The notes beneath the pieces were generated by a model. It had not been told where the DNA came from and made no database searches. It saw only the letters and a list, made by a program, of their open reading frames with translations. The position numbers were made by a program, and so were the translations under genes. From Herbaspirillum sp. SJZ107 (GTDB lineage: Bacteria; Pseudomonadota; Gammaproteobacteria; Burkholderiales; Burkholderiaceae_D): a stretch of DNA of 64,000 nucleotides. Positions 1-64,000 of the stretch are shown here, piece after piece; the first letter of the stretch is position 1, and each line of letters begins with the position of its first letter. The stretch lies in assembly GCF_006715485.1 (NCBI RefSeq), contig NZ_VFNH01000001.1, forward strand, positions 620,001 through 684,000, in the 5' to 3' direction.

Positions 1-830
1 CCGCCGCAATAGAACCATCGGTCGTTGTGGTTACGACAGAGGAGGCACTTGTCTATCGGGTGAGCGCCGACCAGGTCGAGCTGAAGGAGCGACTTCCCCG
101 TAAGGACGCTCCCGGCAAGACGCAGCAGGACCAGGCACTTGAGGAATTAGCCGATCGCAGGCGGTTGGCAGCCGCTTATGTGGCCAATTTCCTGGATTGC
201 GGTCAAGATGTCAGCACCACAGCGTCATTGAAGGAATGGGTCCAACAGGAAACCGCGTCGACGGCCAAGGTGGATGGACGGATCCGCAATTTGGTGGCAA
301 AGCGGGTTAGTGAGACCTACATCATGGTCTCACACCGGGGAGGAGAGGGGGCGGTAGTGCTTGACCTTGAAACTGGGCGCAGGTTGCCTGGTTCACCTTG
401 TGGTGCTGCAGTCAAATTCGTCCGGATTTCGCCCGGCGGACACCGTCTCGCAATTGCTGCTGAAGAGTTAAAGAAAATCACATTCTACGGCGGAAAAGAG
501 AACCTCTCTTGGGGATCGCCTGAATCGTCAGGACACTTCATACAACTTCATCAGCTTCGTGCGACAAGCAATCCCATAAGAACTTCAACGATCACGGAAA
601 CGCCGCTTGACCTTTTGTTGCCGGATGAGGGGAATTGGTGGGTTCTTGTGGCCAAGTACAGCTTCAAGTGGTGGAATCCGGCGAACTGGCTTTATGCGGC
701 TGGCGGACACGTAACGAGAGGTGCTGAACTATCCATGTTGACTTACGCGTCTTCCGCGCAGTTGTTGGGTAGCCGTCACGTTGTCTCGGGAGTAGAGCTT
801 GGTGCTGGACGTCTCGTTGCGTCGGAATGA
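1..830 (+). CDS. Hypothetical protein, C-terminal part (5' end outside window)
   Basis: The reading frame is open to the left edge of the window, so this is probably the 3' part of a longer gene. A GTG at 27 is the first possible start inside the window but has no clear ribosome binding site. The visible 267 residues have no signal peptide or catalytic motif that I recognise. The middle (about residues 105-145) has two short strands of the kind seen in WD40/beta-propeller blades, with phrases such as VVLDLETGRRLP and FVRISPGGHRLAIA. A Trp-rich stretch follows (WWVLVAKYSFKWWNPANW). A C-terminal propeller or sensor region of a multidomain protein is possible but unproven. The base composition is less GC-rich than the genes that follow. 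Function unknown. Confidence 0.6.
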   Translation, partial: AAIEPSVVVVTTEEALVYRVSADQVELKERLPRKDAPGKTQQDQALEELADRRRLAAAYVANFLDCGQDVSTTASLKEWVQQETASTAKVDGRIRNLVAKRVSETYIMVSHRGGEGAVVLDLETGRRLPGSPCGAAVKFVRISPGGHRLAIAAEELKKITFYGGKENLSWGSPESSGHFIQLHQLRATSNPIRTSTITETPLDLLLPDEGNWWVLVAKYSFKWWNPANWLYAAGGHVTRGAELSMLTYASSAQLLGSRHVVSGVELGAGRLVASE

Positions 831-943
831 GCAGTCGGCCGAGCCGCGCAAATGGCGTGCGGAGCAACGGGGATGCTACTGGCGTTGTGGTTACCATCCG
901 AGCCGTTGGTGCGCCCGCAGTAATGATGGGCGAGTACCAAAAG

Positions 944-977
944 AAAAGCCGCTGGCCCTTCCGGTCCAGCGGCTTTT
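944..977 (-). terminator. Rho-independent terminator of argF-argG
   Basis: A perfect 12-bp inverted repeat (944-955 with 966-977, 10-base loop) lies just past the argG stop at 997. On the minus strand the GC-rich stem ends in TTTT followed by CTTTT, the usual intrinsic terminator layout. Confidence 0.8.
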
Positions 978-996
978 ACCGTTCAGCGCCCGGGAA

Positions 997-2229
<1,233 letters not shown>

Positions 2230-2312
2230 GGGGTTCCAGTGTTTTGGAGGGGGATGTGATGGTCAGCCGGCCCGTGCGGGCCGACGATCAAGCTAAAGCG
2301 TGATGATAAAAC

Positions 2313-3239
2313 TTATTTGTCTTCGATGCGACCGAGGAGAAGATATTCGATCAGCGCCTTCTGCACGTGCAGGCGGTTCTCGGCTTCGTCCCAGACCACC
2401 GATTGCGGGCCGTCGATGACCTCGGCCGCCACTTCCTCGCCGCGGTGCGCGGGCAGGCAGTGCATGAACAGCGCGTCGGGCGTGGCGCGCGCCATCTTGG
2501 CGCCGTCGACGATGAAGCCGTCGAAGGCCTTCAGGCGCTCGGCGTTTTCCTTCTCGTAGCCCATGCTGGTCCAGACGTCGGTGGTGACCAGGTCGGCACC
2601 GGCACAGGCATCCGACGGGTTCTCGAAGACCGTGTAGTTGGTCGTCCTGACCATGGCCGGGTCGATGTCGTAGCCCTTCGGCGTCGACACGTTCAGGTGG
2701 AAGCCGAAGACTTCGGCCGCCTGCAGCCACGAGTACAGCATGTTGTTGGCGTCGCCGATCCAGGCCACCGTCTTGCCGGCGATCGAGCCGCGGTGTTCGT
2801 AATAGGTGAACACGTCGGCCAGCACCTGGCAGGGGTGGTGCTCGTTGGTGAGGCCGTTGATCACCGGGACCCGCGAGTGCGCCGCGAAGCGCTCGATGAT
2901 GTCCTGGCCGAAGGTGCGCACCATGATGATGTCGCACATGCGGCTCATGACCTGGCCCGCATCCTCGACCGGCTCGCCGCGGCCCAGCTGGCTGTCGCGG
3001 GTGTTCAGGTAGATCGCGGCGCCGCCCAGCTGGTGCATGCCGGCTTCAAAACTCAGGCGCGTGCGGGTCGAGCTCTTTTCGAACACCATGACCAGCGTGC
3101 GGTCGACCAGCGGGTGGTACACCTCGTAGGCCTTGAACTTGCGCTTGATGACCTTGGCGCGTTCGATCACGTACTCGAATTCGTCGCGGGTGAAATCGGA
3201 GAACTGCAGGAAGTGCTTGATGGGAGTCTGGCCAGCCAT
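2313..3239 (-). CDS. argF: Ornithine carbamoyltransferase
   Basis: Transfers the carbamoyl group from carbamoyl phosphate to ornithine, giving citrulline, directly before the ArgG step. The protein has 308 residues, typical for anabolic OTCases. The carbamoyl-phosphate site STRT is at residues 57-60 and the ornithine-loop motif HCLPA starts near residue 260; SMG and the DVWTSMG loop are also present. It is the first gene of an apparent argF-argG operon. A sigma-70-like promoter is visible upstream (3282-3309). No obvious ArgR palindrome was recognised in the short leader. Confidence 0.97.
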   Translation of the reverse strand: MAGQTPIKHFLQFSDFTRDEFEYVIERAKVIKRKFKAYEVYHPLVDRTLVMVFEKSSTRTRLSFEAGMHQLGGAAIYLNTRDSQLGRGEPVEDAGQVMSRMCDIIMVRTFGQDIIERFAAHSRVPVINGLTNEHHPCQVLADVFTYYEHRGSIAGKTVAWIGDANNMLYSWLQAAEVFGFHLNVSTPKGYDIDPAMVRTTNYTVFENPSDACAGADLVTTDVWTSMGYEKENAERLKAFDGFIVDGAKMARATPDALFMHCLPAHRGEEVAAEVIDGPQSVVWDEAENRLHVQKALIEYLLLGRIEDK

Positions 3240-3281
3240 AGTCTGTCGAAGTTGCGTGTCGGAGATGCGGTGATCTCCTGA

Positions 3282-3309
3282 ATTATAAGCGGTATCGCTT
3301 GTGTTTCAG
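3282..3309 (-). promoter_or_regulatory. Putative sigma-70 promoter for argF
   Basis: On the minus strand a perfect -10 box TATAAT (3282-3287) is preceded, after 16 bases, by CTGAAA (3304-3309), four of six matches to the -35 consensus. It lies 43-70 bases upstream of the argF start codon. Assigned from consensus only. Confidence 0.5.
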
Positions 3310-3343
3310 AAAATAAAAGTTCGGCGTGTCAGCACAGGCGCTT

Positions 3344-4249
3344 TCAATACAGCGTCTGCGCCGACTCATGCAGCAACTGCCCGTACAGCTCATGCCGCAT
3401 CTTGCTGATCTTGCCCGCGGCCACTGCGTCCAGGATCGCGCACTGCGGCTCGGCCAGGTGGCGGCAATTGTAGTACTTGCAGCCGCCCAGGTAGGGCTTG
3501 AAGTCGACGAAGGCGCGTTCCAGCATGCCTTCGCTCAGGTGGTACAGGCCGAATTCCTGGAAGCCGGGCGAATCGATGATGGTGCCGTCGCCGCCCGGCA
3601 GCTTGTACAGGCGCGTGAAGGTGGTGGTGTGCTTGCCGGTATCCAGCGCTTCCGAGATTTCGCGCACGGCGATGTCGGCGTCCGGAATCAGGAGGTTGAC
3701 GATGGTCGACTTGCCCATGCCGGACTGGCCGATCAGGATCGAGGAATGGCCTGCCAAGAGCGGCAGCAGGGTGGCCACCGTGCCTGCCGGGTCGGACTTG
3801 GCCGAGACTTCGTGCAGCGGGTAACCCATGCTAGTGTACAGCGCCGCGCGTTCGCGCGCACGTGCCAGGCCTTCCTGCACGTCGACCTTGTTCAGGATCA
3901 GGTGGGCCTCGATGCCGGCCGCCTCGCAGGCGACCAGCGCGCGCGACACCAGGTCGTCGGTGAAGCCCGGCTCGGTGGCGATGACGATGAACAGGCGCGA
4001 GATATTGGCCGCCAGCAGTTTCGATTTGTACTGGTCCGAGCGGTACAGCAGGGTGGTGCGCTCGGCGATCTTTTCGATCACGGCCTGGTCGGGCGAGGTG
4101 CGCTTCAGGTGGACGATGTCGCCGACCGCCACGTTGGTCTTCTTGCCGCGCGTGACGCATTGCAGAAACTGGTGCTGGCCGTCGGCCTTGACGTCGGCCA
4201 GGTAATGGCGGCCGTGGGCCGCGACGATGGTGCCTTGCAGGTCGCTCAT
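3344..4249 (-). CDS. rsgA: Ribosome small subunit-dependent GTPase A
   Basis: A circularly permuted GTPase that checks late 30S subunit maturation. The order of elements shows the permutation: OB-fold at about residues 1-70, then G4 NKVD (120-123), then P-loop GQSGMGKS (174-181) and G3 DSPG (226-229). A C-terminal zinc knuckle follows with C257, C262, H264 and C270. The ATG at 4249 starts the conserved N-terminus and overlaps the stop codon of the upstream dehydratase gene by four bases (ATGA); a longer open frame upstream is only an overlap with that gene. 301 residues, normal length. Third gene of the M48 protease-dehydratase-rsgA operon. Confidence 0.96.
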
Positions 4250-4578
4250 GCGCTCGCCCGTTCCGTATAGATGGCGTCGGCCTTGGCCGCGCAGATGAAG
4301 TCGTTTTCGCTGATGCGGTTGCCGGCCGAGTGCGTGGTGAAGGCGACGCCGCAGTGGCGGTAGCTGACCAGCAATTGCGGATGGTGGTCCTGCCGGTGGA
4401 TCATCCAGGCCAGCGCGTTCACGAAGGCGATGGTCTCGTGGTAGTCGCGGAAGGCGTAGTCGCGCTGCAGGTGGTCGTCCTCGACATGCCATGCGGGGAC
4501 CTGCGGCAGCAGGGCCGAGATGGCAGCCTCGTCCAGGGCCGGTGCGCCGTGGCTGCAGTGTCTGGCGAGCAGCTTCAT
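4246..4578 (-). CDS. phhB: Pterin-4-alpha-carbinolamine dehydratase
   Basis: Dehydrates 4a-hydroxytetrahydrobiopterin so that the pterin cofactor of aromatic amino acid hydroxylases can be recycled. The 110-residue length is typical. The family signature is present: HHP at 65-67, then Y73 and the TH pair at 82-83 followed by a G-N and S-E-N-D stretch. The ATG at 4578 overlaps the stop of the M48 protease gene by four bases, and the 3' end overlaps rsgA, so translation of the three genes is likely coupled. No phenylalanine hydroxylase gene is in this window. Confidence 0.93.
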
Positions 4579-5846
4579 GCGGCCCCCGCCATCTGGTTCT
4601 GCAGATGCTGGACCCGCACCCAGGCCGTCGGATGCGAATCGTAGAAGGCCGAGTGCAGCGGGTCCGGCGTCAGCGTCGAGGCGTTGTCTTCGTACATCTT
4701 GACCAGGGCCGAGACCAGGTCGCGCGCGTCGCTGTGCTGCGCGGCGAAGGCGTCGGCTTCGAATTCGTGCTTGCGCGACGTAAACGAGCCGAGCGGGGCG
4801 AACGGGAACAGGAACACCGGCAGCACCAGCATGAACAGCAGCAGGGCCATGGCGTCGTTGGAACCGTTCAGCAGCGGCATCACGCCCAGGCCGGTATAGA
4901 ACCATTCCTGGTCCTTCAGGTAGCCGAGCAGCGCGAGGAACACCAGCGACAGCGCGAACATCACGGCGATGCGCTTGACGATGTGCTTGAGCTTGAAGTG
5001 GCCCAGTTCGTGCGCCAGCACGGCCTCGACTTCCTGCGGCGCCAGGCGCTCGATCAGGGTGTCGAAGAACACGATGCGCTTGTTGGCGCCGAAGCCGGAG
5101 AAATAGGCGTTGCCGTGGCTTGACCTCTTGCTGCCGTCCATCACGAACAGGCCCTTGGAGGCGAAGCCGGTACGCGCCATCAGGCCTTCGATCCGGGCTT
5201 TCAGGCTGTCGTCGGCCAGCGGCGAGAATTTATTGAACAGCGGCGCGATGACGGTCGGGTACAGCACCATCATCAGCAGCTGGAAACCGCTCCACACCAG
5301 CCAGGCATACAACCACCACAGCGCGCCGGTTTTTTCCATCAGGGTGAGCACGACCCAGACCAGCGGCAGGCCGATGGTGGCGCCGACCAGCGCGCTCTTC
5401 ACCATGTCGCTCAGCCACAGCTTGACACGCATCTTGTTGAAGCCGAAGCGCTGCTCGAGCACGAACTGGCGGTAGTAATCGAAGGGCAGGTCGAGCACGC
5501 CGGACACGACGGCAAAGGCGACGACCAGGCCGATCTGGTGCGCCATGCCGGGTCCGAACAAGTGCAGCGACAGGGTGGACAGCGCCTGCAGGCCGCCCAG
5601 CAGCGTGAAGCCGATCAGCACCAGGCCGCTCCACAGCGCGTGGAACAGGCCGAAGCGGGTGCGGGCGACCGTGTAGTCGGCGGCCTTGCGGTGGGCCTCG
5701 AGCGGGATCTTGGCGGCGAATTCGGCCGGCACGTGCTCGCGGTGACCGAGCACGTGGCGGGTATGCCGGCTGGCCAGCCAGTAGCGCAGGACCAGGGTCA
5801 GCATGAAGAAAAAGACGAACAAAACCGAAAACGCGAATGAAACCAT
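4575..5846 (-). CDS. M48 family membrane metallopeptidase (Ste24-like)
   Basis: Integral membrane zinc peptidase resembling CaaX prenyl protease 1/Ste24 and bacterial homologues, probably acting in membrane-protein quality control. The 423 residues contain several hydrophobic segments (about 1-20, 68-90, 103-120, 150-172, 178-200 and a C-terminal pair). The zinc motif HELGH is at 279-283, and FEADAFA about 75 residues later supplies the third ligand. The N-terminal M48_N region, with the [18 protein letters not shown] phrase, is diagnostic of the Ste24 branch rather than HtpX. First gene of an operon with the dehydratase and rsgA. Bacteria lack CaaX prenylation, so the substrate is unknown. 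Confidence 0.92.
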
Positions 5847-5900
5847 TCTATGCCTGTGAGAAAATCCTGTTTTTAGGATTACCGATTCAAAGAGAGAATT

Positions 5901-6476
5901 ATGTCACAACCCACCACCCCGGCAGCCAATGCCCGCCCCAACGAGTTCAACCTGGTCTGGCTCGACATGGAAATGACCGGCCTCGATCCGGACAACGACC
6001 GCATCATCGAAGTGGCCGTCGTGGTCACCGACCCGGACCTGAACGTGATCGCCGAAGGCCCGGTGTTCGCCATCCACCAGAGCGACGAGACGCTGGACAA
6101 GATGGACAACTGGAACAAGGGCACGCACGGCAAGTCGGGCCTGATCGACCGCGTCAAGGCCTCGACCGTGACCGAAGCCCAGGCCGAGCAGGAACTGATC
6201 GCCTTCCTCAAGCAATACGTGCCGGCCAACAAATCGCCGATGTGCGGCAACTCGATCTGCCAGGACCGCCGCTTCATGGCGCGCGGCATGCCGAAGCTGG
6301 AAGCCTTCTTCCACTACCGTAACCTGGACGTGTCGACGCTGAAGGAACTGTGCCGCCGCTGGAAGCCGGAACTGGCGTCGGGCTTCAAGAAGGCGCAGAA
6401 GCACACCGCGCTGGCCGACATCGTCGAGTCGATCGAAGAGCTGCGTTACTACCGCGAGCACTTCATTAAGCTGTAA
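5901..6476 (+). CDS. orn: Oligoribonuclease
   Basis: A 3'-to-5' exoribonuclease of the DEDDh family that degrades di- and short oligoribonucleotides, including pGpG from cyclic-di-GMP turnover. 191 residues; the exo I motif DMEMTGLDP has catalytic D22 and E24, and the HTALADI motif near the C-terminus holds the general-base His and last Asp. The start ATG at 5901 is preceded by AGAGAGA. It is divergent from the M48 protease gene, so the 54-base gap should hold both promoters. Confidence 0.96.
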
Positions 6477-6496
6477 TAAGTAAAACTGCAAGAACA

Positions 6497-6535
6497 TGTC
6501 GTGAAAAGTGTCAAAAGACAACACTTTTCACGACA
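6497..6535. repeat. Perfect 15-bp AT-rich inverted repeat
   Basis: TGTCGTGAAAAGTGT (6497-6511) is repeated exactly in inverse at 6521-6535, with a 9-base spacer. It sits between the orn stop and the hybrid kinase start. There is no U-run after either arm, so it is a poor intrinsic terminator; it may be an operator for a dimeric regulator, or an mRNA 3'-end hairpin for orn. Confidence 0.6.
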
Positions 6536-6583
6536 CGATGTTGCAACTGCGAATCTATGCGGGAGGTATGCGAAAATCACCTC

Positions 6584-9052
6584 ATGGCTGATATTCTGCG
6601 TACTACCGCCGGCGTAGGCGGCGACAGCGAAGCAAGGCGCCTCCTGCGCGAACGTGACTGGAGCGCCACCCCGCTCGGGCCGGCGGACAGCTGGCCGCCC
6701 GAGCTGGCAACCGCCGTCTCGATGGTGGTCAGCTCTACCTTCCCGATGTTCCTGGCCTGGGGCTCGGGACTCACCTTCCTGTACAACGACGCCTACATCT
6801 CGGTCCTCGGCGACAAGCACCCGGCCGCCTTCGGCGCGCCCTTCCACGAAGTGTGGTGGGAAATCTGGCATGACCTCGGTCCGATCGCCGACCGCGCGCT
6901 GTCCAACAAGTCGGCCTATTTCGAGGACATGCCGCTGCTGATGGAGCGCAAGGGCTACAGCGAGCAGACCTTCTTCACGTTTTCCTATTCGCCGTTGCAG
7001 GATGGCCGCGGCCAGGTGCAGGGCATGTATTGCACCTGCATCGAAACCACCGGCCGCGTGCAGGCCGAACGGCGCGCCGCCTTCGAGCTGGCGCTGGCCG
7101 ACGCGCTGCGTCCGCTGAAGACCAGCGCCGACGTGATCCGCACCGCCAGCACGCTGCTGGGCGAGACGCTGGGTGTCGACCGCGTCGTCTACGGCGAGGT
7201 CGACGCCGTCCGCGGCGCCTTCGTGGTGGAACGCGACTGGCACCAGCCCAGTCTGCCCAGCCTGGCGGGCAGCCGCTACGCGTTCGACGTCTTCGGCCCC
7301 GAGGTGGCGCGGGCCGGGCGCAGCGGCGAAGTGGTGGCGGTCGCCAACGTCGCCGTCGACAGCCGCACCGCCGCCTTCCGCGATGCCTATGCCGCGCTGG
7401 GCGCGGTCGGCTACCTGCTGGTACCGCTGGTCAAGGCCGGCCAGCTGGTGGCCTTCCTGGCGCTCGCCTGCGGACGTTCGCACCGCTGGAGCGAATGCGA
7501 GATCGCGCTGGCGCGCAGCATGGCCGAGCGCCTCTGGACCGCGGTCGACCTGGTGCGCGCCCACGCCGCACTGCGGGCCGAGCGCGACCACAGCCAGACC
7601 ATCCTGGATTCGATCGCCGAGGGCTTCATCCTGATCGACCACGACTGGACCGTCCTCGAGATCAACGCCGCCGGCTCGCGCCTGGCGCGCCGCACGCCCG
7701 CGCAGGCGATCGGCCGCAACCACTGGGATGTCTGGCCCGAGAACCTGGACACCGACGCCGAGCGTCTCTACCACCGCGTGATGCGCGAGCGCGTCGCCGG
7801 CACCGCCGAATTCCTGTATGTCGCGCCGGACGGGGTGGCGACCTGGCTCGAGCTGCGCGCCTACCCGGCGCGCGACGGCGGCCTGGTCTGCTTCTTCCTC
7901 GACATCACCGAGCGCAAGTGCGCCGAAGAGAAATTGCGCGCCGCCGACCAGCGCAAGGACGAGTTCCTGGCGATGCTGGCGCACGAGCTGCGCAACCCGC
8001 TGGCGCCGATCAGCGCCGCCGCCGAGCTGCTGAAGATCGGCCGTCTCGACGAGGCGCGCGTGCGCCACAGCAGCGCCATCATCGGGCGCCAGGTCAAGCA
8101 CATGACCAGCCTGGTGGACGACCTGCTGGACGTCTCGCGCGTCACGCGCGGGCTGGTCACGCTGGCACGCGCGCCGGTGGCGGCGCGCACCATCGTCGAC
8201 GAGGCGATCGAGCAGGTGCGTCCGATGTTCGAGGCGCGCCGCCAGCACCTGGCGGTGGACCTGACGGACCCGGACGCCACCGTCATAGGCGACAAGGCGC
8301 GCCTGGTGCAGGTGCTGGCCAACCTGCTGAACAACGCCTCCAAATATTCCCCCGAGGGCCGCCGCATCGAGGTCGGCGCGCATGCCACCGCTACCCAGCT
8401 GCTGCTGAGCGTGCGCGACGAGGGCATCGGCATGGAGGCGGCGCTGACCGCCCACGTGTTCGACCTGTTCACCCAGGCGCAGCGCTCGTCCGACCGCTCG
8501 CAGGGCGGCCTCGGACTGGGCCTGGCGCTGGTCAAGCACCTGGTCGAGCTGCATGGCGGCACGGTCGCCTGTTCCAGCCCCGGCCCGGGGCAGGGCAGCC
8601 GCTTCGACGTCGCGCTGCCGCTGGCGGAAATGATGAAAGAGGCCGTCGCCGCCGAGCCAGAAGGCGACCCATCGACGGCCGCCCCGGCGCCGCTGCGCCT
8701 GCTGGTGGTGGACGACAACGTCGACGCCGCCGCCACGCTGGGCATGCTGCTGGAAGCCTGCGGTTATGCGGTCGAGGTGGAAAACGATTCGCGCAGCGCG
8801 CTGGCACGGGCGCTGGCCACGCCGCCGCAGGCGGCCCTGCTCGACATCGGCCTGCCCGACATGGACGGCAACGAACTGGCCCGGCGCCTGCGCGCCGACC
8901 CGGCCACGCGCGATATGGTGCTGGTGGCGGTCACCGGCTATGGACAGGAACAGGACCGCAAGGCGGCGCTGGAGGCGGGCTTCGACCATCATCTGGTGAA
9001 GCCGGTGGATATGGAGAAGCTGACGGAAGTGCTGGCGGGGATCGGGCGGTAG
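6584..9052 (+). CDS. Hybrid sensor histidine kinase/response regulator (PAS-GAF-PAS-HisKA-HATPase-REC)
   Basis: Soluble hybrid two-component kinase with no membrane segment. Domain order: an N-terminal PAS-like domain (the WSATPLGPADSWP family), a GAF domain (about 165-330), a second PAS (about 340-450), HisKA with phospho-accepting His467 in HELRNP, HATPase_c, and a C-terminal receiver with Asp754 in LLDIGLPDMDG. Phosphotransfer to an output partner not encoded nearby is likely. The start is uncertain: ATG 6584 is used because family similarity begins just after it; an in-frame ATG at 6557 would add nine residues and has no ribosome binding site. The stimulus is unknown. A perfect inverted repeat lies upstream (6497-6535). 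Confidence 0.9.
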   Translation: MADILRTTAGVGGDSEARRLLRERDWSATPLGPADSWPPELATAVSMVVSSTFPMFLAWGSGLTFLYNDAYISVLGDKHPAAFGAPFHEVWWEIWHDLGPIADRALSNKSAYFEDMPLLMERKGYSEQTFFTFSYSPLQDGRGQVQGMYCTCIETTGRVQAERRAAFELALADALRPLKTSADVIRTASTLLGETLGVDRVVYGEVDAVRGAFVVERDWHQPSLPSLAGSRYAFDVFGPEVARAGRSGEVVAVANVAVDSRTAAFRDAYAALGAVGYLLVPLVKAGQLVAFLALACGRSHRWSECEIALARSMAERLWTAVDLVRAHAALRAERDHSQTILDSIAEGFILIDHDWTVLEINAAGSRLARRTPAQAIGRNHWDVWPENLDTDAERLYHRVMRERVAGTAEFLYVAPDGVATWLELRAYPARDGGLVCFFLDITERKCAEEKLRAADQRKDEFLAMLAHELRNPLAPISAAAELLKIGRLDEARVRHSSAIIGRQVKHMTSLVDDLLDVSRVTRGLVTLARAPVAARTIVDEAIEQVRPMFEARRQHLAVDLTDPDATVIGDKARLVQVLANLLNNASKYSPEGRRIEVGAHATATQLLLSVRDEGIGMEAALTAHVFDLFTQAQRSSDRSQGGLGLGLALVKHLVELHGGTVACSSPGPGQGSRFDVALPLAEMMKEAVAAEPEGDPSTAAPAPLRLLVVDDNVDAAATLGMLLEACGYAVEVENDSRSALARALATPPQAALLDIGLPDMDGNELARRLRADPATRDMVLVAVTGYGQEQDRKAALEAGFDHHLVKPVDMEKLTEVLAGIGR

Positions 9053-9090
9053 CGCCCGGATCGGACAACAGAATAGTTGACTTGTGCCTG

Positions 9091-9190
9091 TCGTCCGTGC
9101 GAAGGCAGGGACCCAAGTTTGCTTGCGCTGCCAGTGGCACATGCCAACGGCCCGCGATGAACTTGGACCCCTCCCTGCGCAGGGGCGACG
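9091..9190. repeat. REP-like palindromic intergenic repeat, copy 1 (degenerate)
   Basis: Two imperfect inverted arms (9091-9120 and 9160-9190) flank about 40 bases, between the convergent ends of the hybrid kinase and hydrolase genes. The arm core AACTTGGACCCC and the CTGCGCAGGGGCGACG end also occur at 20112-20201, showing that this is a dispersed element. Confidence 0.65.
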
Positions 9191-9239
9191 AGCAAGCGTC
9201 GTAGGTACTAAAAAACGCTCGCTCAGTGCATCGGAGCGC

Positions 9240-10193
9240 TCAACGCATCTGCGTATAGTTCACCGGAATCCAGCGGTACCCCTTGCCCTGGCTGGCGATA
9301 TGCCCCAGTCCCGGGAACTGCAGGTGCGCGCCGCCGACCAGGTAGCCGTTCCTGGCGGCGTCGTCGAACACCTTCTTGCGCGACGCGTAGGCCGCCTTTT
9401 CGTCGCTGTCGAAGCCGATCGTCACCTGAGGATTGTCGAACTGGACCGATGCAACGTGGATCAGGTCGCCGATCAGCACCAGCTTCTGGCCGCGGCTCTC
9501 GACCACGTAGGTGGTGTGGCCCGGGGTGTGGCCCGGCTCCGGCAGGGCCGAGACGCCCGGCACCAGCGGGCCGGCGGCGTCGATGGTCTTGAATTTGCCT
9601 GCCTGCACATACGGATTGATTGAGGCCATCGCGCCCTGGAAGCCGCCTTTCTTGTCGGCCGGGGCCTTGTCCATGTTGGCCTTGTTCAGCCAGTAGTCGG
9701 CGTCGCCCTTGCCGGCGCGCACGACCGCGTTCGGGAAGGTGCGCTGGCCGTTGCTGGCCAGGCCGCCGACGTGGTCGCCGTGCATGTGGGTGATGTAGAT
9801 CTCGTCGATCTGCTCGGGCTGGTAGCCGGCCGCCTTCAGGTTGTTGACGAACTTGCCGAGCGTCGGGCCGAACAGGGCACCGGCGCCGCTGTCGACCAGC
9901 ACCAGCTTGGTGCCGGTATTGATCAGGTAGGCGTTGTCCGAGGTTTCGGTCGGCGCCTTCATGAAATTCTTTTCCAGCGTGCCGCGCGTCAGTTCCGGCT
10001 TCTGGTGCAGCAGCTGGTCCATCGGCAGGTCGACGGTACCGTCGTTGATCGGGGTGACTTCGATGTCGCCCACCATGATGCGGTAGAAGCCGGGGGCCGG
10101 GGTCTTCACCATCGGGGCGGCGGCGTGGGCCGAACCGGCCAGCAGGGCGGCGGCGACCGCTGCGAACAAGGTGGTCTGGAATGTCTTTTTCAT
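9240..10193 (-). CDS. Secreted metallo-beta-lactamase-fold hydrolase
   Basis: A 317-residue MBL-fold metallo-hydrolase with a Sec signal peptide (about 1-24, ending AHA). The dinuclear metal motif HMHGDH is at 136-141. Downstream ligands include the GHTPGHT histidine and the IGD aspartate. The general architecture matches periplasmic MBL-fold hydrolases related to quorum-quenching lactonases (AidC/MLR type), but the substrate cannot be told from sequence. Start ATG 10193 was chosen because AAGGAC lies about seven bases upstream; the ATG at 10208 is preceded only by pyrimidines. Not in an obvious operon. Confidence 0.87.
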   Translation of the reverse strand: MKKTFQTTLFAAVAAALLAGSAHAAAPMVKTPAPGFYRIMVGDIEVTPINDGTVDLPMDQLLHQKPELTRGTLEKNFMKAPTETSDNAYLINTGTKLVLVDSGAGALFGPTLGKFVNNLKAAGYQPEQIDEIYITHMHGDHVGGLASNGQRTFPNAVVRAGKGDADYWLNKANMDKAPADKKGGFQGAMASINPYVQAGKFKTIDAAGPLVPGVSALPEPGHTPGHTTYVVESRGQKLVLIGDLIHVASVQFDNPQVTIGFDSDEKAAYASRKKVFDDAARNGYLVGGAHLQFPGLGHIASQGKGYRWIPVNYTQMR

Positions 10194-10288
10194 GTTCTTG
10201 TCCTTCATGTCGAGAGGGGAGGTGTTTACACAACCCGGCTAATCGTACATGAATGCGGCCTCGGCCGTTGGTGGACGTTCAAGAATCG

Positions 10289-10717
10289 TCAATCCAGCCT
10301 GGGAATCGTGAACACGCCCTGCAGGGCGCGCAGTTCGGTGCGGTGGATCTCGGCCAGGCGCACCAGGATCGCTTCGCCGGCCGGCAGCAGATGGACCTCG
10401 ACCCGACGCCGGTCGCCGGCATGGCTGCGCCGTTCTACCAGGCCGGCGGCTTCACAGCGCGTCACCAGCGCCACCACCCCGTGCTGCTTGGCCTGCAGGC
10501 GTTCCGCCAGCTCACCGACCGTGGCCCACTCGCGCCCTGCGAAACCCTTGATGTGGAGCAGCAGCAGGTATTGCAGCGGCGTGATGCCGGCGGCCTGCAC
10601 CGCCGTTTCCGAAAAATGCTCGTAGCGCCGCATCTGGTAGCGGAACTCGGACAAGGCTGAAAAATCGGCTTTGGACAGGGGGCGGGTCACGGCGGGCAGT
10701 GAAGCTGGGATGGCCAC
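10289..10717 (-). CDS. MarR-family transcriptional regulator
   Basis: A winged-helix repressor of about 142 residues. The wHTH is visible as TVGELAERLQAKQHGVV followed by the wing AGDRRRVEVHL, with dimerisation helices at both ends. The open frame extends much further upstream into the neighbouring gene and the true start is uncertain: GTG 10717 gives normal family length, while GTG 10690 is an alternative that begins directly at TRPLSKADF; neither has a strong ribosome binding site. It is transcribed divergently from the HPP-CBS gene with a palindrome (10723-10737) between them, suggesting it controls itself and that gene. Confidence 0.85.
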   Translation of the reverse strand: MAIPASLPAVTRPLSKADFSALSEFRYQMRRYEHFSETAVQAAGITPLQYLLLLHIKGFAGREWATVGELAERLQAKQHGVVALVTRCEAAGLVERRSHAGDRRRVEVHLLPAGEAILVRLAEIHRTELRALQGVFTIPRLD

Positions 10718-10722
10718 GAATA

Positions 10723-10737
10723 TATCACAAAGTGATA
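10723..10737. promoter_or_regulatory. Candidate MarR operator between divergent genes
   Basis: TATCAC-AAA-GTGATA is a perfect inverted repeat with 6-bp arms and a 3-bp centre. It lies between the marR-type gene and the HPP-CBS gene. Size and position suit a MarR dimer binding site covering both promoters. Inferred from symmetry and context. Confidence 0.55.
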
Positions 10738-10769
10738 CACTTACCTTCCCGATAATCTTGCCCCTCCCT

Positions 10770-11945
10770 ATGCTGGACAAAAGTGTGGACTGGCTGCGCA
10801 CCTTCGTGCCGCAGCCGACGACGATTTCACGCGCCGAACGCGCGCGCGCGGTGGCCGGTGCCATGGTCGGCCTGTTCGTGACCTTCATCCTGAGCGAGAT
10901 CGTGGGCAGCGCCGCCGGCACCATGCCGGCCGCCCTGGTGGCGCCGATGGGCGCCTCGGCGGTGCTGCTGTTCTGCGTGCCGGCCAGCCCGCTGGCCCAG
11001 CCCTGGTCGGTGATCGGTGGGAACACCATCGCGGCCCTGATCGGGGTCGCCTGCTACAAGGCGGTCGGCAACCCGGTGCTGGCGGCGCCGCTGGCCGGCG
11101 CACTGGCGATCTTCGTGATGTTCTTCCTGCGCTGCCTGCACCCGCCCAGCGGCGCGGTGGCGCTGACCGCGGTGCTGGGGGGGCCGGCGGTGCAGGCGGC
11201 CGGCTTCGGCTTCGCGCTGCTGCCGGTGTGCCTGAACTCGGCGCTGATCGTGCTGGTGGCGCTGGTCTACAACAACCTGACCGGACGCCGCTACCCGCAT
11301 CCGCAGGGCACGGCGCTGCGCAACGTGCACGCCACGAAGGACCCGGTGCCGACTGCACGCCTCGGCTTCACCAGGGAAGACCTGGACGCGGCGCTGGCGC
11401 ATTACGGCCAGGTGCTCGACGTCAGCCGCGACGACCTCGAGGAGATCCTGCTGGAGACCGAGATGCGCGCCTTCGAGCGCCGCTTCGGCGTCGTCACCTG
11501 CGCCGCCATCATGTCGAAGGATGCGGTGACGGTGGTGCCGGCGCTGCCGCTGGACGCCGCCTGGCACATGCTGCGCCGCCATCATCTGCATGCGCTGCCG
11601 GTGCTGGACGGCCAGCGCCATGTGGTCGGCATGATCGGCCAGGACGATTTCCTGCGCCACGTCGGCATCGACGACTACCAGACCCTGCGCGCCCGCCTGC
11701 GGGGCCTGCTCGGCCACCTGCTGGGCATCCGCGCCGACCGCCCGGCGACGGTGGCCGAGGTCATGCAGTCGCCGGCCAGGACGGTCCGCTTCGACGCGCC
11801 GATCGCGGAACTGGTGCCGGTGATGAGCAACCGCGGGCTGCATCACATCCCGGTGGTCGATGCGGACGAGGTGTTCGTGGGGATCGTCAGCCAGTCCGAC
11901 CTGCTGGCGGCCGTCTATGAAAGCCGTCTGGGGAACGCTGCGTAG
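10770..11945 (+). CDS. HPP family membrane protein with C-terminal CBS domain pair
   Basis: 391 residues. The N-terminal HPP domain has about four to five membrane helices (residues about 27-170) and contains the family signature LHPPSGAVALTAVLGG. A cytosolic tail has two CBS motifs (about 240-300 and 325-385; MSKDAVTVVP and VMQSPARTV phrases), which in other proteins bind adenine nucleotides. HPP proteins have been linked to nitrite transport in chloroplasts and cyanobacteria; a similar role here is speculation. ATG 10770 was chosen over earlier in-frame codons because those overlap the candidate operator and lie before the conserved region. Probably regulated by the divergent MarR protein. 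Confidence 0.88.
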   Translation: MLDKSVDWLRTFVPQPTTISRAERARAVAGAMVGLFVTFILSEIVGSAAGTMPAALVAPMGASAVLLFCVPASPLAQPWSVIGGNTIAALIGVACYKAVGNPVLAAPLAGALAIFVMFFLRCLHPPSGAVALTAVLGGPAVQAAGFGFALLPVCLNSALIVLVALVYNNLTGRRYPHPQGTALRNVHATKDPVPTARLGFTREDLDAALAHYGQVLDVSRDDLEEILLETEMRAFERRFGVVTCAAIMSKDAVTVVPALPLDAAWHMLRRHHLHALPVLDGQRHVVGMIGQDDFLRHVGIDDYQTLRARLRGLLGHLLGIRADRPATVAEVMQSPARTVRFDAPIAELVPVMSNRGLHHIPVVDADEVFVGIVSQSDLLAAVYESRLGNAA

Positions 11946-11999
11946 GAGGCGGCGCCCTTCGGTTAAACTTGCAGCCTCAGCAACAAGCAGGCAACCAGT

Positions 12000-14165
12000 G
12001 TGAACCGAAAACCCCTGATCGCAGCGCTCGTATTCGGCGCCGGCCTGGCCGCCGTCGCCGGCCTGTACTTCGTCTTCGACTACTGCCAGCCGCCCACGCC
12101 CGGCCGCCCGGTCTGGCTATCCGCCGAAGCCCCGACCCGGACCGCATGGACCGCGCGCGTGGCGACGCTGGCCGGCGACGGCATCGAGGGCAGCGCCGAC
12201 GGTGCCGCAGCGGCCAGCCGCTTCAGCGACCCCTTCGGCACTGCGGTCGACGCCCACGGCAACGTGTATGTGGCCGACGGCAGCCGCATCCGCCGCATCG
12301 GCCCGGACGGCGTGGTGAGCACCTTCGCCGGCGGCCGTGCCGGCTTCGCCGACGGCCCGGCCGCCACGGCCGCATTCGACACGCCGTCGGCGCTGGCCAT
12401 CGACCGCCTCGGCAACCTGGTCGTGGCCGACACCGGCAACAACGCGATCCGCAAGGTGGCACCCGACGGCAGCGTGAGCACGCTGGCGGGTGGCGGCGAA
12501 GCCGGCTACCTCGATGGCGTGGGCCGCGCCGCCCGCTTCGACGGCCCGGTCGGCGTGGCGGTCGGCCGCGACGGCACGGTCTGGGTGGCCGATACGTACA
12601 ACGACCGCATCCGCCGTATCGGCCGCGACGGCAGCGTGACCACGGTGGCCGGCAGCGGCACACCCGCCGGTCTGGACGGCATCGGCGCCGCGGCCGCCTT
12701 CGATACCCCGACCGCGATCGCGGTGAGCAAGGACGGCGTGCTGTTCGTCGCCGATACCGGCAACGACGCCATCCGCCGCATCGACAAGGATGGCAGCGTG
12801 AGCACGCTGGCGGTGCCGCTTGAAGACGAGCAGGGCGCCAACGGCCAGCGCGCGCTGCTGCGGCGCCCGGTGGCGCTGGCCCTGACCCATGACGGCTACC
12901 TGTACATCGGCGGCGCCGGCGGACGTATCGTCCAGCGTGCCCCCGACGGCCAGTATCGCGCGCTGCCGGATGCCGACCGCCCGCCGCAGGCGAGCTACGC
13001 CAGCGACGGCAGCGTGCGCCTGTACGCCCCGCGCGGCATCGCCGTGCGGCGCGACGGTGCGCTGGTGGTGTCCGATGCACAGGCGCTGCAGGTGTTTTCG
13101 CTGGCGCCGCCACGCGCCGCGCCGGGTAGCGCCGTGGCGGCCGCGCCACTGCGGCCGGCCATGGCGCCGGCAGCCGCCGCGGCGGCCATGCCGGCCATGC
13201 CGTGGCCGGTGGGCCCGCAGGGAGAGCCGCATGAAGTCGTCGGCGTGATGGGCGAGGTGCGCGGCAATTACAGTGGCGAGAGCCGCGACCATTTTCACGC
13301 CGGGCTCGACATCCGCGCCGACATCGGCACGCGCGTGCTGGCGATCCTGCCGGCGACGGTCAGCGATCCTTACCCGAACTGGGCGTTTGGCGAGCTGGGA
13401 GAGGGCATGAGCCTGGGTCCGCTCAACTATATTCACATGCGCGTCGGACGCGACAGCGGCGGCAAGGCGCTCGACGCGCGCTTCCAGCTGCTGCGTGGCG
13501 CCGACGGCAAGCTGGATCGGGTGCGCGTGCGGCGCGGCGCCCGCTTCGCAGTCGGCGACGCCCTCGGCACCATCAATCCGATGGCGCACGTCCACATGGA
13601 GTACCACCCGGGCGGGGCGATGGTCAATCCGCTGACGCTGCCTTTTGCCGGCCTGCGCGATACGGTGGCGCCGCGTATCCAGGGCATCGCCCTGTACGAC
13701 GCCGGCGGCCGCCGCCTGCCGGCGAAGAAGGGCCGCCGGCTGGTGGTGGCGCGCGCGCTCGGCCAGGTCGCGATCGTGGCCGACGTCTACGACCAGATGG
13801 ACGGCAACCTGGCGCGGCGCCGGCTCGGTCTCTATAAACTGGGTTACCAGCTGCTGCAGGCGGACGGCAGTCCGGTGGCCGGCTTCGAGGCGCCGCGCAT
13901 CACGCAGGTGTACGACCGCCTGCCGCGCGAGCACGAGGCGGTGAAGCTGGTGTATGCCGACAGCAGCGGCATCACGGTATACGGCAGCAAGGCGACGCGC
14001 TTTGCCTATGCCGTCAACAATACCTTGCAGGGCGGGGTGGCGCTGCCCGGCAGCTGGCAGGTGGATGCGCTGGCGCCGGGCGACTATATCCTGCGCATCT
14101 ATGCCGCGGATTACGGCGGGCAGGTGGCGCTGGAGGGGCGCGACCTGGCCATCACGGTAGAGTAA
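12000..14165 (+). CDS. NHL-repeat beta-propeller fused to an M23 (LytM) peptidase-like domain
   Basis: 721 residues starting at GTG 12000. Residues about 7-25 form an N-terminal membrane anchor or signal. Residues about 50-370 hold NHL repeats with recurring VAVGRDGTVWVADT and IRRIGRDGSVTTVAG phrases. After an Ala/Pro linker, an M23 (LytM/lysostaphin-fold) domain starts near residue 415: H433 and D437 in HFHAGLDI, and H530 and H532 in HVHMEY, match the zinc-ligand and catalytic pattern of active M23 enzymes. The last 150 residues form another beta-rich domain. A periplasmic cell-wall or envelope role is inferred. The pairing of propeller and LytM domain is unusual. It stands alone, convergent with the UPF0149 gene. 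Confidence 0.8.
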   Translation: MNRKPLIAALVFGAGLAAVAGLYFVFDYCQPPTPGRPVWLSAEAPTRTAWTARVATLAGDGIEGSADGAAAASRFSDPFGTAVDAHGNVYVADGSRIRRIGPDGVVSTFAGGRAGFADGPAATAAFDTPSALAIDRLGNLVVADTGNNAIRKVAPDGSVSTLAGGGEAGYLDGVGRAARFDGPVGVAVGRDGTVWVADTYNDRIRRIGRDGSVTTVAGSGTPAGLDGIGAAAAFDTPTAIAVSKDGVLFVADTGNDAIRRIDKDGSVSTLAVPLEDEQGANGQRALLRRPVALALTHDGYLYIGGAGGRIVQRAPDGQYRALPDADRPPQASYASDGSVRLYAPRGIAVRRDGALVVSDAQALQVFSLAPPRAAPGSAVAAAPLRPAMAPAAAAAAMPAMPWPVGPQGEPHEVVGVMGEVRGNYSGESRDHFHAGLDIRADIGTRVLAILPATVSDPYPNWAFGELGEGMSLGPLNYIHMRVGRDSGGKALDARFQLLRGADGKLDRVRVRRGARFAVGDALGTINPMAHVHMEYHPGGAMVNPLTLPFAGLRDTVAPRIQGIALYDAGGRRLPAKKGRRLVVARALGQVAIVADVYDQMDGNLARRRLGLYKLGYQLLQADGSPVAGFEAPRITQVYDRLPREHEAVKLVYADSSGITVYGSKATRFAYAVNNTLQGGVALPGSWQVDALAPGDYILRIYAADYGGQVALEGRDLAITVE

Positions 14166-14166
14166 G

Positions 14167-14853
14167 TTACCCCTCGGCCCCGCAGCACTTCTTGAACTTC
14201 TTGCCGCTGCCGCAAGGGCAGTCGTCGTTGCGGCCGACCTTCGGCTCGTCGCGCTTCACGGTCTCGACCGCGCCCTTGCGGCGCGGCAGCCAGAAGCGGT
14301 AGATGCCCGGCAGGTTGGCTTCGATCTCGAGCGCCAGCTTGTGTGCCTTGCGCGGGTTGTCGACCTCGGCCAGTTCTTCTTCCTCGATCTCGTCGGCGCC
14401 CAGCAGGTAGATCGGGCGCATCAGCGGACCGGCTTCCGAGTCCCAGACCGGTGCCCAGGCATCGGCGCGCAGTTCCAGGCCTTCCCAGAAGCCCCAGCAC
14501 CAGCCTTCGGGATCGATCAGGGTCTCGCCTTCATATTCATGCTCGACGTACAGCGGCTCGAATTCCTTGGGTGAGACTTCGAAGGTGATCAGGATCTCGT
14601 TCATGAAGCGCATGATCAGGTTGACGATGCGCTGTTCTTCCTTCGGGTTCTTCCATTGCGGCGCGGTCTTGTCTTCGCCCCACACGCGCGGCAGCCATTC
14701 GGCCGGCATGATGGTTTCCGGACCCACGGCGATCGCGGTCAGGTAGCCGTGCAGCGTGTCCAGCGTCATGGCGTCGTCGGCGCAACGGTCGGACAGCAGG
14801 AAGTTGTCGAGGTCGTCGAATTCTTTTTCGGAAAGGGGTTGTTCGAGGTTCAT
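14167..14853 (-). CDS. UPF0149/YecA-family protein with C-terminal SEC-C zinc motif
   Basis: 228 residues. The body (about 5-180) matches the YgfB/YecA family (phrases [21 protein letters not shown]). The C-terminus carries the SEC-C metal-binding motif ([18 protein letters not shown]), the same element that ends SecA and tethers proteins to SecB or ribosomes. Start ATG 14853 is where family similarity begins; upstream codons in frame read through non-coding sequence. The gene ends one base from the convergent NHL-LytM gene. Function in the cell is not established. Confidence 0.9.
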
Positions 14854-14900
14854 TATTGCGTGATGTCGGTGCGTTGAATCCGCAAGTGTAACGCCTGCGC

Positions 14901-14936
14901 CCGCGGATGGGCATAAAAAGCGCATCCCATCCGCGG
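14901..14936 (-). terminator. Hairpin after the HSL-type esterase gene
   Basis: A perfect 11-bp inverted repeat (14901-14911 with 14926-14936) lies just downstream of the esterase stop (14959) and upstream of the UPF0149 gene. The U-rich stretch is in the loop, not after the stem, so termination is only a possibility. Confidence 0.35.
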
Positions 14937-14958
14937 CGCGGCTGCTGGTTGATGCTGT

Positions 14959-16005
14959 TTAGTGCTTGGCTGCGAACGCCTTCTTCAGGGCGTCGGCTGC
15001 ATACTGCTCGGCATCCTTGGCCTTCGGCTCGACCGCGCCCATGCCGAAGAATTCGTGGGTCACGCCGTCGTACAGCTTGTAGTCGACCTTGACGCCGGCC
15101 GCCTGCAGCTTGTCGGCGTAGGCCTTGCCTTCGTCACGCAGCGGGTCGATCTCGGCGGCGATGACGGTCGCCGGCGGCAGACCGTTCAGCGACGCGTTCT
15201 TCAGCGGCAGCGCGTACGGGCTCTTCGGATCGGCGCCGTAGTGCTTGAAGAACCAGGCCATCATCGGCTTGTTGAGCGGCTTGGCGTTGGCGTTCTGCTG
15301 GTACGACGGACGGTTCATGTCGTTGTCGACCACCGGATAGACCAGCAGCTGGTGCACCGGCATCTGCGCCTTCTTGTCGCGTGCCATCAGCGACACCACG
15401 GTCGCCAGGTTGCCGCCGGCCGATTCGCCGCCGACCGCCACCCGCATCGGGTCGCCGCCCCATTCCTTGGCGTGCTGCAGCGTGTAGGTGTAGGCGGCGT
15501 AGGCGTCTTCCGGCGCGGCCGGGAATTTATGCTCGGGGGCGCGGCGGTAATCCACCGAGACGATGATCGCCTTGGCCATCTTGGCCAGCGCGCGCGGCGA
15601 GGCGTCGTACACCTTGGTGTCGGCGATCACGAAGCCGCCGCCGTGGTAGTACATCATCACCGGCAGCGGACCCGCGCCGGCGCCGTCCGGCACGTAGACG
15701 TGCAGCGGGATGGTGCCGCCGCCATTGGCCGGGATGTTCAGGTCCTTGACGGTCACGCCCGGCTCCGGCGCGGTGCTTTTCTTCATGTCGGTCAGCACTT
15801 TCTTGACGCCGTCGGCCGGGGTCGGCTGCAGGCGCGCCTGCTCGGGCGACAGGGTCTCGATCGGCTTCGGTTTCAGCGATGCCTGGGCATCGAGCACTTT
15901 TTGCATTGCAGGTTCCGCCTTCGGCGGCTGGGCGGCATCCTGGGCGGCGGCGAAGTTGCAGGCGAGGGCAGCGGCGAGCGCGGTCAGTGGGAGCGCTTTG
16001 TTCAT
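14959..16005 (-). CDS. Secreted alpha/beta hydrolase, HSL/bacterial esterase family IV
   Basis: 348 residues with a Sec signal peptide (about 1-21). The oxyanion-hole motif HGGG is at 121-124 and the nucleophile elbow GESAG at 193-197 (Ser195); the DPLRDEG aspartate and the GVTHEFFG histidine complete the triad. These motifs define hormone-sensitive-lipase-like carboxylesterases that act on short acyl esters. The start ATG 16005 has a strong AAGGAG ribosome binding site; a longer frame to 16110 is non-coding. Substrate unknown. Confidence 0.92.
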   Translation of the reverse strand: MNKALPLTALAAALACNFAAAQDAAQPPKAEPAMQKVLDAQASLKPKPIETLSPEQARLQPTPADGVKKVLTDMKKSTAPEPGVTVKDLNIPANGGGTIPLHVYVPDGAGAGPLPVMMYYHGGGFVIADTKVYDASPRALAKMAKAIIVSVDYRRAPEHKFPAAPEDAYAAYTYTLQHAKEWGGDPMRVAVGGESAGGNLATVVSLMARDKKAQMPVHQLLVYPVVDNDMNRPSYQQNANAKPLNKPMMAWFFKHYGADPKSPYALPLKNASLNGLPPATVIAAEIDPLRDEGKAYADKLQAAGVKVDYKLYDGVTHEFFGMGAVEPKAKDAEQYAADALKKAFAAKH

Positions 16006-16233
16006 GGTTGTTCTCCTTGTGGGGTGAGTCATGCCATGAAACCGCAGACGGACTGGACAGTTCGGTGCGTCCACGCACGTTATGACTGCAATGATTGACA
16101 TTTTCGTCATTAATTCCAGTGTGATCGCGCGTTAACGTGGGTAGAAGCCGCATTTTCTGCCAAGTCATTTGATTAAATTCGGCAAATCGTGCATGTCGAT
16201 GCGCAGCGGCGTCACCCGCCTTACAATGTCAAC

Positions 16234-17253
16234 ATGGATATTCAGCTTGATAATCAACCGCCGGACGGCCGCGATGGCAGCCATCCGTTCTCCCGGCTCG
16301 ACCCGCAGATGGTGCTGGACGCCGTCGACAGCGTCGGCCTGCGCGGCGACGGCCGCCTGCTGGCACTGAACAGTTACGAAAACCGCGTCTACCGCGTCGG
16401 CCGTGAAGAGGGCCAGCCGGTGGTGGTCAAGTTCTACCGGCCGGAGCGCTGGAGCGATGCCGCCATCCTCGAAGACCACGCCTTCGTGCAGGAACTGGCC
16501 GACGCCGAAGTGCCGGTGGTGCCGGCACGCGTGCTCGAAGGGCGCACCCTGCACCGGTTCGGCGGTTTCCGCTTCGCCGTGTTCCCGAGCCGCGGCGGGC
16601 GCGCCCCCGAGCTGTCCGACCCCAGCACGCTGGAATGGATCGGGCGCTTCATCGGACGCATCCACGCGGTCGGCGCGGCGCGCGGCTTCACGCAGCGCCC
16701 GGCGCTGAACCTGGACACCTTCGGACGCGAACCGCGCGCCTTCCTGGTCGGCCACGGCTTCATCCCGCCGGAACTGCTGACCGCCTATACCAGCGTGCTC
16801 GACCAGGCGCTGGACGGCGTTGCCCGCTGCTTCGAGCGCGCCGGCAGCATCGAGCACATCCGCCTGCACGGCGACTGTCATGCCGGCAACGTGTTGTGGA
16901 CCGGCGACGGTCCCCACTTCGTCGACTTCGACGACAGCCGCATGGGGCCGGCCGTGCAGGACCTGTGGATGCTGCTGTCGGGCGACCGTGCCGAGATGGT
17001 GCGCCAGCTCGGCGACGTGCTGGCCGGCTACGAGGATTTCCGCGAATTCGACCCGCGCCAGCTGTACCTGGTGGAAGCCTTGCGCACCCTGCGCCTGATC
17101 CATTACTCGGCATGGCTGGCGATGCGCTGGGACGACCCGGCCTTCCCGGCGGCGTTTCCGTGGTTTAATACTCAACGTTACTGGCAAGACCGTATCCTGG
17201 AACTGCGCGAGCAGGTGGCGCTGATGGACGAGCCGCCGCTGTGGCCGGTGTGA
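16234..17253 (+). CDS. srkA: Stress response serine/threonine kinase SrkA (YihE/RdoA)
   Basis: A 339-residue aminoglycoside-phosphotransferase-fold protein kinase that in E. coli counters death after envelope and oxidative stress. Visible parts: ATP-binding Lys66 in VVVKFYRP, the Brenner-type catalytic loop HGDCHAGN at 212-219 and the metal-binding DFDD at 231-234. ATG 16234 matches the family N-terminus. A TACAAT -10-like box (16222-16227) ends only six bases before it, so a leaderless transcript is possible, though no good -35 was seen. No dsbA follows, unlike in E. coli. Confidence 0.92.
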   Translation: MDIQLDNQPPDGRDGSHPFSRLDPQMVLDAVDSVGLRGDGRLLALNSYENRVYRVGREEGQPVVVKFYRPERWSDAAILEDHAFVQELADAEVPVVPARVLEGRTLHRFGGFRFAVFPSRGGRAPELSDPSTLEWIGRFIGRIHAVGAARGFTQRPALNLDTFGREPRAFLVGHGFIPPELLTAYTSVLDQALDGVARCFERAGSIEHIRLHGDCHAGNVLWTGDGPHFVDFDDSRMGPAVQDLWMLLSGDRAEMVRQLGDVLAGYEDFREFDPRQLYLVEALRTLRLIHYSAWLAMRWDDPAFPAAFPWFNTQRYWQDRILELREQVALMDEPPLWPV

Positions 17254-17371
17254 TCCAAACGCCGAATTGGCCGGGGTTTACAGTTCAGCTCCGCGTGACG
17301 GCAGCGGTGCGCATCCTGCATAATCGTAACAAGGCCCAGTCCGGGGCCAGAATCACAACCACGAGCCCGCC

Positions 17372-20068
17372 ATGACCGACCGCCACGATCCACCGCATGA
17401 CGCTACCGCCCAGGACGACACCGATTTCACCATCGACCTGAGACCGGCTGCACCGGTACCGCCCGCCGCGGCGCCGGCGGCGCCGGTCCAGGCCCCGGTG
17501 GTGTCTGCATCCGCGCCGGCAGCGGAGCCGGCGGCGGCCGAACCGCAGCGCGAGCAGCTGGAAAAGCGCGCAATCCAGGAAGGCATCGCGCGCGTGGAGG
17601 CCGAGGCCAAGGCGGCGGTGGCGGCCGAGAACCGTGCCCATGCCGAGGCGCGCGCCCGCAGCCTGGCCGAGGAACGGGCCGCGATCGACGCCCAGGCCGC
17701 TGCCGCGGCGCTGGCCAATGCCCAGGCATCGGAAGAGGCGATCGAAGCCAACCGCGACCGCATCGAAACCCTGCGCGCCGCTGCCAGGGCCGCGGCCGAG
17801 CGCCTCGACGCGATGCGCCAGGAAACCGCCGAGCTGCGCGCGCGCGTGCAGTCCGACACCGAGATCCGCCTGGCGGCCGAAGCGCGCCTGCGCGCCGCCG
17901 ACGAAGCCCGCAAGCGTGCCGAGGAACAGGCCAGGGCGGACGCCGAGCTGGCCCTGCGTGCCGTGCGCGAAGCCGAGGAACTGGCCCAGCACACCGAACA
18001 GGCGCGCCTGCAGGCGGCCGAACGCATGGCCGCCGTGCACGCGGCGCGCGAAGAAGTGTCGTACAGCGCCAGTGCCGATGCCCGGGTGGCGATCCTGGCG
18101 CGCGAACGCGAGCGCGCCGAAAAGGCCGCGCGCCAGACCGCCGAGAAACTGGCCGCCGCCGAAGCCGAAGCGCTCGACCTGGCCCTGGCGCGCGAGCGTG
18201 CCGACCAGGTGGCGCTGGCCTCGAGTTTTGCGCGTGCCGCCGCCGAGGCGCGCGCGCTGGAAGAAGCGCGCGCGCTGGCCCATATCGAGCAGGAACGCGA
18301 GGCGATCGCGCTGGCCCAGGCGGCCTCCGAGCGCACCGCCGCCCAGTCGCTGCGCATGCGCCTGGAAACCGAAAAGGAATTGCGCGACGCCGCCATCCAC
18401 CGCGAGCGGCTGGAACAGATGGCCGAGGACGGCGCCCAGGCGCGGCGCGATGCCGAAAGCCGCATCCTGGCCGCCACCGAGGCGCGCATCGAGGCCGACC
18501 GCAAGCTGCGCGAGGTGGCGCTGGAGCGCGCCCACGCGGAGGAAACCGAAGCCCAGCAGTCGCAGGCGCGCCTGGCGGCCGAACGCGAAGCCGCCGAATC
18601 GGCGCGCCTGCGCGCCATCGCCGACGAGCACGCGCGCGAAGCCGCGCTGCGCGAAGCCGAGGAGCACGAACGCGCGCGCCGCCTGGCCGAGCAGACCACG
18701 GTGCAGAGCCTGGCGCAGGCGGAAGCCCTGGCCACGGCCAACGCTGCCGGGGAAGCCGCGCTGGCCGCCGCCACTGCGGATGCGGAAGCGGCGCTGGCCG
18801 CTGCCCATGCCGGCGCGGAGCAGGCCGTCGCTGCAGCCACCGCGGCCGGGGAACAGGCGCTTGCCGAGGCACAGGCCGCCGCGGATCAGGCGCTGACGCA
18901 GGCCACCGCTGCCGCAGACGAAGCCCTGGCCACCGCCACAGCCGCCAACGAAACGGCACTGGCCGCCGCCGGCGCGCTGGCGGAAACACAGCGCCAGGCC
19001 GCCGAGGCGGCGCAGGCGCGCGCAGCCAGCGCCCAGGCGCTGCTCGACGCCGAGCGCGAGCGCCTGCGCCTGGAGCAGGAAGCGCACGACGCCCACCAGG
19101 ACCGCATCGAAGCCGAACGCATGCTGGCGGCTGCGGCCCAGGCGCGCATCGCCGCCGACCAGGAGCAGGCGGCATTGGCCCGTGCCCAGTTCGAGGACGA
19201 ACAGCGCGCGCTGGACATGCGCCAGGCCGCGCTCGACGCCCAGCGCGCCGCCGCTGCCCACGCTGCCGAGCGCGCCGCGCACGAGGGGGCGCTGGCCGAG
19301 GCCGAACGCGCCCAGGCCGAACGCATCGCCGCGGAAGCCCGCGCCGACGCCGAGCGCCTGGCCGAACTGACCCGCAACGAAGAAGCCCAGGCCGCCGCCC
19401 GCGTGCGTGCCCAGGCGGCGCGCGCGGCCGAGGTGGCGCGCGCCCAGTCCGAGCGCGCCGCGGCCGAGGAGCGCCAGCAGCGCATGGCCGAGGAGGTCGC
19501 CGGCGCCGAACGCGAAGCGGCCGACGCCGCGCGCGAGGCGCTGGCGCTGCTGGAGCAGAAACTGTCGGCGCAGCGCCAGCAGGCCGCGGCCGATGCCCGC
19601 GCCAGCGAAGCGGCCGCCGCGCGCATGGCGTCCGAACGCGCTGCGGTCGCCGCCGCCGAGGCGCGCGCCAAGGCGGAAGAGGAGAGGGCGGCGCTGGCCC
19701 GCGCGCGCGAACTGGCCGAGCAGGCCGCCGCCCAGGCGGCGGCGGAAAAGCGCGACGCCCAGCGCGCCCTGCTGGAACACGCCCAGCACGCCGCCGACAT
19801 GCAGCGCAAATCGCTCGAAGCGACACGCGAGATGGCGGAAGCCAAGCGCCGCCTGGTCGAGCTGGAAGCCGGCCGCCAGGAAGAGCAGGTCGCCGAACTG
19901 GGCGCGCTGCGCAGCCAGATCGAGGCCCGCCAGGCCGAAGCCAAGCAGCGCGCCGAATCCGAAGACCTGGCGCGCGAGGTGATCGGCCGGTTCTCGACGC
20001 AGCCGTCGGCGGCCCAGGCGGCAGCTCGGCTGGCGGATGCGGTGGCTAGGCAGCGGAACAATAGCTGA
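17372..20068 (+). CDS. Giant Ala/Glu/Arg-rich coiled-coil protein
   Basis: 898 residues with almost no globular part. After an acidic and Pro/Ala-rich N-terminus (about 1-60), nearly the whole chain is continuous heptad-like helix dominated by Ala, Glu, Arg and Gln. A Gly-free Ala/Thr-rich segment at about 450-540 (repeats of the type AATAAGEQALAEAQ) breaks the charge pattern. It has no signal peptide, membrane segment or enzymatic motif. The first residues (DTDFTIDL) may be a short interaction tag. Length and composition suggest a cytoplasmic scaffold or filament. I do not recognise a named family. The composition biases opposite-strand frames into long false ORFs. Confidence 0.75.
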   Translation: MTDRHDPPHDATAQDDTDFTIDLRPAAPVPPAAAPAAPVQAPVVSASAPAAEPAAAEPQREQLEKRAIQEGIARVEAEAKAAVAAENRAHAEARARSLAEERAAIDAQAAAAALANAQASEEAIEANRDRIETLRAAARAAAERLDAMRQETAELRARVQSDTEIRLAAEARLRAADEARKRAEEQARADAELALRAVREAEELAQHTEQARLQAAERMAAVHAAREEVSYSASADARVAILARERERAEKAARQTAEKLAAAEAEALDLALARERADQVALASSFARAAAEARALEEARALAHIEQEREAIALAQAASERTAAQSLRMRLETEKELRDAAIHRERLEQMAEDGAQARRDAESRILAATEARIEADRKLREVALERAHAEETEAQQSQARLAAEREAAESARLRAIADEHAREAALREAEEHERARRLAEQTTVQSLAQAEALATANAAGEAALAAATADAEAALAAAHAGAEQAVAAATAAGEQALAEAQAAADQALTQATAAADEALATATAANETALAAAGALAETQRQAAEAAQARAASAQALLDAERERLRLEQEAHDAHQDRIEAERMLAAAAQARIAADQEQAALARAQFEDEQRALDMRQAALDAQRAAAAHAAERAAHEGALAEAERAQAERIAAEARADAERLAELTRNEEAQAAARVRAQAARAAEVARAQSERAAAEERQQRMAEEVAGAEREAADAAREALALLEQKLSAQRQQAAADARASEAAAARMASERAAVAAAEARAKAEEERAALARARELAEQAAAQAAAEKRDAQRALLEHAQHAADMQRKSLEATREMAEAKRRLVELEAGRQEEQVAELGALRSQIEARQAEAKQRAESEDLAREVIGRFSTQPSAAQAAARLADAVARQRNNS

Positions 20069-20111
20069 GCAGTGGCGGGCCAAGCAATCAGCGTATGGCC
20101 CGCGCCGCAAG

Positions 20112-20201
20112 AACGTCGCCCCTGCGCAGGCAGGGGCCCAAGTTATATGCGCTGACGTAACGCTTGCAAACTTGGACCCCTGCCTGCGCAGGGGCGACGT
20201 T
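20112..20201. repeat. REP-like palindromic intergenic repeat, copy 2 (near perfect)
   Basis: Two 33-base inverted arms (20112-20144 and 20169-20201) differ at one position and are separated by 24 bases; each arm contains its own smaller CCCTGC/GCAGGG palindrome. The element lies between the convergent coiled-coil gene and arfB. The same core occurs at 9091-9190. Such paired REP units (BIME-like) can stop transcription or protect mRNA ends, and are often mobilised by RAYT transposases, none of which is in this window. Confidence 0.75.
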
Positions 20202-20233
20202 TCAAGTGACGGGGCCGACGTGAGCGTCGCTGA

Positions 20234-20632
20234 TTATTCTGCGACCCTGCCCCGCAACGCCTTGATCTTCCCCGCCCGCACCTTGCCCTCCACCCGGCGG
20301 CGCTGCGACCCCAGGGTCGGCCGCGTCGCCTTGCGCGCCTTCGCCACGGAACTCGCCTGATCGACCAGTTCCTGCAGCCGCCGCAAGGCATCTTCCTTGT
20401 TGCGCTCCAGGCTGCGCGACTCCTGCGCCTTGATCACCACCACGCCGTCGCGCGTGATGCGGCCATCGTGCAGGGCCAGCAGCCGTTCCTTGACGGCGTC
20501 CGGCAGCGACGAGGCCTTGACGTCGAAGCGCGCATGCACCGCGCAGGAGACCTTGTTGACGTTCTGCCCGCCCGGCCCCTGTGCCCGGATCGCGATGAAC
20601 TCGACTTCCAGCGGATGGATGGCGGCGCTCAT
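20234..20632 (-). CDS. arfB: Alternative ribosome-rescue factor ArfB (YaeJ)
   Basis: A 132-residue codon-independent peptidyl-tRNA hydrolase that frees stalled ribosomes. The catalytic GGQ motif is at residues 21-23 within GPGGQNVNK, as in ICT1/YaeJ. The Lys/Arg-rich C-terminal tail (about 98-130), which enters the empty mRNA channel, is present, separating it from RF1/RF2. ATG 20632 overlaps the stop of the upstream esterase gene by four bases. Confidence 0.95.
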   Translation of the reverse strand: MSAAIHPLEVEFIAIRAQGPGGQNVNKVSCAVHARFDVKASSLPDAVKERLLALHDGRITRDGVVVIKAQESRSLERNKEDALRRLQELVDQASSVAKARKATRPTLGSQRRRVEGKVRAGKIKALRGRVAE

Positions 20633-21612
20633 GGTTTCACCGATGCCCGCTTGTCGCGGAAGAAGATCCAGGCTTCTTCGGCCAGGTCGACGTCGCGGTT
20701 CATGTTGCCGACCAGCTTGCGCAGCCACCACGGCAGGTCGTCGTTCCTGGAGGCGGGCACGTGGCCGCCGCCGTCGATGCGCAGGAATTCGACCTGTACC
20801 CGCGCCGGGTCGTGGCCCCAGACGTAGCGCACGGCGGACGTGGGATCGGCCGACTGCAGGTGCGGGATGCGGAAGGATTGCGCCGCTTCCGGAAAGCCGG
20901 CCAGGCGGCGCCAGACCGCCACCGATTCCTCGGCGCCGATGCCGGAGCCGCGTTCGCGCAGCACCCAGTTGCCGACCGTGCCGCCGCCATAGGGCATGAC
21001 CGGGTCGGCGGTGCCGTGCGACACGAATACCGACACCGGCGTGATCGGTGCCTTGCAGCGGCTCTGGGCCGGCATCAGGGCGCTCTGCACGCCGATCGCG
21101 GCCAGCCGCGGCGCCAGTTCGATGGCCAGGCGGTAGGCCATGGCGCCGCCGTTGGAACTGCCGAACACGTAGATGCGCTCCGGGTCGGCGCCGAGACGCG
21201 CGATGGCAGTGTCGATCAGCTCGGCAATGAAGCCGACGTCGTCGGTGGTGGCATTGGTGGTGGCGTCGGCCCGGCAATCGTTCCAGGCGCGCTTGCCGTT
21301 GCGCGTCTTGCTGCCGTCGGGCGCGATCAGCATCACGCGCTCGCGCTCGGCGAGGCGGATCCAGTCTTCGGAGCGGTAGCCGGCGATCGAATCCATGCCG
21401 ATCATCATCTCGGCGTTGGAACCGTTGCCATGCAACAGGATGACGAGCGGGCGGTTGCTGCGCGCCAGTTTATCCGGCTGCACCACGAGGTAGTGGCGCA
21501 CGCCCTCGGGCCGCGTCAGGCTGAACTCGTCGATCGTCGATGCGTGCGCAGCCGGCACTGCGGCCAGCATGCAGGCTGCCAGCGCGGCTGCGCCCGCCAT
21601 CCGTACGTTCAT
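20629..21612 (-). CDS. Secreted PHB-depolymerase/feruloyl-esterase-like alpha/beta hydrolase (LpqC type)
   Basis: 327 residues with a signal peptide (about 1-24). HGNGSNAEMM supplies the oxyanion region and GSSNG at 151-155 is the nucleophile elbow (Ser153). The family includes extracellular polyhydroxybutyrate depolymerases and feruloyl esterases; without a substrate-binding domain this is probably a small-ester or oligomer hydrolase. ATG 21612 was chosen for the signal peptide and an AGGTGG site upstream. Translationally coupled to arfB. Confidence 0.88.
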   Translation of the reverse strand: MNVRMAGAAALAACMLAAVPAAHASTIDEFSLTRPEGVRHYLVVQPDKLARSNRPLVILLHGNGSNAEMMIGMDSIAGYRSEDWIRLAERERVMLIAPDGSKTRNGKRAWNDCRADATTNATTDDVGFIAELIDTAIARLGADPERIYVFGSSNGGAMAYRLAIELAPRLAAIGVQSALMPAQSRCKAPITPVSVFVSHGTADPVMPYGGGTVGNWVLRERGSGIGAEESVAVWRRLAGFPEAAQSFRIPHLQSADPTSAVRYVWGHDPARVQVEFLRIDGGGHVPASRNDDLPWWLRKLVGNMNRDVDLAEEAWIFFRDKRASVKP

Positions 21613-21705
21613 ATGCCACCTTTCTTTTCTACAAGCAGCACATGGTGGCACAATGTTTCCAACTTGTCATGTTGCGCACGCGCGAACGGGCACCGGCGCT
21701 GCGGG

Positions 21706-22110
21706 TTACATGCCGCTCGGCGCCACCGGATTGCTGCCGCCGACAACTGCCTTGTCGACGAAATACGAGGTTTCGCCGAAGCAGCTGGTCGGGATGCCGA
21801 CGTGCTGCGAATAGCTGAGCTGTACGCGCTGGCCCATGGCCGACTGCAGCTGGCGCACCACGGCGTCGTCACGCACCGTGAACGCGAAGCGCTCGGGGAT
21901 GGCCCCCGGCATGCTCGACAGCAGGATCTCGCCTTCCCAGGTCTTGCACAGCCAGCCCTTCTTCGACAGCTTCTGCAGGTAGCCGGCACGTTCGCCTTCG
22001 GAATACGACCAGTTCAGCACGGTCCAGACATACAGCGCGCACAGCGCAGCTGCGATCACGAGGATGGAAGCGATGATGAGGCCGGGACGGCGCGGGCGGG
22101 TGATCGGCAT
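21706..22110 (-). CDS. Hypothetical single-pass membrane protein
   Basis: 134 residues. An N-terminal membrane helix (about 10-32) follows a basic start (RPRRP), so the rest faces the periplasm. The periplasmic part has two conserved-looking Cys residues (in LCKTWEG and PTSCFGE) that could form a disulfide. No catalytic motif seen. The reading frame continues upstream, but that part overlaps the terminator of terD, so ATG 22110 is preferred. Resembles small conserved envelope proteins of betaproteobacteria; function unknown. Confidence 0.75.
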   Translation of the reverse strand: MPITRPRRPGLIIASILVIAAALCALYVWTVLNWSYSEGERAGYLQKLSKKGWLCKTWEGEILLSSMPGAIPERFAFTVRDDAVVRQLQSAMGQRVQLSYSQHVGIPTSCFGETSYFVDKAVVGGSNPVAPSGM

Positions 22111-22152
22111 GGTCGTTTTCGAATTCGATGATGGGAATAGCTGTAAGGACAA

Positions 22153-22190
22153 CAAGGGCGCGCCCATCATTACCGATGGGCGCGCCCTTG
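22153..22190 (-). terminator. Strong hairpin terminator after terD
   Basis: A perfect 16-bp inverted repeat (22153-22168 with 22175-22190, 6-base loop) lies 33 bases past the terD stop. On the minus strand the stem is followed by TTGTTGTCCTT, moderately U-rich. Confidence 0.75.
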
Positions 22191-22222
22191 TCAAAAGAAT
22201 CAGCCGGTAAAGTGCAGCCGAT

Positions 22223-22798
22223 TTACACGTTGACGCCGAACGAGCGCGCCAGCGGCCCCAGACCGCCGTTGTAGCCCTGGCCGACGGCGCGGAATTTCCA
22301 CTCGCTGCCATAGCGGTAGAGTTCGCCGAAGATCATCGCAGTCTCGGTCGAGCTGTCCTCGGACAGGTCGTAGCGCGCGATCTCGCGTTCGCCGTCGGCG
22401 TTCAGGCAGCGGATGAAGGCGCGGCTGACCTGGCCGAAGCTCTGGCGGCGCTGGTCGGCTTCGTGGATGGTGACTGCGAACACGACTTTCTCGACGTCGG
22501 CCGGCACCCGGGTCAGGTCGATCTGCAGGCGCTCGTCGTCGCCTTCGCCCTGGCCGGTGCGGTTGTCGCCGGTGTGCTTGACCGAGCCGTCGGTCGAGGT
22601 CAGGTTGTTATAGAAGATGAAGTCGGCGTCGCCGCGCACCTTGCCGTCACCGCGCAGCAAAAAGGCGCTGCCGTCGAGGTCGAAGGTGGCGCCGTCGGTC
22701 GCGCGCGGATCCCAGCCCAGGCCGATGATGACCTTTTTCAAGTTCGGATCTTCCTTGGACAGGTTGACGTTGCCGCCTTTTTGCAAACTGATTGCCAT
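22223..22798 (-). CDS. terD: TerD-family calcium-binding stress protein
   Basis: 191 residues, standard TerD/TerZ length. The paired calcium-site motif [13 protein letters not shown] is present, as are the N-terminal [12 protein letters not shown] and the GWDPRATDG signatures. TerD proteins are cytosolic and associated with tellurite and general stress resistance together with TerC-type membrane proteins. Here it lies 32 bases downstream of a TerC-like DUF475 gene on the same strand, a minimal two-gene ter-like unit. terA, terB and terZ are absent from the window. Confidence 0.94.
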
Positions 22799-22830
22799 CT
22801 CGATTCCTTTCAGGTGTTATGGGTTGCGGC

Positions 22831-23868
22831 TCAGGTGCCCTGCAGTGCCTCGCGCCGTTTCCAGCGCACCGACGACCACAGCGATACCAAAATGAAGGCC
22901 ACGCCGGACAAGCCGGTGAACCATTCGGGGATATGGTACTCGACACTGGCGAACATGATCAGGGCCAGGATACCGATCGCATAATGGGCGCCGTGCTCGA
23001 GGAAGACGAATTGTTCCAGCGTGCCCTTGTGCACCAGGAAGACCGTCAGCGAACGCACGAACATGGCGCCGATGGCCAGGCCGAGCATGATGATGACGAC
23101 GTCCTTGGTGATCGCGAAGGCGCCGATCACGCCGTCGAAGCTGAACGACGCGTCCAGCACTTCCAGATACAGGAAGCCGCCGATACTGCCCTGGGAGATG
23201 ATCTTGCCCACCGATGGATCGGATTCCTCCTCTTCGAGCAGTCCGCTGAACCAGTTGACGCCGACATACACGAGCACGCCGATGACGCCGGCCATCAGCA
23301 CCGCCAGCTTGCGCTCTTCGGGCATCAGGCTCATGCAGCCGAACACGGCCAGCAAGGTCAGCAGGATGGCCAGGCCTTCGCTGCCGTACTTGCCGATCTT
23401 TTCTTCGATCCAGCCCAGCCAGTGAAGTTCCTTTTCTTCATCGAACAGGAAGTTGAGGAAGACCAGCAGCAGGAAGGCGCCGCCGAAGGACGCCACTTCG
23501 GCATGCTTGGAAGTCAGGTTGCGCGCATACTCGTCGGGGCTGTTGACCGCCATGTGCCAGACGTCGACCAGCCCGAGTCCGGTCGCGATCGAGACGATCA
23601 GCAGGGGGAACAGCAGGCGCATGCCGAACACGGCGACCACGATGCCGACCGTCAGGAACAGCTTGCGCCAGAAATCGTTCCAGTTGCGCAGCACGGAGGC
23701 ATTCACCACGGCGTTGTCGAAGGAGAGCGAGACTTCGAGCACACCGAGCACGGCGGCGATCCACAGCGCCTGCAGCAGCCCGGCGCTGCCCCCGTGGTCG
23801 TATCCCCACCATGCCGCCAGCGCCAGCAGGATTGCCGTGACCACGAACGACAGCTTGAAATGTTGCAT
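22831..23868 (-). CDS. DUF475 integral membrane protein (TerC superfamily)
   Basis: 345 residues with about nine membrane helices. The two acidic intramembrane signatures of the TerC superfamily are seen: SLSFDNAVVNASVL (about 49-62) and ASFSFDGVIGAFAIT (about 220-234), which in this clan are linked to metal-ion transport. A cytoplasmic acidic loop (FDEEKEL; LLEEEESDPS) lies between them. ATG 23868 has AAGGAG upstream. Cotranscribed with terD. Confidence 0.92.
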   Translation of the reverse strand: MQHFKLSFVVTAILLALAAWWGYDHGGSAGLLQALWIAAVLGVLEVSLSFDNAVVNASVLRNWNDFWRKLFLTVGIVVAVFGMRLLFPLLIVSIATGLGLVDVWHMAVNSPDEYARNLTSKHAEVASFGGAFLLLVFLNFLFDEEKELHWLGWIEEKIGKYGSEGLAILLTLLAVFGCMSLMPEERKLAVLMAGVIGVLVYVGVNWFSGLLEEEESDPSVGKIISQGSIGGFLYLEVLDASFSFDGVIGAFAITKDVVIIMLGLAIGAMFVRSLTVFLVHKGTLEQFVFLEHGAHYAIGILALIMFASVEYHIPEWFTGLSGVAFILVSLWSSVRWKRREALQGT

Positions 23869-24014
23869 CCAATAACTCCTTGTCTGAAATACCACACTGG
23901 ACTGCAGTTTAACCGCAACTCCGGCCACGGCGGCGCATCGGATGTCGCCGTAGGCAAGGGCTTCTGCGATAATTCCGCCCGGAATTGCCTCTGTACTAAT
24001 TAACTGGATAACAC

Positions 24015-24434
24015 ATGGACCTGACATATCTGCTGACCCCCGTGCTGACCTGGCTGGTGGTCGGCCCGATCAAATTCCTGATCAACAGCGCGCGCCAGCG
24101 CCGCTGGGCTTTCGACCTGGTCGGCAACGGCGGCTTTCCGAGCAACCACAGCGCCACCGTCACCAGCATGGCGACCCTGATCGCCCTGCGCGAAGGCATG
24201 GGCCACCCGGCCTTCGGCGTCGCCGTGACCCTCTGCTTCATCGTGATGATCGACGCCAACAACCTGCGCCGGCACGTGGGGCGCCAGGCCGCGGCGATCA
24301 ACCGCCTGGCGGCCGGCCAGGCCGAACACAAGACCCTGCGCGAGCGCATGGGGCATACCCTGGTGGAGATCGGCGGCGGCATCGTGACCGGCATCCTGAT
24401 GGGTAACCTGGTCTACCACCTGTTCGTCAAGTAA
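24015..24434 (+). CDS. Divergent PAP2 family membrane protein (DUF212/YuiD)
   Basis: 139 residues with about three to four membrane segments. GGFPSNHSATVTS and MIDANNLRRHVGRQA match the divergent PAP2 (acid phosphatase/vanadium-haloperoxidase related) family. The second motif lacks the classical catalytic SxxxHxxxD arrangement of true PAP2 lipid phosphatases. Substrate unknown. It is divergent from the DUF475 gene. Confidence 0.9.
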   Translation: MDLTYLLTPVLTWLVVGPIKFLINSARQRRWAFDLVGNGGFPSNHSATVTSMATLIALREGMGHPAFGVAVTLCFIVMIDANNLRRHVGRQAAAINRLAAGQAEHKTLRERMGHTLVEIGGGIVTGILMGNLVYHLFVK

Positions 24435-24441
24435 TCCCGGC

Positions 24442-24473
24442 GCGGGCGTTTGTCGCGCATTTCAAACGCCCGC
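24442..24473 (+). terminator. Hairpin after the divergent-PAP2 gene
   Basis: A perfect 10-bp GC-rich inverted repeat (24442-24451 with 24464-24473) begins eight bases past the stop. No U-run follows, so termination efficiency is uncertain. Confidence 0.45.
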
Positions 24474-24537
24474 AGCCGCAGCTCATCCCCAAAATCCGCA
24501 GTTCATCCCACGATTTCCACGGTTTGCCTGACCGTGA

Positions 24538-24566
24538 TTGACGCTCAAGTCGGCCTCGCCGATACT
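24538..24566 (+). promoter_or_regulatory. Putative sigma-70 promoter of the RND efflux operon
   Basis: TTGACG (24538-24543) is followed after exactly 17 bases by GATACT (24561-24566), five and four of six consensus matches. It lies about 67 bases upstream of the membrane-fusion-protein start, leaving a leader of roughly 60 bases. Confidence 0.55.
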
Positions 24567-24632
24567 GCCCGCTGGCTTTTTGTATCCAACTATTCCAATA
24601 AATAACGAGTCCAATTCTCGGGAGATCCACCA

Positions 24633-25766
24633 ATGCTGCGCAAAACCCTGATCGTCCTTGCCCTTGCCTCGGCGCTGTCTGCCTGCGGCAAACCCGGTGC
24701 GGACGCCGCCAAGCCCGATGCCGCCAAGCCGGTCCAGTTGCTGGTGTCCGCGGAAGACGTATTGACGGTGCAGAGCGATGCGCTCGCATCCGGCCCGGTG
24801 ATCACCGGCTCGATCCAGCCGGAACGCAAGGCCGACCTGCGTGCCGAAGTCTCGGCCGTCGTGCTGCAGGTGCTGAAGGAAAACGGCGACCCGGTCAAGC
24901 GCGGCGACGTGCTGGTCAAGCTCGACGAAACCTCGATCCGCGACAGCCTGCTGTCGGCCGAGGAATCGCTGCGCGCCGCCACCCAGGCGCTCGACCAGTC
25001 GCAGCGCGCGCTGGAGCGCTCCAAGACGCTGCGGGCGTCCGGCATGACCTCGGCGCAAGCGCTGGACGATGCCGAAGTGCGCCGCAATTCGGCCCAGAGC
25101 GAAGTCTCGGCGGCGCGCGCGCGCCTGGCGACGGCACGCCAGCAGGTCGGCCGCACCGTGGTGCGCGCGCCCTTCGACGGCATCGTGTCCGACCGCAAGG
25201 TGTCGAACGGCGACACCGCCTCCATCGGCAAGGAACTCCTGAAGGTGATCGACCCGACCAGCATGCGCTTCGAAGGCCAGGTCTCGGCCGACAAGATCGC
25301 GTCGGTGAAGGTCGGCCAGCCGGTCCTGTTCCGCGTCAATGGTTACGGCGAGCAGCAGTTCAGCGGCGCCGTGCGCCGCATCGACCCGTCGGCCAACGAC
25401 GTCACGCGCCAGGTCGAGGTGCTGGTCGGCTTCGCCGGCGGCAACCAGCCGCGCGTGGCCGGCCTGTACGCGGAAGGGCGCATCGATGCCGAGGTGGCGG
25501 ACGCGCTGACCCTGCCGGAAAGCGCGATGGTGAGGAACGGCGACAAGACCTATGCCTGGAAGGTCAAGGGCAATGCCCTGGTCAAGGCCGACCTCGGCGT
25601 GGGCGCGCGCGACCCGCGTACCGGCAATTTCGAGATCCGCAACGGCTTGGCGGCCGGCGACACCGTGCTGCGCCATCCGGGCTCGAACCTGAAGGATGGC
25701 CAGAAGGTCGAGATGGCGGCGGCCAAAGTCGCCAGCGCCGGCAACGGCGCTGCCCAGGGTAAATAA
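24633..25766 (+). CDS. RND efflux periplasmic adaptor lipoprotein (HlyD/AcrA family)
   Basis: 377 residues. A type II signal with lipobox LSAC (Cys18) anchors it in the inner membrane. The barrel-sandwich hybrid and alpha-helical hairpin run from about 50-190 (QSQRALERSKTLRASGMTSAQ region), with the RAPFDGIVS lipoyl motif, followed by beta-barrel and membrane-proximal domains. It bridges the downstream RND pump to an outer-membrane channel not encoded here. The gene is 14 bases upstream of the pump gene. Confidence 0.94.
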   Translation: MLRKTLIVLALASALSACGKPGADAAKPDAAKPVQLLVSAEDVLTVQSDALASGPVITGSIQPERKADLRAEVSAVVLQVLKENGDPVKRGDVLVKLDETSIRDSLLSAEESLRAATQALDQSQRALERSKTLRASGMTSAQALDDAEVRRNSAQSEVSAARARLATARQQVGRTVVRAPFDGIVSDRKVSNGDTASIGKELLKVIDPTSMRFEGQVSADKIASVKVGQPVLFRVNGYGEQQFSGAVRRIDPSANDVTRQVEVLVGFAGGNQPRVAGLYAEGRIDAEVADALTLPESAMVRNGDKTYAWKVKGNALVKADLGVGARDPRTGNFEIRNGLAAGDTVLRHPGSNLKDGQKVEMAAAKVASAGNGAAQGK

Positions 25767-25780
25767 AGGATAGCGCCGCC

Positions 25781-28700
25781 ATGTTCCTGTCCAATTTCAG
25801 TGTCAAGAAGCCGATCGCCACGCTCGTGCTGATCATCGGCATGATGTGCATGGGCCTGATCGCGCTCAGCCACCTGCGCGTGAACCAAAACCCGGACGTC
25901 GAGATCCCGATCATCGTGGTCAACGTGCCGTATCCGGGGGCGTCGCCGGAAACCAACGAACGCGAGATCATCGAGCGTCTCGAAAAGCAGATGCAGGCGA
26001 TCACCGGCGTTACCGAGGTCAATTCCTACGGTAACGAAGGCAGCACGACCATCGTCCTGCAGTTCGACTTCAAGCGCAACCTGATCGAAGCCTCGGACGA
26101 CGTGCGCAACGCCATCGCCTCGGTGCGCTACAAGCTGCCGATCGAGATGCGCGAACCGATCCTGCAGCGGGTCGACCCGTCCTCGCAGCCGATCATGAAC
26201 CTGTCGCTGTCGTCGAGCGGCCAGAGCCTGGCCGAGATTTCGCGCCTGGCCGAGGACCAGCTGGCCGATCGCTTCCGCGCCATCGACGGCGTCGCCAACG
26301 TGCAGGTCAACGGTTCGCTGCGGCGCGAGCTGTCGGTGCTGCTGCACGCGGCAAAATTGCGTGAGTACAATGTGTCGGTCAGCGAGGTCACCAATGCCCT
26401 GAGCCGCCAGAATACCAATGCGCCGGTGGGCAAGGTACGCAGCGAGCTGGACGAGAAGGGCATCCGCCTGGTCGGCCGCATCGAACATCCGCAGGACTTT
26501 TCCCAGATCGTGGTCAAGCGCAACGGCGACACCATCGTGCGCCTGAACCAGGTGGCCGACGTCAAGGATGGCTTCGGCGACATCAACAGCGTGTCCATGC
26601 GCAGCGGCAAGCCGAACGTCGGTATCCAGATCATCCGCTCGCGCGAAGCGTCCACGGTTTCGATCGCCAAGAAGACCCGCGAGATGGTCGCTGAGATCCA
26701 GAAGGAACTGCCTGCAGGCACCAAGCTGGAAATCACCCGCGACGGCGGCGACGAAGCCCAGCGCAGCCTGAACAACGTGATCGAATCGCTGGTGCTGGGC
26801 GCCGGCCTGACCATTTTCGTGGTCTATGCCTTCCTGAATTCCTGGCGCTCGACCCTGATCACGGCGCTGTCGCTGCCGACCTCGGTGATGGCCGCCTTCA
26901 TCGCGGTCTGGCTGTGCGGCTTCACGCTCAACTTCATGACCCTGCTCGGGCTGTCGCTGGCGATCGGCGTGCTGATCGACGACGCCATCGTGGTGCGCGA
27001 AAACATCGTGCGCCACATGGAAAACGGCGCGGACCGCCGCACCGCCGCCCTCGAGGGTACCGCCGAGATCGGCATGGCGGTGGCCTCGACCACCTTCTCG
27101 ATCATGGCCGTGTTCATTCCGGTGGCCTTCATGCCCGGCATTTCGGGCGAATGGTTCCGTCCGTTCGCGCTGACCGTGGCCTGCTCGGTGATCGTGTCGC
27201 TGTTCATCTCGTTCACGCTCGACCCGATGCTGTCGGCCTACTGGGGCGACCCGCCAGGCCACCACAATGCGCCGAAGAAGGGCATCGAGAAAGTGCTGGC
27301 GCGCTTCAACACCTGGTTCGACCACCAGGCCGACCGCTACGGCCGCGTGATCGCCTGGGCGCTGCACCACCGCCGCTGGATGGCCGTGATCGCCCTCGGC
27401 AGCCTGGTCGCGGCGCTGGCCCTGCACGTGAACTTCGGCGGCTCGGCCTTCCTGCCGAAGATGGACGCCGGCCAGCTGGCGATCGAGGTGCGCACCCCGG
27501 CTTCGTCCTCGGTCGGCTATGCCAAGCTGAAGATGGAAGAGGCGGCCGCGCTGGCCCGCACCCTGCCGGAAGCCAAGGAAACCAACAGCAGCATCCAGTC
27601 GAGCGGCGGCCGCATCTACGTCGACATCGGCAAGCGCGCCGAACGCAAGCGCAGCGCCGCCGAGATCGCGGTCGAGCTGCGCCAGAAGATTGCGCGCCTG
27701 GTGGGTGCCGAGTACGTGGTCATGGATGAACTCAACGGCAACGGCAAGCCGGTGCAGATCGAGTTCACGGGGCCCGACACGCGCAAGCTGATGGAACTCA
27801 CCAGCGCCTACATGGACAAGCTGCGCCAGGTACCGGGCGCGGTCGACGTCACCCTGTCCCAGCAGGATCCGAAGGACGAGCTGCAGATCGAACTCGACCG
27901 CGGCCTGTCGAACATGATGGGCATTTCGGTTGGCGACGCCGCCACCGCGCTGCGCGTGGCCTTTGCCGGCATCGAGGTCGGCGACTGGGTCGACCCGACC
28001 GGCGAGACCCGCGACGTGGCGGTGCGCCTGGCGCCGGAAGACCGCGTCGGCACCGAGAACATCGAACGCCTGCCGATCGCCGTCACCGGCACCAACGCCA
28101 TGGTCCCGCTCGACCAGATCGCGAAGATCACGATGGGCAAGGGGCCGTCGGCGATCGAGCACAAGGACGGCAAGCGCGTGATCACGGTCTCGGCCAACGT
28201 GCAGGGCCGCTCGAACGGCGAAGTGACGAAAGACGCCATGGAGCTGGCCAAGTCGATGGACTTCCCGCCGGGCTACGGCCTGTCGCTGGGCGGCGCCGGC
28301 AAGGACCAGGCCGAGCTGTTCCAGCAGATGACGATCGCGCTGGTATCGGGCATCGGCCTGATGTACCTGATCCTGGTGATGCAGTTCGGTTCCTTCACCG
28401 CGCCGCTGGGCGTGATGATGTCGCTGCCGCTGTCGCTGATCGGCGTGGTGGTGGCCCTGCTGCTGACCCACGGCACCCTCAACCTGATGAGCTTCATCGG
28501 CATCATCATGCTGATGGGCCTGGTGGCCAAGAACGCGATCCTGCTGCTGGATGCGGCGCGTTCGCGCGAGGCCGTGACCAAGGCGGAGCTGCTGGCGGAC
28601 GAAGCCGCGCGCGAGCTCGAGAAGGCCATGGCCGTCACGCCATCGCTGGATCCGGCCGAGTTCATGAAGGAATGGGGCACGCGTGCGTTGACGCTCGAGG

Positions 28701-29110
28701 AGCGTAACCGGCTGCGCGAGGAAGCGCTGATGGAAGCCGGACGTGCGCGACTGCGCCCGATCCTGATGACCACGTTTGCGCTGATTGCAGGCATGTTCCC
28801 GGTGGCGCTGGCGATGGGCGATTCCGGTCAGTTCTACCAGCCGCTGGCGATCGCCATCATCGGCGGGACCATCACCTCGACCCTGCTGACCCTGCTCGTC
28901 GTGCCGACCTTCTATGACAGCATCGAGGTTGCGCGCGACCGCATGGGGGCGAAGTTCCAGCGCCGCGCGGCGCGTCTCACGCCCGCGCCGGCCTTCGTGT
29001 TGACCTTCGTCGAAGCGATCCTGACCTTGACCTTCGGGCGCCTGTTGTTCCGCCTGGTCATGCGGGCGGGCCGCTTCATTTTCCGCCGTGAGCGTCCGGC
29101 GGCCGCATGA
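25781..29110 (+). CDS. RND efflux inner-membrane transporter (AcrB/HAE1 type)
   Basis: 1109 residues, slightly longer than typical AcrB. It has twelve predicted membrane helices and two large periplasmic loops. The TM4 proton-relay signature GVLIDDAIVVRENI and the N-terminal VKKPIATLVLIIGMM are present. It is a proton-driven multidrug or small-molecule exporter. An extra charged segment of about 45 residues (about 927-975) is inserted in the cytoplasmic loop between the last-but-two helices, just before the GRARLRPILMT motif. No TolC-type gene and no adjacent TetR or two-component regulator are present. Confidence 0.95.
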   Translation: MFLSNFSVKKPIATLVLIIGMMCMGLIALSHLRVNQNPDVEIPIIVVNVPYPGASPETNEREIIERLEKQMQAITGVTEVNSYGNEGSTTIVLQFDFKRNLIEASDDVRNAIASVRYKLPIEMREPILQRVDPSSQPIMNLSLSSSGQSLAEISRLAEDQLADRFRAIDGVANVQVNGSLRRELSVLLHAAKLREYNVSVSEVTNALSRQNTNAPVGKVRSELDEKGIRLVGRIEHPQDFSQIVVKRNGDTIVRLNQVADVKDGFGDINSVSMRSGKPNVGIQIIRSREASTVSIAKKTREMVAEIQKELPAGTKLEITRDGGDEAQRSLNNVIESLVLGAGLTIFVVYAFLNSWRSTLITALSLPTSVMAAFIAVWLCGFTLNFMTLLGLSLAIGVLIDDAIVVRENIVRHMENGADRRTAALEGTAEIGMAVASTTFSIMAVFIPVAFMPGISGEWFRPFALTVACSVIVSLFISFTLDPMLSAYWGDPPGHHNAPKKGIEKVLARFNTWFDHQADRYGRVIAWALHHRRWMAVIALGSLVAALALHVNFGGSAFLPKMDAGQLAIEVRTPASSSVGYAKLKMEEAAALARTLPEAKETNSSIQSSGGRIYVDIGKRAERKRSAAEIAVELRQKIARLVGAEYVVMDELNGNGKPVQIEFTGPDTRKLMELTSAYMDKLRQVPGAVDVTLSQQDPKDELQIELDRGLSNMMGISVGDAATALRVAFAGIEVGDWVDPTGETRDVAVRLAPEDRVGTENIERLPIAVTGTNAMVPLDQIAKITMGKGPSAIEHKDGKRVITVSANVQGRSNGEVTKDAMELAKSMDFPPGYGLSLGGAGKDQAELFQQMTIALVSGIGLMYLILVMQFGSFTAPLGVMMSLPLSLIGVVVALLLTHGTLNLMSFIGIIMLMGLVAKNAILLLDAARSREAVTKAELLADEAARELEKAMAVTPSLDPAEFMKEWGTRALTLEERNRLREEALMEAGRARLRPILMTTFALIAGMFPVALAMGDSGQFYQPLAIAIIGGTITSTLLTLLVVPTFYDSIEVARDRMGAKFQRRAARLTPAPAFVLTFVEAILTLTFGRLLFRLVMRAGRFIFRRERPAAA

Positions 29111-29164
29111 TGGAAGAGGGCAGGAAGGCGGAGCGCCGGCGCGGCGCATAGCCGGGCACATATA

Positions 29165-29197
29165 AAAAGGGCCTGCGTGTTGAACGCAGGCCCTTTT
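29165..29197 (+). terminator. Rho-independent terminator of the RND operon
   Basis: A perfect 14-bp stem (29165-29178 with 29184-29197, loop GTTGA) ends in TTTTCTTT on plus and is preceded by an A-run, so it can also work for the opposite strand. Confidence 0.85.
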
Positions 29198-29390
29198 CTT
29201 TATGAAGCGCCGCCGAGGCGGCATGCACTAGGGCCGCATCTGCCGCGCCCAGTGCATGCAGTAAGGGCGAGGACGCAATCTGTCATGGCGCAGCACGACC
29301 GTTGCCAGCTAAACGGCTGGCAAAGCCGCTGCGGCTGGCAAAGCCGCTGCAAAGGGTCGCGATGGACCCTTTGCCGATGCGCCATGGCGA
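29198..29390. other. Intergenic stretch with short repeats
   Basis: No gene seen. It holds a 9-bp inverted repeat (29222-29230 with 29252-29260), a tandem pair of a GGCTGGCAAAGCCGCTGC unit around 29315-29350, and a small AAAGGGTC/GACCCTTT-type hairpin (about 29351-29372). The last could end transcription of the lipoprotein gene on the minus strand. Confidence 0.4.
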
Positions 29391-29849
29391 TCAGCGACCG
29401 GTGCCCGAACCGCTGGTGCTGGTACCGCTGGTGCCGCCGGTCGAACCCGAGTTGGTGGTGTCGGCGCCGGTGCCGCTGCCAGCCGTGCCCGAGGTACCCG
29501 AGGTGCCCGAGCTGCCGCCGGTGGTGCCGGTGCCGGTGGTGCCGCCCGTGGTGCCGGTTGCGCCGGTGCCCGTGGTGCCGGTGCCGGTTGCGCCGGTGCC
29601 GGTATCGCCGGTGGTGCCGGTCGCGCCGGTGGTGCCGCCGGTGGTGCCGGCTGCGCCGGCGCCGGTGCTGGTGTCACCCGTGGTGCCGGTGCCGCCGGTG
29701 CCGCTGGTGCCCGACGTGGTCGACGGTGCGGTTGCCGACGTGTCGCCAGTGCCGGTGGTGCTGGTCGTGTCGTTTTTCTTGCAAGCGGCGAGGCTTGCCA
29801 TCAGGGCGGCTGCGAACAGAATTTTCGATGCGTTGTTAAGCGTTTTCAT
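29391..29849 (-). CDS. Low-complexity Gly/Thr/Ser-rich lipoprotein
   Basis: 152 residues. The signal peptide ends in lipobox LAAC (Cys23), followed by KKND, so outer-membrane sorting is plausible. The remainder is almost only Gly, Thr, Ser and Ala in GTTG/GTG-type repeats with no folded domain. Start ATG 29849 has GAGGAG upstream. Similar low-complexity lipoproteins occur in betaproteobacteria without known function. The repetitive DNA favours slippage, so length may vary between strains. A Val/Pro-rich ORF on the other strand is an artefact of the repeats. Confidence 0.75.
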   Translation of the reverse strand: MKTLNNASKILFAAALMASLAACKKNDTTSTTGTGDTSATAPSTTSGTSGTGGTGTTGDTSTGAGAAGTTGGTTGATGTTGDTGTGATGTGTTGTGATGTTGGTTGTGTTGGSSGTSGTSGTAGSGTGADTTNSGSTGGTSGTSTSGSGTGR

Positions 29850-30116
29850 TTGTTTTACTCCTCGTTCACGTCTATCTTGTGCCGCCGTCTCCAGGTGAGG
29901 CGCTGGAGGGTCGGTGGCGCCAGTTGGGTTCGCTTCCAGGCCAGACGGCATGGCTGCAGAACCTTAGGGAACCGACGCAATACGCGGCCCCGTTCGGTGC
30001 ACGAATTCGACGGTGTCAATTAGACCAGCACGCTGGTTGCCGGTTCGCCGAACTGCCCACCTCTTGCTTTATCCGCGATACGACATGCGGATTAGATAAG
30101 AGCGAACTTTTAATGT

Positions 30117-31121
30117 TCAACCCTTAACTCCCACCGGCGTGCTGCCGGATAGTCTGTCTGCCGGGGCGGCCTTGCCGCCGGCGGCTTGTTCGAGCAGGGC
30201 AGGAATTTCTTCAGGCAATTCCCGCGCCAGATAACCCAATGTTCCCAAACGTTCGGCCAGGCGCACGCCGGCACGGGCATGCAGTGCAACGCCCCAGCTG
30301 ACCGCCTGCGCCAGGTCGGCGCCGCGTGCCGCCAGACCGGCGATGATCCCGGCCAGCACGTCGCCCGACCCCGAGGTGGCCAGCCCGACGTTGCCGCCTT
30401 CGTGCTGCCAGCAGTCGCCGTTTGGCGCCGCGATCACGGTGCGCGCTCCCTTGAGCGCCACCACCGCGTTCCAGCGCTGCGCGGCTTCCAGCGCATGGCG
30501 GTCGGGATCGTCCTGGATGGCATCCTTGTCGATGCCGGTCAGGTGCGCCATCTCGCCCGCATGCGGGGTTAGCAACACTGGAACGTTGAAGCGGAAAGGT
30601 GCGTTGACAGCGGCGCCGGCTTCCTTGCCGGCAGCGGCCGCCGCGTCCGGCGGCTGCAGGATCGCGCCCATGGCTTCGGCGTCGAGCAGCACGCTGGTAT
30701 TGCTGCCTTCCAGGCGCGGCAGCAGCGCATGCACCAGGCGCGCGGTGGCTGCCTCGTCCTGCATGCCCGGCCCGACCAGGATGGCGTTGATCTTGTCGGC
30801 CAGCGGATCCAGCGCAGCAACGGCCTCGACCGTAAAACCGCCGGCGTCGTTCTCGGCCAGCCCCAGCACGCGCGACTCGGGAATGGCGAGCGCGACCAGC
30901 TGGGCCACGCTGCGTCCGGTGGCGATGGTCAGCTTGCCGGCGCCGGCGCGCATGGCGGCGGTGGCGGCCAGGATCACGGCGCCCGGCATTTCGCGCGAGC
31001 CGCCGAGGATCAGCACGTGGCCGCGTACTTCCTTGTCGCCTTCCTCGGAAGGCACCGGCAGCGGCCAGCTGCGCAGCAGGTTGTCGTCGATATCGCGCGC
31101 TTTGGCGTGGGTGTGCGTCAT
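30117..31121 (-). CDS. nnrD: ADP-dependent NAD(P)H-hydrate dehydratase
   Basis: Repairs hydrated NADH and NADPH (S-NADHX) using ADP. 334 residues of ribokinase-like fold. Signatures are present: GGSREMPGA near the N-terminus, TPHAGEMAHLTG, and the C-terminal NVGLATSGSGDVLAG nucleotide-binding motif with the catalytic Asp. It lacks the NnrE epimerase half often fused in E. coli YjeF, so epimerase must be encoded elsewhere. The histidine-phosphatase gene is 25 bases upstream on the same strand. Confidence 0.93.
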   Translation of the reverse strand: MTHTHAKARDIDDNLLRSWPLPVPSEEGDKEVRGHVLILGGSREMPGAVILAATAAMRAGAGKLTIATGRSVAQLVALAIPESRVLGLAENDAGGFTVEAVAALDPLADKINAILVGPGMQDEAATARLVHALLPRLEGSNTSVLLDAEAMGAILQPPDAAAAAGKEAGAAVNAPFRFNVPVLLTPHAGEMAHLTGIDKDAIQDDPDRHALEAAQRWNAVVALKGARTVIAAPNGDCWQHEGGNVGLATSGSGDVLAGIIAGLAARGADLAQAVSWGVALHARAGVRLAERLGTLGYLARELPEEIPALLEQAAGGKAAPADRLSGSTPVGVKG

Positions 31122-31146
31122 GGTCGGTTGGCAGTAGATGGGCGGC

Positions 31147-31911
31147 TCAGGCCTTGGGTGCGGCAGGCATGTCCTTGCTGGCCGTGACCGGGGTGCCGGA
31201 CGCTTCCAGGGGAGCGACGAAATTGATCAGCCTGACGGCCAGCTTGCCGCGCTTGCCGAGTGAGCGGTCGAATTCGTAGGAGGTGACCGAGCAGTTGGGC
31301 ACGTCGCCGGCGCGGTCTTCGGCCAGGATGCGGGCCTCGTCCATGCGCTCGAGCAGGTAGCGGAAGCAGTTGACGATGACCTGGTGCGCCACGATCAGCA
31401 CGCGTTCGCCGGCATACTCGCGGGTGATGGTGTCGAGCACGCTGCGCAGGCGCAGGATGACGTCGCACCAGCTTTCGCCGCCAGGCGGCCGGAAATAGAA
31501 CTTGCCGACATGGTGGCGCTGTTCGTGCAGGTCGGGAAACTGTTCGGCGATGCCGCGCACGGTCAGGCGGTCGAGGATGCCGAATTCCTTTTCGCGCAGG
31601 CGTTCGTCGGCGTGGATGGCGATCATCTCTTCGCGGTCCATGCCGGCCATGACCAGGTCGGCCGTCTGGGCCGCGCGCACGTAGGGCGAATGCAGCACGA
31701 CGGTCGGCTGGCGCCCGGGACCGAGGGCCGCGAACCAGCCGGACAGCGCCTGCGACTGGCGCACACCGAGCTCGGACAGGGGCACGTCGACGTCGCGCTC
31801 GGCGATATCGATGCGCAATCCGGCGGCAGCCTCGGCGGCATCGCGCGCGACGTTACCCGCACTCTGTCCGTGTCGTACCAACCAGATTTCCTGAGGCCAC
31901 TTCTGTTCCAT
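31147..31911 (-). CDS. Histidine phosphatase (phosphoglycerate-mutase-like) family protein
   Basis: 254 residues. The catalytic RHG motif is at residues 13-15, and the later LIVAHQVIV segment holds the second active-site His. Substrate cannot be told; members include phosphoglycerate mutases, fructose-2,6-bisphosphatases and cobalamin-pathway phosphatases. GTG at 31914 directly precedes ATG 31911, so either may be used. Likely cotranscribed with nnrD. Confidence 0.88.
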   Translation of the reverse strand: MEQKWPQEIWLVRHGQSAGNVARDAAEAAAGLRIDIAERDVDVPLSELGVRQSQALSGWFAALGPGRQPTVVLHSPYVRAAQTADLVMAGMDREEMIAIHADERLREKEFGILDRLTVRGIAEQFPDLHEQRHHVGKFYFRPPGGESWCDVILRLRSVLDTITREYAGERVLIVAHQVIVNCFRYLLERMDEARILAEDRAGDVPNCSVTSYEFDRSLGKRGKLAVRLINFVAPLEASGTPVTASKDMPAAPKA

Positions 31912-32103
31912 CACCCGCCCGTTTGTTTTTTTGACATGTGGGCATCATAGACGGATTCTGCGGGAGTTCAGCGCACGATTCCGGCTGAAAACGTGTAACG
32001 GATTGTCGTGTAGGAGAGGGCTAATTGTTGTGTAGGAGGGAACTTACGGCGGGCATTCAGGCCATCAAGAATGCTTTCCTGATGGCCATTATAAGAGTGG
32101 AAT

Positions 32104-33504
32104 TCAGGCGACCAGCTGGTCGCCGTCGAGGTTGACCTCGGCGTCGCTGTTGAAGACCTGCACGTCGGTCTGGCCGAGCAGGCGGCTGGCGACGGTGCCG
32201 GCGGTGATCGAGCCGCTGACGTTGAGCGCGGTGCGGCCCATGTCGATCAGTGGTTCGATCGAGATCAGGAGCCCGGCCAGCGCCACCGGCAGGTTCAGCG
32301 CCGACAGCACGATCAGCGCGGCGAAGGTGGCGCCGCCGCCGACGCCGGCCACGCCGACCGAGCCGATGGTGACGATGCCGATCAGCGGCAGCAGGAAGTC
32401 GACGGTGAACGGGTCGATGCCGACGGTCGGGGCGATCATCACCGCCAGCATGGCCGGGTAGATGCCGGCGCAGCCGTTCTGGCCCATCATCGAGCCGAAC
32501 GAGGCGGCGAAGTTGGCGATGCCTTCCGGCGTGCCGAGGCGCCCGGTCTGGGTCTGCACGCTCATCGGGATCGAGCCGGCCGAGGTGCGCGAGGTGAAGG
32601 CGAAGGCCAGCACCGGGAAGATCTTCTTCACATAGCGCACCGGATTCAGGCCGATGCCGCTGACGATCAGGAGGTGGACGCCGAACATCAGCAGCAGGGC
32701 GCTGTACGAAGCCATCACGAAGCCGATCAGGTGCAGGATGTCCTGCAGGCTGGAGCTGGCCAGCACCTTGGTGATCAGCGCGAACACGCCGAACGGGGTC
32801 AGGCGCAGCACCAGGGTCACCATGCGCATCACGATCACGTGGGCAACGTGGACGAAGTGGCTGAAGGATTCGAATACTTCCGGCTTCTTGCCGGCGATGC
32901 CGGTGGCGGAGACGCCGATGAAGATCGAGAACACGACGACGGCGATGGTCGAGGTGTTGCGGGTGCCAGTCATGTCGAGGAAGGGGTTCTCCGGAATGAA
33001 GGAGAGGATCATGTTCGGGATCGACAGCTGCTGCGCGGTCGACAGCTTGCCTTCGAGGTAGTGGCCGCGCGCGATTTCGGCGGCGCTCGAGGTCAGGCCG
33101 ACCGCGCTCAGGCCGTACAGCTTGGCCATCAGGATGCCGATCGAGGCGGCGATCGCGGTCGTGACCATCAGCGTGCCGATGGTCAGCGCGCTGATCTTGC
33201 CGAGCGAAGAGGCGTCGCGCAGCTTGAGGATGGCCTGGATGATCGAGACCATGATCAGCGGCATGATCACCATTTGCAGCAGCTTCACGTAACCCTCGCC
33301 GATCACCTTCAGGTACTCATTGGTGGCGGCGATCACGGGCGCGCCGTTGCCGTAGACCGCCTGGAAGGCGGCGCCCAGCACGATACCCAGGCCGAGGCCG
33401 GTGAACACCCGCTTGGTGAAGGAAACGTGGCGCTGCTGCATGACATACAGAAGCACGCACACGGCAAGGGCAAGCGCCAGGTTCAGGATCAGTTGAATGC
33501 TCAT
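32104..33504 (-). CDS. tcyP: L-cystine transporter, sodium/dicarboxylate symporter family (TcyP-like)
   Basis: 466 residues with about eight helices and two re-entrant loops of the DAACS (glutamate transporter) fold. Motifs: SRTSAGSIPMSVQ, the SMMGQNGCAG hairpin and VAGVGGGATFA. The overall sequence, including LKVIGEGYVKLLQMVIMPLIM, is close to the TcyP/YdjN cystine and sulfur-compound symporter branch rather than DctA. ATG 33504 fits the family start; the longer frame is non-coding. Stands alone. Confidence 0.88.
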   Translation of the reverse strand: MSIQLILNLALALAVCVLLYVMQQRHVSFTKRVFTGLGLGIVLGAAFQAVYGNGAPVIAATNEYLKVIGEGYVKLLQMVIMPLIMVSIIQAILKLRDASSLGKISALTIGTLMVTTAIAASIGILMAKLYGLSAVGLTSSAAEIARGHYLEGKLSTAQQLSIPNMILSFIPENPFLDMTGTRNTSTIAVVVFSIFIGVSATGIAGKKPEVFESFSHFVHVAHVIVMRMVTLVLRLTPFGVFALITKVLASSSLQDILHLIGFVMASYSALLLMFGVHLLIVSGIGLNPVRYVKKIFPVLAFAFTSRTSAGSIPMSVQTQTGRLGTPEGIANFAASFGSMMGQNGCAGIYPAMLAVMIAPTVGIDPFTVDFLLPLIGIVTIGSVGVAGVGGGATFAALIVLSALNLPVALAGLLISIEPLIDMGRTALNVSGSITAGTVASRLLGQTDVQVFNSDAEVNLDGDQLVA

Positions 33505-33715
33505 GGAAGCCTCAAAATTCGTTCCGGACGTCGTATATGCGTCTGAGAAATATAAGAAACGCATTTTATAACCAAACCCGGGTGTTTGCATGGGTTGAGC
33601 TTTTATAGCAATAAACGTGAGCAGGACCTTGCCTGGGCGGCGGCCATCGGGGGAACACGAATTGATGGTAGAGGCAGCGGACGCGGCATGGGCACGGTCC
33701 GTTTGGAGATGCGCG

Positions 33716-33742
33716 GCGCCGCCGGCACGGTGCCGGCGGCGC
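33716..33742 (-). terminator. GC-rich hairpin after the 5'-nucleotidase gene
   Basis: A perfect 12-bp inverted repeat with a 3-base loop lies 16 bases past the nucleotidase stop (33758). No U-run follows, so it may terminate weakly or only stabilise the mRNA end. Confidence 0.45.
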
Positions 33743-33757
33743 AGCAGGGGGAGGGGA

Positions 33758-34792
33758 TCAGCCGGCGTCGACCTTGTCGAGCAGCAGCGGCGGTTCGCTG
33801 CCCATGTCGACCAGCGGCGCCGTTGCCGTGGGCGCATGCAGGTGCGAATACAGCGGCGAGTCGGAGCGGTAGGGCACGCGGCCGGACGGCACGTGCTTGG
33901 CGGCCGGGTCGAGGTGCAGGTCCTGGTCGTCGAAGAAGATGTGGGCGCGGAAGGCTTTGACCACCTTGGTCTTCTGCACGCCGCCGAGGAAGAAGATCTC
34001 GTTGACGTACACGCCCCAGTGGCGCAGCGTATTGATCACGCGCATCTCGGCCGGGGCGCTGCGTGCGGTGACGATCGCGATGCGCACCGGCGACACGTCG
34101 GCCCCGAACGGCAGGCGCTTCTGCAGGCTGGCCAGCTTGCGCAGCAGGATGGCGTAAGGGCCATCGGCCATCGGCTCTTTCTGCTTTTCGTTCTCGGTGG
34201 TGTGGAAGCGCTCCAGGCCCTCGGTCTTGTAGACCAGTTCGCTGGCATCGTCGAACAGCACGGCGTCGCCGTCGAAGGCGATGCGCACCTGGTCGTCGGG
34301 CGGCGCGTCCCCACCCTGCGGCGGCGCCTTCAGCACTGCCGCGGCCGCCGCCTTGGCGTCGATCACGCGCTGGGCATCTTCGACGTTGGTGGTCAGGAAC
34401 AGGTCCACCGCGAAGGCGTCCAGATAATCGACCACCGAATGCCCGCCGGTAAAGGCATGGCGCGAGATGGAGAGGCCGCGCGAGCGGATATTGTTGAAGA
34501 CGCGCACCCCGGTCTCGGGACTGTTGCGCGACATGACGACCACCTCGACCAGCGGCTTCGATTCCGACGGCGCGTAGCGGTTCAGGCCGAGCAGGGCGCG
34601 CACCAGCGCCATGCCTGTGCCGTCGCGCAGCGGTTCGTTTTCGCGTTCCAGCATGTAGGCGCGGTATTCGTCGAGCGCATTGTTCGGGTTTTTCGCGTAC
34701 TTGGCTTTATAGACGGCGTCGGCTTCGGCCAGGTCGAACAGGGCCGTGGCGGAGATGCCGACAACGAGGGTCTCTGATAGGTCGAGGGGCAT
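33758..34792 (-). CDS. Cytosolic 5'-nucleotidase I family protein
   Basis: 344 residues matching the family of vertebrate NT5C1A/B and their bacterial homologues, which dephosphorylate AMP and other nucleoside monophosphates. HAD-like signatures are visible: VVVMSRNSPETG, the VRIAFDGDAVLFDD motif and IFFDDQDLHL. No signal peptide. It is divergent from the Fur-box-preceded operon. Substrate preference is inferred from the family. Confidence 0.9.
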   Translation of the reverse strand: MPLDLSETLVVGISATALFDLAEADAVYKAKYAKNPNNALDEYRAYMLERENEPLRDGTGMALVRALLGLNRYAPSESKPLVEVVVMSRNSPETGVRVFNNIRSRGLSISRHAFTGGHSVVDYLDAFAVDLFLTTNVEDAQRVIDAKAAAAAVLKAPPQGGDAPPDDQVRIAFDGDAVLFDDASELVYKTEGLERFHTTENEKQKEPMADGPYAILLRKLASLQKRLPFGADVSPVRIAIVTARSAPAEMRVINTLRHWGVYVNEIFFLGGVQKTKVVKAFRAHIFFDDQDLHLDPAAKHVPSGRVPYRSDSPLYSHLHAPTATAPLVDMGSEPPLLLDKVDAG

Positions 34793-34956
34793 GGCAGCGA
34801 TGGGGTCAGGAAATCGGTCGGTGTCGGATGGTAACCGACGAGCGGGTCGGATGAATGCATGACCTCGTAAGAATATTCCTTTAGGAAAGAGACGGGGCAG
34901 GAGTTTCTTGAATTATTGAGTTGCGGCAACTATACATAGTCGACTTCACATTTAAT

Positions 34957-34975
34957 GATAATGATTCTCATTTAC
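34957..34975. promoter_or_regulatory. Fur box upstream of the small Cys protein / DUF2325 pair
   Basis: The 19-base sequence GATAATGATTCTCATTTAC matches 15 of 19 positions of the classical Fur consensus, with the first nine identical. It lies 52 bases upstream of the 77-residue gene. The surrounding DNA is AT-rich, as expected for a promoter. Iron-dependent repression is inferred. Confidence 0.75.
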
Positions 34976-35026
34976 ATAAGAGCGGAACTGGGTTAGAGTA
35001 AAACCGTCTCCTTACCGAGGGCTGCC

Positions 35027-35260
35027 ATGACCGCCTCCCATTCTTCCTGCAACTGCATCGTCCTGTCTGCCGGCCCGGCCGGCCAGGTGCTGGCCTGCCC
35101 CGAGTGCGGCACCATCCACCTGCACCTGTCCCAGCTCACGCTGCGCCTCGACCCCGACGGCTTCAGCGAGCTGAGCGTCATCGTCGCCAAGGCCCAGCAC
35201 CTGCTGGACGAAGCCCGTACCCGGCTTGCGGCCAAGGCCGAGCGGCCGGCCCTGCATTGA
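35027..35260 (+). CDS. Small Cys-motif protein, probably iron-regulated
   Basis: 77 residues. Four Cys (C8, C10 in CNC and C24, C27 in CPECG) could bind a metal as a zinc-ribbon or rubredoxin-like knuckle. The second half is helical. No signal peptide. The start is preceded by GAGGG. It follows a Fur box and is 9 bases upstream of the DUF2325 gene. I do not recognise a named family. Confidence 0.75.
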   Translation: MTASHSSCNCIVLSAGPAGQVLACPECGTIHLHLSQLTLRLDPDGFSELSVIVAKAQHLLDEARTRLAAKAERPALH

Positions 35261-35269
35261 GGGGCGGCC

Positions 35270-36469
35270 ATGTGCGAACACGCCATCAAGGACAGTTGCA
35301 CGGGTGAGGTCGAGCCCGTCGGATCGCGCCGCCGGCGCCTGTGGGAGCTGCCGACCAATTGCCATTGCCCGCTGATTGGGGTCTGCCTGCCGCTGGCAAT
35401 GCTGCGCAGGCTCGTCAACAAGCTGCTGGTGCGGCCGCTGGAGGGAGACGACTACGACGTCCACGTCTGGGCCGTGCACGAATGCGCGAGCCGCAACCGC
35501 ATGGCCGAGCTGCTGCAGCGCACCCTCGACGAACGCTTCGCCACCGTGCTGCGCCAGTTCCGCGGCCTGCGCGATGCCGCCGCCCTGCACGCGGCCTGGC
35601 GCCAGGCGGTCGAACGCGGCGACGTCGCCGGCCCGTTCTGGGCCACGCTGACCCATCCGCGCTGCGACCTGGCCATGATCGAAAACGTGGTGCGCGACAT
35701 GCACATGATCCAGCACCAGGCCGGCGCCAGCACGCGGGTCGACCTGGGCCGCTTCGCCGAGCTGCAGAAGCAGAACGCGGGCATCTCCCGCGAGCTGGAG
35801 CAGACCCGGGACAAGGCTGCACGCACTGCCGACGCCAGGACGCGCGAGCTGGCCCGGCTGACCGCGGAGGGCTGTCAACTGCGCGCCGAACTGGCCCAGC
35901 GCGACAGCACGATCGAATCCTTGCGACGCGAGCTGGACACGCTGCAGGCCGCGCTGCCGGACCTGCGCGACCGCGAGCGCCTGGCGCGCCGGGTCGAGGA
36001 ACTGGAAGCGCGCGAACAGGCGCTGTCGGACAAGATGGCGCAGCTGCGCCAGCGCTTTGCACGCGAACGCCAGGAGGCGGCTACGCCGCCGCCGTTGCCG
36101 CCGGTGCAGCCTGCGCCTGCTGCTGTTTCCGCGCCGGCGCTGGACCTGGCCGACAAGACCGTGCTGTGCGTCGGCGGGCGCAGCGGCAACGTGCCGAACT
36201 ACCGCGACCTGCTCGAAAAGGAAGGCGCGCGCTTCATGCACCACGACGGCGGCCTCGAGCAGGCCAGCGAACTGCTCGACACCAGCCTGGCCGCAGCCGA
36301 CCTGGTGATCTGCCAGACCGGCTGCATCAGCCACCAGGCTTACTGGCGCGTCAAGGATTTCTGCAAGCGCAACGGCAAGCGCTGCGTATTCGTGGATAAC
36401 CCGAGCACCTCGAGTTTTTCCGTGTGCCTGCGCAAGGTGGCCATGCCGGTAGCGGACGGCGTGACCTGA
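35270..36469 (+). CDS. DUF2325 domain protein with Cys/His-rich N-terminus and coiled coil
   Basis: 399 residues. The N-terminus is rich in possible metal ligands (C2, H4, C10, C31, H32, C33, C39). Residues about 150-275 are coiled coil (LEQTRDKAARTADARTREL and after). After a Pro/Ala linker the DUF2325 domain (about 300-390) begins with KTVLCVGGRSGNVPNYRDLL and holds ICQTGCISHQAY. Proteins of this family are uncharacterised; the Fur box and the small Cys protein upstream suggest a role in iron limitation or metal handling. Translation start ATG 35270 is preceded by GAGGGGCGG. Confidence 0.85.
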   Translation: MCEHAIKDSCTGEVEPVGSRRRRLWELPTNCHCPLIGVCLPLAMLRRLVNKLLVRPLEGDDYDVHVWAVHECASRNRMAELLQRTLDERFATVLRQFRGLRDAAALHAAWRQAVERGDVAGPFWATLTHPRCDLAMIENVVRDMHMIQHQAGASTRVDLGRFAELQKQNAGISRELEQTRDKAARTADARTRELARLTAEGCQLRAELAQRDSTIESLRRELDTLQAALPDLRDRERLARRVEELEAREQALSDKMAQLRQRFARERQEAATPPPLPPVQPAPAAVSAPALDLADKTVLCVGGRSGNVPNYRDLLEKEGARFMHHDGGLEQASELLDTSLAAADLVICQTGCISHQAYWRVKDFCKRNGKRCVFVDNPSTSSFSVCLRKVAMPVADGVT

Positions 36470-36661
36470 GCCCTTGTCCGGTGCGGCGATCCGTGCTGCA
36501 TCGGACAGATTCTTTCTTCATTTGGAGGTGTCTGCTGGATGCCACGGATTCGCCGGCTTTTTCGTTGCACGGCACGGGAAATGACGTTGCGCAATTGTTC
36601 TGCAGAACCATAAGGTAGCTTGGCAAGGTTGTCGACGACTTGCCAGGGAGCTTGCCGGGTC

Positions 36662-39244
36662 ATGAGCACTGCGCTGAGGGATCAGATCGTGACTGCGCTG
36701 GGGGCATTTGCCAGTAGCAGCCGCTTGTATGCGCTGACGCTGGGCGATGGCGATGACGATGGCATGCTGCTGGTCGAGGCGTTCTCCTCCGACGACGCGA
36801 TCGACGCCATCGGCACCCGCGACGTGATTGTGCTGTCGACCAGCGCCCACCTCGACGCCGGCACCTGGCTCGGCCAGCCGGCCGCACTCGACATCAGTCA
36901 GGCCGACGGCACCCGCACCCGCTTCGCCGGCGACATCAGCGAGGTCGAGATGCTGGGCAGCGACGGCGGCCTGGCGCGCTACCGCATCCGTATCGCCTCC
37001 TGGCTGTGGCGCCTGGCGCACGTGCGCAACAGCCGCGTGTGGCAAGAGCGCAGCGTGGTCGAGATTGTCGACAGCGTGTTCGAAGCCTATCAACCGCTGG
37101 CACGCTGGCGCTGGAGCGACGATGTCGGGTCGCGCATGGAGGGCGTCCCGCCACGCAGCTACTGCTGCCAGTACCGAGAGTCCGACCTCGGCTTCGTGCG
37201 CCGCCTGCTGGCCGAGGAGGGCCTGTGCTGGCGCATCGAACAGGACCAAGACGGGCCCGGTATCGTACTGTTCGCCGACAGCACCCGGCAAGCCGCGGTA
37301 CCCGCGGACGCGACGTGCGCGGCCGAAGACGGCATCCGCTATCACGGCGCACGTTCGGTCGAGCGCCAGGACACAATACAGGCGCTGGCTGCCCGGCGCA
37401 GCCTGCACGTTTCCCTCACCACTTTACTCAGCAGCGACTACAAGGCCAAGCAGATCGTGGCCGCCAGCTCGCCGTCGCTGGTCCGTCCCGGGCGCAATCT
37501 GCCCGTGCTGGAATCCTTCGATATGCCGCGCCCGTATGCGTTCGCGACGCGCGAGCAGGCCCAGCGCCATGCCGACATGCGCATGGAAGCACAGGAAGCG
37601 CGCGGCCAGCTGTGGCATGGGCGTTCGACCGTGCGTACGCTGCGTGCCGGTACGCGGATGACGGTCACCGGTACGCCCTTGCGGTCGCTTGGCGAGGCGT
37701 CGTCGTTTACGGTAGTGCGCGTCACCAGCTTCGGCGTGAACAACCTGCCGACGGTTGCCCAGCAGGCACTGGCGCAGCTGTTCGGACCGCTCGAGGACGT
37801 GCTGCAATCGCTTGTGTCTGTGGAGCGGCCCGACGACCTCGCGCAGGCACTGGCGCAGGCACGCGAGACCGGTTACGCCAACTGCTTCGATGCGCTGCCC
37901 GCCGACATCGTCTGGCGTCCCATCGCCGACGACCAGCCGACCGCCCTCGGCAGCCAGAGCGCGATCGTGATCGGCGCCGACGGCAATGACCAGCCCAACG
38001 GCGCCGACGAACTGTATTGCGACCGCCTTGGCCGGGTGCGCATTCGTTTCCACTGGCAGGACGACGACTGCAGCTGCTGGGTCCGTGTCGCACAACGTGT
38101 GGCCGGCGCCGGCATGGGCAGCCAGTTTTTGCCGCGCATCGGCCAGGAAGTGCTGGTGCAATTTCTCGAGAACGATGTCGACCGGCCGATCATCGTCGGC
38201 GCGCTCTACAACGGCCGCGGTGAAGGCGGCATCGCGCCCACGCCCGGCGGGAGATTCGATGCTGACAGCAATCCGGCGGTCTTCGCGCCAGCCCACGATC
38301 AGGCGCGCTCGGGGCAGGGCAATCTGACTGGGGGCAATAGCCCGGTATGGCATGGCGCTTCGGCCGACAGCGACGGCCATCGCAATCCGGCAGCGCAGTG
38401 GGGTGTGCGCAGCAAGGAATTTGGTGGGGCGGGCTACAACCAGTTGCTGTTCGACGATACCGATGGGCAGGGGCGGGTGCAGCTCAGGTCTACGCATGGG
38501 GCGGCGTCGCTCGACCTGGGGCACTTGGTTCATGCGGCTGACAATTATCGCGGCAGCTTTCGCGGGCTGGGCGCTGAACTGCGGACAGATACCTATGGTG
38601 CGGCGAGGGCAGGGAAGGGCTTGCTCGTGTCGAGTTATTCGATCAATCACAGTGCCTCAATGCGTGATTCGGCTGGTGAAAATGCCGCAGGGGTTGGGCT
38701 GCTGACGCAAATGAGAAAGCTGGTAGACGTTTTTCATTCGACTTCCGTAATGCATCAAACGGGTGGACTGGCTTTCCATTCAGAAGGGGGCAAGGTGGCG
38801 GACTCGCGTGATCCGATGATCACACTGGCTTGCAAAGAAGGTCTTGGTGCGAGTGCTGGGCAAAGTTTACAGTTGGCGAACGGCGAAACCGTTGTGTTGG
38901 TGAGTGGAGAAAATGTCCAGTTCAATACGGGGAGCCAGATGCGTTTACAGGCGGGTCAAGTCATTGGCGTACTTGGCGGGGCTACCAGTGTCACCGAGGG
39001 AAAGGAAGGGTTGCAGCTGATCACTGCGAAGGATATGGTTGATATACAGGCACAGACGGGGGAACTGAAAGTGAAAGCCCGCGATGAGATCAACGTATTA
39101 AGTGCAAATGGTCATATTGACTGGGCGGCGGCGACGCGTATCTCATTGTCTACAACCGGCGGCGCAAATATCGTAATCGAAAGCGGAAATATTGAAGTAC
39201 GGTGTCCAGGAAAGATCACAGTGCATGCGGGGAGGAAGAGCTGA
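36662..39244 (+). CDS. vgrG: Type VI secretion VgrG spike protein with DUF2345 C-terminal region
   Basis: 860 residues forming the trimeric tip of the T6SS needle. A gp27-like base (about 1-390) is followed by a gp5-like OB-fold (about 430-520; DRLGRVRIRFHWQDDD, VLVQFLENDVDRPIIVGALYNG). A DUF2345/beta-helix extension runs to the C-terminus. The DNA is GC-rich like the chromosome until about 38,550 and then becomes clearly AT-richer with different codon use, so the 3' third looks recombined. ATG 36662 fits the family start. No other T6SS structural genes lie in the window. The DUF4123 and DUF2235 genes downstream are its likely adaptor and cargo. Confidence 0.93.
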   Translation: MSTALRDQIVTALGAFASSSRLYALTLGDGDDDGMLLVEAFSSDDAIDAIGTRDVIVLSTSAHLDAGTWLGQPAALDISQADGTRTRFAGDISEVEMLGSDGGLARYRIRIASWLWRLAHVRNSRVWQERSVVEIVDSVFEAYQPLARWRWSDDVGSRMEGVPPRSYCCQYRESDLGFVRRLLAEEGLCWRIEQDQDGPGIVLFADSTRQAAVPADATCAAEDGIRYHGARSVERQDTIQALAARRSLHVSLTTLLSSDYKAKQIVAASSPSLVRPGRNLPVLESFDMPRPYAFATREQAQRHADMRMEAQEARGQLWHGRSTVRTLRAGTRMTVTGTPLRSLGEASSFTVVRVTSFGVNNLPTVAQQALAQLFGPLEDVLQSLVSVERPDDLAQALAQARETGYANCFDALPADIVWRPIADDQPTALGSQSAIVIGADGNDQPNGADELYCDRLGRVRIRFHWQDDDCSCWVRVAQRVAGAGMGSQFLPRIGQEVLVQFLENDVDRPIIVGALYNGRGEGGIAPTPGGRFDADSNPAVFAPAHDQARSGQGNLTGGNSPVWHGASADSDGHRNPAAQWGVRSKEFGGAGYNQLLFDDTDGQGRVQLRSTHGAASLDLGHLVHAADNYRGSFRGLGAELRTDTYGAARAGKGLLVSSYSINHSASMRDSAGENAAGVGLLTQMRKLVDVFHSTSVMHQTGGLAFHSEGGKVADSRDPMITLACKEGLGASAGQSLQLANGETVVLVSGENVQFNTGSQMRLQAGQVIGVLGGATSVTEGKEGLQLITAKDMVDIQAQTGELKVKARDEINVLSANGHIDWAAATRISLSTTGGANIVIESGNIEVRCPGKITVHAGRKS

Positions 39245-39358
39245 GTGCAGCGGAACAAATCAGCTATAAATTTCCAGTTTTGCCCTTATCGGTTTGCGTC
39301 GAGTGCCTCCGAAAACGCGCGGCTCAGCGGTCCGCGTTTGTTAATAAGGGAGCATAAG

Positions 39359-40243
39359 ATGAATATTTCGAGCCGCGATCATCATATATTTGAAGAAGTC
39401 GCCAGAGGAAATGGCTTGTTGAGATGGTATGCAATCGCCGACAGCGCTCAGCAAAAGGCCTTGCCTTTTGCGATTCAGCAGCCCGGATTTAAAGCACGTT
39501 GCTTATTTGATTCAAGTCAGCGTAGCCCAGTTGCAGCACAAACTCCACACTTGGCTGAAATCGGATCACCACTGAACAAGAACGCCGCCTGGCGCTGGAT
39601 TTCGAACCATAGGCGTGTAGAAGCTTGTATCACCGTCATCGCGACTGAGCTTGACTTTAAATGTCTTTGGAATCATTTATCCATTTGCACAGAATGTACT
39701 TTACCGGACGGCGATGCGATCTTTCTAGCATTCTGGGATCCGGCAGTTCTGGGCAGTCTTATAGGGCAACCGGATGATCATACCCTTCACGTCAAAGGGC
39801 CAGTGCTGCGTTCTGCCCAAAAAAACGCGCTCTTCCGAAACCTGAAAAATTGGTGGTATTGGGATCGCCTTGGCACAACGCACTCGATCGATGTGACCGA
39901 AAATAAGGCGACGTATGAGGCGTTTCCGATCAGATTATCGCAGGATCAGGTAGACGACCTGGTCGAGGGCAGCGTTCCAGACCACATCTTGTATTATATC
40001 GAATCCAATCAGCCAACTCTTATCAGTGATTTCGCGCCCTCTCATCGTTATGAATTCATAGTTCAATCGCTCGCAAAAGCAAGAGAAATTGAATTGTCTT
40101 CAATGAAGGATCTCGTAAATTTTGTTTGTTTGAAGTTGATCTACCGGAAGCGGATACATCAGGAAAAAATTGTCATAGATGCTTTTGAAAAGTTATTCCG
40201 CCGGGAGCTTGCATTTCACGACTTAATTGATCAACTTCCGTAA
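39359..40243 (+). CDS. DUF4123 type VI secretion adaptor
   Basis: 294 residues. The N-terminal part (about 17-140) matches DUF4123: LLRWYAIADSAQQKALPF, a LFDS phrase and PHLAEI, then the FWDPAVL motif. DUF4123 proteins (Tap/TEC) are chaperones that load a specific effector onto VgrG. The C-terminal half is less conserved and may recognise the effector. ATG 39359 has AAGGGAG upstream; a GTG at 39245 is open in frame but lacks a site. It lies between vgrG and the effector gene, as expected. Confidence 0.88.
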   Translation: MNISSRDHHIFEEVARGNGLLRWYAIADSAQQKALPFAIQQPGFKARCLFDSSQRSPVAAQTPHLAEIGSPLNKNAAWRWISNHRRVEACITVIATELDFKCLWNHLSICTECTLPDGDAIFLAFWDPAVLGSLIGQPDDHTLHVKGPVLRSAQKNALFRNLKNWWYWDRLGTTHSIDVTENKATYEAFPIRLSQDQVDDLVEGSVPDHILYYIESNQPTLISDFAPSHRYEFIVQSLAKAREIELSSMKDLVNFVCLKLIYRKRIHQEKIVIDAFEKLFRRELAFHDLIDQLP

Positions 40244-40254
40244 AAGGTATAGCA

Positions 40255-40749
40255 ATGGAAGGTTCGGTGACCGTTCTGCCTGAAGCAGGCTGCCAGCGCA
40301 GGCGATTTTGTGGACTTTTATTGATTCCTTTCTTCTCTGCTTGTAAGGCTCGCACAATGCGCACTCAAATAAACGTTTCTTTATTCAACTATCTGGATCG
40401 GCCTATTTTCGACGTGATGATGAACGGTGAGCATTTCATGAGTGCTGCTGCTCATGGATTTTATGGAGCAAACGCCGTGTTGGCTATGCAAGAAATAACT
40501 TTGGGTCGGCAAGTCGTGAACTGGAAGCTTGACGGCCCCGAGCAAATGTCAGGAAATGGCGATCTCATAACGGCGAGAAACGTCCCAGTCATCACCGAAA
40601 TAGCAGAGCGGATGAAATGGTTGGGTCTTCATATTTATCCCGATTATACAGTCGAGATCAAGCTGAGCACCGGTACGCCTGATGAACTCCAGACCGAGCG
40701 GGGAATGATGATCATACGTACCTGGGAGGGCAGGCAGAATGGCAGCTGA
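40255..40749 (+). CDS. DUF3304-like lipoprotein, candidate immunity protein
   Basis: 164 residues. A basic then hydrophobic N-terminus (about 15-29) ends FSAC, an acceptable lipobox with Cys30. The body (SLFNYLDRPIFDVMMNGEHF) resembles DUF3304, a family often encoded beside DUF2235 effectors. Position, just before and overlapping the lipase gene by 11 bases, and periplasmic lipid anchoring suggest it protects the producer from the phospholipase. The start is uncertain because an earlier or later ATG could be used. Function inferred. Confidence 0.65.
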   Translation: MEGSVTVLPEAGCQRRRFCGLLLIPFFSACKARTMRTQINVSLFNYLDRPIFDVMMNGEHFMSAAAHGFYGANAVLAMQEITLGRQVVNWKLDGPEQMSGNGDLITARNVPVITEIAERMKWLGLHIYPDYTVEIKLSTGTPDELQTERGMMIIRTWEGRQNGS

Positions 40750-42619
40750 CCTGGCGCGATCCGCTCTGGCTGCGAATCGTGATGTGCCAGATGGCGCTCC
40801 GGGACCCTTCCAGGATTGCCGGACCGAAGTTCATGTCATGTTGTTTTTTGATGGAACAGGAAATAATAAGGACGCCGACATCGCCGAAAAGAAATGGAGT
40901 AATGTGGCGCGCCTTTACGAGTCCGCGGCATTAGCAGCGCAGAGCAATAAGAAGAAGTCTGTATTCCCGGTGTATATAAGAGGCGTAGGAACAACGAGCA
41001 ATAACAAGGCCACTGATTGGCTGGAAAACGCCATCGTCTGGATGGAGGATAACCTTGGTGGAGGGGGTGCGGGTTCTGGTGGAGACAGACGTATGGATCA
41101 TGGCAGAAATATGGTCAATGATCATTTGCGAGATGTCTTAATTGCGAATGCGAAATCCCTTGGAGGGCGGTTTTCGAAGTATGCGACGGAAAGCAGCAGG
41201 GAAAGTTTGGCCGATATCAATGCGGTGTTGTCAAAATTTAATCTTATCAAAGTAATTGACATTTCGATTTTCGGGTTTTCTCGCGGCGCTGCATTGGCGA
41301 GGGCATTCTCAAATCGGATACTGGGTATGTGCACAGATAAGGAAGGACAACTATTCTATCAAGGATATCCATTGCGAATAAGTTTCGTGGGGATTTTTGA
41401 TACAGTTGCATCTTTCGGTGTTCCATCAATGAATGCTCGGACGCCCTTTACTGAGCGTGAGTTGATAGTTTCACCTTTTGTCGAGAGATGTGTGCACTAT
41501 ATTGCAGCCCACGAACTGAGGTTTTCCTTCCCTGTCGACTTGATACGCAAGAATGGGAAGCTTGCAGGGAATTGGGTGGAGCGGGCATTCCCAGGTGTGC
41601 ACTCGGATGTTGGTGGTGGTTATGGACCTAGAGATCAATCTGTTGATAACAACTATGCTCGAATTCCTCTACGTGAAATGATGAGGGAGGCATTGCTGAG
41701 CGGCGTTAGAATCATTAGCTACGAAGATCTCAAGCGTTCACACAACAGTATCTTCAGAGAACGTTTTGAATGTCGTCCAGAAACAGAGGCGGCATACGCC
41801 AAGTACATCACCGAGTGTGGGCGGAACAATAGAAGTATAGAAAACCAGATAACGGCTCATATGAAACTCTACTACAGTGCACATGGTACCCTAAGTAGAC
41901 GACGTGGTATCAGTCCCGGCGAGCGTATTCGGCGTTCGAGCGTGTTGAAGTCCTTGCTGGGTCCAGACAGTATGGCAACTGAAGTTGCGCTTTGGCGGTC
42001 AACCAGAGAGTTTCCTGGACTGTTACGATATGGACTACCCACGGCGGCGAGAAATGCGCAATATGTTAAGTTGCTTTCCTGGCAGCTAGCGGCATGGGAT
42101 ACAAACGCTTCTGATGCTGTTGTAAACTTCTTTACGCAATACATACATGATTCTAAGGTTGACTTTCTAATGAACGTCGAGCCTTTCAGTTATTTCATGC
42201 AGCGCGGAGTAGATGAGTCAAGTATCAGTATCTGGAAAGAGGGTGGGAACTGGCTGCATTGTAAAGAACAACAGATAGGCAACGCCCTTCATAAAGTCGC
42301 GGTGATAGGGGAAGAAAGCGTACGAGTCGCCTCCGATGCAGCGGGAAAGATTGGCAGAGATGCCCTAGATTCCACTGACAAGATTGCTAATAATGTAGCA
42401 GATGCTGTTCATAGTGGTTTCAATAAAGCCGCCGACTTTACAACAAGGAAAGTCAGGGAATCGGCAGAAATGGTAAATGACGCTTATGATACCGCCGCTG
42501 ATACCGGAACACGAGCGGCGAAGGCTGTTGAGCGTAAGGTTAATGAATTGGAAGAGCAGGTAGAAAAAATCTACGATAGTGGAATGAAATGGTCTAGGCT
42601 AAAGATTGAGCGGCATTGA
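40739..42619 (+). CDS. DUF2235 phospholipase, type VI lipase effector (Tle1-like)
   Basis: 626 residues. The N-terminal block VMLFFDGTGNN and nucleophile elbow GFSRG (Ser181) are followed by GIFDTVASFG (acid) and AFPGVHSDVGGGY (His), the full alpha/beta-hydrolase set of DUF2235/Tle1 effectors that cleave membrane phospholipids in rival cells. The last 120 residues or so form a charged Ala/Asp/Lys helical tail with repeats of the KVRESAEMVNDAYDTAAD type, not expected in the core family. No signal peptide, consistent with T6SS delivery. AT-rich like its neighbours. Confidence 0.9.
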   Translation: MAADLARSALAANRDVPDGAPGPFQDCRTEVHVMLFFDGTGNNKDADIAEKKWSNVARLYESAALAAQSNKKKSVFPVYIRGVGTTSNNKATDWLENAIVWMEDNLGGGGAGSGGDRRMDHGRNMVNDHLRDVLIANAKSLGGRFSKYATESSRESLADINAVLSKFNLIKVIDISIFGFSRGAALARAFSNRILGMCTDKEGQLFYQGYPLRISFVGIFDTVASFGVPSMNARTPFTERELIVSPFVERCVHYIAAHELRFSFPVDLIRKNGKLAGNWVERAFPGVHSDVGGGYGPRDQSVDNNYARIPLREMMREALLSGVRIISYEDLKRSHNSIFRERFECRPETEAAYAKYITECGRNNRSIENQITAHMKLYYSAHGTLSRRRGISPGERIRRSSVLKSLLGPDSMATEVALWRSTREFPGLLRYGLPTAARNAQYVKLLSWQLAAWDTNASDAVVNFFTQYIHDSKVDFLMNVEPFSYFMQRGVDESSISIWKEGGNWLHCKEQQIGNALHKVAVIGEESVRVASDAAGKIGRDALDSTDKIANNVADAVHSGFNKAADFTTRKVRESAEMVNDAYDTAADTGTRAAKAVERKVNELEEQVEKIYDSGMKWSRLKIERH

Positions 42620-42677
42620 AGAGCACGGCAGCTTTCTCTAATAAAAGCACAAGATAATGCAAATGCCAAAAACAAAA

Positions 42678-42705
42678 AAGGCACCATGATCACTCATGAT
42701 GCCTT
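42678..42705 (-). terminator. Rho-independent terminator after tRNA-Lys
   Basis: A 12-bp stem with one mismatch and a 4-base loop. On the minus strand it is followed by TTTTTTGTTTTT. It lies 20 bases past the 3' end of tRNA-Lys and ends the tol-pal/tRNA transcript. Confidence 0.85.
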
Positions 42706-42725
42706 CAATGCTGCTACTGAATTCG

Positions 42726-42801
42726 TGGTAGGCCGTGCGGGATTCGAACCTGCGACCAACGGATTAAAAGTCCGCTGCTCTACCAGCTGAGCTAACGACC
42801 C
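42726..42801 (-). tRNA. tRNA-Lys (anticodon TTT)
   Basis: 76 bases on the minus strand, from GGGTCGT to an encoded CCA. The D-arm (AGCTCAGCTGGTAGAGC), the anticodon arm with loop CTTTTAA, and the T-arm GCAGGTTCGAATCCTGC all fold, and the 7-bp acceptor stem includes G-U pairs. It follows cpoB, as lysT follows the tol-pal operon in E. coli. The acquired T6SS segment starts just past its 3' end. Confidence 0.97.
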
Positions 42802-42882
42802 GAAAGAAGCAAGATTATAGAGCCGATCCGCAGGGCTGTCAAACGTTCATGAACCAGCTCAGCCTCAAAACGGATAAACCCA

Positions 42883-43644
42883 TTACTTCAGCGCCGCCAG
42901 CCGGTCCTTGGCCGCCTGGGCCGCATTGGTGTCCGGGTATTTCTTGACCAGTTGCTGCAGGGTCTTCTTGGCGTTTTTCAGGTCCTTCAGTTCGGCGTAA
43001 TTGCTGGCGATGTTCAGCATCGAATCCGGCGCCTTCGGGCTGGTGCCGTAGTTGCTCAGCACGGCTTCCTGGGCGGCGATCGCGTTCTTGTAGTCGCGCT
43101 GCATGTAGTAGGCGTTGCCGAGCCAGTACTGGGCGTTCGGGGCGTAGGCCGAGGTCGGGAAACGGCGTACGAAGTCCTGGAAGGCGCTGATGGCGCCGGC
43201 GTAGTCGGCCGAGGTGAAGCGGGCGTAGGCTGCGTCGTAGGCCTGTTTTTCGGTCGGCAGCACTTCGGCGGTCTGGCCGTCGATGGTTTCCTGGCGCGGC
43301 TCGAGCTTCTTGATGCGGGCGTCGAGGTCGGCGTACAGGTCTTTCTGGCCTTTCTGGGCCATGGCGATCTGGTTGCCCAGCACTTCGATCTGGCCGCGCA
43401 GGGCGGCGATTTCGCGCATCGTCTGTTCGTGCTGGTTCAGCATGTCGACCGTGACGTTCTTGTCGGCCTTGGCATCGATGCGGGCGTTGATGTCGCGGGA
43501 CATGGCGTCGACCTTGGCGCGCAGGTCGAGGATGGCGCGGCGGGCTTCGTCGTCATCGAGAATGCCGGCGCTCGCCTGCAGCGGCATCCAGGCAGCCAGG
43601 GCGAGGGCGACGGCCGCGAGGCGGAACTGGGACAGTGTGATCAT
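42883..43644 (-). CDS. cpoB: Tol-Pal accessory protein, cell division coordinator CpoB (YbgF)
   Basis: 253 residues. Signal peptide (about 1-26), an N-terminal trimeric coiled coil (about 30-115), and a C-terminal TPR domain (about 130-250; YAGAISAFQDFVRRFPTSAY, KNAIAAQEAVL). The periplasmic protein links outer-membrane constriction by Tol-Pal with PBP1B-driven wall synthesis. Last protein gene of the operon, 116 bases after pal with a hairpin between them. Confidence 0.95.
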   Translation of the reverse strand: MITLSQFRLAAVALALAAWMPLQASAGILDDDEARRAILDLRAKVDAMSRDINARIDAKADKNVTVDMLNQHEQTMREIAALRGQIEVLGNQIAMAQKGQKDLYADLDARIKKLEPRQETIDGQTAEVLPTEKQAYDAAYARFTSADYAGAISAFQDFVRRFPTSAYAPNAQYWLGNAYYMQRDYKNAIAAQEAVLSNYGTSPKAPDSMLNIASNYAELKDLKNAKKTLQQLVKKYPDTNAAQAAKDRLAALK

Positions 43645-43666
43645 CTTCGAGTCTTTCTTGGGGAAA

Positions 43667-43702
43667 CGGGGCGGGAAGCAGTCTGCACCGCTTCCCGCCC
43701 CG
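43667..43702 (-). terminator. Hairpin between pal and cpoB
   Basis: A perfect 13-bp GC-rich inverted repeat (43667-43679 with 43690-43702, 10-base loop) sits in the pal-cpoB gap. Only TTT follows on the minus strand. It could partly terminate, lowering cpoB relative to pal, or protect the upstream mRNA. Confidence 0.5.
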
Positions 43703-43760
43703 CTGTCAATCAGCCGGGGGCGCCCCAGCCGCGGAGGATAGGCCGCGAAGGATTGTCCGA

Positions 43761-44291
43761 TTACTGATAGACGATGTCGGCACGACGGTTCTCGGCCCAG
43801 GCGGATTCGCCCGAACCGGTTGCCTTCGGCTTTTCTTCGCCCAGCGAGACGGCTTCCATCTGGCTGTCGGCCACGCCCAGGGCAGCCATCGACTTGCGCA
43901 CGGCTTCGGCACGCTTCTGGCCCAGGGCCAGGTTGTACTCGGTGCCGCCGCGATCGTCGGTGTTACCTTGGATCAGGATGTGGCGCTGCTTGTTCTTGGT
44001 CAGGAACGCCGAGTGGTTTTCGACGACAGGCTTGCCGTCGTCACGGACGACGTAGCTGTCGAAGTCGAAGTACACGCTGCGGTTCGCCAGGACGCCTTTC
44101 GGGTCGTTCAGCGGATCGACGTTGCCGGTTTCGACCGGACGGATGTCACGGCTGGTGTCGGCCGGCGGGGTCGTGTTGGCGACCGGCGGCTTTTCGACAA
44201 CCGGGGTTTCCTGCAGTTTCGGGGTCGACGAGCACGCCGACAGCAGGGCTGCTGCCGACGCGATGAAAGCTACACTCTTGAAGTTGCTCAT
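43761..44291 (-). CDS. pal: Peptidoglycan-associated lipoprotein Pal
   Basis: 176 residues. Lipobox LSAC (Cys20) anchors it in the outer membrane; a Pro-rich linker leads to an OmpA-like peptidoglycan-binding domain (about 65-176) with HILIQGNTDDRGGTEYN and the LGQKRAEAVRKSM motif. It binds TolB and peptidoglycan, keeping the outer membrane attached and helping constriction at division. Confidence 0.97.
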   Translation of the reverse strand: MSNFKSVAFIASAAALLSACSSTPKLQETPVVEKPPVANTTPPADTSRDIRPVETGNVDPLNDPKGVLANRSVYFDFDSYVVRDDGKPVVENHSAFLTKNKQRHILIQGNTDDRGGTEYNLALGQKRAEAVRKSMAALGVADSQMEAVSLGEEKPKATGSGESAWAENRRADIVYQ

Positions 44292-44326
44292 GGGGTTTTT
44301 CTCCTGGTCAAAAAATATTTACTTCT

Positions 44327-45592
44327 TCACTTCATAAACGGGCCCCAGCTGGGTTCCCGGATATTTCCCGCCTGGGTCGTCAAGCGCTGCTTGACGCGTC
44401 CATCGACCGATACCACGGCCAATGCGACGCGACCGCCGCCCTTGGTCGCATACATGATGTACTTGCCGTTCGGCGAGAAACTCGGTTCGGAAGCCCCGTC
44501 GGCCAGGCGCAGTTCCTGGCCGCTCGCGAGGTCCATCGCATACAGGGAAAAACCCCCTTCGCGTTGTGAAATCCACGCCAGCGTCTTGCCGTCGGAGGAT
44601 ACACGAGGACTGATGTTGTAGCTGCCTTTGAACGTGACGCGGGTGGCCTGGCCACCGCCCACGCTCATCTTGTAGATTTGCGGTCCGCCGCTGCGGTCGC
44701 TCGTGAAGTAGATGCTCTGGCCGTCGGCCGAGAACTGCGGTTCGGTGTCGATGCCGTTGCTGTTGGACAGGCGGCGCATGCCGCTGCCGTCCGCGTTCAC
44801 GATGAAGATCTGGGTATTGCCGGTCTTCGACAGTGCCAGCGCCAGCTTGGTGCCGTCGGGCGACCAGGACGGCGCCGAGTTGCTGCCGCGCTCGTTGGCG
44901 ACCACGGTACGCTGGCCGGTCACCAGGTTCTGCACGTAGATCACCGGCTTGCGCAGTTCGAAGGACACGTAGGCGACCTTGGTGCCGTCCGGCGACCAGG
45001 CCGGCGAGATGATCGGCTCCTTGCCGTGCGCGGCGATCTGTTCGCCTTCGCCGTCGGCATCGGCCACCACCAGCTGGTAGTCGCGGCCGGCGCGGTTTTC
45101 CTTCACGTAGGCGATGCGCGTCGAGAAGATGCCGCGGCTGCCGGTCAACTTTTCGTAGACGTCGTCGGCAATGCGGTGCGCTTCGAGCCGGGTGTTGCGC
45201 GGGCTGACGGTATCGCCCAGCTGCGACAGCTGGCTCTTCTTGACTGTGTCGTACAGCTTGTAGCGGACTTCGAAGCGGCCGTCGGCGGTGCGCTTGACCG
45301 AGCCCACCACCAGCGCGTCGGCGCCGCTGGCCTTGAAGGCGGCCATGTCGACGCTGGCGCCGTCGGAAATGGTCTGGCGCGCGTCGATGACCTTGAATAC
45401 GCCGCTGCGCTGCAGGTCGGCGCGGATGATGGCGGACACCTGTTCCGGTGCCACCGATTCATCGGCAAAAGCGGCCACCGCGACCGGGATCTGGTTCGCG
45501 CCCACGCCGGCGATTTCGACGTTCAGTTGGGCGTGTGCGGCCGCGCCCATCAGCAGGCTGGCCGAGAACAGCAGGGTATGTAGTTTCTTCAT
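44327..45592 (-). CDS. tolB: Tol-Pal translocation protein TolB
   Basis: 421 residues. Signal peptide (about 1-21), N-terminal alpha/beta domain (about 22-160), then a six-bladed beta-propeller with repeated PAWSPDGTKVAYVSF-type WD-like strands. It is the periplasmic partner that binds Pal and passes the signal from TolA. Spacing to tolA and pal is about 30-35 bases each. Confidence 0.97.
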   Translation of the reverse strand: MKKLHTLLFSASLLMGAAAHAQLNVEIAGVGANQIPVAVAAFADESVAPEQVSAIIRADLQRSGVFKVIDARQTISDGASVDMAAFKASGADALVVGSVKRTADGRFEVRYKLYDTVKKSQLSQLGDTVSPRNTRLEAHRIADDVYEKLTGSRGIFSTRIAYVKENRAGRDYQLVVADADGEGEQIAAHGKEPIISPAWSPDGTKVAYVSFELRKPVIYVQNLVTGQRTVVANERGSNSAPSWSPDGTKLALALSKTGNTQIFIVNADGSGMRRLSNSNGIDTEPQFSADGQSIYFTSDRSGGPQIYKMSVGGGQATRVTFKGSYNISPRVSSDGKTLAWISQREGGFSLYAMDLASGQELRLADGASEPSFSPNGKYIMYATKGGGRVALAVVSVDGRVKQRLTTQAGNIREPSWGPFMK

Positions 45593-45624
45593 GAGTCTCT
45601 CGGATAAGTTAAGGTCGAGTCATT

Positions 45625-46713
45625 TCAGTTCAGGTCCTTCATGTGGAAGTTGACTGAAAGAGAGCGCTCTACCGTACCATCTTTCTTCTTCGGTAGTGGT
45701 GACGATTTGTTAATACTGCGTTCCACGGCGTCGTCGAACTCTGGAATGCCGCTGCTCTTGACCTTCCTGACCGACACCACTTCACCGGTCGGCAACTGCT
45801 CGACCTTGAAGCTGACGGTCGGATTGCCCGGCACATCGGTGTTGCCCGCGTAGTTCGCATTGCTCTTGATCTTGGCGGCGATCGCGGCCTGGTAGCCGGC
45901 GTCGAGACGCGGCGCTGTCGACTTCTCGGCGCTGCCGGTGCTGCCCGGATTGCCGCTGCCGGTGATGCGTTTCGTCTCTGCGTCACGCGACAGCTTGGCG
46001 AGCTTGGCCAGCTGGTCGGCTTCGGCTTTCTCTTTCGCAGCCTTGTCCTTGGCAGCTTTTTCCTTGGCCAGTTTCTCGGCCTTTTCCTTGTCCGCTTTTT
46101 TCTTTTCCGCTTCTTCTTTCCTGGCCTGTTCCTGTTTCGCCAGCTGTTCCTTCTTCTCGGCGGCTTCGCGTTCCTTCTGTTCGGCCAGCTTGCGCTCTTT
46201 TTCCTCGCGCTGGCGCTCCTGCTTGTCGGCCAGGGCCTTGGCTTTCTTTTCGTCGGCGCGCTTCTGTTCGGCGAGCTCGCGTTCGCGTTCCAGACGGTCT
46301 TCTTCCTCCTGCGCCTGCTTGCGCTTCAGCTCTTCCTTGCGCTTCTTTTCGCGCTCGAGGGCGATATCCGGCGTCTTCGGCGCCGGCTTGGCGACCGGCT
46401 CCGGCTTGGCAACCGGCGGCGGTGGGGGCGGCTCGGCCGCGCGCGGCGTCGGTGCCGGCGGCGTCGGCTCGGGTTCCGGTTCGGGCTCGGGTTCAGGCGC
46501 GGGCGGCGGTGGCGGCGGGGCGGCCGACTGGACCTTCATGTCCCAGACTTCGGCTTCGACCTGGATCGGCGCAGTGGTCTGCCAGCTCACGCCGATGTAC
46601 AGGAAGGCCAGCAGGAGGGCGTGCACGCCCACCGCCAGGCTGATCGACGGCCAGCGTTTCGGTTCGGGCGGCACCCGGTAGGGCGAGCCGGCGGTGTCGT
46701 GCTTGGTCGTCAT
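45625..46713 (-). CDS. tolA: Tol-Pal energy-transducing protein TolA
   Basis: 362 residues. One N-terminal membrane helix (about 22-42), a Pro/Glu-rich stretch (about 68-115), a long Lys/Glu/Ala helical domain II (about 120-245) and a C-terminal TonB-like domain III (about 270-362; PTVSFKVEQLPTGEVVSVRKV). It spans the periplasm from TolQR to TolB/Pal. ATG 46713 overlaps the tolR stop by four bases. Confidence 0.95.
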   Translation of the reverse strand: MTTKHDTAGSPYRVPPEPKRWPSISLAVGVHALLLAFLYIGVSWQTTAPIQVEAEVWDMKVQSAAPPPPPPAPEPEPEPEPEPTPPAPTPRAAEPPPPPPVAKPEPVAKPAPKTPDIALEREKKRKEELKRKQAQEEEDRLERERELAEQKRADEKKAKALADKQERQREEKERKLAEQKEREAAEKKEQLAKQEQARKEEAEKKKADKEKAEKLAKEKAAKDKAAKEKAEADQLAKLAKLSRDAETKRITGSGNPGSTGSAEKSTAPRLDAGYQAAIAAKIKSNANYAGNTDVPGNPTVSFKVEQLPTGEVVSVRKVKSSGIPEFDDAVERSINKSSPLPKKKDGTVERSLSVNFHMKDLN

Positions 46714-47138
46714 TTTGTCGCAAGGCCGACGCGATTGATCCCCATCTTCTTGGCTTCCGAAATCAGCTGGATCACGTCGTCGTATTTACTGTCGCGGTCG
46801 CCCGAGATCAGCACCGGATAGTCGGGATGGTCTTCGTGGGTGGCGCGCAGGCGCTCGATCAGCGCGGTGCGGTCGGCCACGTCTTCCAGGCCTTGCGGGG
46901 TCTTCCCGACGATGCCGATCGACAGCACGCCCTTTTCCTTGACGGCGATCTGGATGTAGTCGCTCGGCGGCTGGGTGGTGCGCTCGGCGCTCGGCAGGTT
47001 GATTTCGCTCGGATTCTGGGACGGCGGCACCGCCATGAAGATGATGAGCAGCACCAGCATCACGTCGATGTAGGGCACGACGTTGATTTCCGATTTGAGC
47101 TTGCGGCGGCTGCTCCGCAAGTTGCTGTTGAAGGCCAT
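46710..47138 (-). CDS. tolR: Tol-Pal proton-channel subunit TolR
   Basis: 142 residues, ExbD/TolR family. A single membrane helix (about 19-39) holds the proton-carrying Asp in VVPYIDVMLVLLIIFM. The periplasmic domain ends with the usual KMGINRVGLATK region. It works with TolQ to energise TolA. Confidence 0.97.
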   Translation of the reverse strand: MAFNSNLRSSRRKLKSEINVVPYIDVMLVLLIIFMAVPPSQNPSEINLPSAERTTQPPSDYIQIAVKEKGVLSIGIVGKTPQGLEDVADRTALIERLRATHEDHPDYPVLISGDRDSKYDDVIQLISEAKKMGINRVGLATK

Positions 47139-47158
47139 GTGAGTCCTCGACGCGGCGA

Positions 47159-47842
47159 TCAGCGCGACTGGCGCTGCAGGATGTTCGAGAATTCCTCGAC
47201 GAAGCTTTCGAAGCGGATCGCGAGGCGGTCGATGTCGTGGGTGAAGCGGTTGTACGCGACCACGGCCGGGATCGCGGCGAACAGGCCGATGGCGGTGGCG
47301 ATCAGCGCTTCGGCAATGCCGGGGGCGACCGTTGCCAGCGTCGCCTGCTGCACGCTGGCCAGGCCGCGGAAGGCGTTCATGATGCCCCAGACCGTGCCCA
47401 GCAGGCCGATGTAGGGAGAGACCGAACCGACCGAGGCCAGGAAGTTCAGGTGGGTGTCGAGCGAATCGAGTTCGCGGTGGAAGGCGGCGCGCATTGCGCG
47501 GCGGGCGCCGTCCAGCACGGCATTGACGTCGAGCGAGTCGCGCGCGGCCTGCTTGCCCTTGATGAATTCGCCCATGCCGGCTTCGAAGATGCGCGCCAGC
47601 GGGCCGCTCTGGTCGCGCTGGCTGCTGGCGCTCTGGTGCAGGGTATGCAAATTGCCGCCGGCCCAGAAGCTGCGCTCGAACTGCTCGGTCTGGCGACGCG
47701 CGGCGCGCAGTGCGAATACCTTGCGGAAGATGTAGGTCCAGCTGAACAGCGACACGGCAAACAGCAGGGCCATGATCAGCTTGACGAGGATGTGGGCGTG
47801 GCTGATCAGGTCAACGAAGGAAAGGTCGGGGACTGCGTTCAT
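47159..47842 (-). CDS. tolQ: Tol-Pal proton-channel subunit TolQ
   Basis: 227 residues, MotA/TolQ/ExbB family. Three membrane helices (about 16-38, 133-155 and 168-190), with the conserved GTVWGIMNAF and ALIATAIGLFAAIPAVVAYN regions. The pentamer encloses the TolR dimer and converts proton flow into TolA movement. Confidence 0.97.
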   Translation of the reverse strand: MNAVPDLSFVDLISHAHILVKLIMALLFAVSLFSWTYIFRKVFALRAARRQTEQFERSFWAGGNLHTLHQSASSQRDQSGPLARIFEAGMGEFIKGKQAARDSLDVNAVLDGARRAMRAAFHRELDSLDTHLNFLASVGSVSPYIGLLGTVWGIMNAFRGLASVQQATLATVAPGIAEALIATAIGLFAAIPAVVAYNRFTHDIDRLAIRFESFVEEFSNILQRQSR

Positions 47843-47875
47843 CGGTGTGCGGTCTCTTTATGCAAAAGGAATTGT

Positions 47876-48292
47876 TCAGGCGGCCCGCATTTTATCAGCG
47901 GCGATGTCAGGAATGGAACGGGGACGCAGCGTGGCGGCGTCGACGCAGCCGACTTTTACGTTGGCGCTGGCCAGCAGGGTGTCGCCGCGCCAGGCTTGCT
48001 GGGCAAACTGGACCGAGGCACGGCCGAGTTTTTCGATGCTCAAGCGCAGGGTCAATTCGTCGTCCAGGCGCGCCGCACCGAGATACTCGACACTGGCGCT
48101 GCGCACGACGAAGGCAGCCCCTTCGGTGCTGAGCAGATCTTGCTGGTGAATGCCGAGCGAACGCAGCCATTCGGTGCGCGCCCGTTCGAAGAACTTCAGG
48201 TAGTTGGCGTAATAAACGATCCCGCCGGCATCGGTGTCTTCGTAATAGACCCTTACCGTCCAGGTAAAAACTGAAGGCATTTCAGCTGCCAT
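47876..48292 (-). CDS. ybgC: Tol-Pal-associated acyl-CoA thioesterase YbgC
   Basis: 138 residues of 4-hydroxybenzoyl-CoA-thioesterase (hotdog) fold. The active-site motif YEDTDAGGIVYYANY has catalytic Asp21. It is the first gene of the ybgC-tolQRAB-pal-cpoB operon, 33 bases upstream of tolQ. In other bacteria it acts on acyl-CoA or acyl-ACP and may link phospholipid metabolism to the Tol system. Confidence 0.94.
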   Translation of the reverse strand: MAAEMPSVFTWTVRVYYEDTDAGGIVYYANYLKFFERARTEWLRSLGIHQQDLLSTEGAAFVVRSASVEYLGAARLDDELTLRLSIEKLGRASVQFAQQAWRGDTLLASANVKVGCVDAATLRPRSIPDIAADKMRAA

Positions 48293-48569
48293 AAATAAAA
48301 ATGGGAAACATTTTACGCCATGTGGTTATCTATATGTACTCTAGGGTACATAGCTATCAGCGTGAAATGTGCGTAGTAAACTTGACATCTGGATGTCAAG
48401 CCAACAACTGTAACACTTTCTCACAACACGCGCCGCCGCAGAAACAAACCCGCAATTCGCGGTCAGAGTACATTCAACATCAATATTCTGACAAAAACAT
48501 CTCAGGGGCGTCGCCGCGCAGCGCGAGCCTGATGCGCACTGCAGAGGCTGACCATAAAAAGGGTTCTGA
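48293..48569. other. Intergenic region between ybgC and the ydfG-like gene
   Basis: About 280 bases without a gene. It is less GC-rich than the coding sequence and should contain the tol operon promoter reading left. I did not find a box convincing enough to mark. Confidence 0.4.
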
Positions 48570-48615
48570 CCCCGAATTTGTCCGTGAACGTGCTCCGATC
48601 CCGAATTCGGGGATC
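48570..48615. repeat. Nested palindromic element at the ydfG-like 3' end
   Basis: CCCCGAATT (48570-48578) pairs with AATTCGGGG (48604-48612), and within it GATCCCGAATTCGGGGATC (48597-48615) forms a second near-palindrome that overlaps the stop codon of the dehydrogenase gene. A GGGTTCTGACCCC motif abuts its left end, with TTTTT beyond on the minus strand. It may end transcription of that gene and resembles short GGGTCTGACCCC repeats scattered in Burkholderiales genomes. Confidence 0.45.
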
Positions 48616-49360
48616 AGCTGCGCTTGACGTTGAACGGCGCGAAGCCCTGGCAGGTCGGCATCATTTCGATGGAATTGATGTTGACGTGCGGCGGCAGGGT
48701 GGCGATCCAGTAGGCGGTCGCGGCGATGTCGTCGGCGGTCAGCGGCTGGGTGCCTTCGTAGACCTTGGCGGCGGCCGCATCGTCGCCCTTCAGGCGCACG
48801 TTCGAGAATTCGGTGCCGCCGCACAGGCCCGGCGCGATGTTGGTGGCGCGCACGCCGGTGCCGACCAGGTCGGCGCGCAGGTTCAGCGTGAACTGCTCGA
48901 CGAAGGCCTTGGTGGCGCCATACACGTTGCCGCCCGGGTAAGGGTAGTGGCCGGCGACCGAGCCCAGGTTGATCACCAGGCCGCTGCCGCGCTCGACCAT
49001 CGACGGCAGCAGCGCGTGGGTCATGGTCACCAGGCCCTTGACGTTGGTGTCGATCATGGTCTCCCAGTCGGCCAGCGGCACTTCGTGCGCCGGCTTGGTG
49101 TTCAGGGCCAGGCCGGCATTGTTGATCAGCACGTCGATCTGGCGCCAGGATTGCGGCAGCATCGACAGCGCTTCCTCGATCGACGCCTTGTCGGTCACAT
49201 CCATCTCGACCGGCAGCGCCGATTCGCCCAGTTCGGCGGCAAGCGCTTCCAGGCGCGCCTTGCGCCGTGCCGCCAATACCACCTGGTGGCCGTTCTTGAC
49301 GAAGGTGCGCGCCATCGCGGCGCCGAAGCCGGCCGATGCGCCGGTGATGAAAACGATCAT
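48614..49360 (-). CDS. ydfG: Short-chain dehydrogenase, YdfG-like NADP-dependent 3-hydroxy acid dehydrogenase
   Basis: 248 residues, the same length as E. coli YdfG and closely similar along the whole chain (for example DWETMIDTN, GGNVYGATKAFV, GGTEFSNVR). TGASAGFG at 6-13 binds NADP; Ser134, Tyr147 and Lys151 are catalytic. YdfG oxidises L-allo-threonine and L-serine and reduces malonic semialdehyde. ATG 49360 matches the family start; the longer frame is non-coding. Confidence 0.92.
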   Translation of the reverse strand: MIVFITGASAGFGAAMARTFVKNGHQVVLAARRKARLEALAAELGESALPVEMDVTDKASIEEALSMLPQSWRQIDVLINNAGLALNTKPAHEVPLADWETMIDTNVKGLVTMTHALLPSMVERGSGLVINLGSVAGHYPYPGGNVYGATKAFVEQFTLNLRADLVGTGVRATNIAPGLCGGTEFSNVRLKGDDAAAAKVYEGTQPLTADDIAATAYWIATLPPHVNINSIEMMPTCQGFAPFNVKRS

Positions 49361-49459
49361 GGTTGGAGTCCCGGGTGGGTAAGCGGTGAATGGATAATCA
49401 TCGGATTGTAGCCGAAATGGCCATGCAAATGAGTCTTGCCAGGCCGTCATGACCGTTCC

Positions 49460-49489
49460 TTGCTTCCCAACCGTCACATCACTTACAAT
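49460..49489 (+). promoter_or_regulatory. Putative promoter of the riboswitch-glyA transcript
   Basis: TTGCTT (49460-49465), an 18-base spacer and TACAAT (49484-49489). A start about seven bases further would place the 5' end just ahead of the riboswitch aptamer. The -35 is weak (three of six). Confidence 0.45.
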
Positions 49490-49505
49490 CGGCAGCTCTG
49501 TCACT

Positions 49506-49597
49506 TCTCACGTAACTGGCGAAAACCGTGCGATCGCGCGGCGAAGGTGGGCGTCCACCGGGGAACGTGAGATGCCGTCTTGCCGTTCGCCTGGGCA
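49506..49597 (+). promoter_or_regulatory. ZTP (pfl) riboswitch upstream of glyA
   Basis: All main elements of the ZTP aptamer are seen. P1 pairs TCTCACGT (49506-49513) with ACGTGAGA (49565-49572). The ACTGGCGA segment follows P1's 5' strand. Two small hairpins are enclosed (CCGTGC/GCGCGG about 49526-49541 and GGTGG/CCACC 49546-49559), then CCGGGGAAC. The 3' part has the conserved CGCCTGGGCA (49588-49597), and GGCGAA (49518-49523) can pair with TTCGCC (49586-49591) as the required pseudoknot. ZTP senses 10-formyl-THF shortage; glyA is a known regulon member. The expression platform in the 110 bases before glyA was not resolved. Confidence 0.88.
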
Positions 49598-49708
49598 GCC
49601 ATCAATGGTCGCACCGACTGTCCGTCGCGTGTCCGCTGTCCGTTCGCGGCCTCTGCCTCGATCGGGCGCGCCCATTGCCTGGACCTCTTATCGATTGGAG
49701 TTTTTTTC

Positions 49709-50956
49709 ATGTTTGCAAAAGATCACACGCTCGCCAAGGTTGACCCGGATCTGTGGAATGCCATCCAGAATGAAAATCGCCGCCAGCAAGACCACATCGA
49801 GCTGATCGCTTCCGAGAATTACACTTCCCCGGCCGTGATGCAGGCACAGGGCTCCCAGCTGACCAACAAGTACGCCGAAGGCTACCCGGGCAAGCGCTAC
49901 TACGGCGGCTGCGAATACGTCGACGTCGTCGAGCAGCTGGCGATCGACCGGCTGAAGGAACTGTTCGGCGCCGAAGCCGCCAACGTCCAGCCGAATTCGG
50001 GCTCGCAGGCCAACCAGGGCGTATTCTTCGCCATGCTGAAGCCGGGCGACACCATCATGGGCATGTCGCTGGCCGAAGGCGGCCACCTGACCCACGGCAT
50101 GGCGCTGAACATGTCGGGCAAATGGTTCAACGTCATCTCCTACGGCCTGACCGAGCAGGAAGACATCGACTACGAAGGCATGGAGCGCCTGGCGCGCGAG
50201 CACAAGCCGAAGATGATCATCGCCGGCGCCTCGGCTTTCGCGCTGCGCATCGACTTCGAGCGCTTCGCCCGCATCGCCAAGGAAGTCGGCGCCTACTTCA
50301 TGGTCGACATGGCCCACTACGCCGGCCTGATCGCCGCCGGCGAGTACCCGAACCCGGTGCCGTACGCCGACTTCGTGACCTCGACCACCCACAAGTCCCT
50401 GCGCGGTCCGCGCGGCGGCGTCATCCTGATGAAGGCCGAGCACGAAAAGGCCATCAACTCGGCGATCTTCCCGGGCATCCAGGGCGGTCCGCTGGTGCAC
50501 GTGATCGCCGGTAAAGCGGTCGCCTTCAAGGAAGCGCTGTCGCCGGAATTCAAGGCCTACCAGCAGCAGGTGGTCAAGAACGCCAAGGTCCTGGCCGACA
50601 CCCTGACCGAGCGCGGCCTGCGCATCGTCTCGGGCCGTACCGAATCGCACGTGATGCTGGTCGACCTGCGCGCGAAAGGCCTCACCGGCAAGGAAGCGGA
50701 AGCCATCCTGGGCCAGGCCCACATGACCTGCAACAAGAACGGCATCCCGAACGACCCGCAGAAGCCGTTCGTCACCTCGGGCATCCGCCTGGGCAGCCCG
50801 GCCTTCACCACCCGCGGCTTCAAGGAAGAAGACGCGGCCAAGGTCGGCCACCTGATCGCCGACGTGCTGGACAACCCGCACGACGCCGCGACCATCGAGC
50901 GCGTGAAAGCCGAAGTCAAGCAGCTGACCGACAAGTACCCGGTCTACGAAGCCTAA
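49709..50956 (+). CDS. glyA: Serine hydroxymethyltransferase
   Basis: PLP enzyme that converts serine and tetrahydrofolate to glycine and 5,10-methylene-THF, the main source of one-carbon units. 415 residues, normal length. The PLP-lysine motif [14 protein letters not shown] and the N-terminal [15 protein letters not shown] signature are present. ATG 49709 has GGAG upstream; a longer frame lies in the riboswitch leader. Controlled by the ZTP riboswitch at 49506-49597, so expression should rise when folate one-carbon units are short. Confidence 0.98.
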
Positions 50957-51023
50957 GCTTCGCGTTCCACAGGCGCCTTCGGGCGCCGTTTTTACAGCAG
51001 TATCCAGTCAAGTTGCGGCGCCC

Positions 51024-51482
51024 ATGAAATGTCCGTTCTGTCAGCATGAAGACACCCAGGTCCTCGATACCCGCGTATCCGAGGTGGGCGATGCCATCCG
51101 GCGCCGGCGCCGCTGCGCCCAATGCGACAAGCGGTTCACGACCTACGAACGCATCGAACTGTCGATGCCGATCATCGTCAAGAAGGACGGCAGCCGCACC
51201 GAGTACGAGTCGGACAAGCTGCGCGGCAGCCTGCGCCTGGCCTTGCGCAAGCGCCCGGTCTCGGCCGAGGCGATCGACGCCGCCTGCGCCTCGATCGAAG
51301 AAAAACTGCTGACCAGCGGCCGCCGCGAAGTCGATACCGGCCACGTCGGCGAGCTGGTGATGCAGGAACTCAAGCGCCTCGACAAGATCGCCTACATCCG
51401 CTTTGCCTCGGTCTACAAGAACTTCGAAGACCTGGCCGAGTTCCAGGAAGCGATCGCCGAAGTCGGCCAGCCCAAGAAGTAG
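51024..51482 (+). CDS. nrdR: Transcriptional repressor NrdR
   Basis: 152 residues. A zinc ribbon (C3, C6, C31, C34) is followed by an ATP-cone (about 46-136). NrdR represses ribonucleotide reductase genes when bound to ATP/dATP by binding paired NrdR boxes. It follows glyA by 67 bases on the same strand, a linkage common in betaproteobacteria. Confidence 0.97.
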
Positions 51483-51725
51483 CGCCCGCTCGTCAACGCC
51501 CGATGGCGGCGTTGCAGCCTCTCGCCGCTCATTGGCCAACCCGGCGTACTGTCTTCGAGGCTGCGCCTTGCCCTGGGGCGTTTGCGAGCCCCGCTGGCCG
51601 CTGGCACGCCCGCTGACCTTTCTCCCTTCTTTTTAGTTCCGTCCGTACGGTTGAGGCGCCCCACCGCCGGCCCGGGCTCGACTGTATATCGTCGCATCTC
51701 CTGTTCGTGAACGTGGAGGTGATCG

Positions 51726-52280
51726 ATGCATGCCGCTGTCCGTGCAAGCCGGGCCGAGGCCGGCTTTACGCTGGCCGAAGTGCTGGTGGCCCTGTTCGTC
51801 GTCGCGCTCGGCATTGCCGGGGCGGCCGGCGTGCAGGCCATGGCGCTGCGCAGCAGCCGCGCGGCGGCGCGCATGGCAGACGGTGTCCAGCTGGCCGCCG
51901 CGCTGGCCGAGCGCATGCGCGCCAACCCGGCGGCGCTGGCGCTGGCGGACGCCGATAATCCCTACCTCCAGCTCGACTACGCCACCGATGCCGGGGCGCC
52001 ACCGTCCGGCCCTGCCTGCTATGGCGCCAGCGCCTGCGATACCGGCGAGCTGGCCCGCTTCGACCTGGCCGAGGCAGCGCGCGAGCTGGCGGTGCGCTTT
52101 GCCGGCGCACGCATCCTGGCTTGCCGCGACGCTTCGGCGCCGGGCGCGTCGGGGGAGCCGTCGTGGTCCTGCAGCGGCGAGGCCGGCGCGCCGCTCGTGA
52201 TCAAGCTCGGATGGCGCGAGGCGGACGACACGGCGGCATTGCCGCGGGTTGTGCTGGCGGTCGCGGGAGGCGATGCGTGA
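51726..52280 (+). CDS. pilV: Type IV pilus minor pilin PilV
   Basis: 184 residues. A 13-residue leader is cut before Phe14 in EAGFTLAEVLVAL, with the conserved Glu at +5, followed by the hydrophobic pilin helix. The Cys-containing globular domain (CYGASACDTG) follows. First gene of a five-gene minor-pilin operon. About 240 bases separate it from nrdR; nothing recognisable there. Confidence 0.9.
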   Translation: MHAAVRASRAEAGFTLAEVLVALFVVALGIAGAAGVQAMALRSSRAAARMADGVQLAAALAERMRANPAALALADADNPYLQLDYATDAGAPPSGPACYGASACDTGELARFDLAEAARELAVRFAGARILACRDASAPGASGEPSWSCSGEAGAPLVIKLGWREADDTAALPRVVLAVAGGDA

Positions 52281-53236
52281 GCGCGCGGCGCCTGCGGACC
52301 ATCGCGCCTGTGCGGCGCTCCCGCATCCACGAGTGCGGCCTGACGCTGGCCGAGATGCTGGTCGCGCTGACGGTGAGCCTGGCCGTGGTGCTGGGCGCCG
52401 GCCGCCTGCTCGCGCTGGCGGGCGAGGCTTACGCGGCGCAGACCGAAGCGTCCGCCATCGACGACGGCGGACGCTATGCGCTCGAGCTGATTGCGCGGGC
52501 GGTGCGCCAAGCGGCCTGGTTTGATCCGGCGCAGGCGGGCGGCGATCCCGCCGTGCTGCCGGCGCACCTGGCCGGGCTCGACGCCTGCTCGCTGGCCAAG
52601 ACCACGTTCGGCATCGACACGCCCCAGCCCGATGCCGGGAATGGCAGCGACGTGCTGGCGGTGCGCTTTCCCGGCGCCGGGGCCGCCCCCGGCGGCGACG
52701 GCAGCGTGCTCGATTGCGCGGGTTTCGCCCATCCGGAAGGCGAGGAGGGCTGGAGCATTTTCTACGTGGCCAGGAATGCCGACGGCGAGGCCGAGCTGCG
52801 CTGCAAATACCGCGGCACGTCCAATTGGGGCGCCGATGCGCTCGTCAGCGGCGTCGACGGTTTCCAGGTGCTGTACGGCGTCGATACCGACGAGCCGCGC
52901 GACCATGTCGCCAACCGCTACCTGAATGCCGCCGCCATCGCCGGCCTCGACGCCGCGCTCGGCCTGGGTGCCGACGTTGAAGCGCTGCACCGGCAGACTT
53001 ACTGGAAGCGCGTGGTCAGCGTGCGCATCGGCCTGTTGCTGCACGGCGCGCGGCCGACGCGGCGCGAGGGCGGGGCGCTCGGCTACGCACTGCTGGGCTC
53101 GGGGTATGCGCCGTCCGGCGCGGTGGACGCGGATCCCGGCAGTGTGCTGCACGAAGCCGATATGCCGGCCATGCTGCGTGCGCGCGAGCGGCGGCTGTTC
53201 ACTGCGACCGTGGTAGTGCCGGCGGCGATGCCATGA
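52277..53236 (+). CDS. pilW: Type IV pilus minor pilin PilW
   Basis: 319 residues from GTG 52277, which overlaps the pilV stop (GTGA). The prepilin site is G21|L22 in ECGLTLAEMLVAL with Glu at +5. The long globular domain and the C-terminal ARERRLFTATVVVPAAMP are typical of PilW. A longer open frame to 52121 lies inside pilV and is not used. Confidence 0.88.
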   Translation: MSARRLRTIAPVRRSRIHECGLTLAEMLVALTVSLAVVLGAGRLLALAGEAYAAQTEASAIDDGGRYALELIARAVRQAAWFDPAQAGGDPAVLPAHLAGLDACSLAKTTFGIDTPQPDAGNGSDVLAVRFPGAGAAPGGDGSVLDCAGFAHPEGEEGWSIFYVARNADGEAELRCKYRGTSNWGADALVSGVDGFQVLYGVDTDEPRDHVANRYLNAAAIAGLDAALGLGADVEALHRQTYWKRVVSVRIGLLLHGARPTRREGGALGYALLGSGYAPSGAVDADPGSVLHEADMPAMLRARERRLFTATVVVPAAMP

Positions 53237-54078
53237 AGCGCGTTCGTTCCTCCCCTTGTTGTTGCCGGAGGCAGCCCCGGCCACGCCTGCAGGGGCACGC
53301 ACGGCTTGATGGGGATCGGCGCCGTCATCCGCGAATGTACCCACGCGAGCACGGCCTGGCCCTGGTCTGCGCGCTGGTCCTGATGCTGGGTGCGCTGATC
53401 CTCGGCGCCTCCATTGCGCGCACCGCCTTCGGCTCGATGGCGGCGGCGCGGACGGAGCGCGAGCGCATGGTCGCGCGTGCGGCGGCCGGGATGGCGCTGG
53501 CCGACGCCGAGGCCGATATCGGCGGCGCCGCCTCGCCGTCCCCGGCCCGCGCCGCCTGGTTCGCTGGCGGCAGCGGCGGGTTCGCCGATGGCTGCGGCAC
53601 CGGCAGCCAGGATCTCGGCTTGTGCCTGCCGGCGGCATCGCCCTTGCCACCGGCGTGGCAGGCCGTCGACCTCGCCGCTGACGACGGTACGCCGGTGGTG
53701 CCGTATGGGCGCTACACCGGTGCCGTGCTGGCGACCGGCGGCGGCGTCCTGCCGGCGCGGCTGCCCGGTTACCTGATCGAAAAGCTCGCACCGGCCGGGC
53801 CTGCGCCGCCACCGCTGCATCACCTGTACCGGATTACCGCCATCGGCTTCGGCACCCGCGCCACGACCCAGGTCGTGCTGCAGGCGATCGTGCGCAGGCC
53901 GGCGGCCGCTGCGCCACCCGGCAATGGCCAAAGCGGGCAAGGCGGCCAGGCACAGCCAGCCGCCCCCACCGATCCGCCCGCGCCGGGTACGCCGGCTGGC
54001 ACCGGTCCGCCCACCGGCCGCATCAGCTGGCGCGAGATCCCCAACTGGCCCGAGCTGCACGCGCGGGCCCTGCATTGA
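53233..54078 (+). CDS. pilX: Type IV pilus assembly protein PilX
   Basis: 281 residues. The hydrophobic N-terminal segment is EHGLALVCALVLMLGALILG, with the PilX-type GLALV start that lacks the Glu at +5. ATG 53233 overlaps the pilW stop; ATG 53335, nearer the pilin helix, is an alternative and would remove an odd Cys/Arg-rich leader. The C-terminus has an unusual Pro/Gly/Gln-rich tail (about 225-265). The pilY1 gene that usually follows is missing; pilE comes directly after. Confidence 0.82.
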   Translation: MKRVRSSPCCCRRQPRPRLQGHARLDGDRRRHPRMYPREHGLALVCALVLMLGALILGASIARTAFGSMAAARTERERMVARAAAGMALADAEADIGGAASPSPARAAWFAGGSGGFADGCGTGSQDLGLCLPAASPLPPAWQAVDLAADDGTPVVPYGRYTGAVLATGGGVLPARLPGYLIEKLAPAGPAPPPLHHLYRITAIGFGTRATTQVVLQAIVRRPAAAAPPGNGQSGQGGQAQPAAPTDPPAPGTPAGTGPPTGRISWREIPNWPELHARALH

Positions 54079-54098
54079 ATCCAGATCGAGGAGACGGA

Positions 54099-54575
54099 AT
54101 GAACAGGCGACACGGCTTTACCCTGGTCGAAATGCTGATCGTGCTGGCGATCATGGCGATCCTCACATCGATCGCGTGGCCCAGCTATGCCGGCTATATC
54201 GTGCGCACCCGGCGCACCGAAGGCCAGGTGGCGCTGATCGAGGCGATGCAGCGCCAGGAGCGCTATTTTTTGCGGCACAACACTTATATTCCGTTCTCGG
54301 CGGCGTCCGAGGACGATGCCGATGCCGCCGCCTTTCCATGGTGGTCGGGCGACCGGGCGGCGCTCAGCGCCTATGAGCTGGACGCCTATGCCTGTCCCGG
54401 CCGCGCGTTGACCGACTGCATCGAGATCCGTGCCCGGCCCGGCACGCCCCGGGTCGACGTGCGCTTCCGCGATCCGGACTGCGGCGCGCTGACGCTGGAC
54501 AGCCTGGGCAACCACAGTGCGCAGGGCACGGCGGACGGGCAGGGCGCCGGTGCGACCGGGCGCTGCTGGCCATGA
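54099..54575 (+). CDS. pilE: Type IV pilin-like protein PilE
   Basis: 158 residues. Short leader MNRRHG cut before Phe7, Glu11 at +5 (GFTLVEMLIVLAIMAIL), then GYIVRTRRTEGQVALIEAMQ, characteristic of PilE-type minor pilins; two Cys pairs (YACPG, TDC and DCG, RCWP) may form disulfides. Start ATG 54099 has GAGGAGACGGA upstream; an in-frame ATG at 54075 overlaps pilX. Confidence 0.9.
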   Translation: MNRRHGFTLVEMLIVLAIMAILTSIAWPSYAGYIVRTRRTEGQVALIEAMQRQERYFLRHNTYIPFSAASEDDADAAAFPWWSGDRAALSAYELDAYACPGRALTDCIEIRARPGTPRVDVRFRDPDCGALTLDSLGNHSAQGTADGQGAGATGRCWP

Positions 54576-55147
54576 GCGCCGCAGCCGTGCGGTCACTTAG
54601 GCAGGCCGGCCTGTCGCTGGTGGAAATGACGGTCGTTCTGGCCGTGGCGACGATGCTGCTGGCGCTGGCGCTGCCGGAACTTGCCGTGCTGGTGCGCAAC
54701 CAGCAGCTGAAGAGCGCCAGCGGCGACCTGTTTGCCGCGCTCGGCCTGGCGCGCAGCCAGGCGCTGGCGCGCGGGCAGACCGTCAAGCTGCTGCCGCGCG
54801 ATCCGCTCGGTGCCGACTGGCGCCGCGGCTGGCGCGTGTTCGTCGACCGCGACGGCGACGGCCAGCCGGGGCCCGGCGACGACATCATTGCCGAGCACGA
54901 TCCGCTACCCGACGGCGTGGCGGTCGCCTTTGCCTTCACCAGCCCTGCGCCGCCTTACTATATCGCCTACAATGGCGCCGGACGCAGCTGCAGCGACAGC
55001 AACAGCGCGGCAGCGCGCTACGGCACGCTGTCGCTGTTCCACGGCGGCGCGATCCGCCGTATTAAAATCAACATGCTGGGGCGGGCGCGCAGCTGCGATC
55101 CGGCGCGCGACGCGTCCTGCGACGGCGCCGGGGCGCCGCCGGGATAG
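54572..55147 (+). CDS. fimT: Prepilin-type pseudopilin FimT/GspH
   Basis: 191 residues. Leader cut G13|L14 in AGLSLVEMTVVLAV with Glu at +5. The GspH/FimT C-domain holds FVDRDGDGQPGPGD and LSLFHGGAIRRI. ATG overlaps the pilE stop by four bases. FimT-type pilins have been linked to DNA uptake in other bacteria; that role here is inference. Last gene of the cluster. Confidence 0.88.
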   Translation: MSAAAVRSLRQAGLSLVEMTVVLAVATMLLALALPELAVLVRNQQLKSASGDLFAALGLARSQALARGQTVKLLPRDPLGADWRRGWRVFVDRDGDGQPGPGDDIIAEHDPLPDGVAVAFAFTSPAPPYYIAYNGAGRSCSDSNSAAARYGTLSLFHGGAIRRIKINMLGRARSCDPARDASCDGAGAPPG

Positions 55148-55201
55148 CCGCGGCATAGCCGCGGGGACGCCCACCGTACCCAGACGAAACCGAAAGACAC
55201 C

Positions 55202-56329
55202 GTGCAGACACCGAACAAGATCACAAGCGACAGCGAAGGCATGGCGCTCGCCCTGGAATGGGCCGCCAAGGGCATGACGATCACCGCGCCGAACCCGCGT
55301 ATCGGCTGCGTGATCGTGCGCGATGGCGTGGTCATCGGCGCCGGCCATACCCAGCCGGCAGGGCAGGCGCATGCCGAGATCCAGGCGATGCGCGATGCCG
55401 AGCAGCGCGGCCACGATGTGCGCGGCGCCACCGCCTACGTCACGCTCGAGCCCTGCAGCCACTACGGCCGCACGCCGCCGTGCTCGAACGCGCTGGTGCA
55501 GGCCGGGCTGGGCCGGGTGGTGGCGGCGATGGTCGACCCGAATCCGCTGGTGGCGGGACGCGGCATGGCGCAGCTGGAAGCGGCCGGCATCGCGGTCCGC
55601 CAGGGCGTGCTGGCCGAGCAGGCCTACGAACTGAACATCGGCTTCTTCACGCGCATGCGCCATGGCCGGCCCTGGGTGCGCCTGAAGACGGCGGCCAGCC
55701 TGGACGGCATGACGGCGCTGGACAGCGGCGAGAGCCAGTGGATCACCAGCCCGGAAGCGCGCGCCGACGGCCATGCCTGGCGCGCCCGCGCCAGCGCGAT
55801 CCTGACCGGCATCGGCACCGTCAAGGCCGACGATCCGCAACTGACCGTGCGCGATGTCGCGGCGCCCGAGGGCTTTACCCCGGTGCCGCCGCGCCGCGTG
55901 ATCGTCGACAGCCGCCTCGATATCGCCCTGGACGCGCGCATCCTGCAGGGCGAACCCTGCTGGATCGTGGCCGCCGTCCCGAACCCGGACAAGGAAGCCG
56001 CGCTGCGCGCCGCCGGCCACGAGATCATCATGCTGGCGAACGCCCACGGCAAGGTCGACCTGCCGGCGCTGATGCTGGAACTGGGCCGGCGCGAGATCAA
56101 CGAGCTGCATGTCGAGGCCGGGTCCAGGCTGAATGCCTCGCTGCTGCGCGAAGGCTGTGTCGACGAGCTGCTGGTCTACCTGGCCCCGAACCTGATCGGG
56201 CCGGGGCAGGGCATGTTCGCGCTGCCGCCGCTTGCGCACCTGGCCGACAAAGTCGCGCTGCGCTTCCACGCCGTGAGCCAGGTCGGCCCGGACCTGCGCA
56301 TCCTGGCGCGCTTTCCAGACAAAACCTGA
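55202..56329 (+). CDS. ribD: Bifunctional riboflavin deaminase/reductase RibD
   Basis: 375 residues. The N-terminal zinc deaminase has HAE (57-59) and PCSHYGRTPPC (84-94); the C-terminal reductase (about 155-375) has the NADPH site region ASLDGMTALDSGESQWIT. It carries out the second and third steps of riboflavin synthesis. GTG 55202 is the start with the family N-terminus. No FMN riboswitch signature precedes it. Followed by ribE 66 bases on. Confidence 0.96.
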   Translation: MQTPNKITSDSEGMALALEWAAKGMTITAPNPRIGCVIVRDGVVIGAGHTQPAGQAHAEIQAMRDAEQRGHDVRGATAYVTLEPCSHYGRTPPCSNALVQAGLGRVVAAMVDPNPLVAGRGMAQLEAAGIAVRQGVLAEQAYELNIGFFTRMRHGRPWVRLKTAASLDGMTALDSGESQWITSPEARADGHAWRARASAILTGIGTVKADDPQLTVRDVAAPEGFTPVPPRRVIVDSRLDIALDARILQGEPCWIVAAVPNPDKEAALRAAGHEIIMLANAHGKVDLPALMLELGRREINELHVEAGSRLNASLLREGCVDELLVYLAPNLIGPGQGMFALPPLAHLADKVALRFHAVSQVGPDLRILARFPDKT

Positions 56330-56395
56330 GCGCGCAAACGGGCAATCCTGAATCATCAATCGAGTCATCCAAGAAAAACTGAAGGAACAAGACGT

Positions 56396-57034
56396 ATGTT
56401 TACTGGAATCGTCGCTGCCGTCGGCAGCATCAAGTCGGTCACCCCGCTGGCAAACGGCAACGATGCGGGCGTGCGCCTGGCCATCGACGCCGGCGGCCTG
56501 CCGCTGGCGGACGTCGCGCTGGGCGACTCGATCGCCATCAACGGCGCCTGCATGACCGTGGTCGAGAAGGACGAGCGCGCCTTCGTGGTCGACGTCTCGC
56601 GCGAAAGCCTGAACCGTACCGCCGGCCTCGACCAGCCGGGCGAGGTCAACCTGGAAAAGGCGCTGACCCTGGCCGAGCGCCTCGGCGGCCACCTGGTGTC
56701 GGGCCACGTCGATGGCCTCGGTACCGTGCACAGCTTCGAGCAGGTCGGCGAATCGTACAAGCTGATGGTGGATGCGCCGGCCGAGCTGGGCAAGTTCCTC
56801 GCCTATAAAGGTTCGGTGGTCGTCAACGGCGTCTCGCTGACCGTCAACGACGTCGAGGACGTGGCGGCAAGCGGTACCGGCAAGCCGGCCTGCTGCCGCT
56901 TCTCGATCAACCTGATCCCGCACACCATCGCGGTCACCACCCTGAAGCACCTGTCCGCCGGCGCCAAGGTCAACCTCGAGATCGACCTGATCGCGCGCTA
57001 TGTCGAGCGCATGCTGAGCGCCGCCAAGGTCTGA
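56396..57034 (+). CDS. ribE: Riboflavin synthase alpha subunit
   Basis: 212 residues with two tandem lumazine-binding barrels (about 1-97 and 98-200). The N-terminal MFTGIV and the second-repeat SGHVDG signatures are present. It dismutates 6,7-dimethyl-8-ribityllumazine to riboflavin. AGGAAC precedes the ATG. Confidence 0.96.
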   Translation: MFTGIVAAVGSIKSVTPLANGNDAGVRLAIDAGGLPLADVALGDSIAINGACMTVVEKDERAFVVDVSRESLNRTAGLDQPGEVNLEKALTLAERLGGHLVSGHVDGLGTVHSFEQVGESYKLMVDAPAELGKFLAYKGSVVVNGVSLTVNDVEDVAASGTGKPACCRFSINLIPHTIAVTTLKHLSAGAKVNLEIDLIARYVERMLSAAKV

Positions 57035-57115
57035 TTTCCCGGGCGTAAACGTGCCCGCCTGTCCGCATTTCGCGTAGACTGCCCGATGGCATTTGTTCAT
57101 CGACAAGGACGTGAA

Positions 57116-59095
57116 ATGAAACAGGTAAATACCAGGGCGTTGGTGCGCGGCGCAACGCTGGCCACGGTGCTGGCAAGCGCGCTGTCCGCCGCCGGCCTCT
57201 GCTCGGCCGAGCCGGCCGCCATGCGCAGTTACCGCGCACTGGCAATGACTGCCGCCGGCGACCGCATCGCCGCGATCGAAACGGTGGACGGGGACAAGCG
57301 GGCGCCGCACGTCACGGTGCGCGAGACCGCCGGCGGTCGGATCGCCGCTACCTATGAAAGCGTCGCCTGCGGGCAATGCCGTTTCGATGCGCCGGCCTGG
57401 TCGCCCGACGGCAGTTCGATGGCCCTGGTCGGGACCGATGCCAAGGCCGGCACCGCCAGCGTGCTCGTGCTGCGCGACGGCAAGCTGGCCACCGTCGCCA
57501 CGCTCAAGGGCGTCGCCAACACGGTGCGCTGGTCGCCGGACGGGCGTCAGCTTGCCTTCCTGGCCACCGTCAACGCCAGGAAACTGACCGGCGCCGTCGA
57601 AGCCGGCGCGCGCCAGGTCGGCGAAATCGGCCTGGCGCAGGAAGAGGACGAGCAGCGCATCGCGCTCGTCGCCGTCGATGGGCCGGCCGGCGCCGGGATG
57701 CGCCTGGTATCCCCGGGCGACACCTTCATCTACGAATACGACTGGACCCCGGACGGCAAGGGCTTCGTCGTCACCAGCGCCAAGGGCAACGGCGACAACA
57801 ACTGGTGGATCGCGACGCTGGGCCATGTCGATGCCGCCAGCGGCAAGCTACGCGTACTGGCAGCGCCGAAGATGCAGATGAACATGCCGCACGTGTCGCC
57901 GGACGGCCGTACGGTCGCCTTCATCGGCGGCCTGATGAGCGATTTCGGCTCGGTCGGCGGCGATGTCTTCACGGTGCCGATCGGGGGCGGCGAGCCGGCC
58001 GATATCACGCCGGGTTTCAAGGGCAGCTTCAACGGCATCAGCTGGCGCGGCGCGGCCCTGCTGGCCTCGGTACAGGCCGGTGCCGACACCGGCATCGCCA
58101 GCATCGATCCGGCGGCGCGCAGCGTCCGCCTGCTGTGGCAGGCGCCGGTCTCGGCGTCCGCGGCGCGCGACGGCCGCTTCGTGTTCAGCGCCGATGGCAA
58201 GGTCGCGGCCTCGGTCCAGGAGGACTACGAGCACGGCCCGCGCATCGTCGCCGGACCGCTCGCCTCGCTGGCGCCGATCACCCGCGACAACGACGGTTTC
58301 GCGCCGCAGGTGACGGCGCGCAGCATTGCCTGGACCAACGAAGGCTTCAACGTGCAGGGCTGGCTGGTCGGACCGCGTACGGTCGATCCGGGCAGGAAAT
58401 ACCCGATGATCGTGCAGGTGCACGGCGGCCCGGCGGCGGCCGTCACGCCGCGCTACGTGTCGGGCGGCGAGGGCGGCAACAACCTGGTGCGCGCGCTCGT
58501 GGACAAGGGCTATTTCGTGTTCTTCCCGAATCCGCGCGGCAGCTATGGCCAGGGCCTGGCCTTTTCCAGCGCCAACAAGCGCGATTTCGGCGGCGGCGAC
58601 TGGCGCGACATCCTGGCCGGCGTCGATGCCGTCATCCGCCAGGCGCCGGTGGATGGCGCGCGCCTCGGCCTGATGGGCCATTCCTACGGCGGCTTCATGA
58701 CCATGTGGGGCGTGACCCACAGCCAGCGCTTCAAGGCGGCGGTGGCCAGTGCCGGCATCGCCAACTGGATCAGCTACTACGGCCAGAACGGTATCGACCA
58801 GTGGATGGTGCCCTTCTTCGGCGCCACCATGTACGACGACCCGGCGGTCTATCGCGCGGCCTCGCCGATCGAGTCGATCAAGTCGGCGACCACGCCGACG
58901 CTGGTCATGGTCGGCGAACGCGACGTCGAGTGTCCGCCGGCGCAGTCGCAGGAGTTCTGGCACGGGCTGAAGGCGCAGGGGGTGCCGACGGCGCTCGTCA
59001 TCTACGAGGACGAGGGCCACGCGATCCGCAAGCCGGAGCACGCGGCCGACCAGCGGGTGCGGGTGCTGGCCTGGTTCGACAAGTATTTGCAATAA
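57116..59095 (+). CDS. Secreted S9 family prolyl-oligopeptidase-type peptidase
   Basis: 659 residues. Signal peptide (about 1-30), a WD-like beta-propeller (about 35-390; APAWSPDGSSMALVG) and a C-terminal alpha/beta hydrolase with the nucleophile Ser523 in GHSYGG, Asp in ERDVE and His in EDEGHAI. It fits the dipeptidyl-peptidase/acylaminoacyl-peptidase branch and probably trims peptides in the periplasm. ATG 57116 has AAGGAC upstream and starts the signal peptide. Not clearly linked to the rib genes before it. Confidence 0.93.
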   Translation: MKQVNTRALVRGATLATVLASALSAAGLCSAEPAAMRSYRALAMTAAGDRIAAIETVDGDKRAPHVTVRETAGGRIAATYESVACGQCRFDAPAWSPDGSSMALVGTDAKAGTASVLVLRDGKLATVATLKGVANTVRWSPDGRQLAFLATVNARKLTGAVEAGARQVGEIGLAQEEDEQRIALVAVDGPAGAGMRLVSPGDTFIYEYDWTPDGKGFVVTSAKGNGDNNWWIATLGHVDAASGKLRVLAAPKMQMNMPHVSPDGRTVAFIGGLMSDFGSVGGDVFTVPIGGGEPADITPGFKGSFNGISWRGAALLASVQAGADTGIASIDPAARSVRLLWQAPVSASAARDGRFVFSADGKVAASVQEDYEHGPRIVAGPLASLAPITRDNDGFAPQVTARSIAWTNEGFNVQGWLVGPRTVDPGRKYPMIVQVHGGPAAAVTPRYVSGGEGGNNLVRALVDKGYFVFFPNPRGSYGQGLAFSSANKRDFGGGDWRDILAGVDAVIRQAPVDGARLGLMGHSYGGFMTMWGVTHSQRFKAAVASAGIANWISYYGQNGIDQWMVPFFGATMYDDPAVYRAASPIESIKSATTPTLVMVGERDVECPPAQSQEFWHGLKAQGVPTALVIYEDEGHAIRKPEHAADQRVRVLAWFDKYLQ

Positions 59096-59137
59096 TGTGA
59101 ACAAAGGCACGGCGGGCGTCAGCGCCCGCGACATACC

Positions 59138-60031
59138 ATGACTACCCAGCAAGATAGAAAGCGGATCCATTGGAATCCGCGTCCCCGCAACAGGCCCGGC
59201 CTGCACCTGAAAACCGAAAAGCTGCCTTACCAGCGGCCGGTCATCCCGCAACTGCGCTTTAGTGCGAGCGCCCTGATGGTTGCAGAACGCATCGACGTGA
59301 AAGCGCTGTCCGGCTTCGAGATCATTGCCAAGTCACCGTTCCTGGTGCGGCTCGGAAAGAGCGGCGTGGCCGCGATTTTTCGCTACGGCGCCGTGGTGCT
59401 ATTCAATGCTTCGGGCGATGAAAAGACGCGCCTGCTGGCGGCGATCCGCGCGCATGCATCCGGCGCCGGCGACCATGGCGCCGAGGAGGGCGCCGTGGTC
59501 GATGTCGATCCGGAAGAAGAAGAAGGACCGTCGGGACAATATATCAAGATTAAGAATGCCGACCGGCTGCGCCTGCAGCTGATTGCCGAGGTGATGGCCA
59601 AGGCGACCATGCTGTCGTTCCAGGAACGCCAGGCCGGACGCGATTTCGACCGCAGCGAACCGCTGGCGCGCGACCTGGCCGAAGACGGGCGTTTTTCCGC
59701 CAAGCCATCCGAGCTGCTCAAGGCAGTGGGCAGCATGTTGCTTGCCGAAAGCCGCCTGAACGGCAGGGCGGGCGTGCTCGACCGACCGGATCTGCTGTGG
59801 GACAACCCCGGGCTATCGGGCCTGTATGCCAGGCTGGAAGGCGATTATGAATTGCATGACCGCGCGCTGACTCTCGATCGCAAGCTGACGACGCTGTCGC
59901 ACACGTCGGAGACCCTGGTCGAAACGATGCGCTACCACAGCTCGCACCGGCTCGAGCTCGCGATCCTGCTGCTGATCTTTGTCGAGCTTTGCCTGGCGCT
60001 GTATGGGCACTTCAGCCACGAAATGCCATGA
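59138..60031 (+). CDS. RMD1/YagE (DUF155) family membrane protein
   Basis: 297 residues. The DUF155 core (about 50-265) includes VRLGKSGVAAIFRYGAVVLFN and the NPGLSGLYARLEGDYELHDR block, ending with a C-terminal membrane helix (about 272-292). Eukaryotic relatives (RMND1, RMD1, RMD8) are membrane-anchored; RMND1 supports mitochondrial translation. The bacterial function is not known. An acidic insert (PEEEEGPSG) lies near residue 130. Starts 43 bases after the S9 peptidase. Confidence 0.88.
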   Translation: MTTQQDRKRIHWNPRPRNRPGLHLKTEKLPYQRPVIPQLRFSASALMVAERIDVKALSGFEIIAKSPFLVRLGKSGVAAIFRYGAVVLFNASGDEKTRLLAAIRAHASGAGDHGAEEGAVVDVDPEEEEGPSGQYIKIKNADRLRLQLIAEVMAKATMLSFQERQAGRDFDRSEPLARDLAEDGRFSAKPSELLKAVGSMLLAESRLNGRAGVLDRPDLLWDNPGLSGLYARLEGDYELHDRALTLDRKLTTLSHTSETLVETMRYHSSHRLELAILLLIFVELCLALYGHFSHEMP

Positions 60032-60121
60032 GCTGCACTAAGGCGAGCTCATGACGATGTCCCGCACCGCATGGACAGCCATTCGGACCACCCGATGCGC
60101 CGTTGACGAATACGACAGCGG

Positions 60122-63064
60122 CTAGGGCGCCGAAGCCGGTACCCTAGCCGCTGCGGGTGCAGCAGTTTCCGGATTCAGCACCACCTGCACGTAATTCTCC
60201 GGTGTCAGGTAACGCTGCGCGGTCCGCTTCAGGTCCGCCACGCTCAGTGATTGCACTTCCTTGTCGAAACTGAGGATCGTGCCGGGATCGGTGCCCTCGG
60301 TCAGCGACGTCTGCAGCACCGCCAGCCAGTAGCCGTTTTCCTGCAGCGACTTGCGGTAGGTCTGCAGCCAGTTGGCCTTCACCTTGTCGAGGTCGCCCTG
60401 GTCCGGTCCCTGGCTGCGCACGCGCTCGATTTCGGCAAAGGTTGCCTGCAGCACCTTGTCGACGTTCTTCGGGCCAGTCGGCAGGGTCACGCCGACCGTG
60501 TAGTGGGCATAGGGCACGCGCGTCATCGACCCTTCCATGCCGCCGCCGTAGATCAGGCCCAGCTTTTCGCGCAGCACGTCGATGATGCGGATATTCATCA
60601 CCTCGGTCAGCGCCGACAGGCGCAGTTCTTCCATTTCAGTGACCTCGGCCGGCCCGGTGAAGGTCAGCGACACCGTGCTCTTGTCCTCGAGGCCGCTCTT
60701 CACCTCGCGCTTGACCACGCCCTTGACCGGACGCAGGCCGAGGTCGCGGTAGGCGGTCGGGATGGCAGGGGTCGGCAGGCTGCCGAGGTAGGTCGCCAGC
60801 AGCGGCTTGATCGCTTCGACGTCGAAGCTGCCGACCAGGATGAACGTCAAGTCCTTCGCGCTCGAGAAGCGCTGGCGGTAGATGGCGATCGCGCGGTCGA
60901 GGTCGATGCGGGCGATGTCTTCCGGACGCAGCGCGCGCGGCGCCCGCGGGTTGTTGCCGTACAGCGTGGCGACCAGGGTGTCGCCGAACAGCGCGCCCGG
61001 CTGCGACTGGCGGTTACGCGCCAGTTCCATCTGCTTGCCGATAAAGGATTTGTACAGGTCCTCGTCGCGGCGCACGCCGGCGAACTTCAGCCACGCCATC
61101 TGCAGCATGGTCTCGATGTCGGCGGCGCCGGCGGCGCCGGCCACCACGTCGGTGTTGCTGCCGAGGCCGGCATTGACGGCGGCCGCCTTGCCGGCAAGTA
61201 CCTTGCGCAGGTCGAGCGGCGAGAAATCCTTCAGGCCCATCGCGGCGACGATGGTGTCGGCATAGCGCGCGCTGAACATGTCCTGGTCGTCGAACAGGCT
61301 CTGGCCGCCGAAACGCGCGGCGCTCATCAGGACCTGGTCGTTGCGGAAGGTGGTCGGCTTCAGGATCACCTTGACGCCGTTCGACAGGGTCAGGCGGGTC
61401 AGGCCGAGGTGGGCGTCCAGCGAGCTCGCCACGATGCGGCCCGGCACCGGCGGCTTGTCCATCAGCGTACCGGCCACCGCCTTTTCGTCGTGGGCGCGCA
61501 CCTCGCTGCGTTCGGCGGCAGCCACCGCGGCCAGCAGTTCGGGTCCGGTCGGCAGCGCGGCCCCGGCATCGCCTTTGGCCTGTGATGGGCCGGTATAGAT
61601 CACCAGTTTGCCCGAATCGGCCGGGATGGTGGCGCGTGCATAGGCATTAATTTCGTCGAGGCCGATGCCGGGACCGAGTTCGGTGACGTAGCGGTATTCG
61701 GCGTCGATGCCCGGGATCGATTCGCCTTCCAGGAAGTTGCGCATGAGTTCGTCGGCATGGACCGACGAGTCGGTCTTGTCGCGCTCGTTCCAGGCGCGCG
61801 CGTAGGTGCGCATCATGGTTTTCTTGACCCGCTCCAGTTCGGCTGCGGTGAAGCCGTAGCGTCGTGCGCGTTCGTTTTCCTGCACCAGCGCATCGATGGC
61901 AGCCGTGGCGCCGCCGCCGGCCAGCGAGGCCGCGGCATTGTACGAGCGGTAGCGCGGCGTCAGGCGGCCGAGCGCGCTGCTGGCGCCGAGGAAGGGTGGG
62001 TTGGGCAATTGCGCCAGTTCTTGCAGGCGCGCGTTCAGCATGCCGCTGAACAGTGCTTCGACCAGTTGCTCGCGGTAGCCGCCCACGGTTTCCCGTTCCT
62101 GGAAGGGCTGCACCGGATAGCGGATCAGGATCCCGGCCGGGCCGGCTTCGCGGTCGGTCACGACCAGCGCTTCGGCATCGGTCCGCGCCGGAATCGTGGC
62201 GTAGTTGCGCGGGCGTTCCTGGGGCGGGTTTTTCAAACCATCGAAATGTTTCTTGATCAATTTCTCGGCCTCGGCCGGGGCGATGTCGCCGACCACCACC
62301 ACCGCCATCAGGTCGGGCCGGTACCAGTCGCGGTAGAAGCGGCGCAGCGCGTCCGGCTTGAAGTTGCGCAGCGTGTCTTCCTGGCCGATCGGTAGGCGCT
62401 CGGCGTAGCGCGAGCCGTTGTAGATCTTCGGCATCAGCACTTTCTGCATGCGGTCGCCGGCACCTTTGCCGAGGCGCAGTTCCTCGAGGATGATGTCGCG
62501 TTCCTTGTCGATGTCGGCATCGTTCAGGGTCAGGCCCTGGGCCCAGTCCTGCAGCACCAGGAAGGCCTTGTCGACGTCCTGCTTCTTCTCCGACGGGACC
62601 GGCAGGATGTAGACGGTTTCGTCGAAGCCGGTGTAGGCGTTCAGGTCGGCGCCGAACTTGACGCCGGTGGACTGCAGGTAAGACACCAGCTCGTGCTTCT
62701 TGAAGTTGCGCGAGCCGTTGAAGGCCATGTGCTCGGTGAAGTGGGCCAGGCCGCGCTGGTCCTCGTCTTCGAGGATGGAACCGGCCTTCACCACCAGGCG
62801 CAGCTCGAGCTTGTTTTCCGGCTTGCGGTTGGGCTGGACATACCAGGTGAGGCCATTGGCCAGCTTGCCGACCCTGACCTGGGGACCGATCGGCAGCGGA
62901 TCGTTCAGCTTGAGCGGCGCCAGCTTGGGAGGCGCCGGCTTGCGCGCTGCCGGCGTGGCAGCGGCCGGTGCGCTTGCCTGTGCGATCGCGGGGGCAGTTG
63001 CGGACAGCGACAGCAGCGCGGTGGCGGCCAGGCGGATCAGGATACGGCCAAAACGGGGGAGCAT
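60122..63064 (-). CDS. Two-domain M16 family zinc peptidase (PqqL-like)
   Basis: 980 residues. Signal peptide (about 1-29) and a Pro/Ala-rich linker precede the first M16 domain with the inverted zinc motif HFTEH (108-112) and the distal Glu in IILEELRLG. The second, inactive M16 half (about 560-960) completes the clamshell. This layout resembles PqqL/YddC and other periplasmic zinc proteases that cut unfolded peptides; specificity is unknown. Divergent from ribBA. Confidence 0.93.
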   Translation of the reverse strand: MLPRFGRILIRLAATALLSLSATAPAIAQASAPAAATPAARKPAPPKLAPLKLNDPLPIGPQVRVGKLANGLTWYVQPNRKPENKLELRLVVKAGSILEDEDQRGLAHFTEHMAFNGSRNFKKHELVSYLQSTGVKFGADLNAYTGFDETVYILPVPSEKKQDVDKAFLVLQDWAQGLTLNDADIDKERDIILEELRLGKGAGDRMQKVLMPKIYNGSRYAERLPIGQEDTLRNFKPDALRRFYRDWYRPDLMAVVVVGDIAPAEAEKLIKKHFDGLKNPPQERPRNYATIPARTDAEALVVTDREAGPAGILIRYPVQPFQERETVGGYREQLVEALFSGMLNARLQELAQLPNPPFLGASSALGRLTPRYRSYNAAASLAGGGATAAIDALVQENERARRYGFTAAELERVKKTMMRTYARAWNERDKTDSSVHADELMRNFLEGESIPGIDAEYRYVTELGPGIGLDEINAYARATIPADSGKLVIYTGPSQAKGDAGAALPTGPELLAAVAAAERSEVRAHDEKAVAGTLMDKPPVPGRIVASSLDAHLGLTRLTLSNGVKVILKPTTFRNDQVLMSAARFGGQSLFDDQDMFSARYADTIVAAMGLKDFSPLDLRKVLAGKAAAVNAGLGSNTDVVAGAAGAADIETMLQMAWLKFAGVRRDEDLYKSFIGKQMELARNRQSQPGALFGDTLVATLYGNNPRAPRALRPEDIARIDLDRAIAIYRQRFSSAKDLTFILVGSFDVEAIKPLLATYLGSLPTPAIPTAYRDLGLRPVKGVVKREVKSGLEDKSTVSLTFTGPAEVTEMEELRLSALTEVMNIRIIDVLREKLGLIYGGGMEGSMTRVPYAHYTVGVTLPTGPKNVDKVLQATFAEIERVRSQGPDQGDLDKVKANWLQTYRKSLQENGYWLAVLQTSLTEGTDPGTILSFDKEVQSLSVADLKRTAQRYLTPENYVQVVLNPETAAPAAARVPASAP

Positions 63065-63244
63065 GCGACGCTGTCCTTTTGCTTAAAAATCCATTCTACC
63101 TTGCATTCAGGACTGGACAGTTGTGTACAAGCAGCTAAATGCAAGCCGGATGCGGCCGAGCCCCGGTAAATCCTTTAAAATAGCGGATTCACCTGGCCAG
63201 GTGCACACACCACCGGCCGCTGTCCCCGTACCAAGGAATCCCGC

Positions 63245-64000
63245 ATGTCCATCTCCACTACTCAGGAAATCGTCGACGAACTGCGCGCCGGGCGCATGGT
63301 CATTCTGGTCGACGAGGAAGACCGCGAAAACGAAGGCGACCTGGTCCTGGCCGCCGATTTCGTCACGCCGGAAGCGATCAACTTCATGATCCGCCACGCG
63401 CGCGGCCTGGTCTGCCTGACCCTGTCGGAAGAGATCTGCGACCGTCTCGAACTGCCGATGATGACCACCCGCAACGGCACCTCGTTCGGCACCAATTTCA
63501 CGGTGTCGATCGAAGCCGCCGAGGGCGTCACCACCGGCATCTCGGCGGCCGACCGCGCGCGCACCATCCAAGTCGCCGTGGCCAAGGACGCGAAGCCGGA
63601 AGACCTGGTGCAGCCGGGCCACATCTTCCCGCTGCGCGCGGTCAAGGGCGGCGTGCTGATGCGTGCCGGCCATACCGAAGCCGGCTGCGACCTGACCGAG
63701 ATGGCTGGCCTGACCCCGGCCTCGGTGATCTGCGAGATCATCAAGGAAGACGGCACCATGGCGCGCCTGCCCGACCTGCTCGAGTTCGGCAAGGAGCACA
63801 ACATCAAGATCGGCACCATCGCCGACCTGATCCATTACCGCAGCCAGACCGAGAGCCTGGTCGAGCGCGTGGCCGAGCGTCCGCTCTCGACCGTGCACGG
63901 CGAGTTCCGCCTGGTCGCCTTCCGCGACAAGCCGAGCGGCTGCGCCCACCTGGCGCTGGTGCACGGCGAGCCGGCGCAGGACGAGGAAGCCCTGGTGCGG
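63245..64000 (+). CDS. ribBA: 3,4-dihydroxy-2-butanone-4-phosphate synthase/GTP cyclohydrolase II (partial)
   Basis: The first 252 residues are in the window; the gene runs past the right edge. The DHBP synthase domain is complete (about 1-200): [13 protein letters not shown], the acidic loop, and the [11 protein letters not shown] motif. A GTP cyclohydrolase II-like domain starts at about residue 208 ([10 protein letters not shown]). Only the full sequence can show whether that second domain is active, since the zinc-ligand region lies outside. It makes two precursors of riboflavin, joining ribD and ribE. No FMN riboswitch is seen in the 180-base gap before it. Confidence 0.93.

Follow-up and report, generated by a model that had tools for sequence, protein, structure and literature searches.

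Results

Organization of the locus

What could be the role of two Cys-rich genes that directly follow a strong Fur box? We addressed this question for a 64-kb stretch of the Herbaspirillum genome (hereafter the window). A preliminary description of the sequence had placed a Fur box directly before a 77-residue protein with CNC and CPECG motifs, followed 9 bases later by a DUF2325 gene. This observation is confirmed (Table 1): a 77-codon ORF (here sCys; motifs at C8/C10 and C24/C27) is separated by 9 bases from a 399-codon ORF, of which the product matches PF10087 (DUF2325) with 84.5 bits at a cut-off of 33.6. The Fur box lies where it was described, although its score needs adjustment from 15/19 to 16/19 (three mismatches to the 19-base consensus); none matching was found in 100 shuffles of the window.

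Table 1. Features of the two-gene unit (positions within the window)
Feature	Position	Strand	Basis
Fur box GATAATGATTCTCATTTAC	34957..34975	.	16/19 consensus match; kept across genus
Perfect palindrome AATGATAATGATTCTCATT, overlapping Fur box	34954-34972		consensus pattern search
Sigma-70-like promoter TTTACA-17-TAGAGT	34971..34999	+	promoter scan
sCys gene, 77-aa product	35027..35260	+	ORF and conserved residues
Long DUF2325 gene, 399-aa product	35270..36469	+	ORF and PF10087 match
N-terminal helical domain (residues 29-133) of long DUF2325 protein	35354..35668	+	alignment and structure prediction
Long helices/coiled coil (residues 134-271) of long DUF2325 protein	35669..36082	+	predicted helices; weak coiled-coil matches
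DUF2325 domain (residues 298-389) with predicted alpha-beta fold of Rossmann/receiver-like type	36161..36436	+	PF10087, alignment, predicted fold
Intrinsic-terminator-like hairpin, 15 pairs	36474..36508	+	terminator scan

The -35 element of the promoter-like site overlaps the Fur box, and putative Fur binding would therefore block the promoter of the pair. Two promoter-like sites are seen in the region against 0.2 expected, and two terminator-like sites against 1.2 expected by chance. Between the promoter-like site and the hairpin, which starts 5 bases past the second stop codon, the unit holds exactly two genes. The VgrG gene (36620-39244) was rejected as a member since it begins past the hairpin; a motif search found VgrG only in the region of the nearest relative (L115). 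No RNA element was recognised by Rfam in the leader of the pair, and our own HMMs gave no match to hemP or to sHel (a third small gene family) in the window; the two-gene operon itself is without hemP, tonB-exbBD and hmu genes.

The palindrome in Table 1 is a perfect match to AATGANAATNATTNTCATT. The 6.72-Mb genome contains only two perfect AATGANAATNATTNTCATT sites, the window site being one of them, and four with one mismatch, whereas the reversed control pattern yields no site at all. The five other near-perfect sites adjoin iron-type genes or sHel. Two of these lie beside a TonB receptor with PepSY (named by eye), and one beside bfd together with bfr and a feoB-like gene (Bfd by PF04324, bfr by our own HMM, the feoB-like gene by eye). 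A further site adjoins sHel (own HMM), and the last lies beside PepSY/DUF2271/DUF4198/ApbE genes with a sucA-like gene on the opposite side (all named by eye). The window pair very probably belongs to the Fur regulon.

The encoded proteins

As had been described, the N-terminal part of the long DUF2325 protein is rich in Cys and His and its middle resembles a coiled coil, with long helices predicted across residues 134-271 and weak matches to coiled-coil models. In 41 aligned sequences H32-C33-P34, H65, C72 and H129 of the N-terminal helical domain are invariant, together with H145 and H149 within the long helix and, in the DUF2325 domain, C300, H324-H325-D326, C348, C352, H355, C365 and C372. 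Outside these 41 sequences C348 or C352 is changed in some relatives (L262, L267, L269, L270). Cys-Pro motifs are known as heme motifs; zinc binding or a redox role is possible for Cys/His sites as well. A sequence search of the PDB yields a Bicaudal D chain as the sole match, over the helical stretch (E 0.008). For the DUF2325 domain the fold search is generic, reaching many unrelated families with Z 8-10 across about 80-115 residues, and Foldseek gives no match at E<=0.001. The siroheme synthase CysG, the first Foldseek match for the DUF2325 model (E 0.005, low TM), was discarded, as it is not among the best 50 matches of a second listing.

The sCys protein is predicted to consist of four beta strands and a long helix. 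It carries C8, C24, C27, H31 and the C-terminal H77; C8, C24, C27 and H77 are kept in most but not all members, and C10 is not kept in the wider family. Of 31 loci, 26 have the first Cys and the CxxC, and 27 the C-terminal His; L090 and L091 each have a second copy in which the putative site is missing. None of the sCys and sHel members tested has a Pfam match above cut-off. The window sCys reaches 14.9 bits with PF07754 (HVO_2753_ZBP; cut-off 33.2) and 16.6 bits with PF20391 (DUF6686; cut-off 23.9), the latter being the top Pfam match for five of the six members tested, with 20.4 bits at best. Searches of the PDB return nothing below E 0.25 by sequence, and by fold a best Foldseek E of 1.7 and a best VIA Z of 5.2. 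Bfd and HemP were ruled out as identities of sCys, since neither PF04324 (Fer2_BFD) nor PF10636 (hemP) matches it; for PF10636 no match to either window protein is listed up to E = 1.

Conservation and gene neighbourhood

Within the genus, 28 of 29 genomes (window genome included) carry a long DUF2325 gene with a Fur-like box of at most six mismatches, against 4 of 210 control genes; here the five pair loci were scanned over 300 bases, and the other loci and the controls over about 150. Because 24 of the 28 fetched genus regions are without a match to hemP, sHel, full sCys, bfr or exb, the DUF2325 gene of this genus has in most cases no companion besides its Fur box.

In a survey of 399 genomes of the order, sCys (E<=1e-8) is found in 15 and a long DUF2325 protein, matched over most of its length, in 30. 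Both are present in four genomes (about 1.1 expected; hypergeometric P of about 0.02, ignoring kinship) and adjacent in three. The combination recurs in Undibacterium, Malikia and Polaromonas. Across the phylum sCys is detected in 8 of 398 genomes, three of them already in the set and five weak. The earlier proposal that the two genes by themselves form a module is thus not upheld: the pair is indeed kept beside Fur boxes in relatives, but its partners are not obligate, and the gene set is therefore larger than a pair.

Outside the genus, members of both families are repeatedly found near hemP, sHel, tonB-exbBD, bacterioferritin and hmu genes. Among 80 named loci, hemP is found in 56, sHel in 52, sCys in 17 and bfr in 9, and at least one of these four in 75 (5-kb flanks); related loci are not independent, and our HMMs (hemP, sHel, sCys, bfr, exbB, exbD) were seeded from the same loci that are counted. 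In seven loci (L142, L144, L154, L162, L171, L181, L198) bfr directly follows DUF2325, and in L265 bfr lies within about 2.5 kb after it, as does an ORF judged Bfd-like by eye. The 14 sCys loci outside the genus contain sHel in nine cases, exbB/exbD in six, hemP in five and bfr in one (L082), with HmuS (by Pfam) and DUF2325 each beside sCys in one locus. Plasmid loci L041 and L043, which lack gene tables, and the weak sCys loci L092 and L093 were left out. Genes were called with a simple ORF caller. Pfam was used to check hemP, ferritin, TonB_C, ExbB, HemS, Bfd and a short Fur-like ORF; it confirms hemP (59 and 62 bits) and ferritin in two examples each. HmuT, HmuUV, FeoB, PepSY, DUF2271, DUF4198, ApbE, TonB receptors, rpsD and sucA were named by eye from translations.

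The predicted Fur signal is weaker outside the genus. For 79 unit heads of the 80 named loci, boxes with at most seven mismatches precede 72 (against 166 of 517 control genes), and with at most six 54 (against 55 of 517). At five or fewer the counts are 12/79 and 32/517, and at four or fewer 6/79 and 29/517, where the controls include 26 genes with at most three mismatches, probably because neighbouring iron genes have genuine Fur sites. As judged from these scans, the contrast holds for loose boxes only. Among long-DUF2325 loci of other families (family assignments of genera besides Malikia and Undibacterium are our assumption), 10 of 28 have a box with at most five mismatches within 1.2 kb; L274 counts neither way in this tally, since the frame chosen there is a different one from that of DUF2325, and L271 and L275 end short, so that their boxlessness says little. 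With the same threshold and our own HMMs, L260, L267, L269 and L272 show neither a box nor an iron neighbour, and no good Fur box precedes the alphaproteobacterial plasmid relatives (best 6-9 mismatches).

Discussion

Interpretation

The preliminary description had suggested an undescribed iron-starvation or metal-handling module. The iron-starvation part of that reading agrees with the Fur boxes in the genus, the iron-type sites in the genome and the hemP, tonB-exbBD, bfr and hmu neighbours, even though the restriction to two genes does not hold. Because a strong Fur site lies in the shared promoter and relatives adjoin genes for heme and iron uptake, both genes are probably overlooked helpers in the handling of scarce iron. 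As best explanation overall we consider that they are repressed by Fur and serve the HemP/TonB heme-iron regulon as accessories, a reading to which we give an even chance. That they act in heme or iron binding, sensing or trafficking, rather than in some other role, we hold to be just short of evenly balanced.

Under this accessory reading, Fe-Fur would keep the two-gene transcription unit silent until iron becomes scarce, and the products of the unit would be cytosolic accessory proteins of the uptake regulon. Imported heme or iron might then be bound in the cytosol by the DUF2325 protein, with the His-Cys-Pro/Cys/His-rich helical domain and/or the Cys/His cluster of the receiver-like domain as candidate site. 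The bound state could be relayed via the coiled coil to a partner, either in HemP-dependent regulation or in iron storage. sCys may serve as a small metal-binding partner or chaperone, its putative site comprising three Cys and a His in most members.

A more specific version, which we consider speculative and rather doubtful, is a heme/iron-sensing relay of the Burkholderiales in which sHel, sCys and long DUF2325 would combine variously with HemP under Fur control. In it, DUF2325 would act as a pseudo-receiver gated by heme or iron, with its phosphorylation pocket turned into a Cys/His site, while sCys would be a minimal metalloprotein. The metal site that such a relay would assign to sCys includes the protein's own C-terminal histidine in most members.

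Alternative explanations

Fur might merely time the expression of proteins that protect against oxidative stress under iron starvation, with the Cys-rich products buffering peroxide or repairing thiols. The accessible parts of PMC9426514 report that Cj1384c, a short DUF2325 protein of Campylobacter jejuni, is up 352-fold under violet-blue light, adjoins katA and is regulated by PerR and RacRS, and one rhizobial relative in our set adjoins msrB and dipZ. The recurrent neighbours in Burkholderiales, however, are genes for heme and iron uptake and storage, and the conserved residues, with many His, HDGG and HCP, amount to more than a simple CxxC redox pair, which makes this role unlikely.

Less plausible still is that DUF2325 and/or sCys act on bacterioferritin in iron release or delivery, in the manner of Bfd. 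The seven loci with bfr directly after DUF2325, the bfr beside sCys in L082 and the arrangement in L265 would fit such a role. Nonetheless, the genome has a true Bfd elsewhere (PF04324, 54 bits) with its own Fur box, sCys lacks a Fer2_BFD match, and the fetched flanks of 71 of the 80 named loci contain no bfr.

It might also be argued that the metal concerned is zinc. In that case sCys would be a small protein of zinc-ribbon-like type with a structural or regulatory role, and the site would answer to Zur or general metal stress. We regard this as improbable: the CxxC knuckle and the weak, below-cut-off similarity to HVO_2753_ZBP point in this direction, but the box matches Fur, like sites precede bfd and TonB-receptor-like genes in the genome, and hemP, tonB, bfr and hmu genes are what adjoins the families elsewhere.

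Finally, although the box lies between two divergent start codons and the divergent 5'-nucleotidase (33758-34792, minus strand) is kept beside the pair in its closest relatives, the nucleotidase is rejected as Fur target, with the pair as bystander. Box and nucleotidase are not inherited together: a motif search finds the nucleotidase in only five of the 28 genus regions (L114 and L116-L119) and in 3 of the 80 named loci (L128-L130, on the same contigs as three of those five), whereas 28 of 29 genomes have a Fur-like box before DUF2325 or its sCys. The promoter-like site that the box overlaps is oriented towards the pair, leaving this option extremely unlikely.

Comparison with known systems

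The reading as Fur-repressed accessories can be compared with four known families. DUF6686 (PF20391) is the top Pfam match of five of the six sCys members tested, over a similar profile stretch, yet every score remains below 23.9 bits and membership is not claimed. Bfd, a bacterioferritin-associated [2Fe-2S] ferredoxin, resembles sCys in being small and Cys-rich, with a Fur box and an iron context. It has four Cys, whereas sCys, which has no PF04324 match, keeps three Cys and a His in most members.

Cj1384c shares the Pfam domain and the Cys-richness of the window protein, and Fur repression of this short relative is already published: the accessible part of PMC4491227 describes a Fur repression motif and increased expression in a fur mutant. 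As far as PMC9426514 is accessible, Cj1384c measures 104 aa with 7 Cys and adjoins katA and the heme-trafficking gene cj1386. The window protein is extended by a Cys/His helical domain at the N-terminus and by a coiled coil, and the genes beside its relatives are hemP, TonB and bfr instead of katA.

HemP/HmuP/ChuP (PF10636) is a family of small regulators of heme uptake that head Fur-controlled heme/TonB operons, and many relatives have hemP close to sHel, sCys or DUF2325; the two proteins of the pair differ in lacking a PF10636 match, and both are Cys/His-rich. According to the accessible part of PMC9131926, the HemP-family member ChuP binds heme and the chuP operon is Fur-repressed. Reports on HemP/HmuP differ, as far as the accessible parts of PMC9131926 and PMC9241770 go: an activating role is described for B. 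multivorans and B. japonicum, a post-transcriptional one for E. meliloti and C. violaceum, and a repressing one for S. maltophilia. Fur regulons are heavily studied, yet the literature we searched, in which four papers name DUF2325, assigns no function to sHel, sCys or long DUF2325, three families linked in Burkholderiales to hemP, TonB and bacterioferritin. As partners within the same operons, they could bear on the differing reports for HemP.

The two-gene unit and its Fur box

The preliminary description of a Fur box followed by a small Cys gene (sCys) and, 9 bases on, a long DUF2325 gene proved right, with the box matching the consensus at 16 of 19 positions. Most simply, the unit consists of these two genes. 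Promoter-like sites in the region are above chance (2 against 0.2 expected), whereas the hairpin alone is not (2 terminator-like hairpins against 1.2 expected). The G+C content of the 126 bases 5' of sCys is 40% (window 65%), and no Rfam families were found at the unit.

Features of the sCys/DUF2325 unit and two further loci of the window
Feature	Position	Strand	Remark
Fur box, 19 bases	34957-34975		16/19 consensus match
Sigma-70-like promoter	34971-34999	+	-35 overlaps Fur box
sCys gene, 77 codons	35027-35260	+	first gene of unit
Long DUF2325 gene, 399 codons	35270-36469	+	9 bases after sCys
Terminator-like hairpin	36474-36508	+	5 bases past DUF2325 gene
VgrG-type T6SS spike gene (TIGR03361)	36620-39244	+	3' of hairpin
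ExbB/TolQ-type (PF01618) and ExbD-like gene	46710-47842	-	~10 kb from pair; regarded as unrelated

Within the 6.72-Mb genome the Fur box of the pair is exceptional. The palindrome AATGANAATNATTNTCATT occurs perfectly at two places, namely at the pair and 5' of a TonB-receptor-like gene, and with one mismatch at four further places; its reversed control gave 0 matches in the same genome. Besides the pair, the six sites (genes named by eye, save those with Pfam or own-HMM support) adjoin two sets of a TonB receptor and a PepSY-like protein, Bfd (PF04324, 54 bits) with bfr (own HMM) and a feoB-like gene, PepSY/DUF2271/DUF4198/ApbE-like genes (a sucA-like gene flanks the site opposite them), and a 118-aa gene (own HMM, E 4e-23) standing alone behind its near-perfect box. 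The latter belongs to a small helical family, sHel, which recurs beside hemP, sCys or DUF2325. Only the pair and sHel lack an obvious iron link among these six neighbourhoods.

Conservation in the genus

Of 62 genus genomes searched, 33 (the window's genome counted) match the long DUF2325 gene, and 29 of these could be examined for Fur boxes (the loci obtained numbered 30, one being cut by a contig end). A box with at most 6 mismatches to the 19-base consensus lies 5' of the gene in 28/29 and with at most 7 in 29/29, against 4/210 and 14/210 for control genes of those regions, the search stretch being longer for the five loci with sCys than for the others. As HMMs for hemP, sHel, full sCys, bfr and exb found nothing in 24 of the 28 fetched genus regions, DUF2325 mostly stands alone behind its Fur box here.

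sCys was present in 8 of 101 relatives searched, six of them in the genus, where it is 5' of DUF2325 every time. The copy in one genus genome (G013) is truncated to 33 codons, with the first Cys and CPECG retained. In Massilia sp. YIM B02763 (L009/L129), sCys has 33 codons and stops shortly past CPECGTIH; Fur box and DUF2325 are intact.

Gene company in named relatives

A contig scan with a DUF2325 alignment found 141 relatives, of which 80 loci were kept (Massilia, Janthinobacterium, Duganella, Rugamonas, Pseudoduganella, Undibacterium, Malikia, Rhodoferax, Polaromonas, Curvibacter, an Acidovorax MAG and others). Our own HMMs, seeded from the same loci, gave at least one neighbour in 75/80: hemP in 56, sHel in 52, sCys in 17, bfr in 9 and exbB with exbD in 1. 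None of these neighbours was found in L127 (contig end), L129 (truncated sCys), L141, L147 and L192. Two examples each were checked against Pfam (hemP, PF10636, 59 and 62 bits; bfr, PF00210, 72 bits). The order hemP-sHel-DUF2325 is seen in Janthinobacterium, Duganella, Rugamonas and Pseudoduganella; hemP, sCys and DUF2325 in Undibacterium (L168, L173); hemP-DUF2325 in L166 and L196; and sCys-DUF2325, in several cases followed by bfr, in Massilia, Undibacterium, Malikia, Polaromonas, the Acidovorax MAG and other Burkholderiales MAGs. In Rhodoferax ferrireducens OTU1 (L165) the long gene is accompanied by a second, short DUF2325-like ORF (by eye), which occupies -841 to -419 relative to the long gene's start and runs on the other strand.

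Unit heads exceed control genes at up to 7 mismatches (72/79 against 166/517) and up to 6 (54/79 against 55/517), with little contrast at 5 (12/79 against 32/517) and 4 (6/79 against 29/517), so the Fur signal rests on a looser box. In most cases that box takes a single recurring form, GCAAATACGAATCATTCTC or close to it, at one position 5' of hemP in related genera. Some of the 517 control genes probably carry real Fur sites.

Both families outside the genus

Long DUF2325 was matched in 48 of 399 genomes of the order (E<=1e-15), and in 30 of these the match spans most of the profile. Twenty-eight loci outside the genus were fetched; L274, read in a non-DUF2325 frame, counts neither way. A Fur box with at most 5 mismatches lies within 1.2 kb in 10/28 (L248-L250, L253, L255, L256, L258, L266, L268, L273). 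Neighbours include hemP in eight (L252, L255-L257, L263-L265, L268; some 3-5 kb off), exbB and exbD in three (L252, L255, L257), bfr in three (L261, L263, L265) and sHel in two (L258, L264), the order in L264 being hemP-sHel-HmuS-like-DUF2325. Neither such a box nor a neighbour-HMM match was found in L260, L267, L269 and L272. The neighbours of four annotated relatives on plasmids (Rhizobium, Azospirillum, Aureimonas, Caballeronia) are mixed; they include nifQ, msrB/dipZ with a more distant iron ABC transporter, and, ~5 kb upstream, exbB-exbD-tonB. The three of these relatives that were tested have Fur boxes with 6-9 mismatches only.

The sCys profile (A2) matched 21 of the 399 genomes (15 at E<=1e-8). 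Across the phylum sCys was found in 8 of 398 genomes, five of these weakly. The 14 sCys loci outside the genus contain sHel (9), exbB/exbD (6), hemP (5) and bfr (1). L078 has HmuS (PF05171), L088 has hmuUV-like genes upstream (by eye), and L085 (another family, f21) has DUF2325 and a Fur box with 5 mismatches. Boxes with at most 5 mismatches lie up to 650 bases upstream in 8/14. This company, together with the boxes, indicates that sCys alone marks TonB/heme-type operons.

Apart from the named loci, sHel was seen in the window organism's own genome (L215, C2 ~424016) and in L078, L081, L083, L084, L086, L087 and L089-L091; the members tested against Pfam had no match above cut-off. In L090 and L091 two sCys-like genes flank sHel, the upstream copies being without the Cys/His site. 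Behind sCys in L082 come a short Fur-like ORF of 90 aa (PF01475, 32 bits) and a bacterioferritin gene on the opposite strand. A gene resembling that of ribosomal protein S4 (by eye), which may be a second S4 copy under iron control, adjoins Fur-like boxes, sHel, sCys and tonB, or lies upstream of DUF2325 (L079-L081, L083, L086; L254, L270).

sCys and long DUF2325 share a genome in 4/399 cases, adjacent in three, where ~1.1 would be expected by chance (P ~0.02, uncorrected for kinship). Both thus belong to a set wider than the pair, and the pair is not obligate. The Fur signal is firm in the genus and looser outside it.

Protein features

C8, C24, C27, H31 and the terminal residue, H77, do not vary across 16 aligned sCys sequences (the window's and those of 15 named loci, all 17 but L174 and L189), and C8, C24, C27 and H77 are also constant in a more distant set (n=7). 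Of 31 loci, however, 26 keep the first Cys and CxxC, and 27 keep the C-terminal His. The terminal His is absent from L174, L086, L090 and L091, the first Cys from L086, L087 and L089, and the second Cys of CxxC from L090 and L091, whose second copies lack the site. The AlphaFold model (pLDDT 88) has four strands and a long helix, and gave no significant match to PDB structures.

For DUF2325, 41 sequences share H32-C33-P34, H65, C72, H129, H145 and H149 in the N-terminal part and following helix, and C300, H324, H325, D326, C348, C352, H355, C365 and C372 in the C-terminal part; C348 or C352 is altered in the more distant L262, L267, L269 and L270. In the model (pLDDT 85, pTM 0.46) the N-terminal domain is helical, long helices come next, and the alpha-beta domain has structural neighbours of the receiver/Rossmann type at Z 8-10. 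Judged from the model's secondary structure, C300, H325-D326 and C348-C352-H355 lie at or just past the ends of strands 1, 2 and 3, the place at which such folds hold a ligand.

Function and comparison with known systems

At the level of sequence, Fur-type control of the pair and the repeated association of both families with genes of heme/iron uptake and storage are shown, and the earlier reading in terms of iron has good support within the genus and, elsewhere, from the neighbouring genes. Both products would be made under iron shortage, would be cytosolic and may bind heme or iron. Rival roles are redox protection, partnership with bacterioferritin, and zinc.

In the literature covered, which lacks most subscription papers so that absence counts for little, DUF2325 is named in 4 papers, in one of them alongside Fur, and PF10087 in none. 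The accessible text of three papers on hemP or its operon (PMC9241770, PMC9131926, PMC7377471) makes no mention of these families. Of the two ligands, heme is favoured on three grounds: hemP and hmu genes occur among the neighbours; ChuP of the HemP family is reported to bind heme (PMC9131926); and Cj1384c, the one DUF2325 with published regulation among the literature found, is described as adjoining katA and cj1386, a heme-trafficking gene (PMC9426514), and as having a Fur motif upstream and being derepressed in a fur mutant (PMC4491227).
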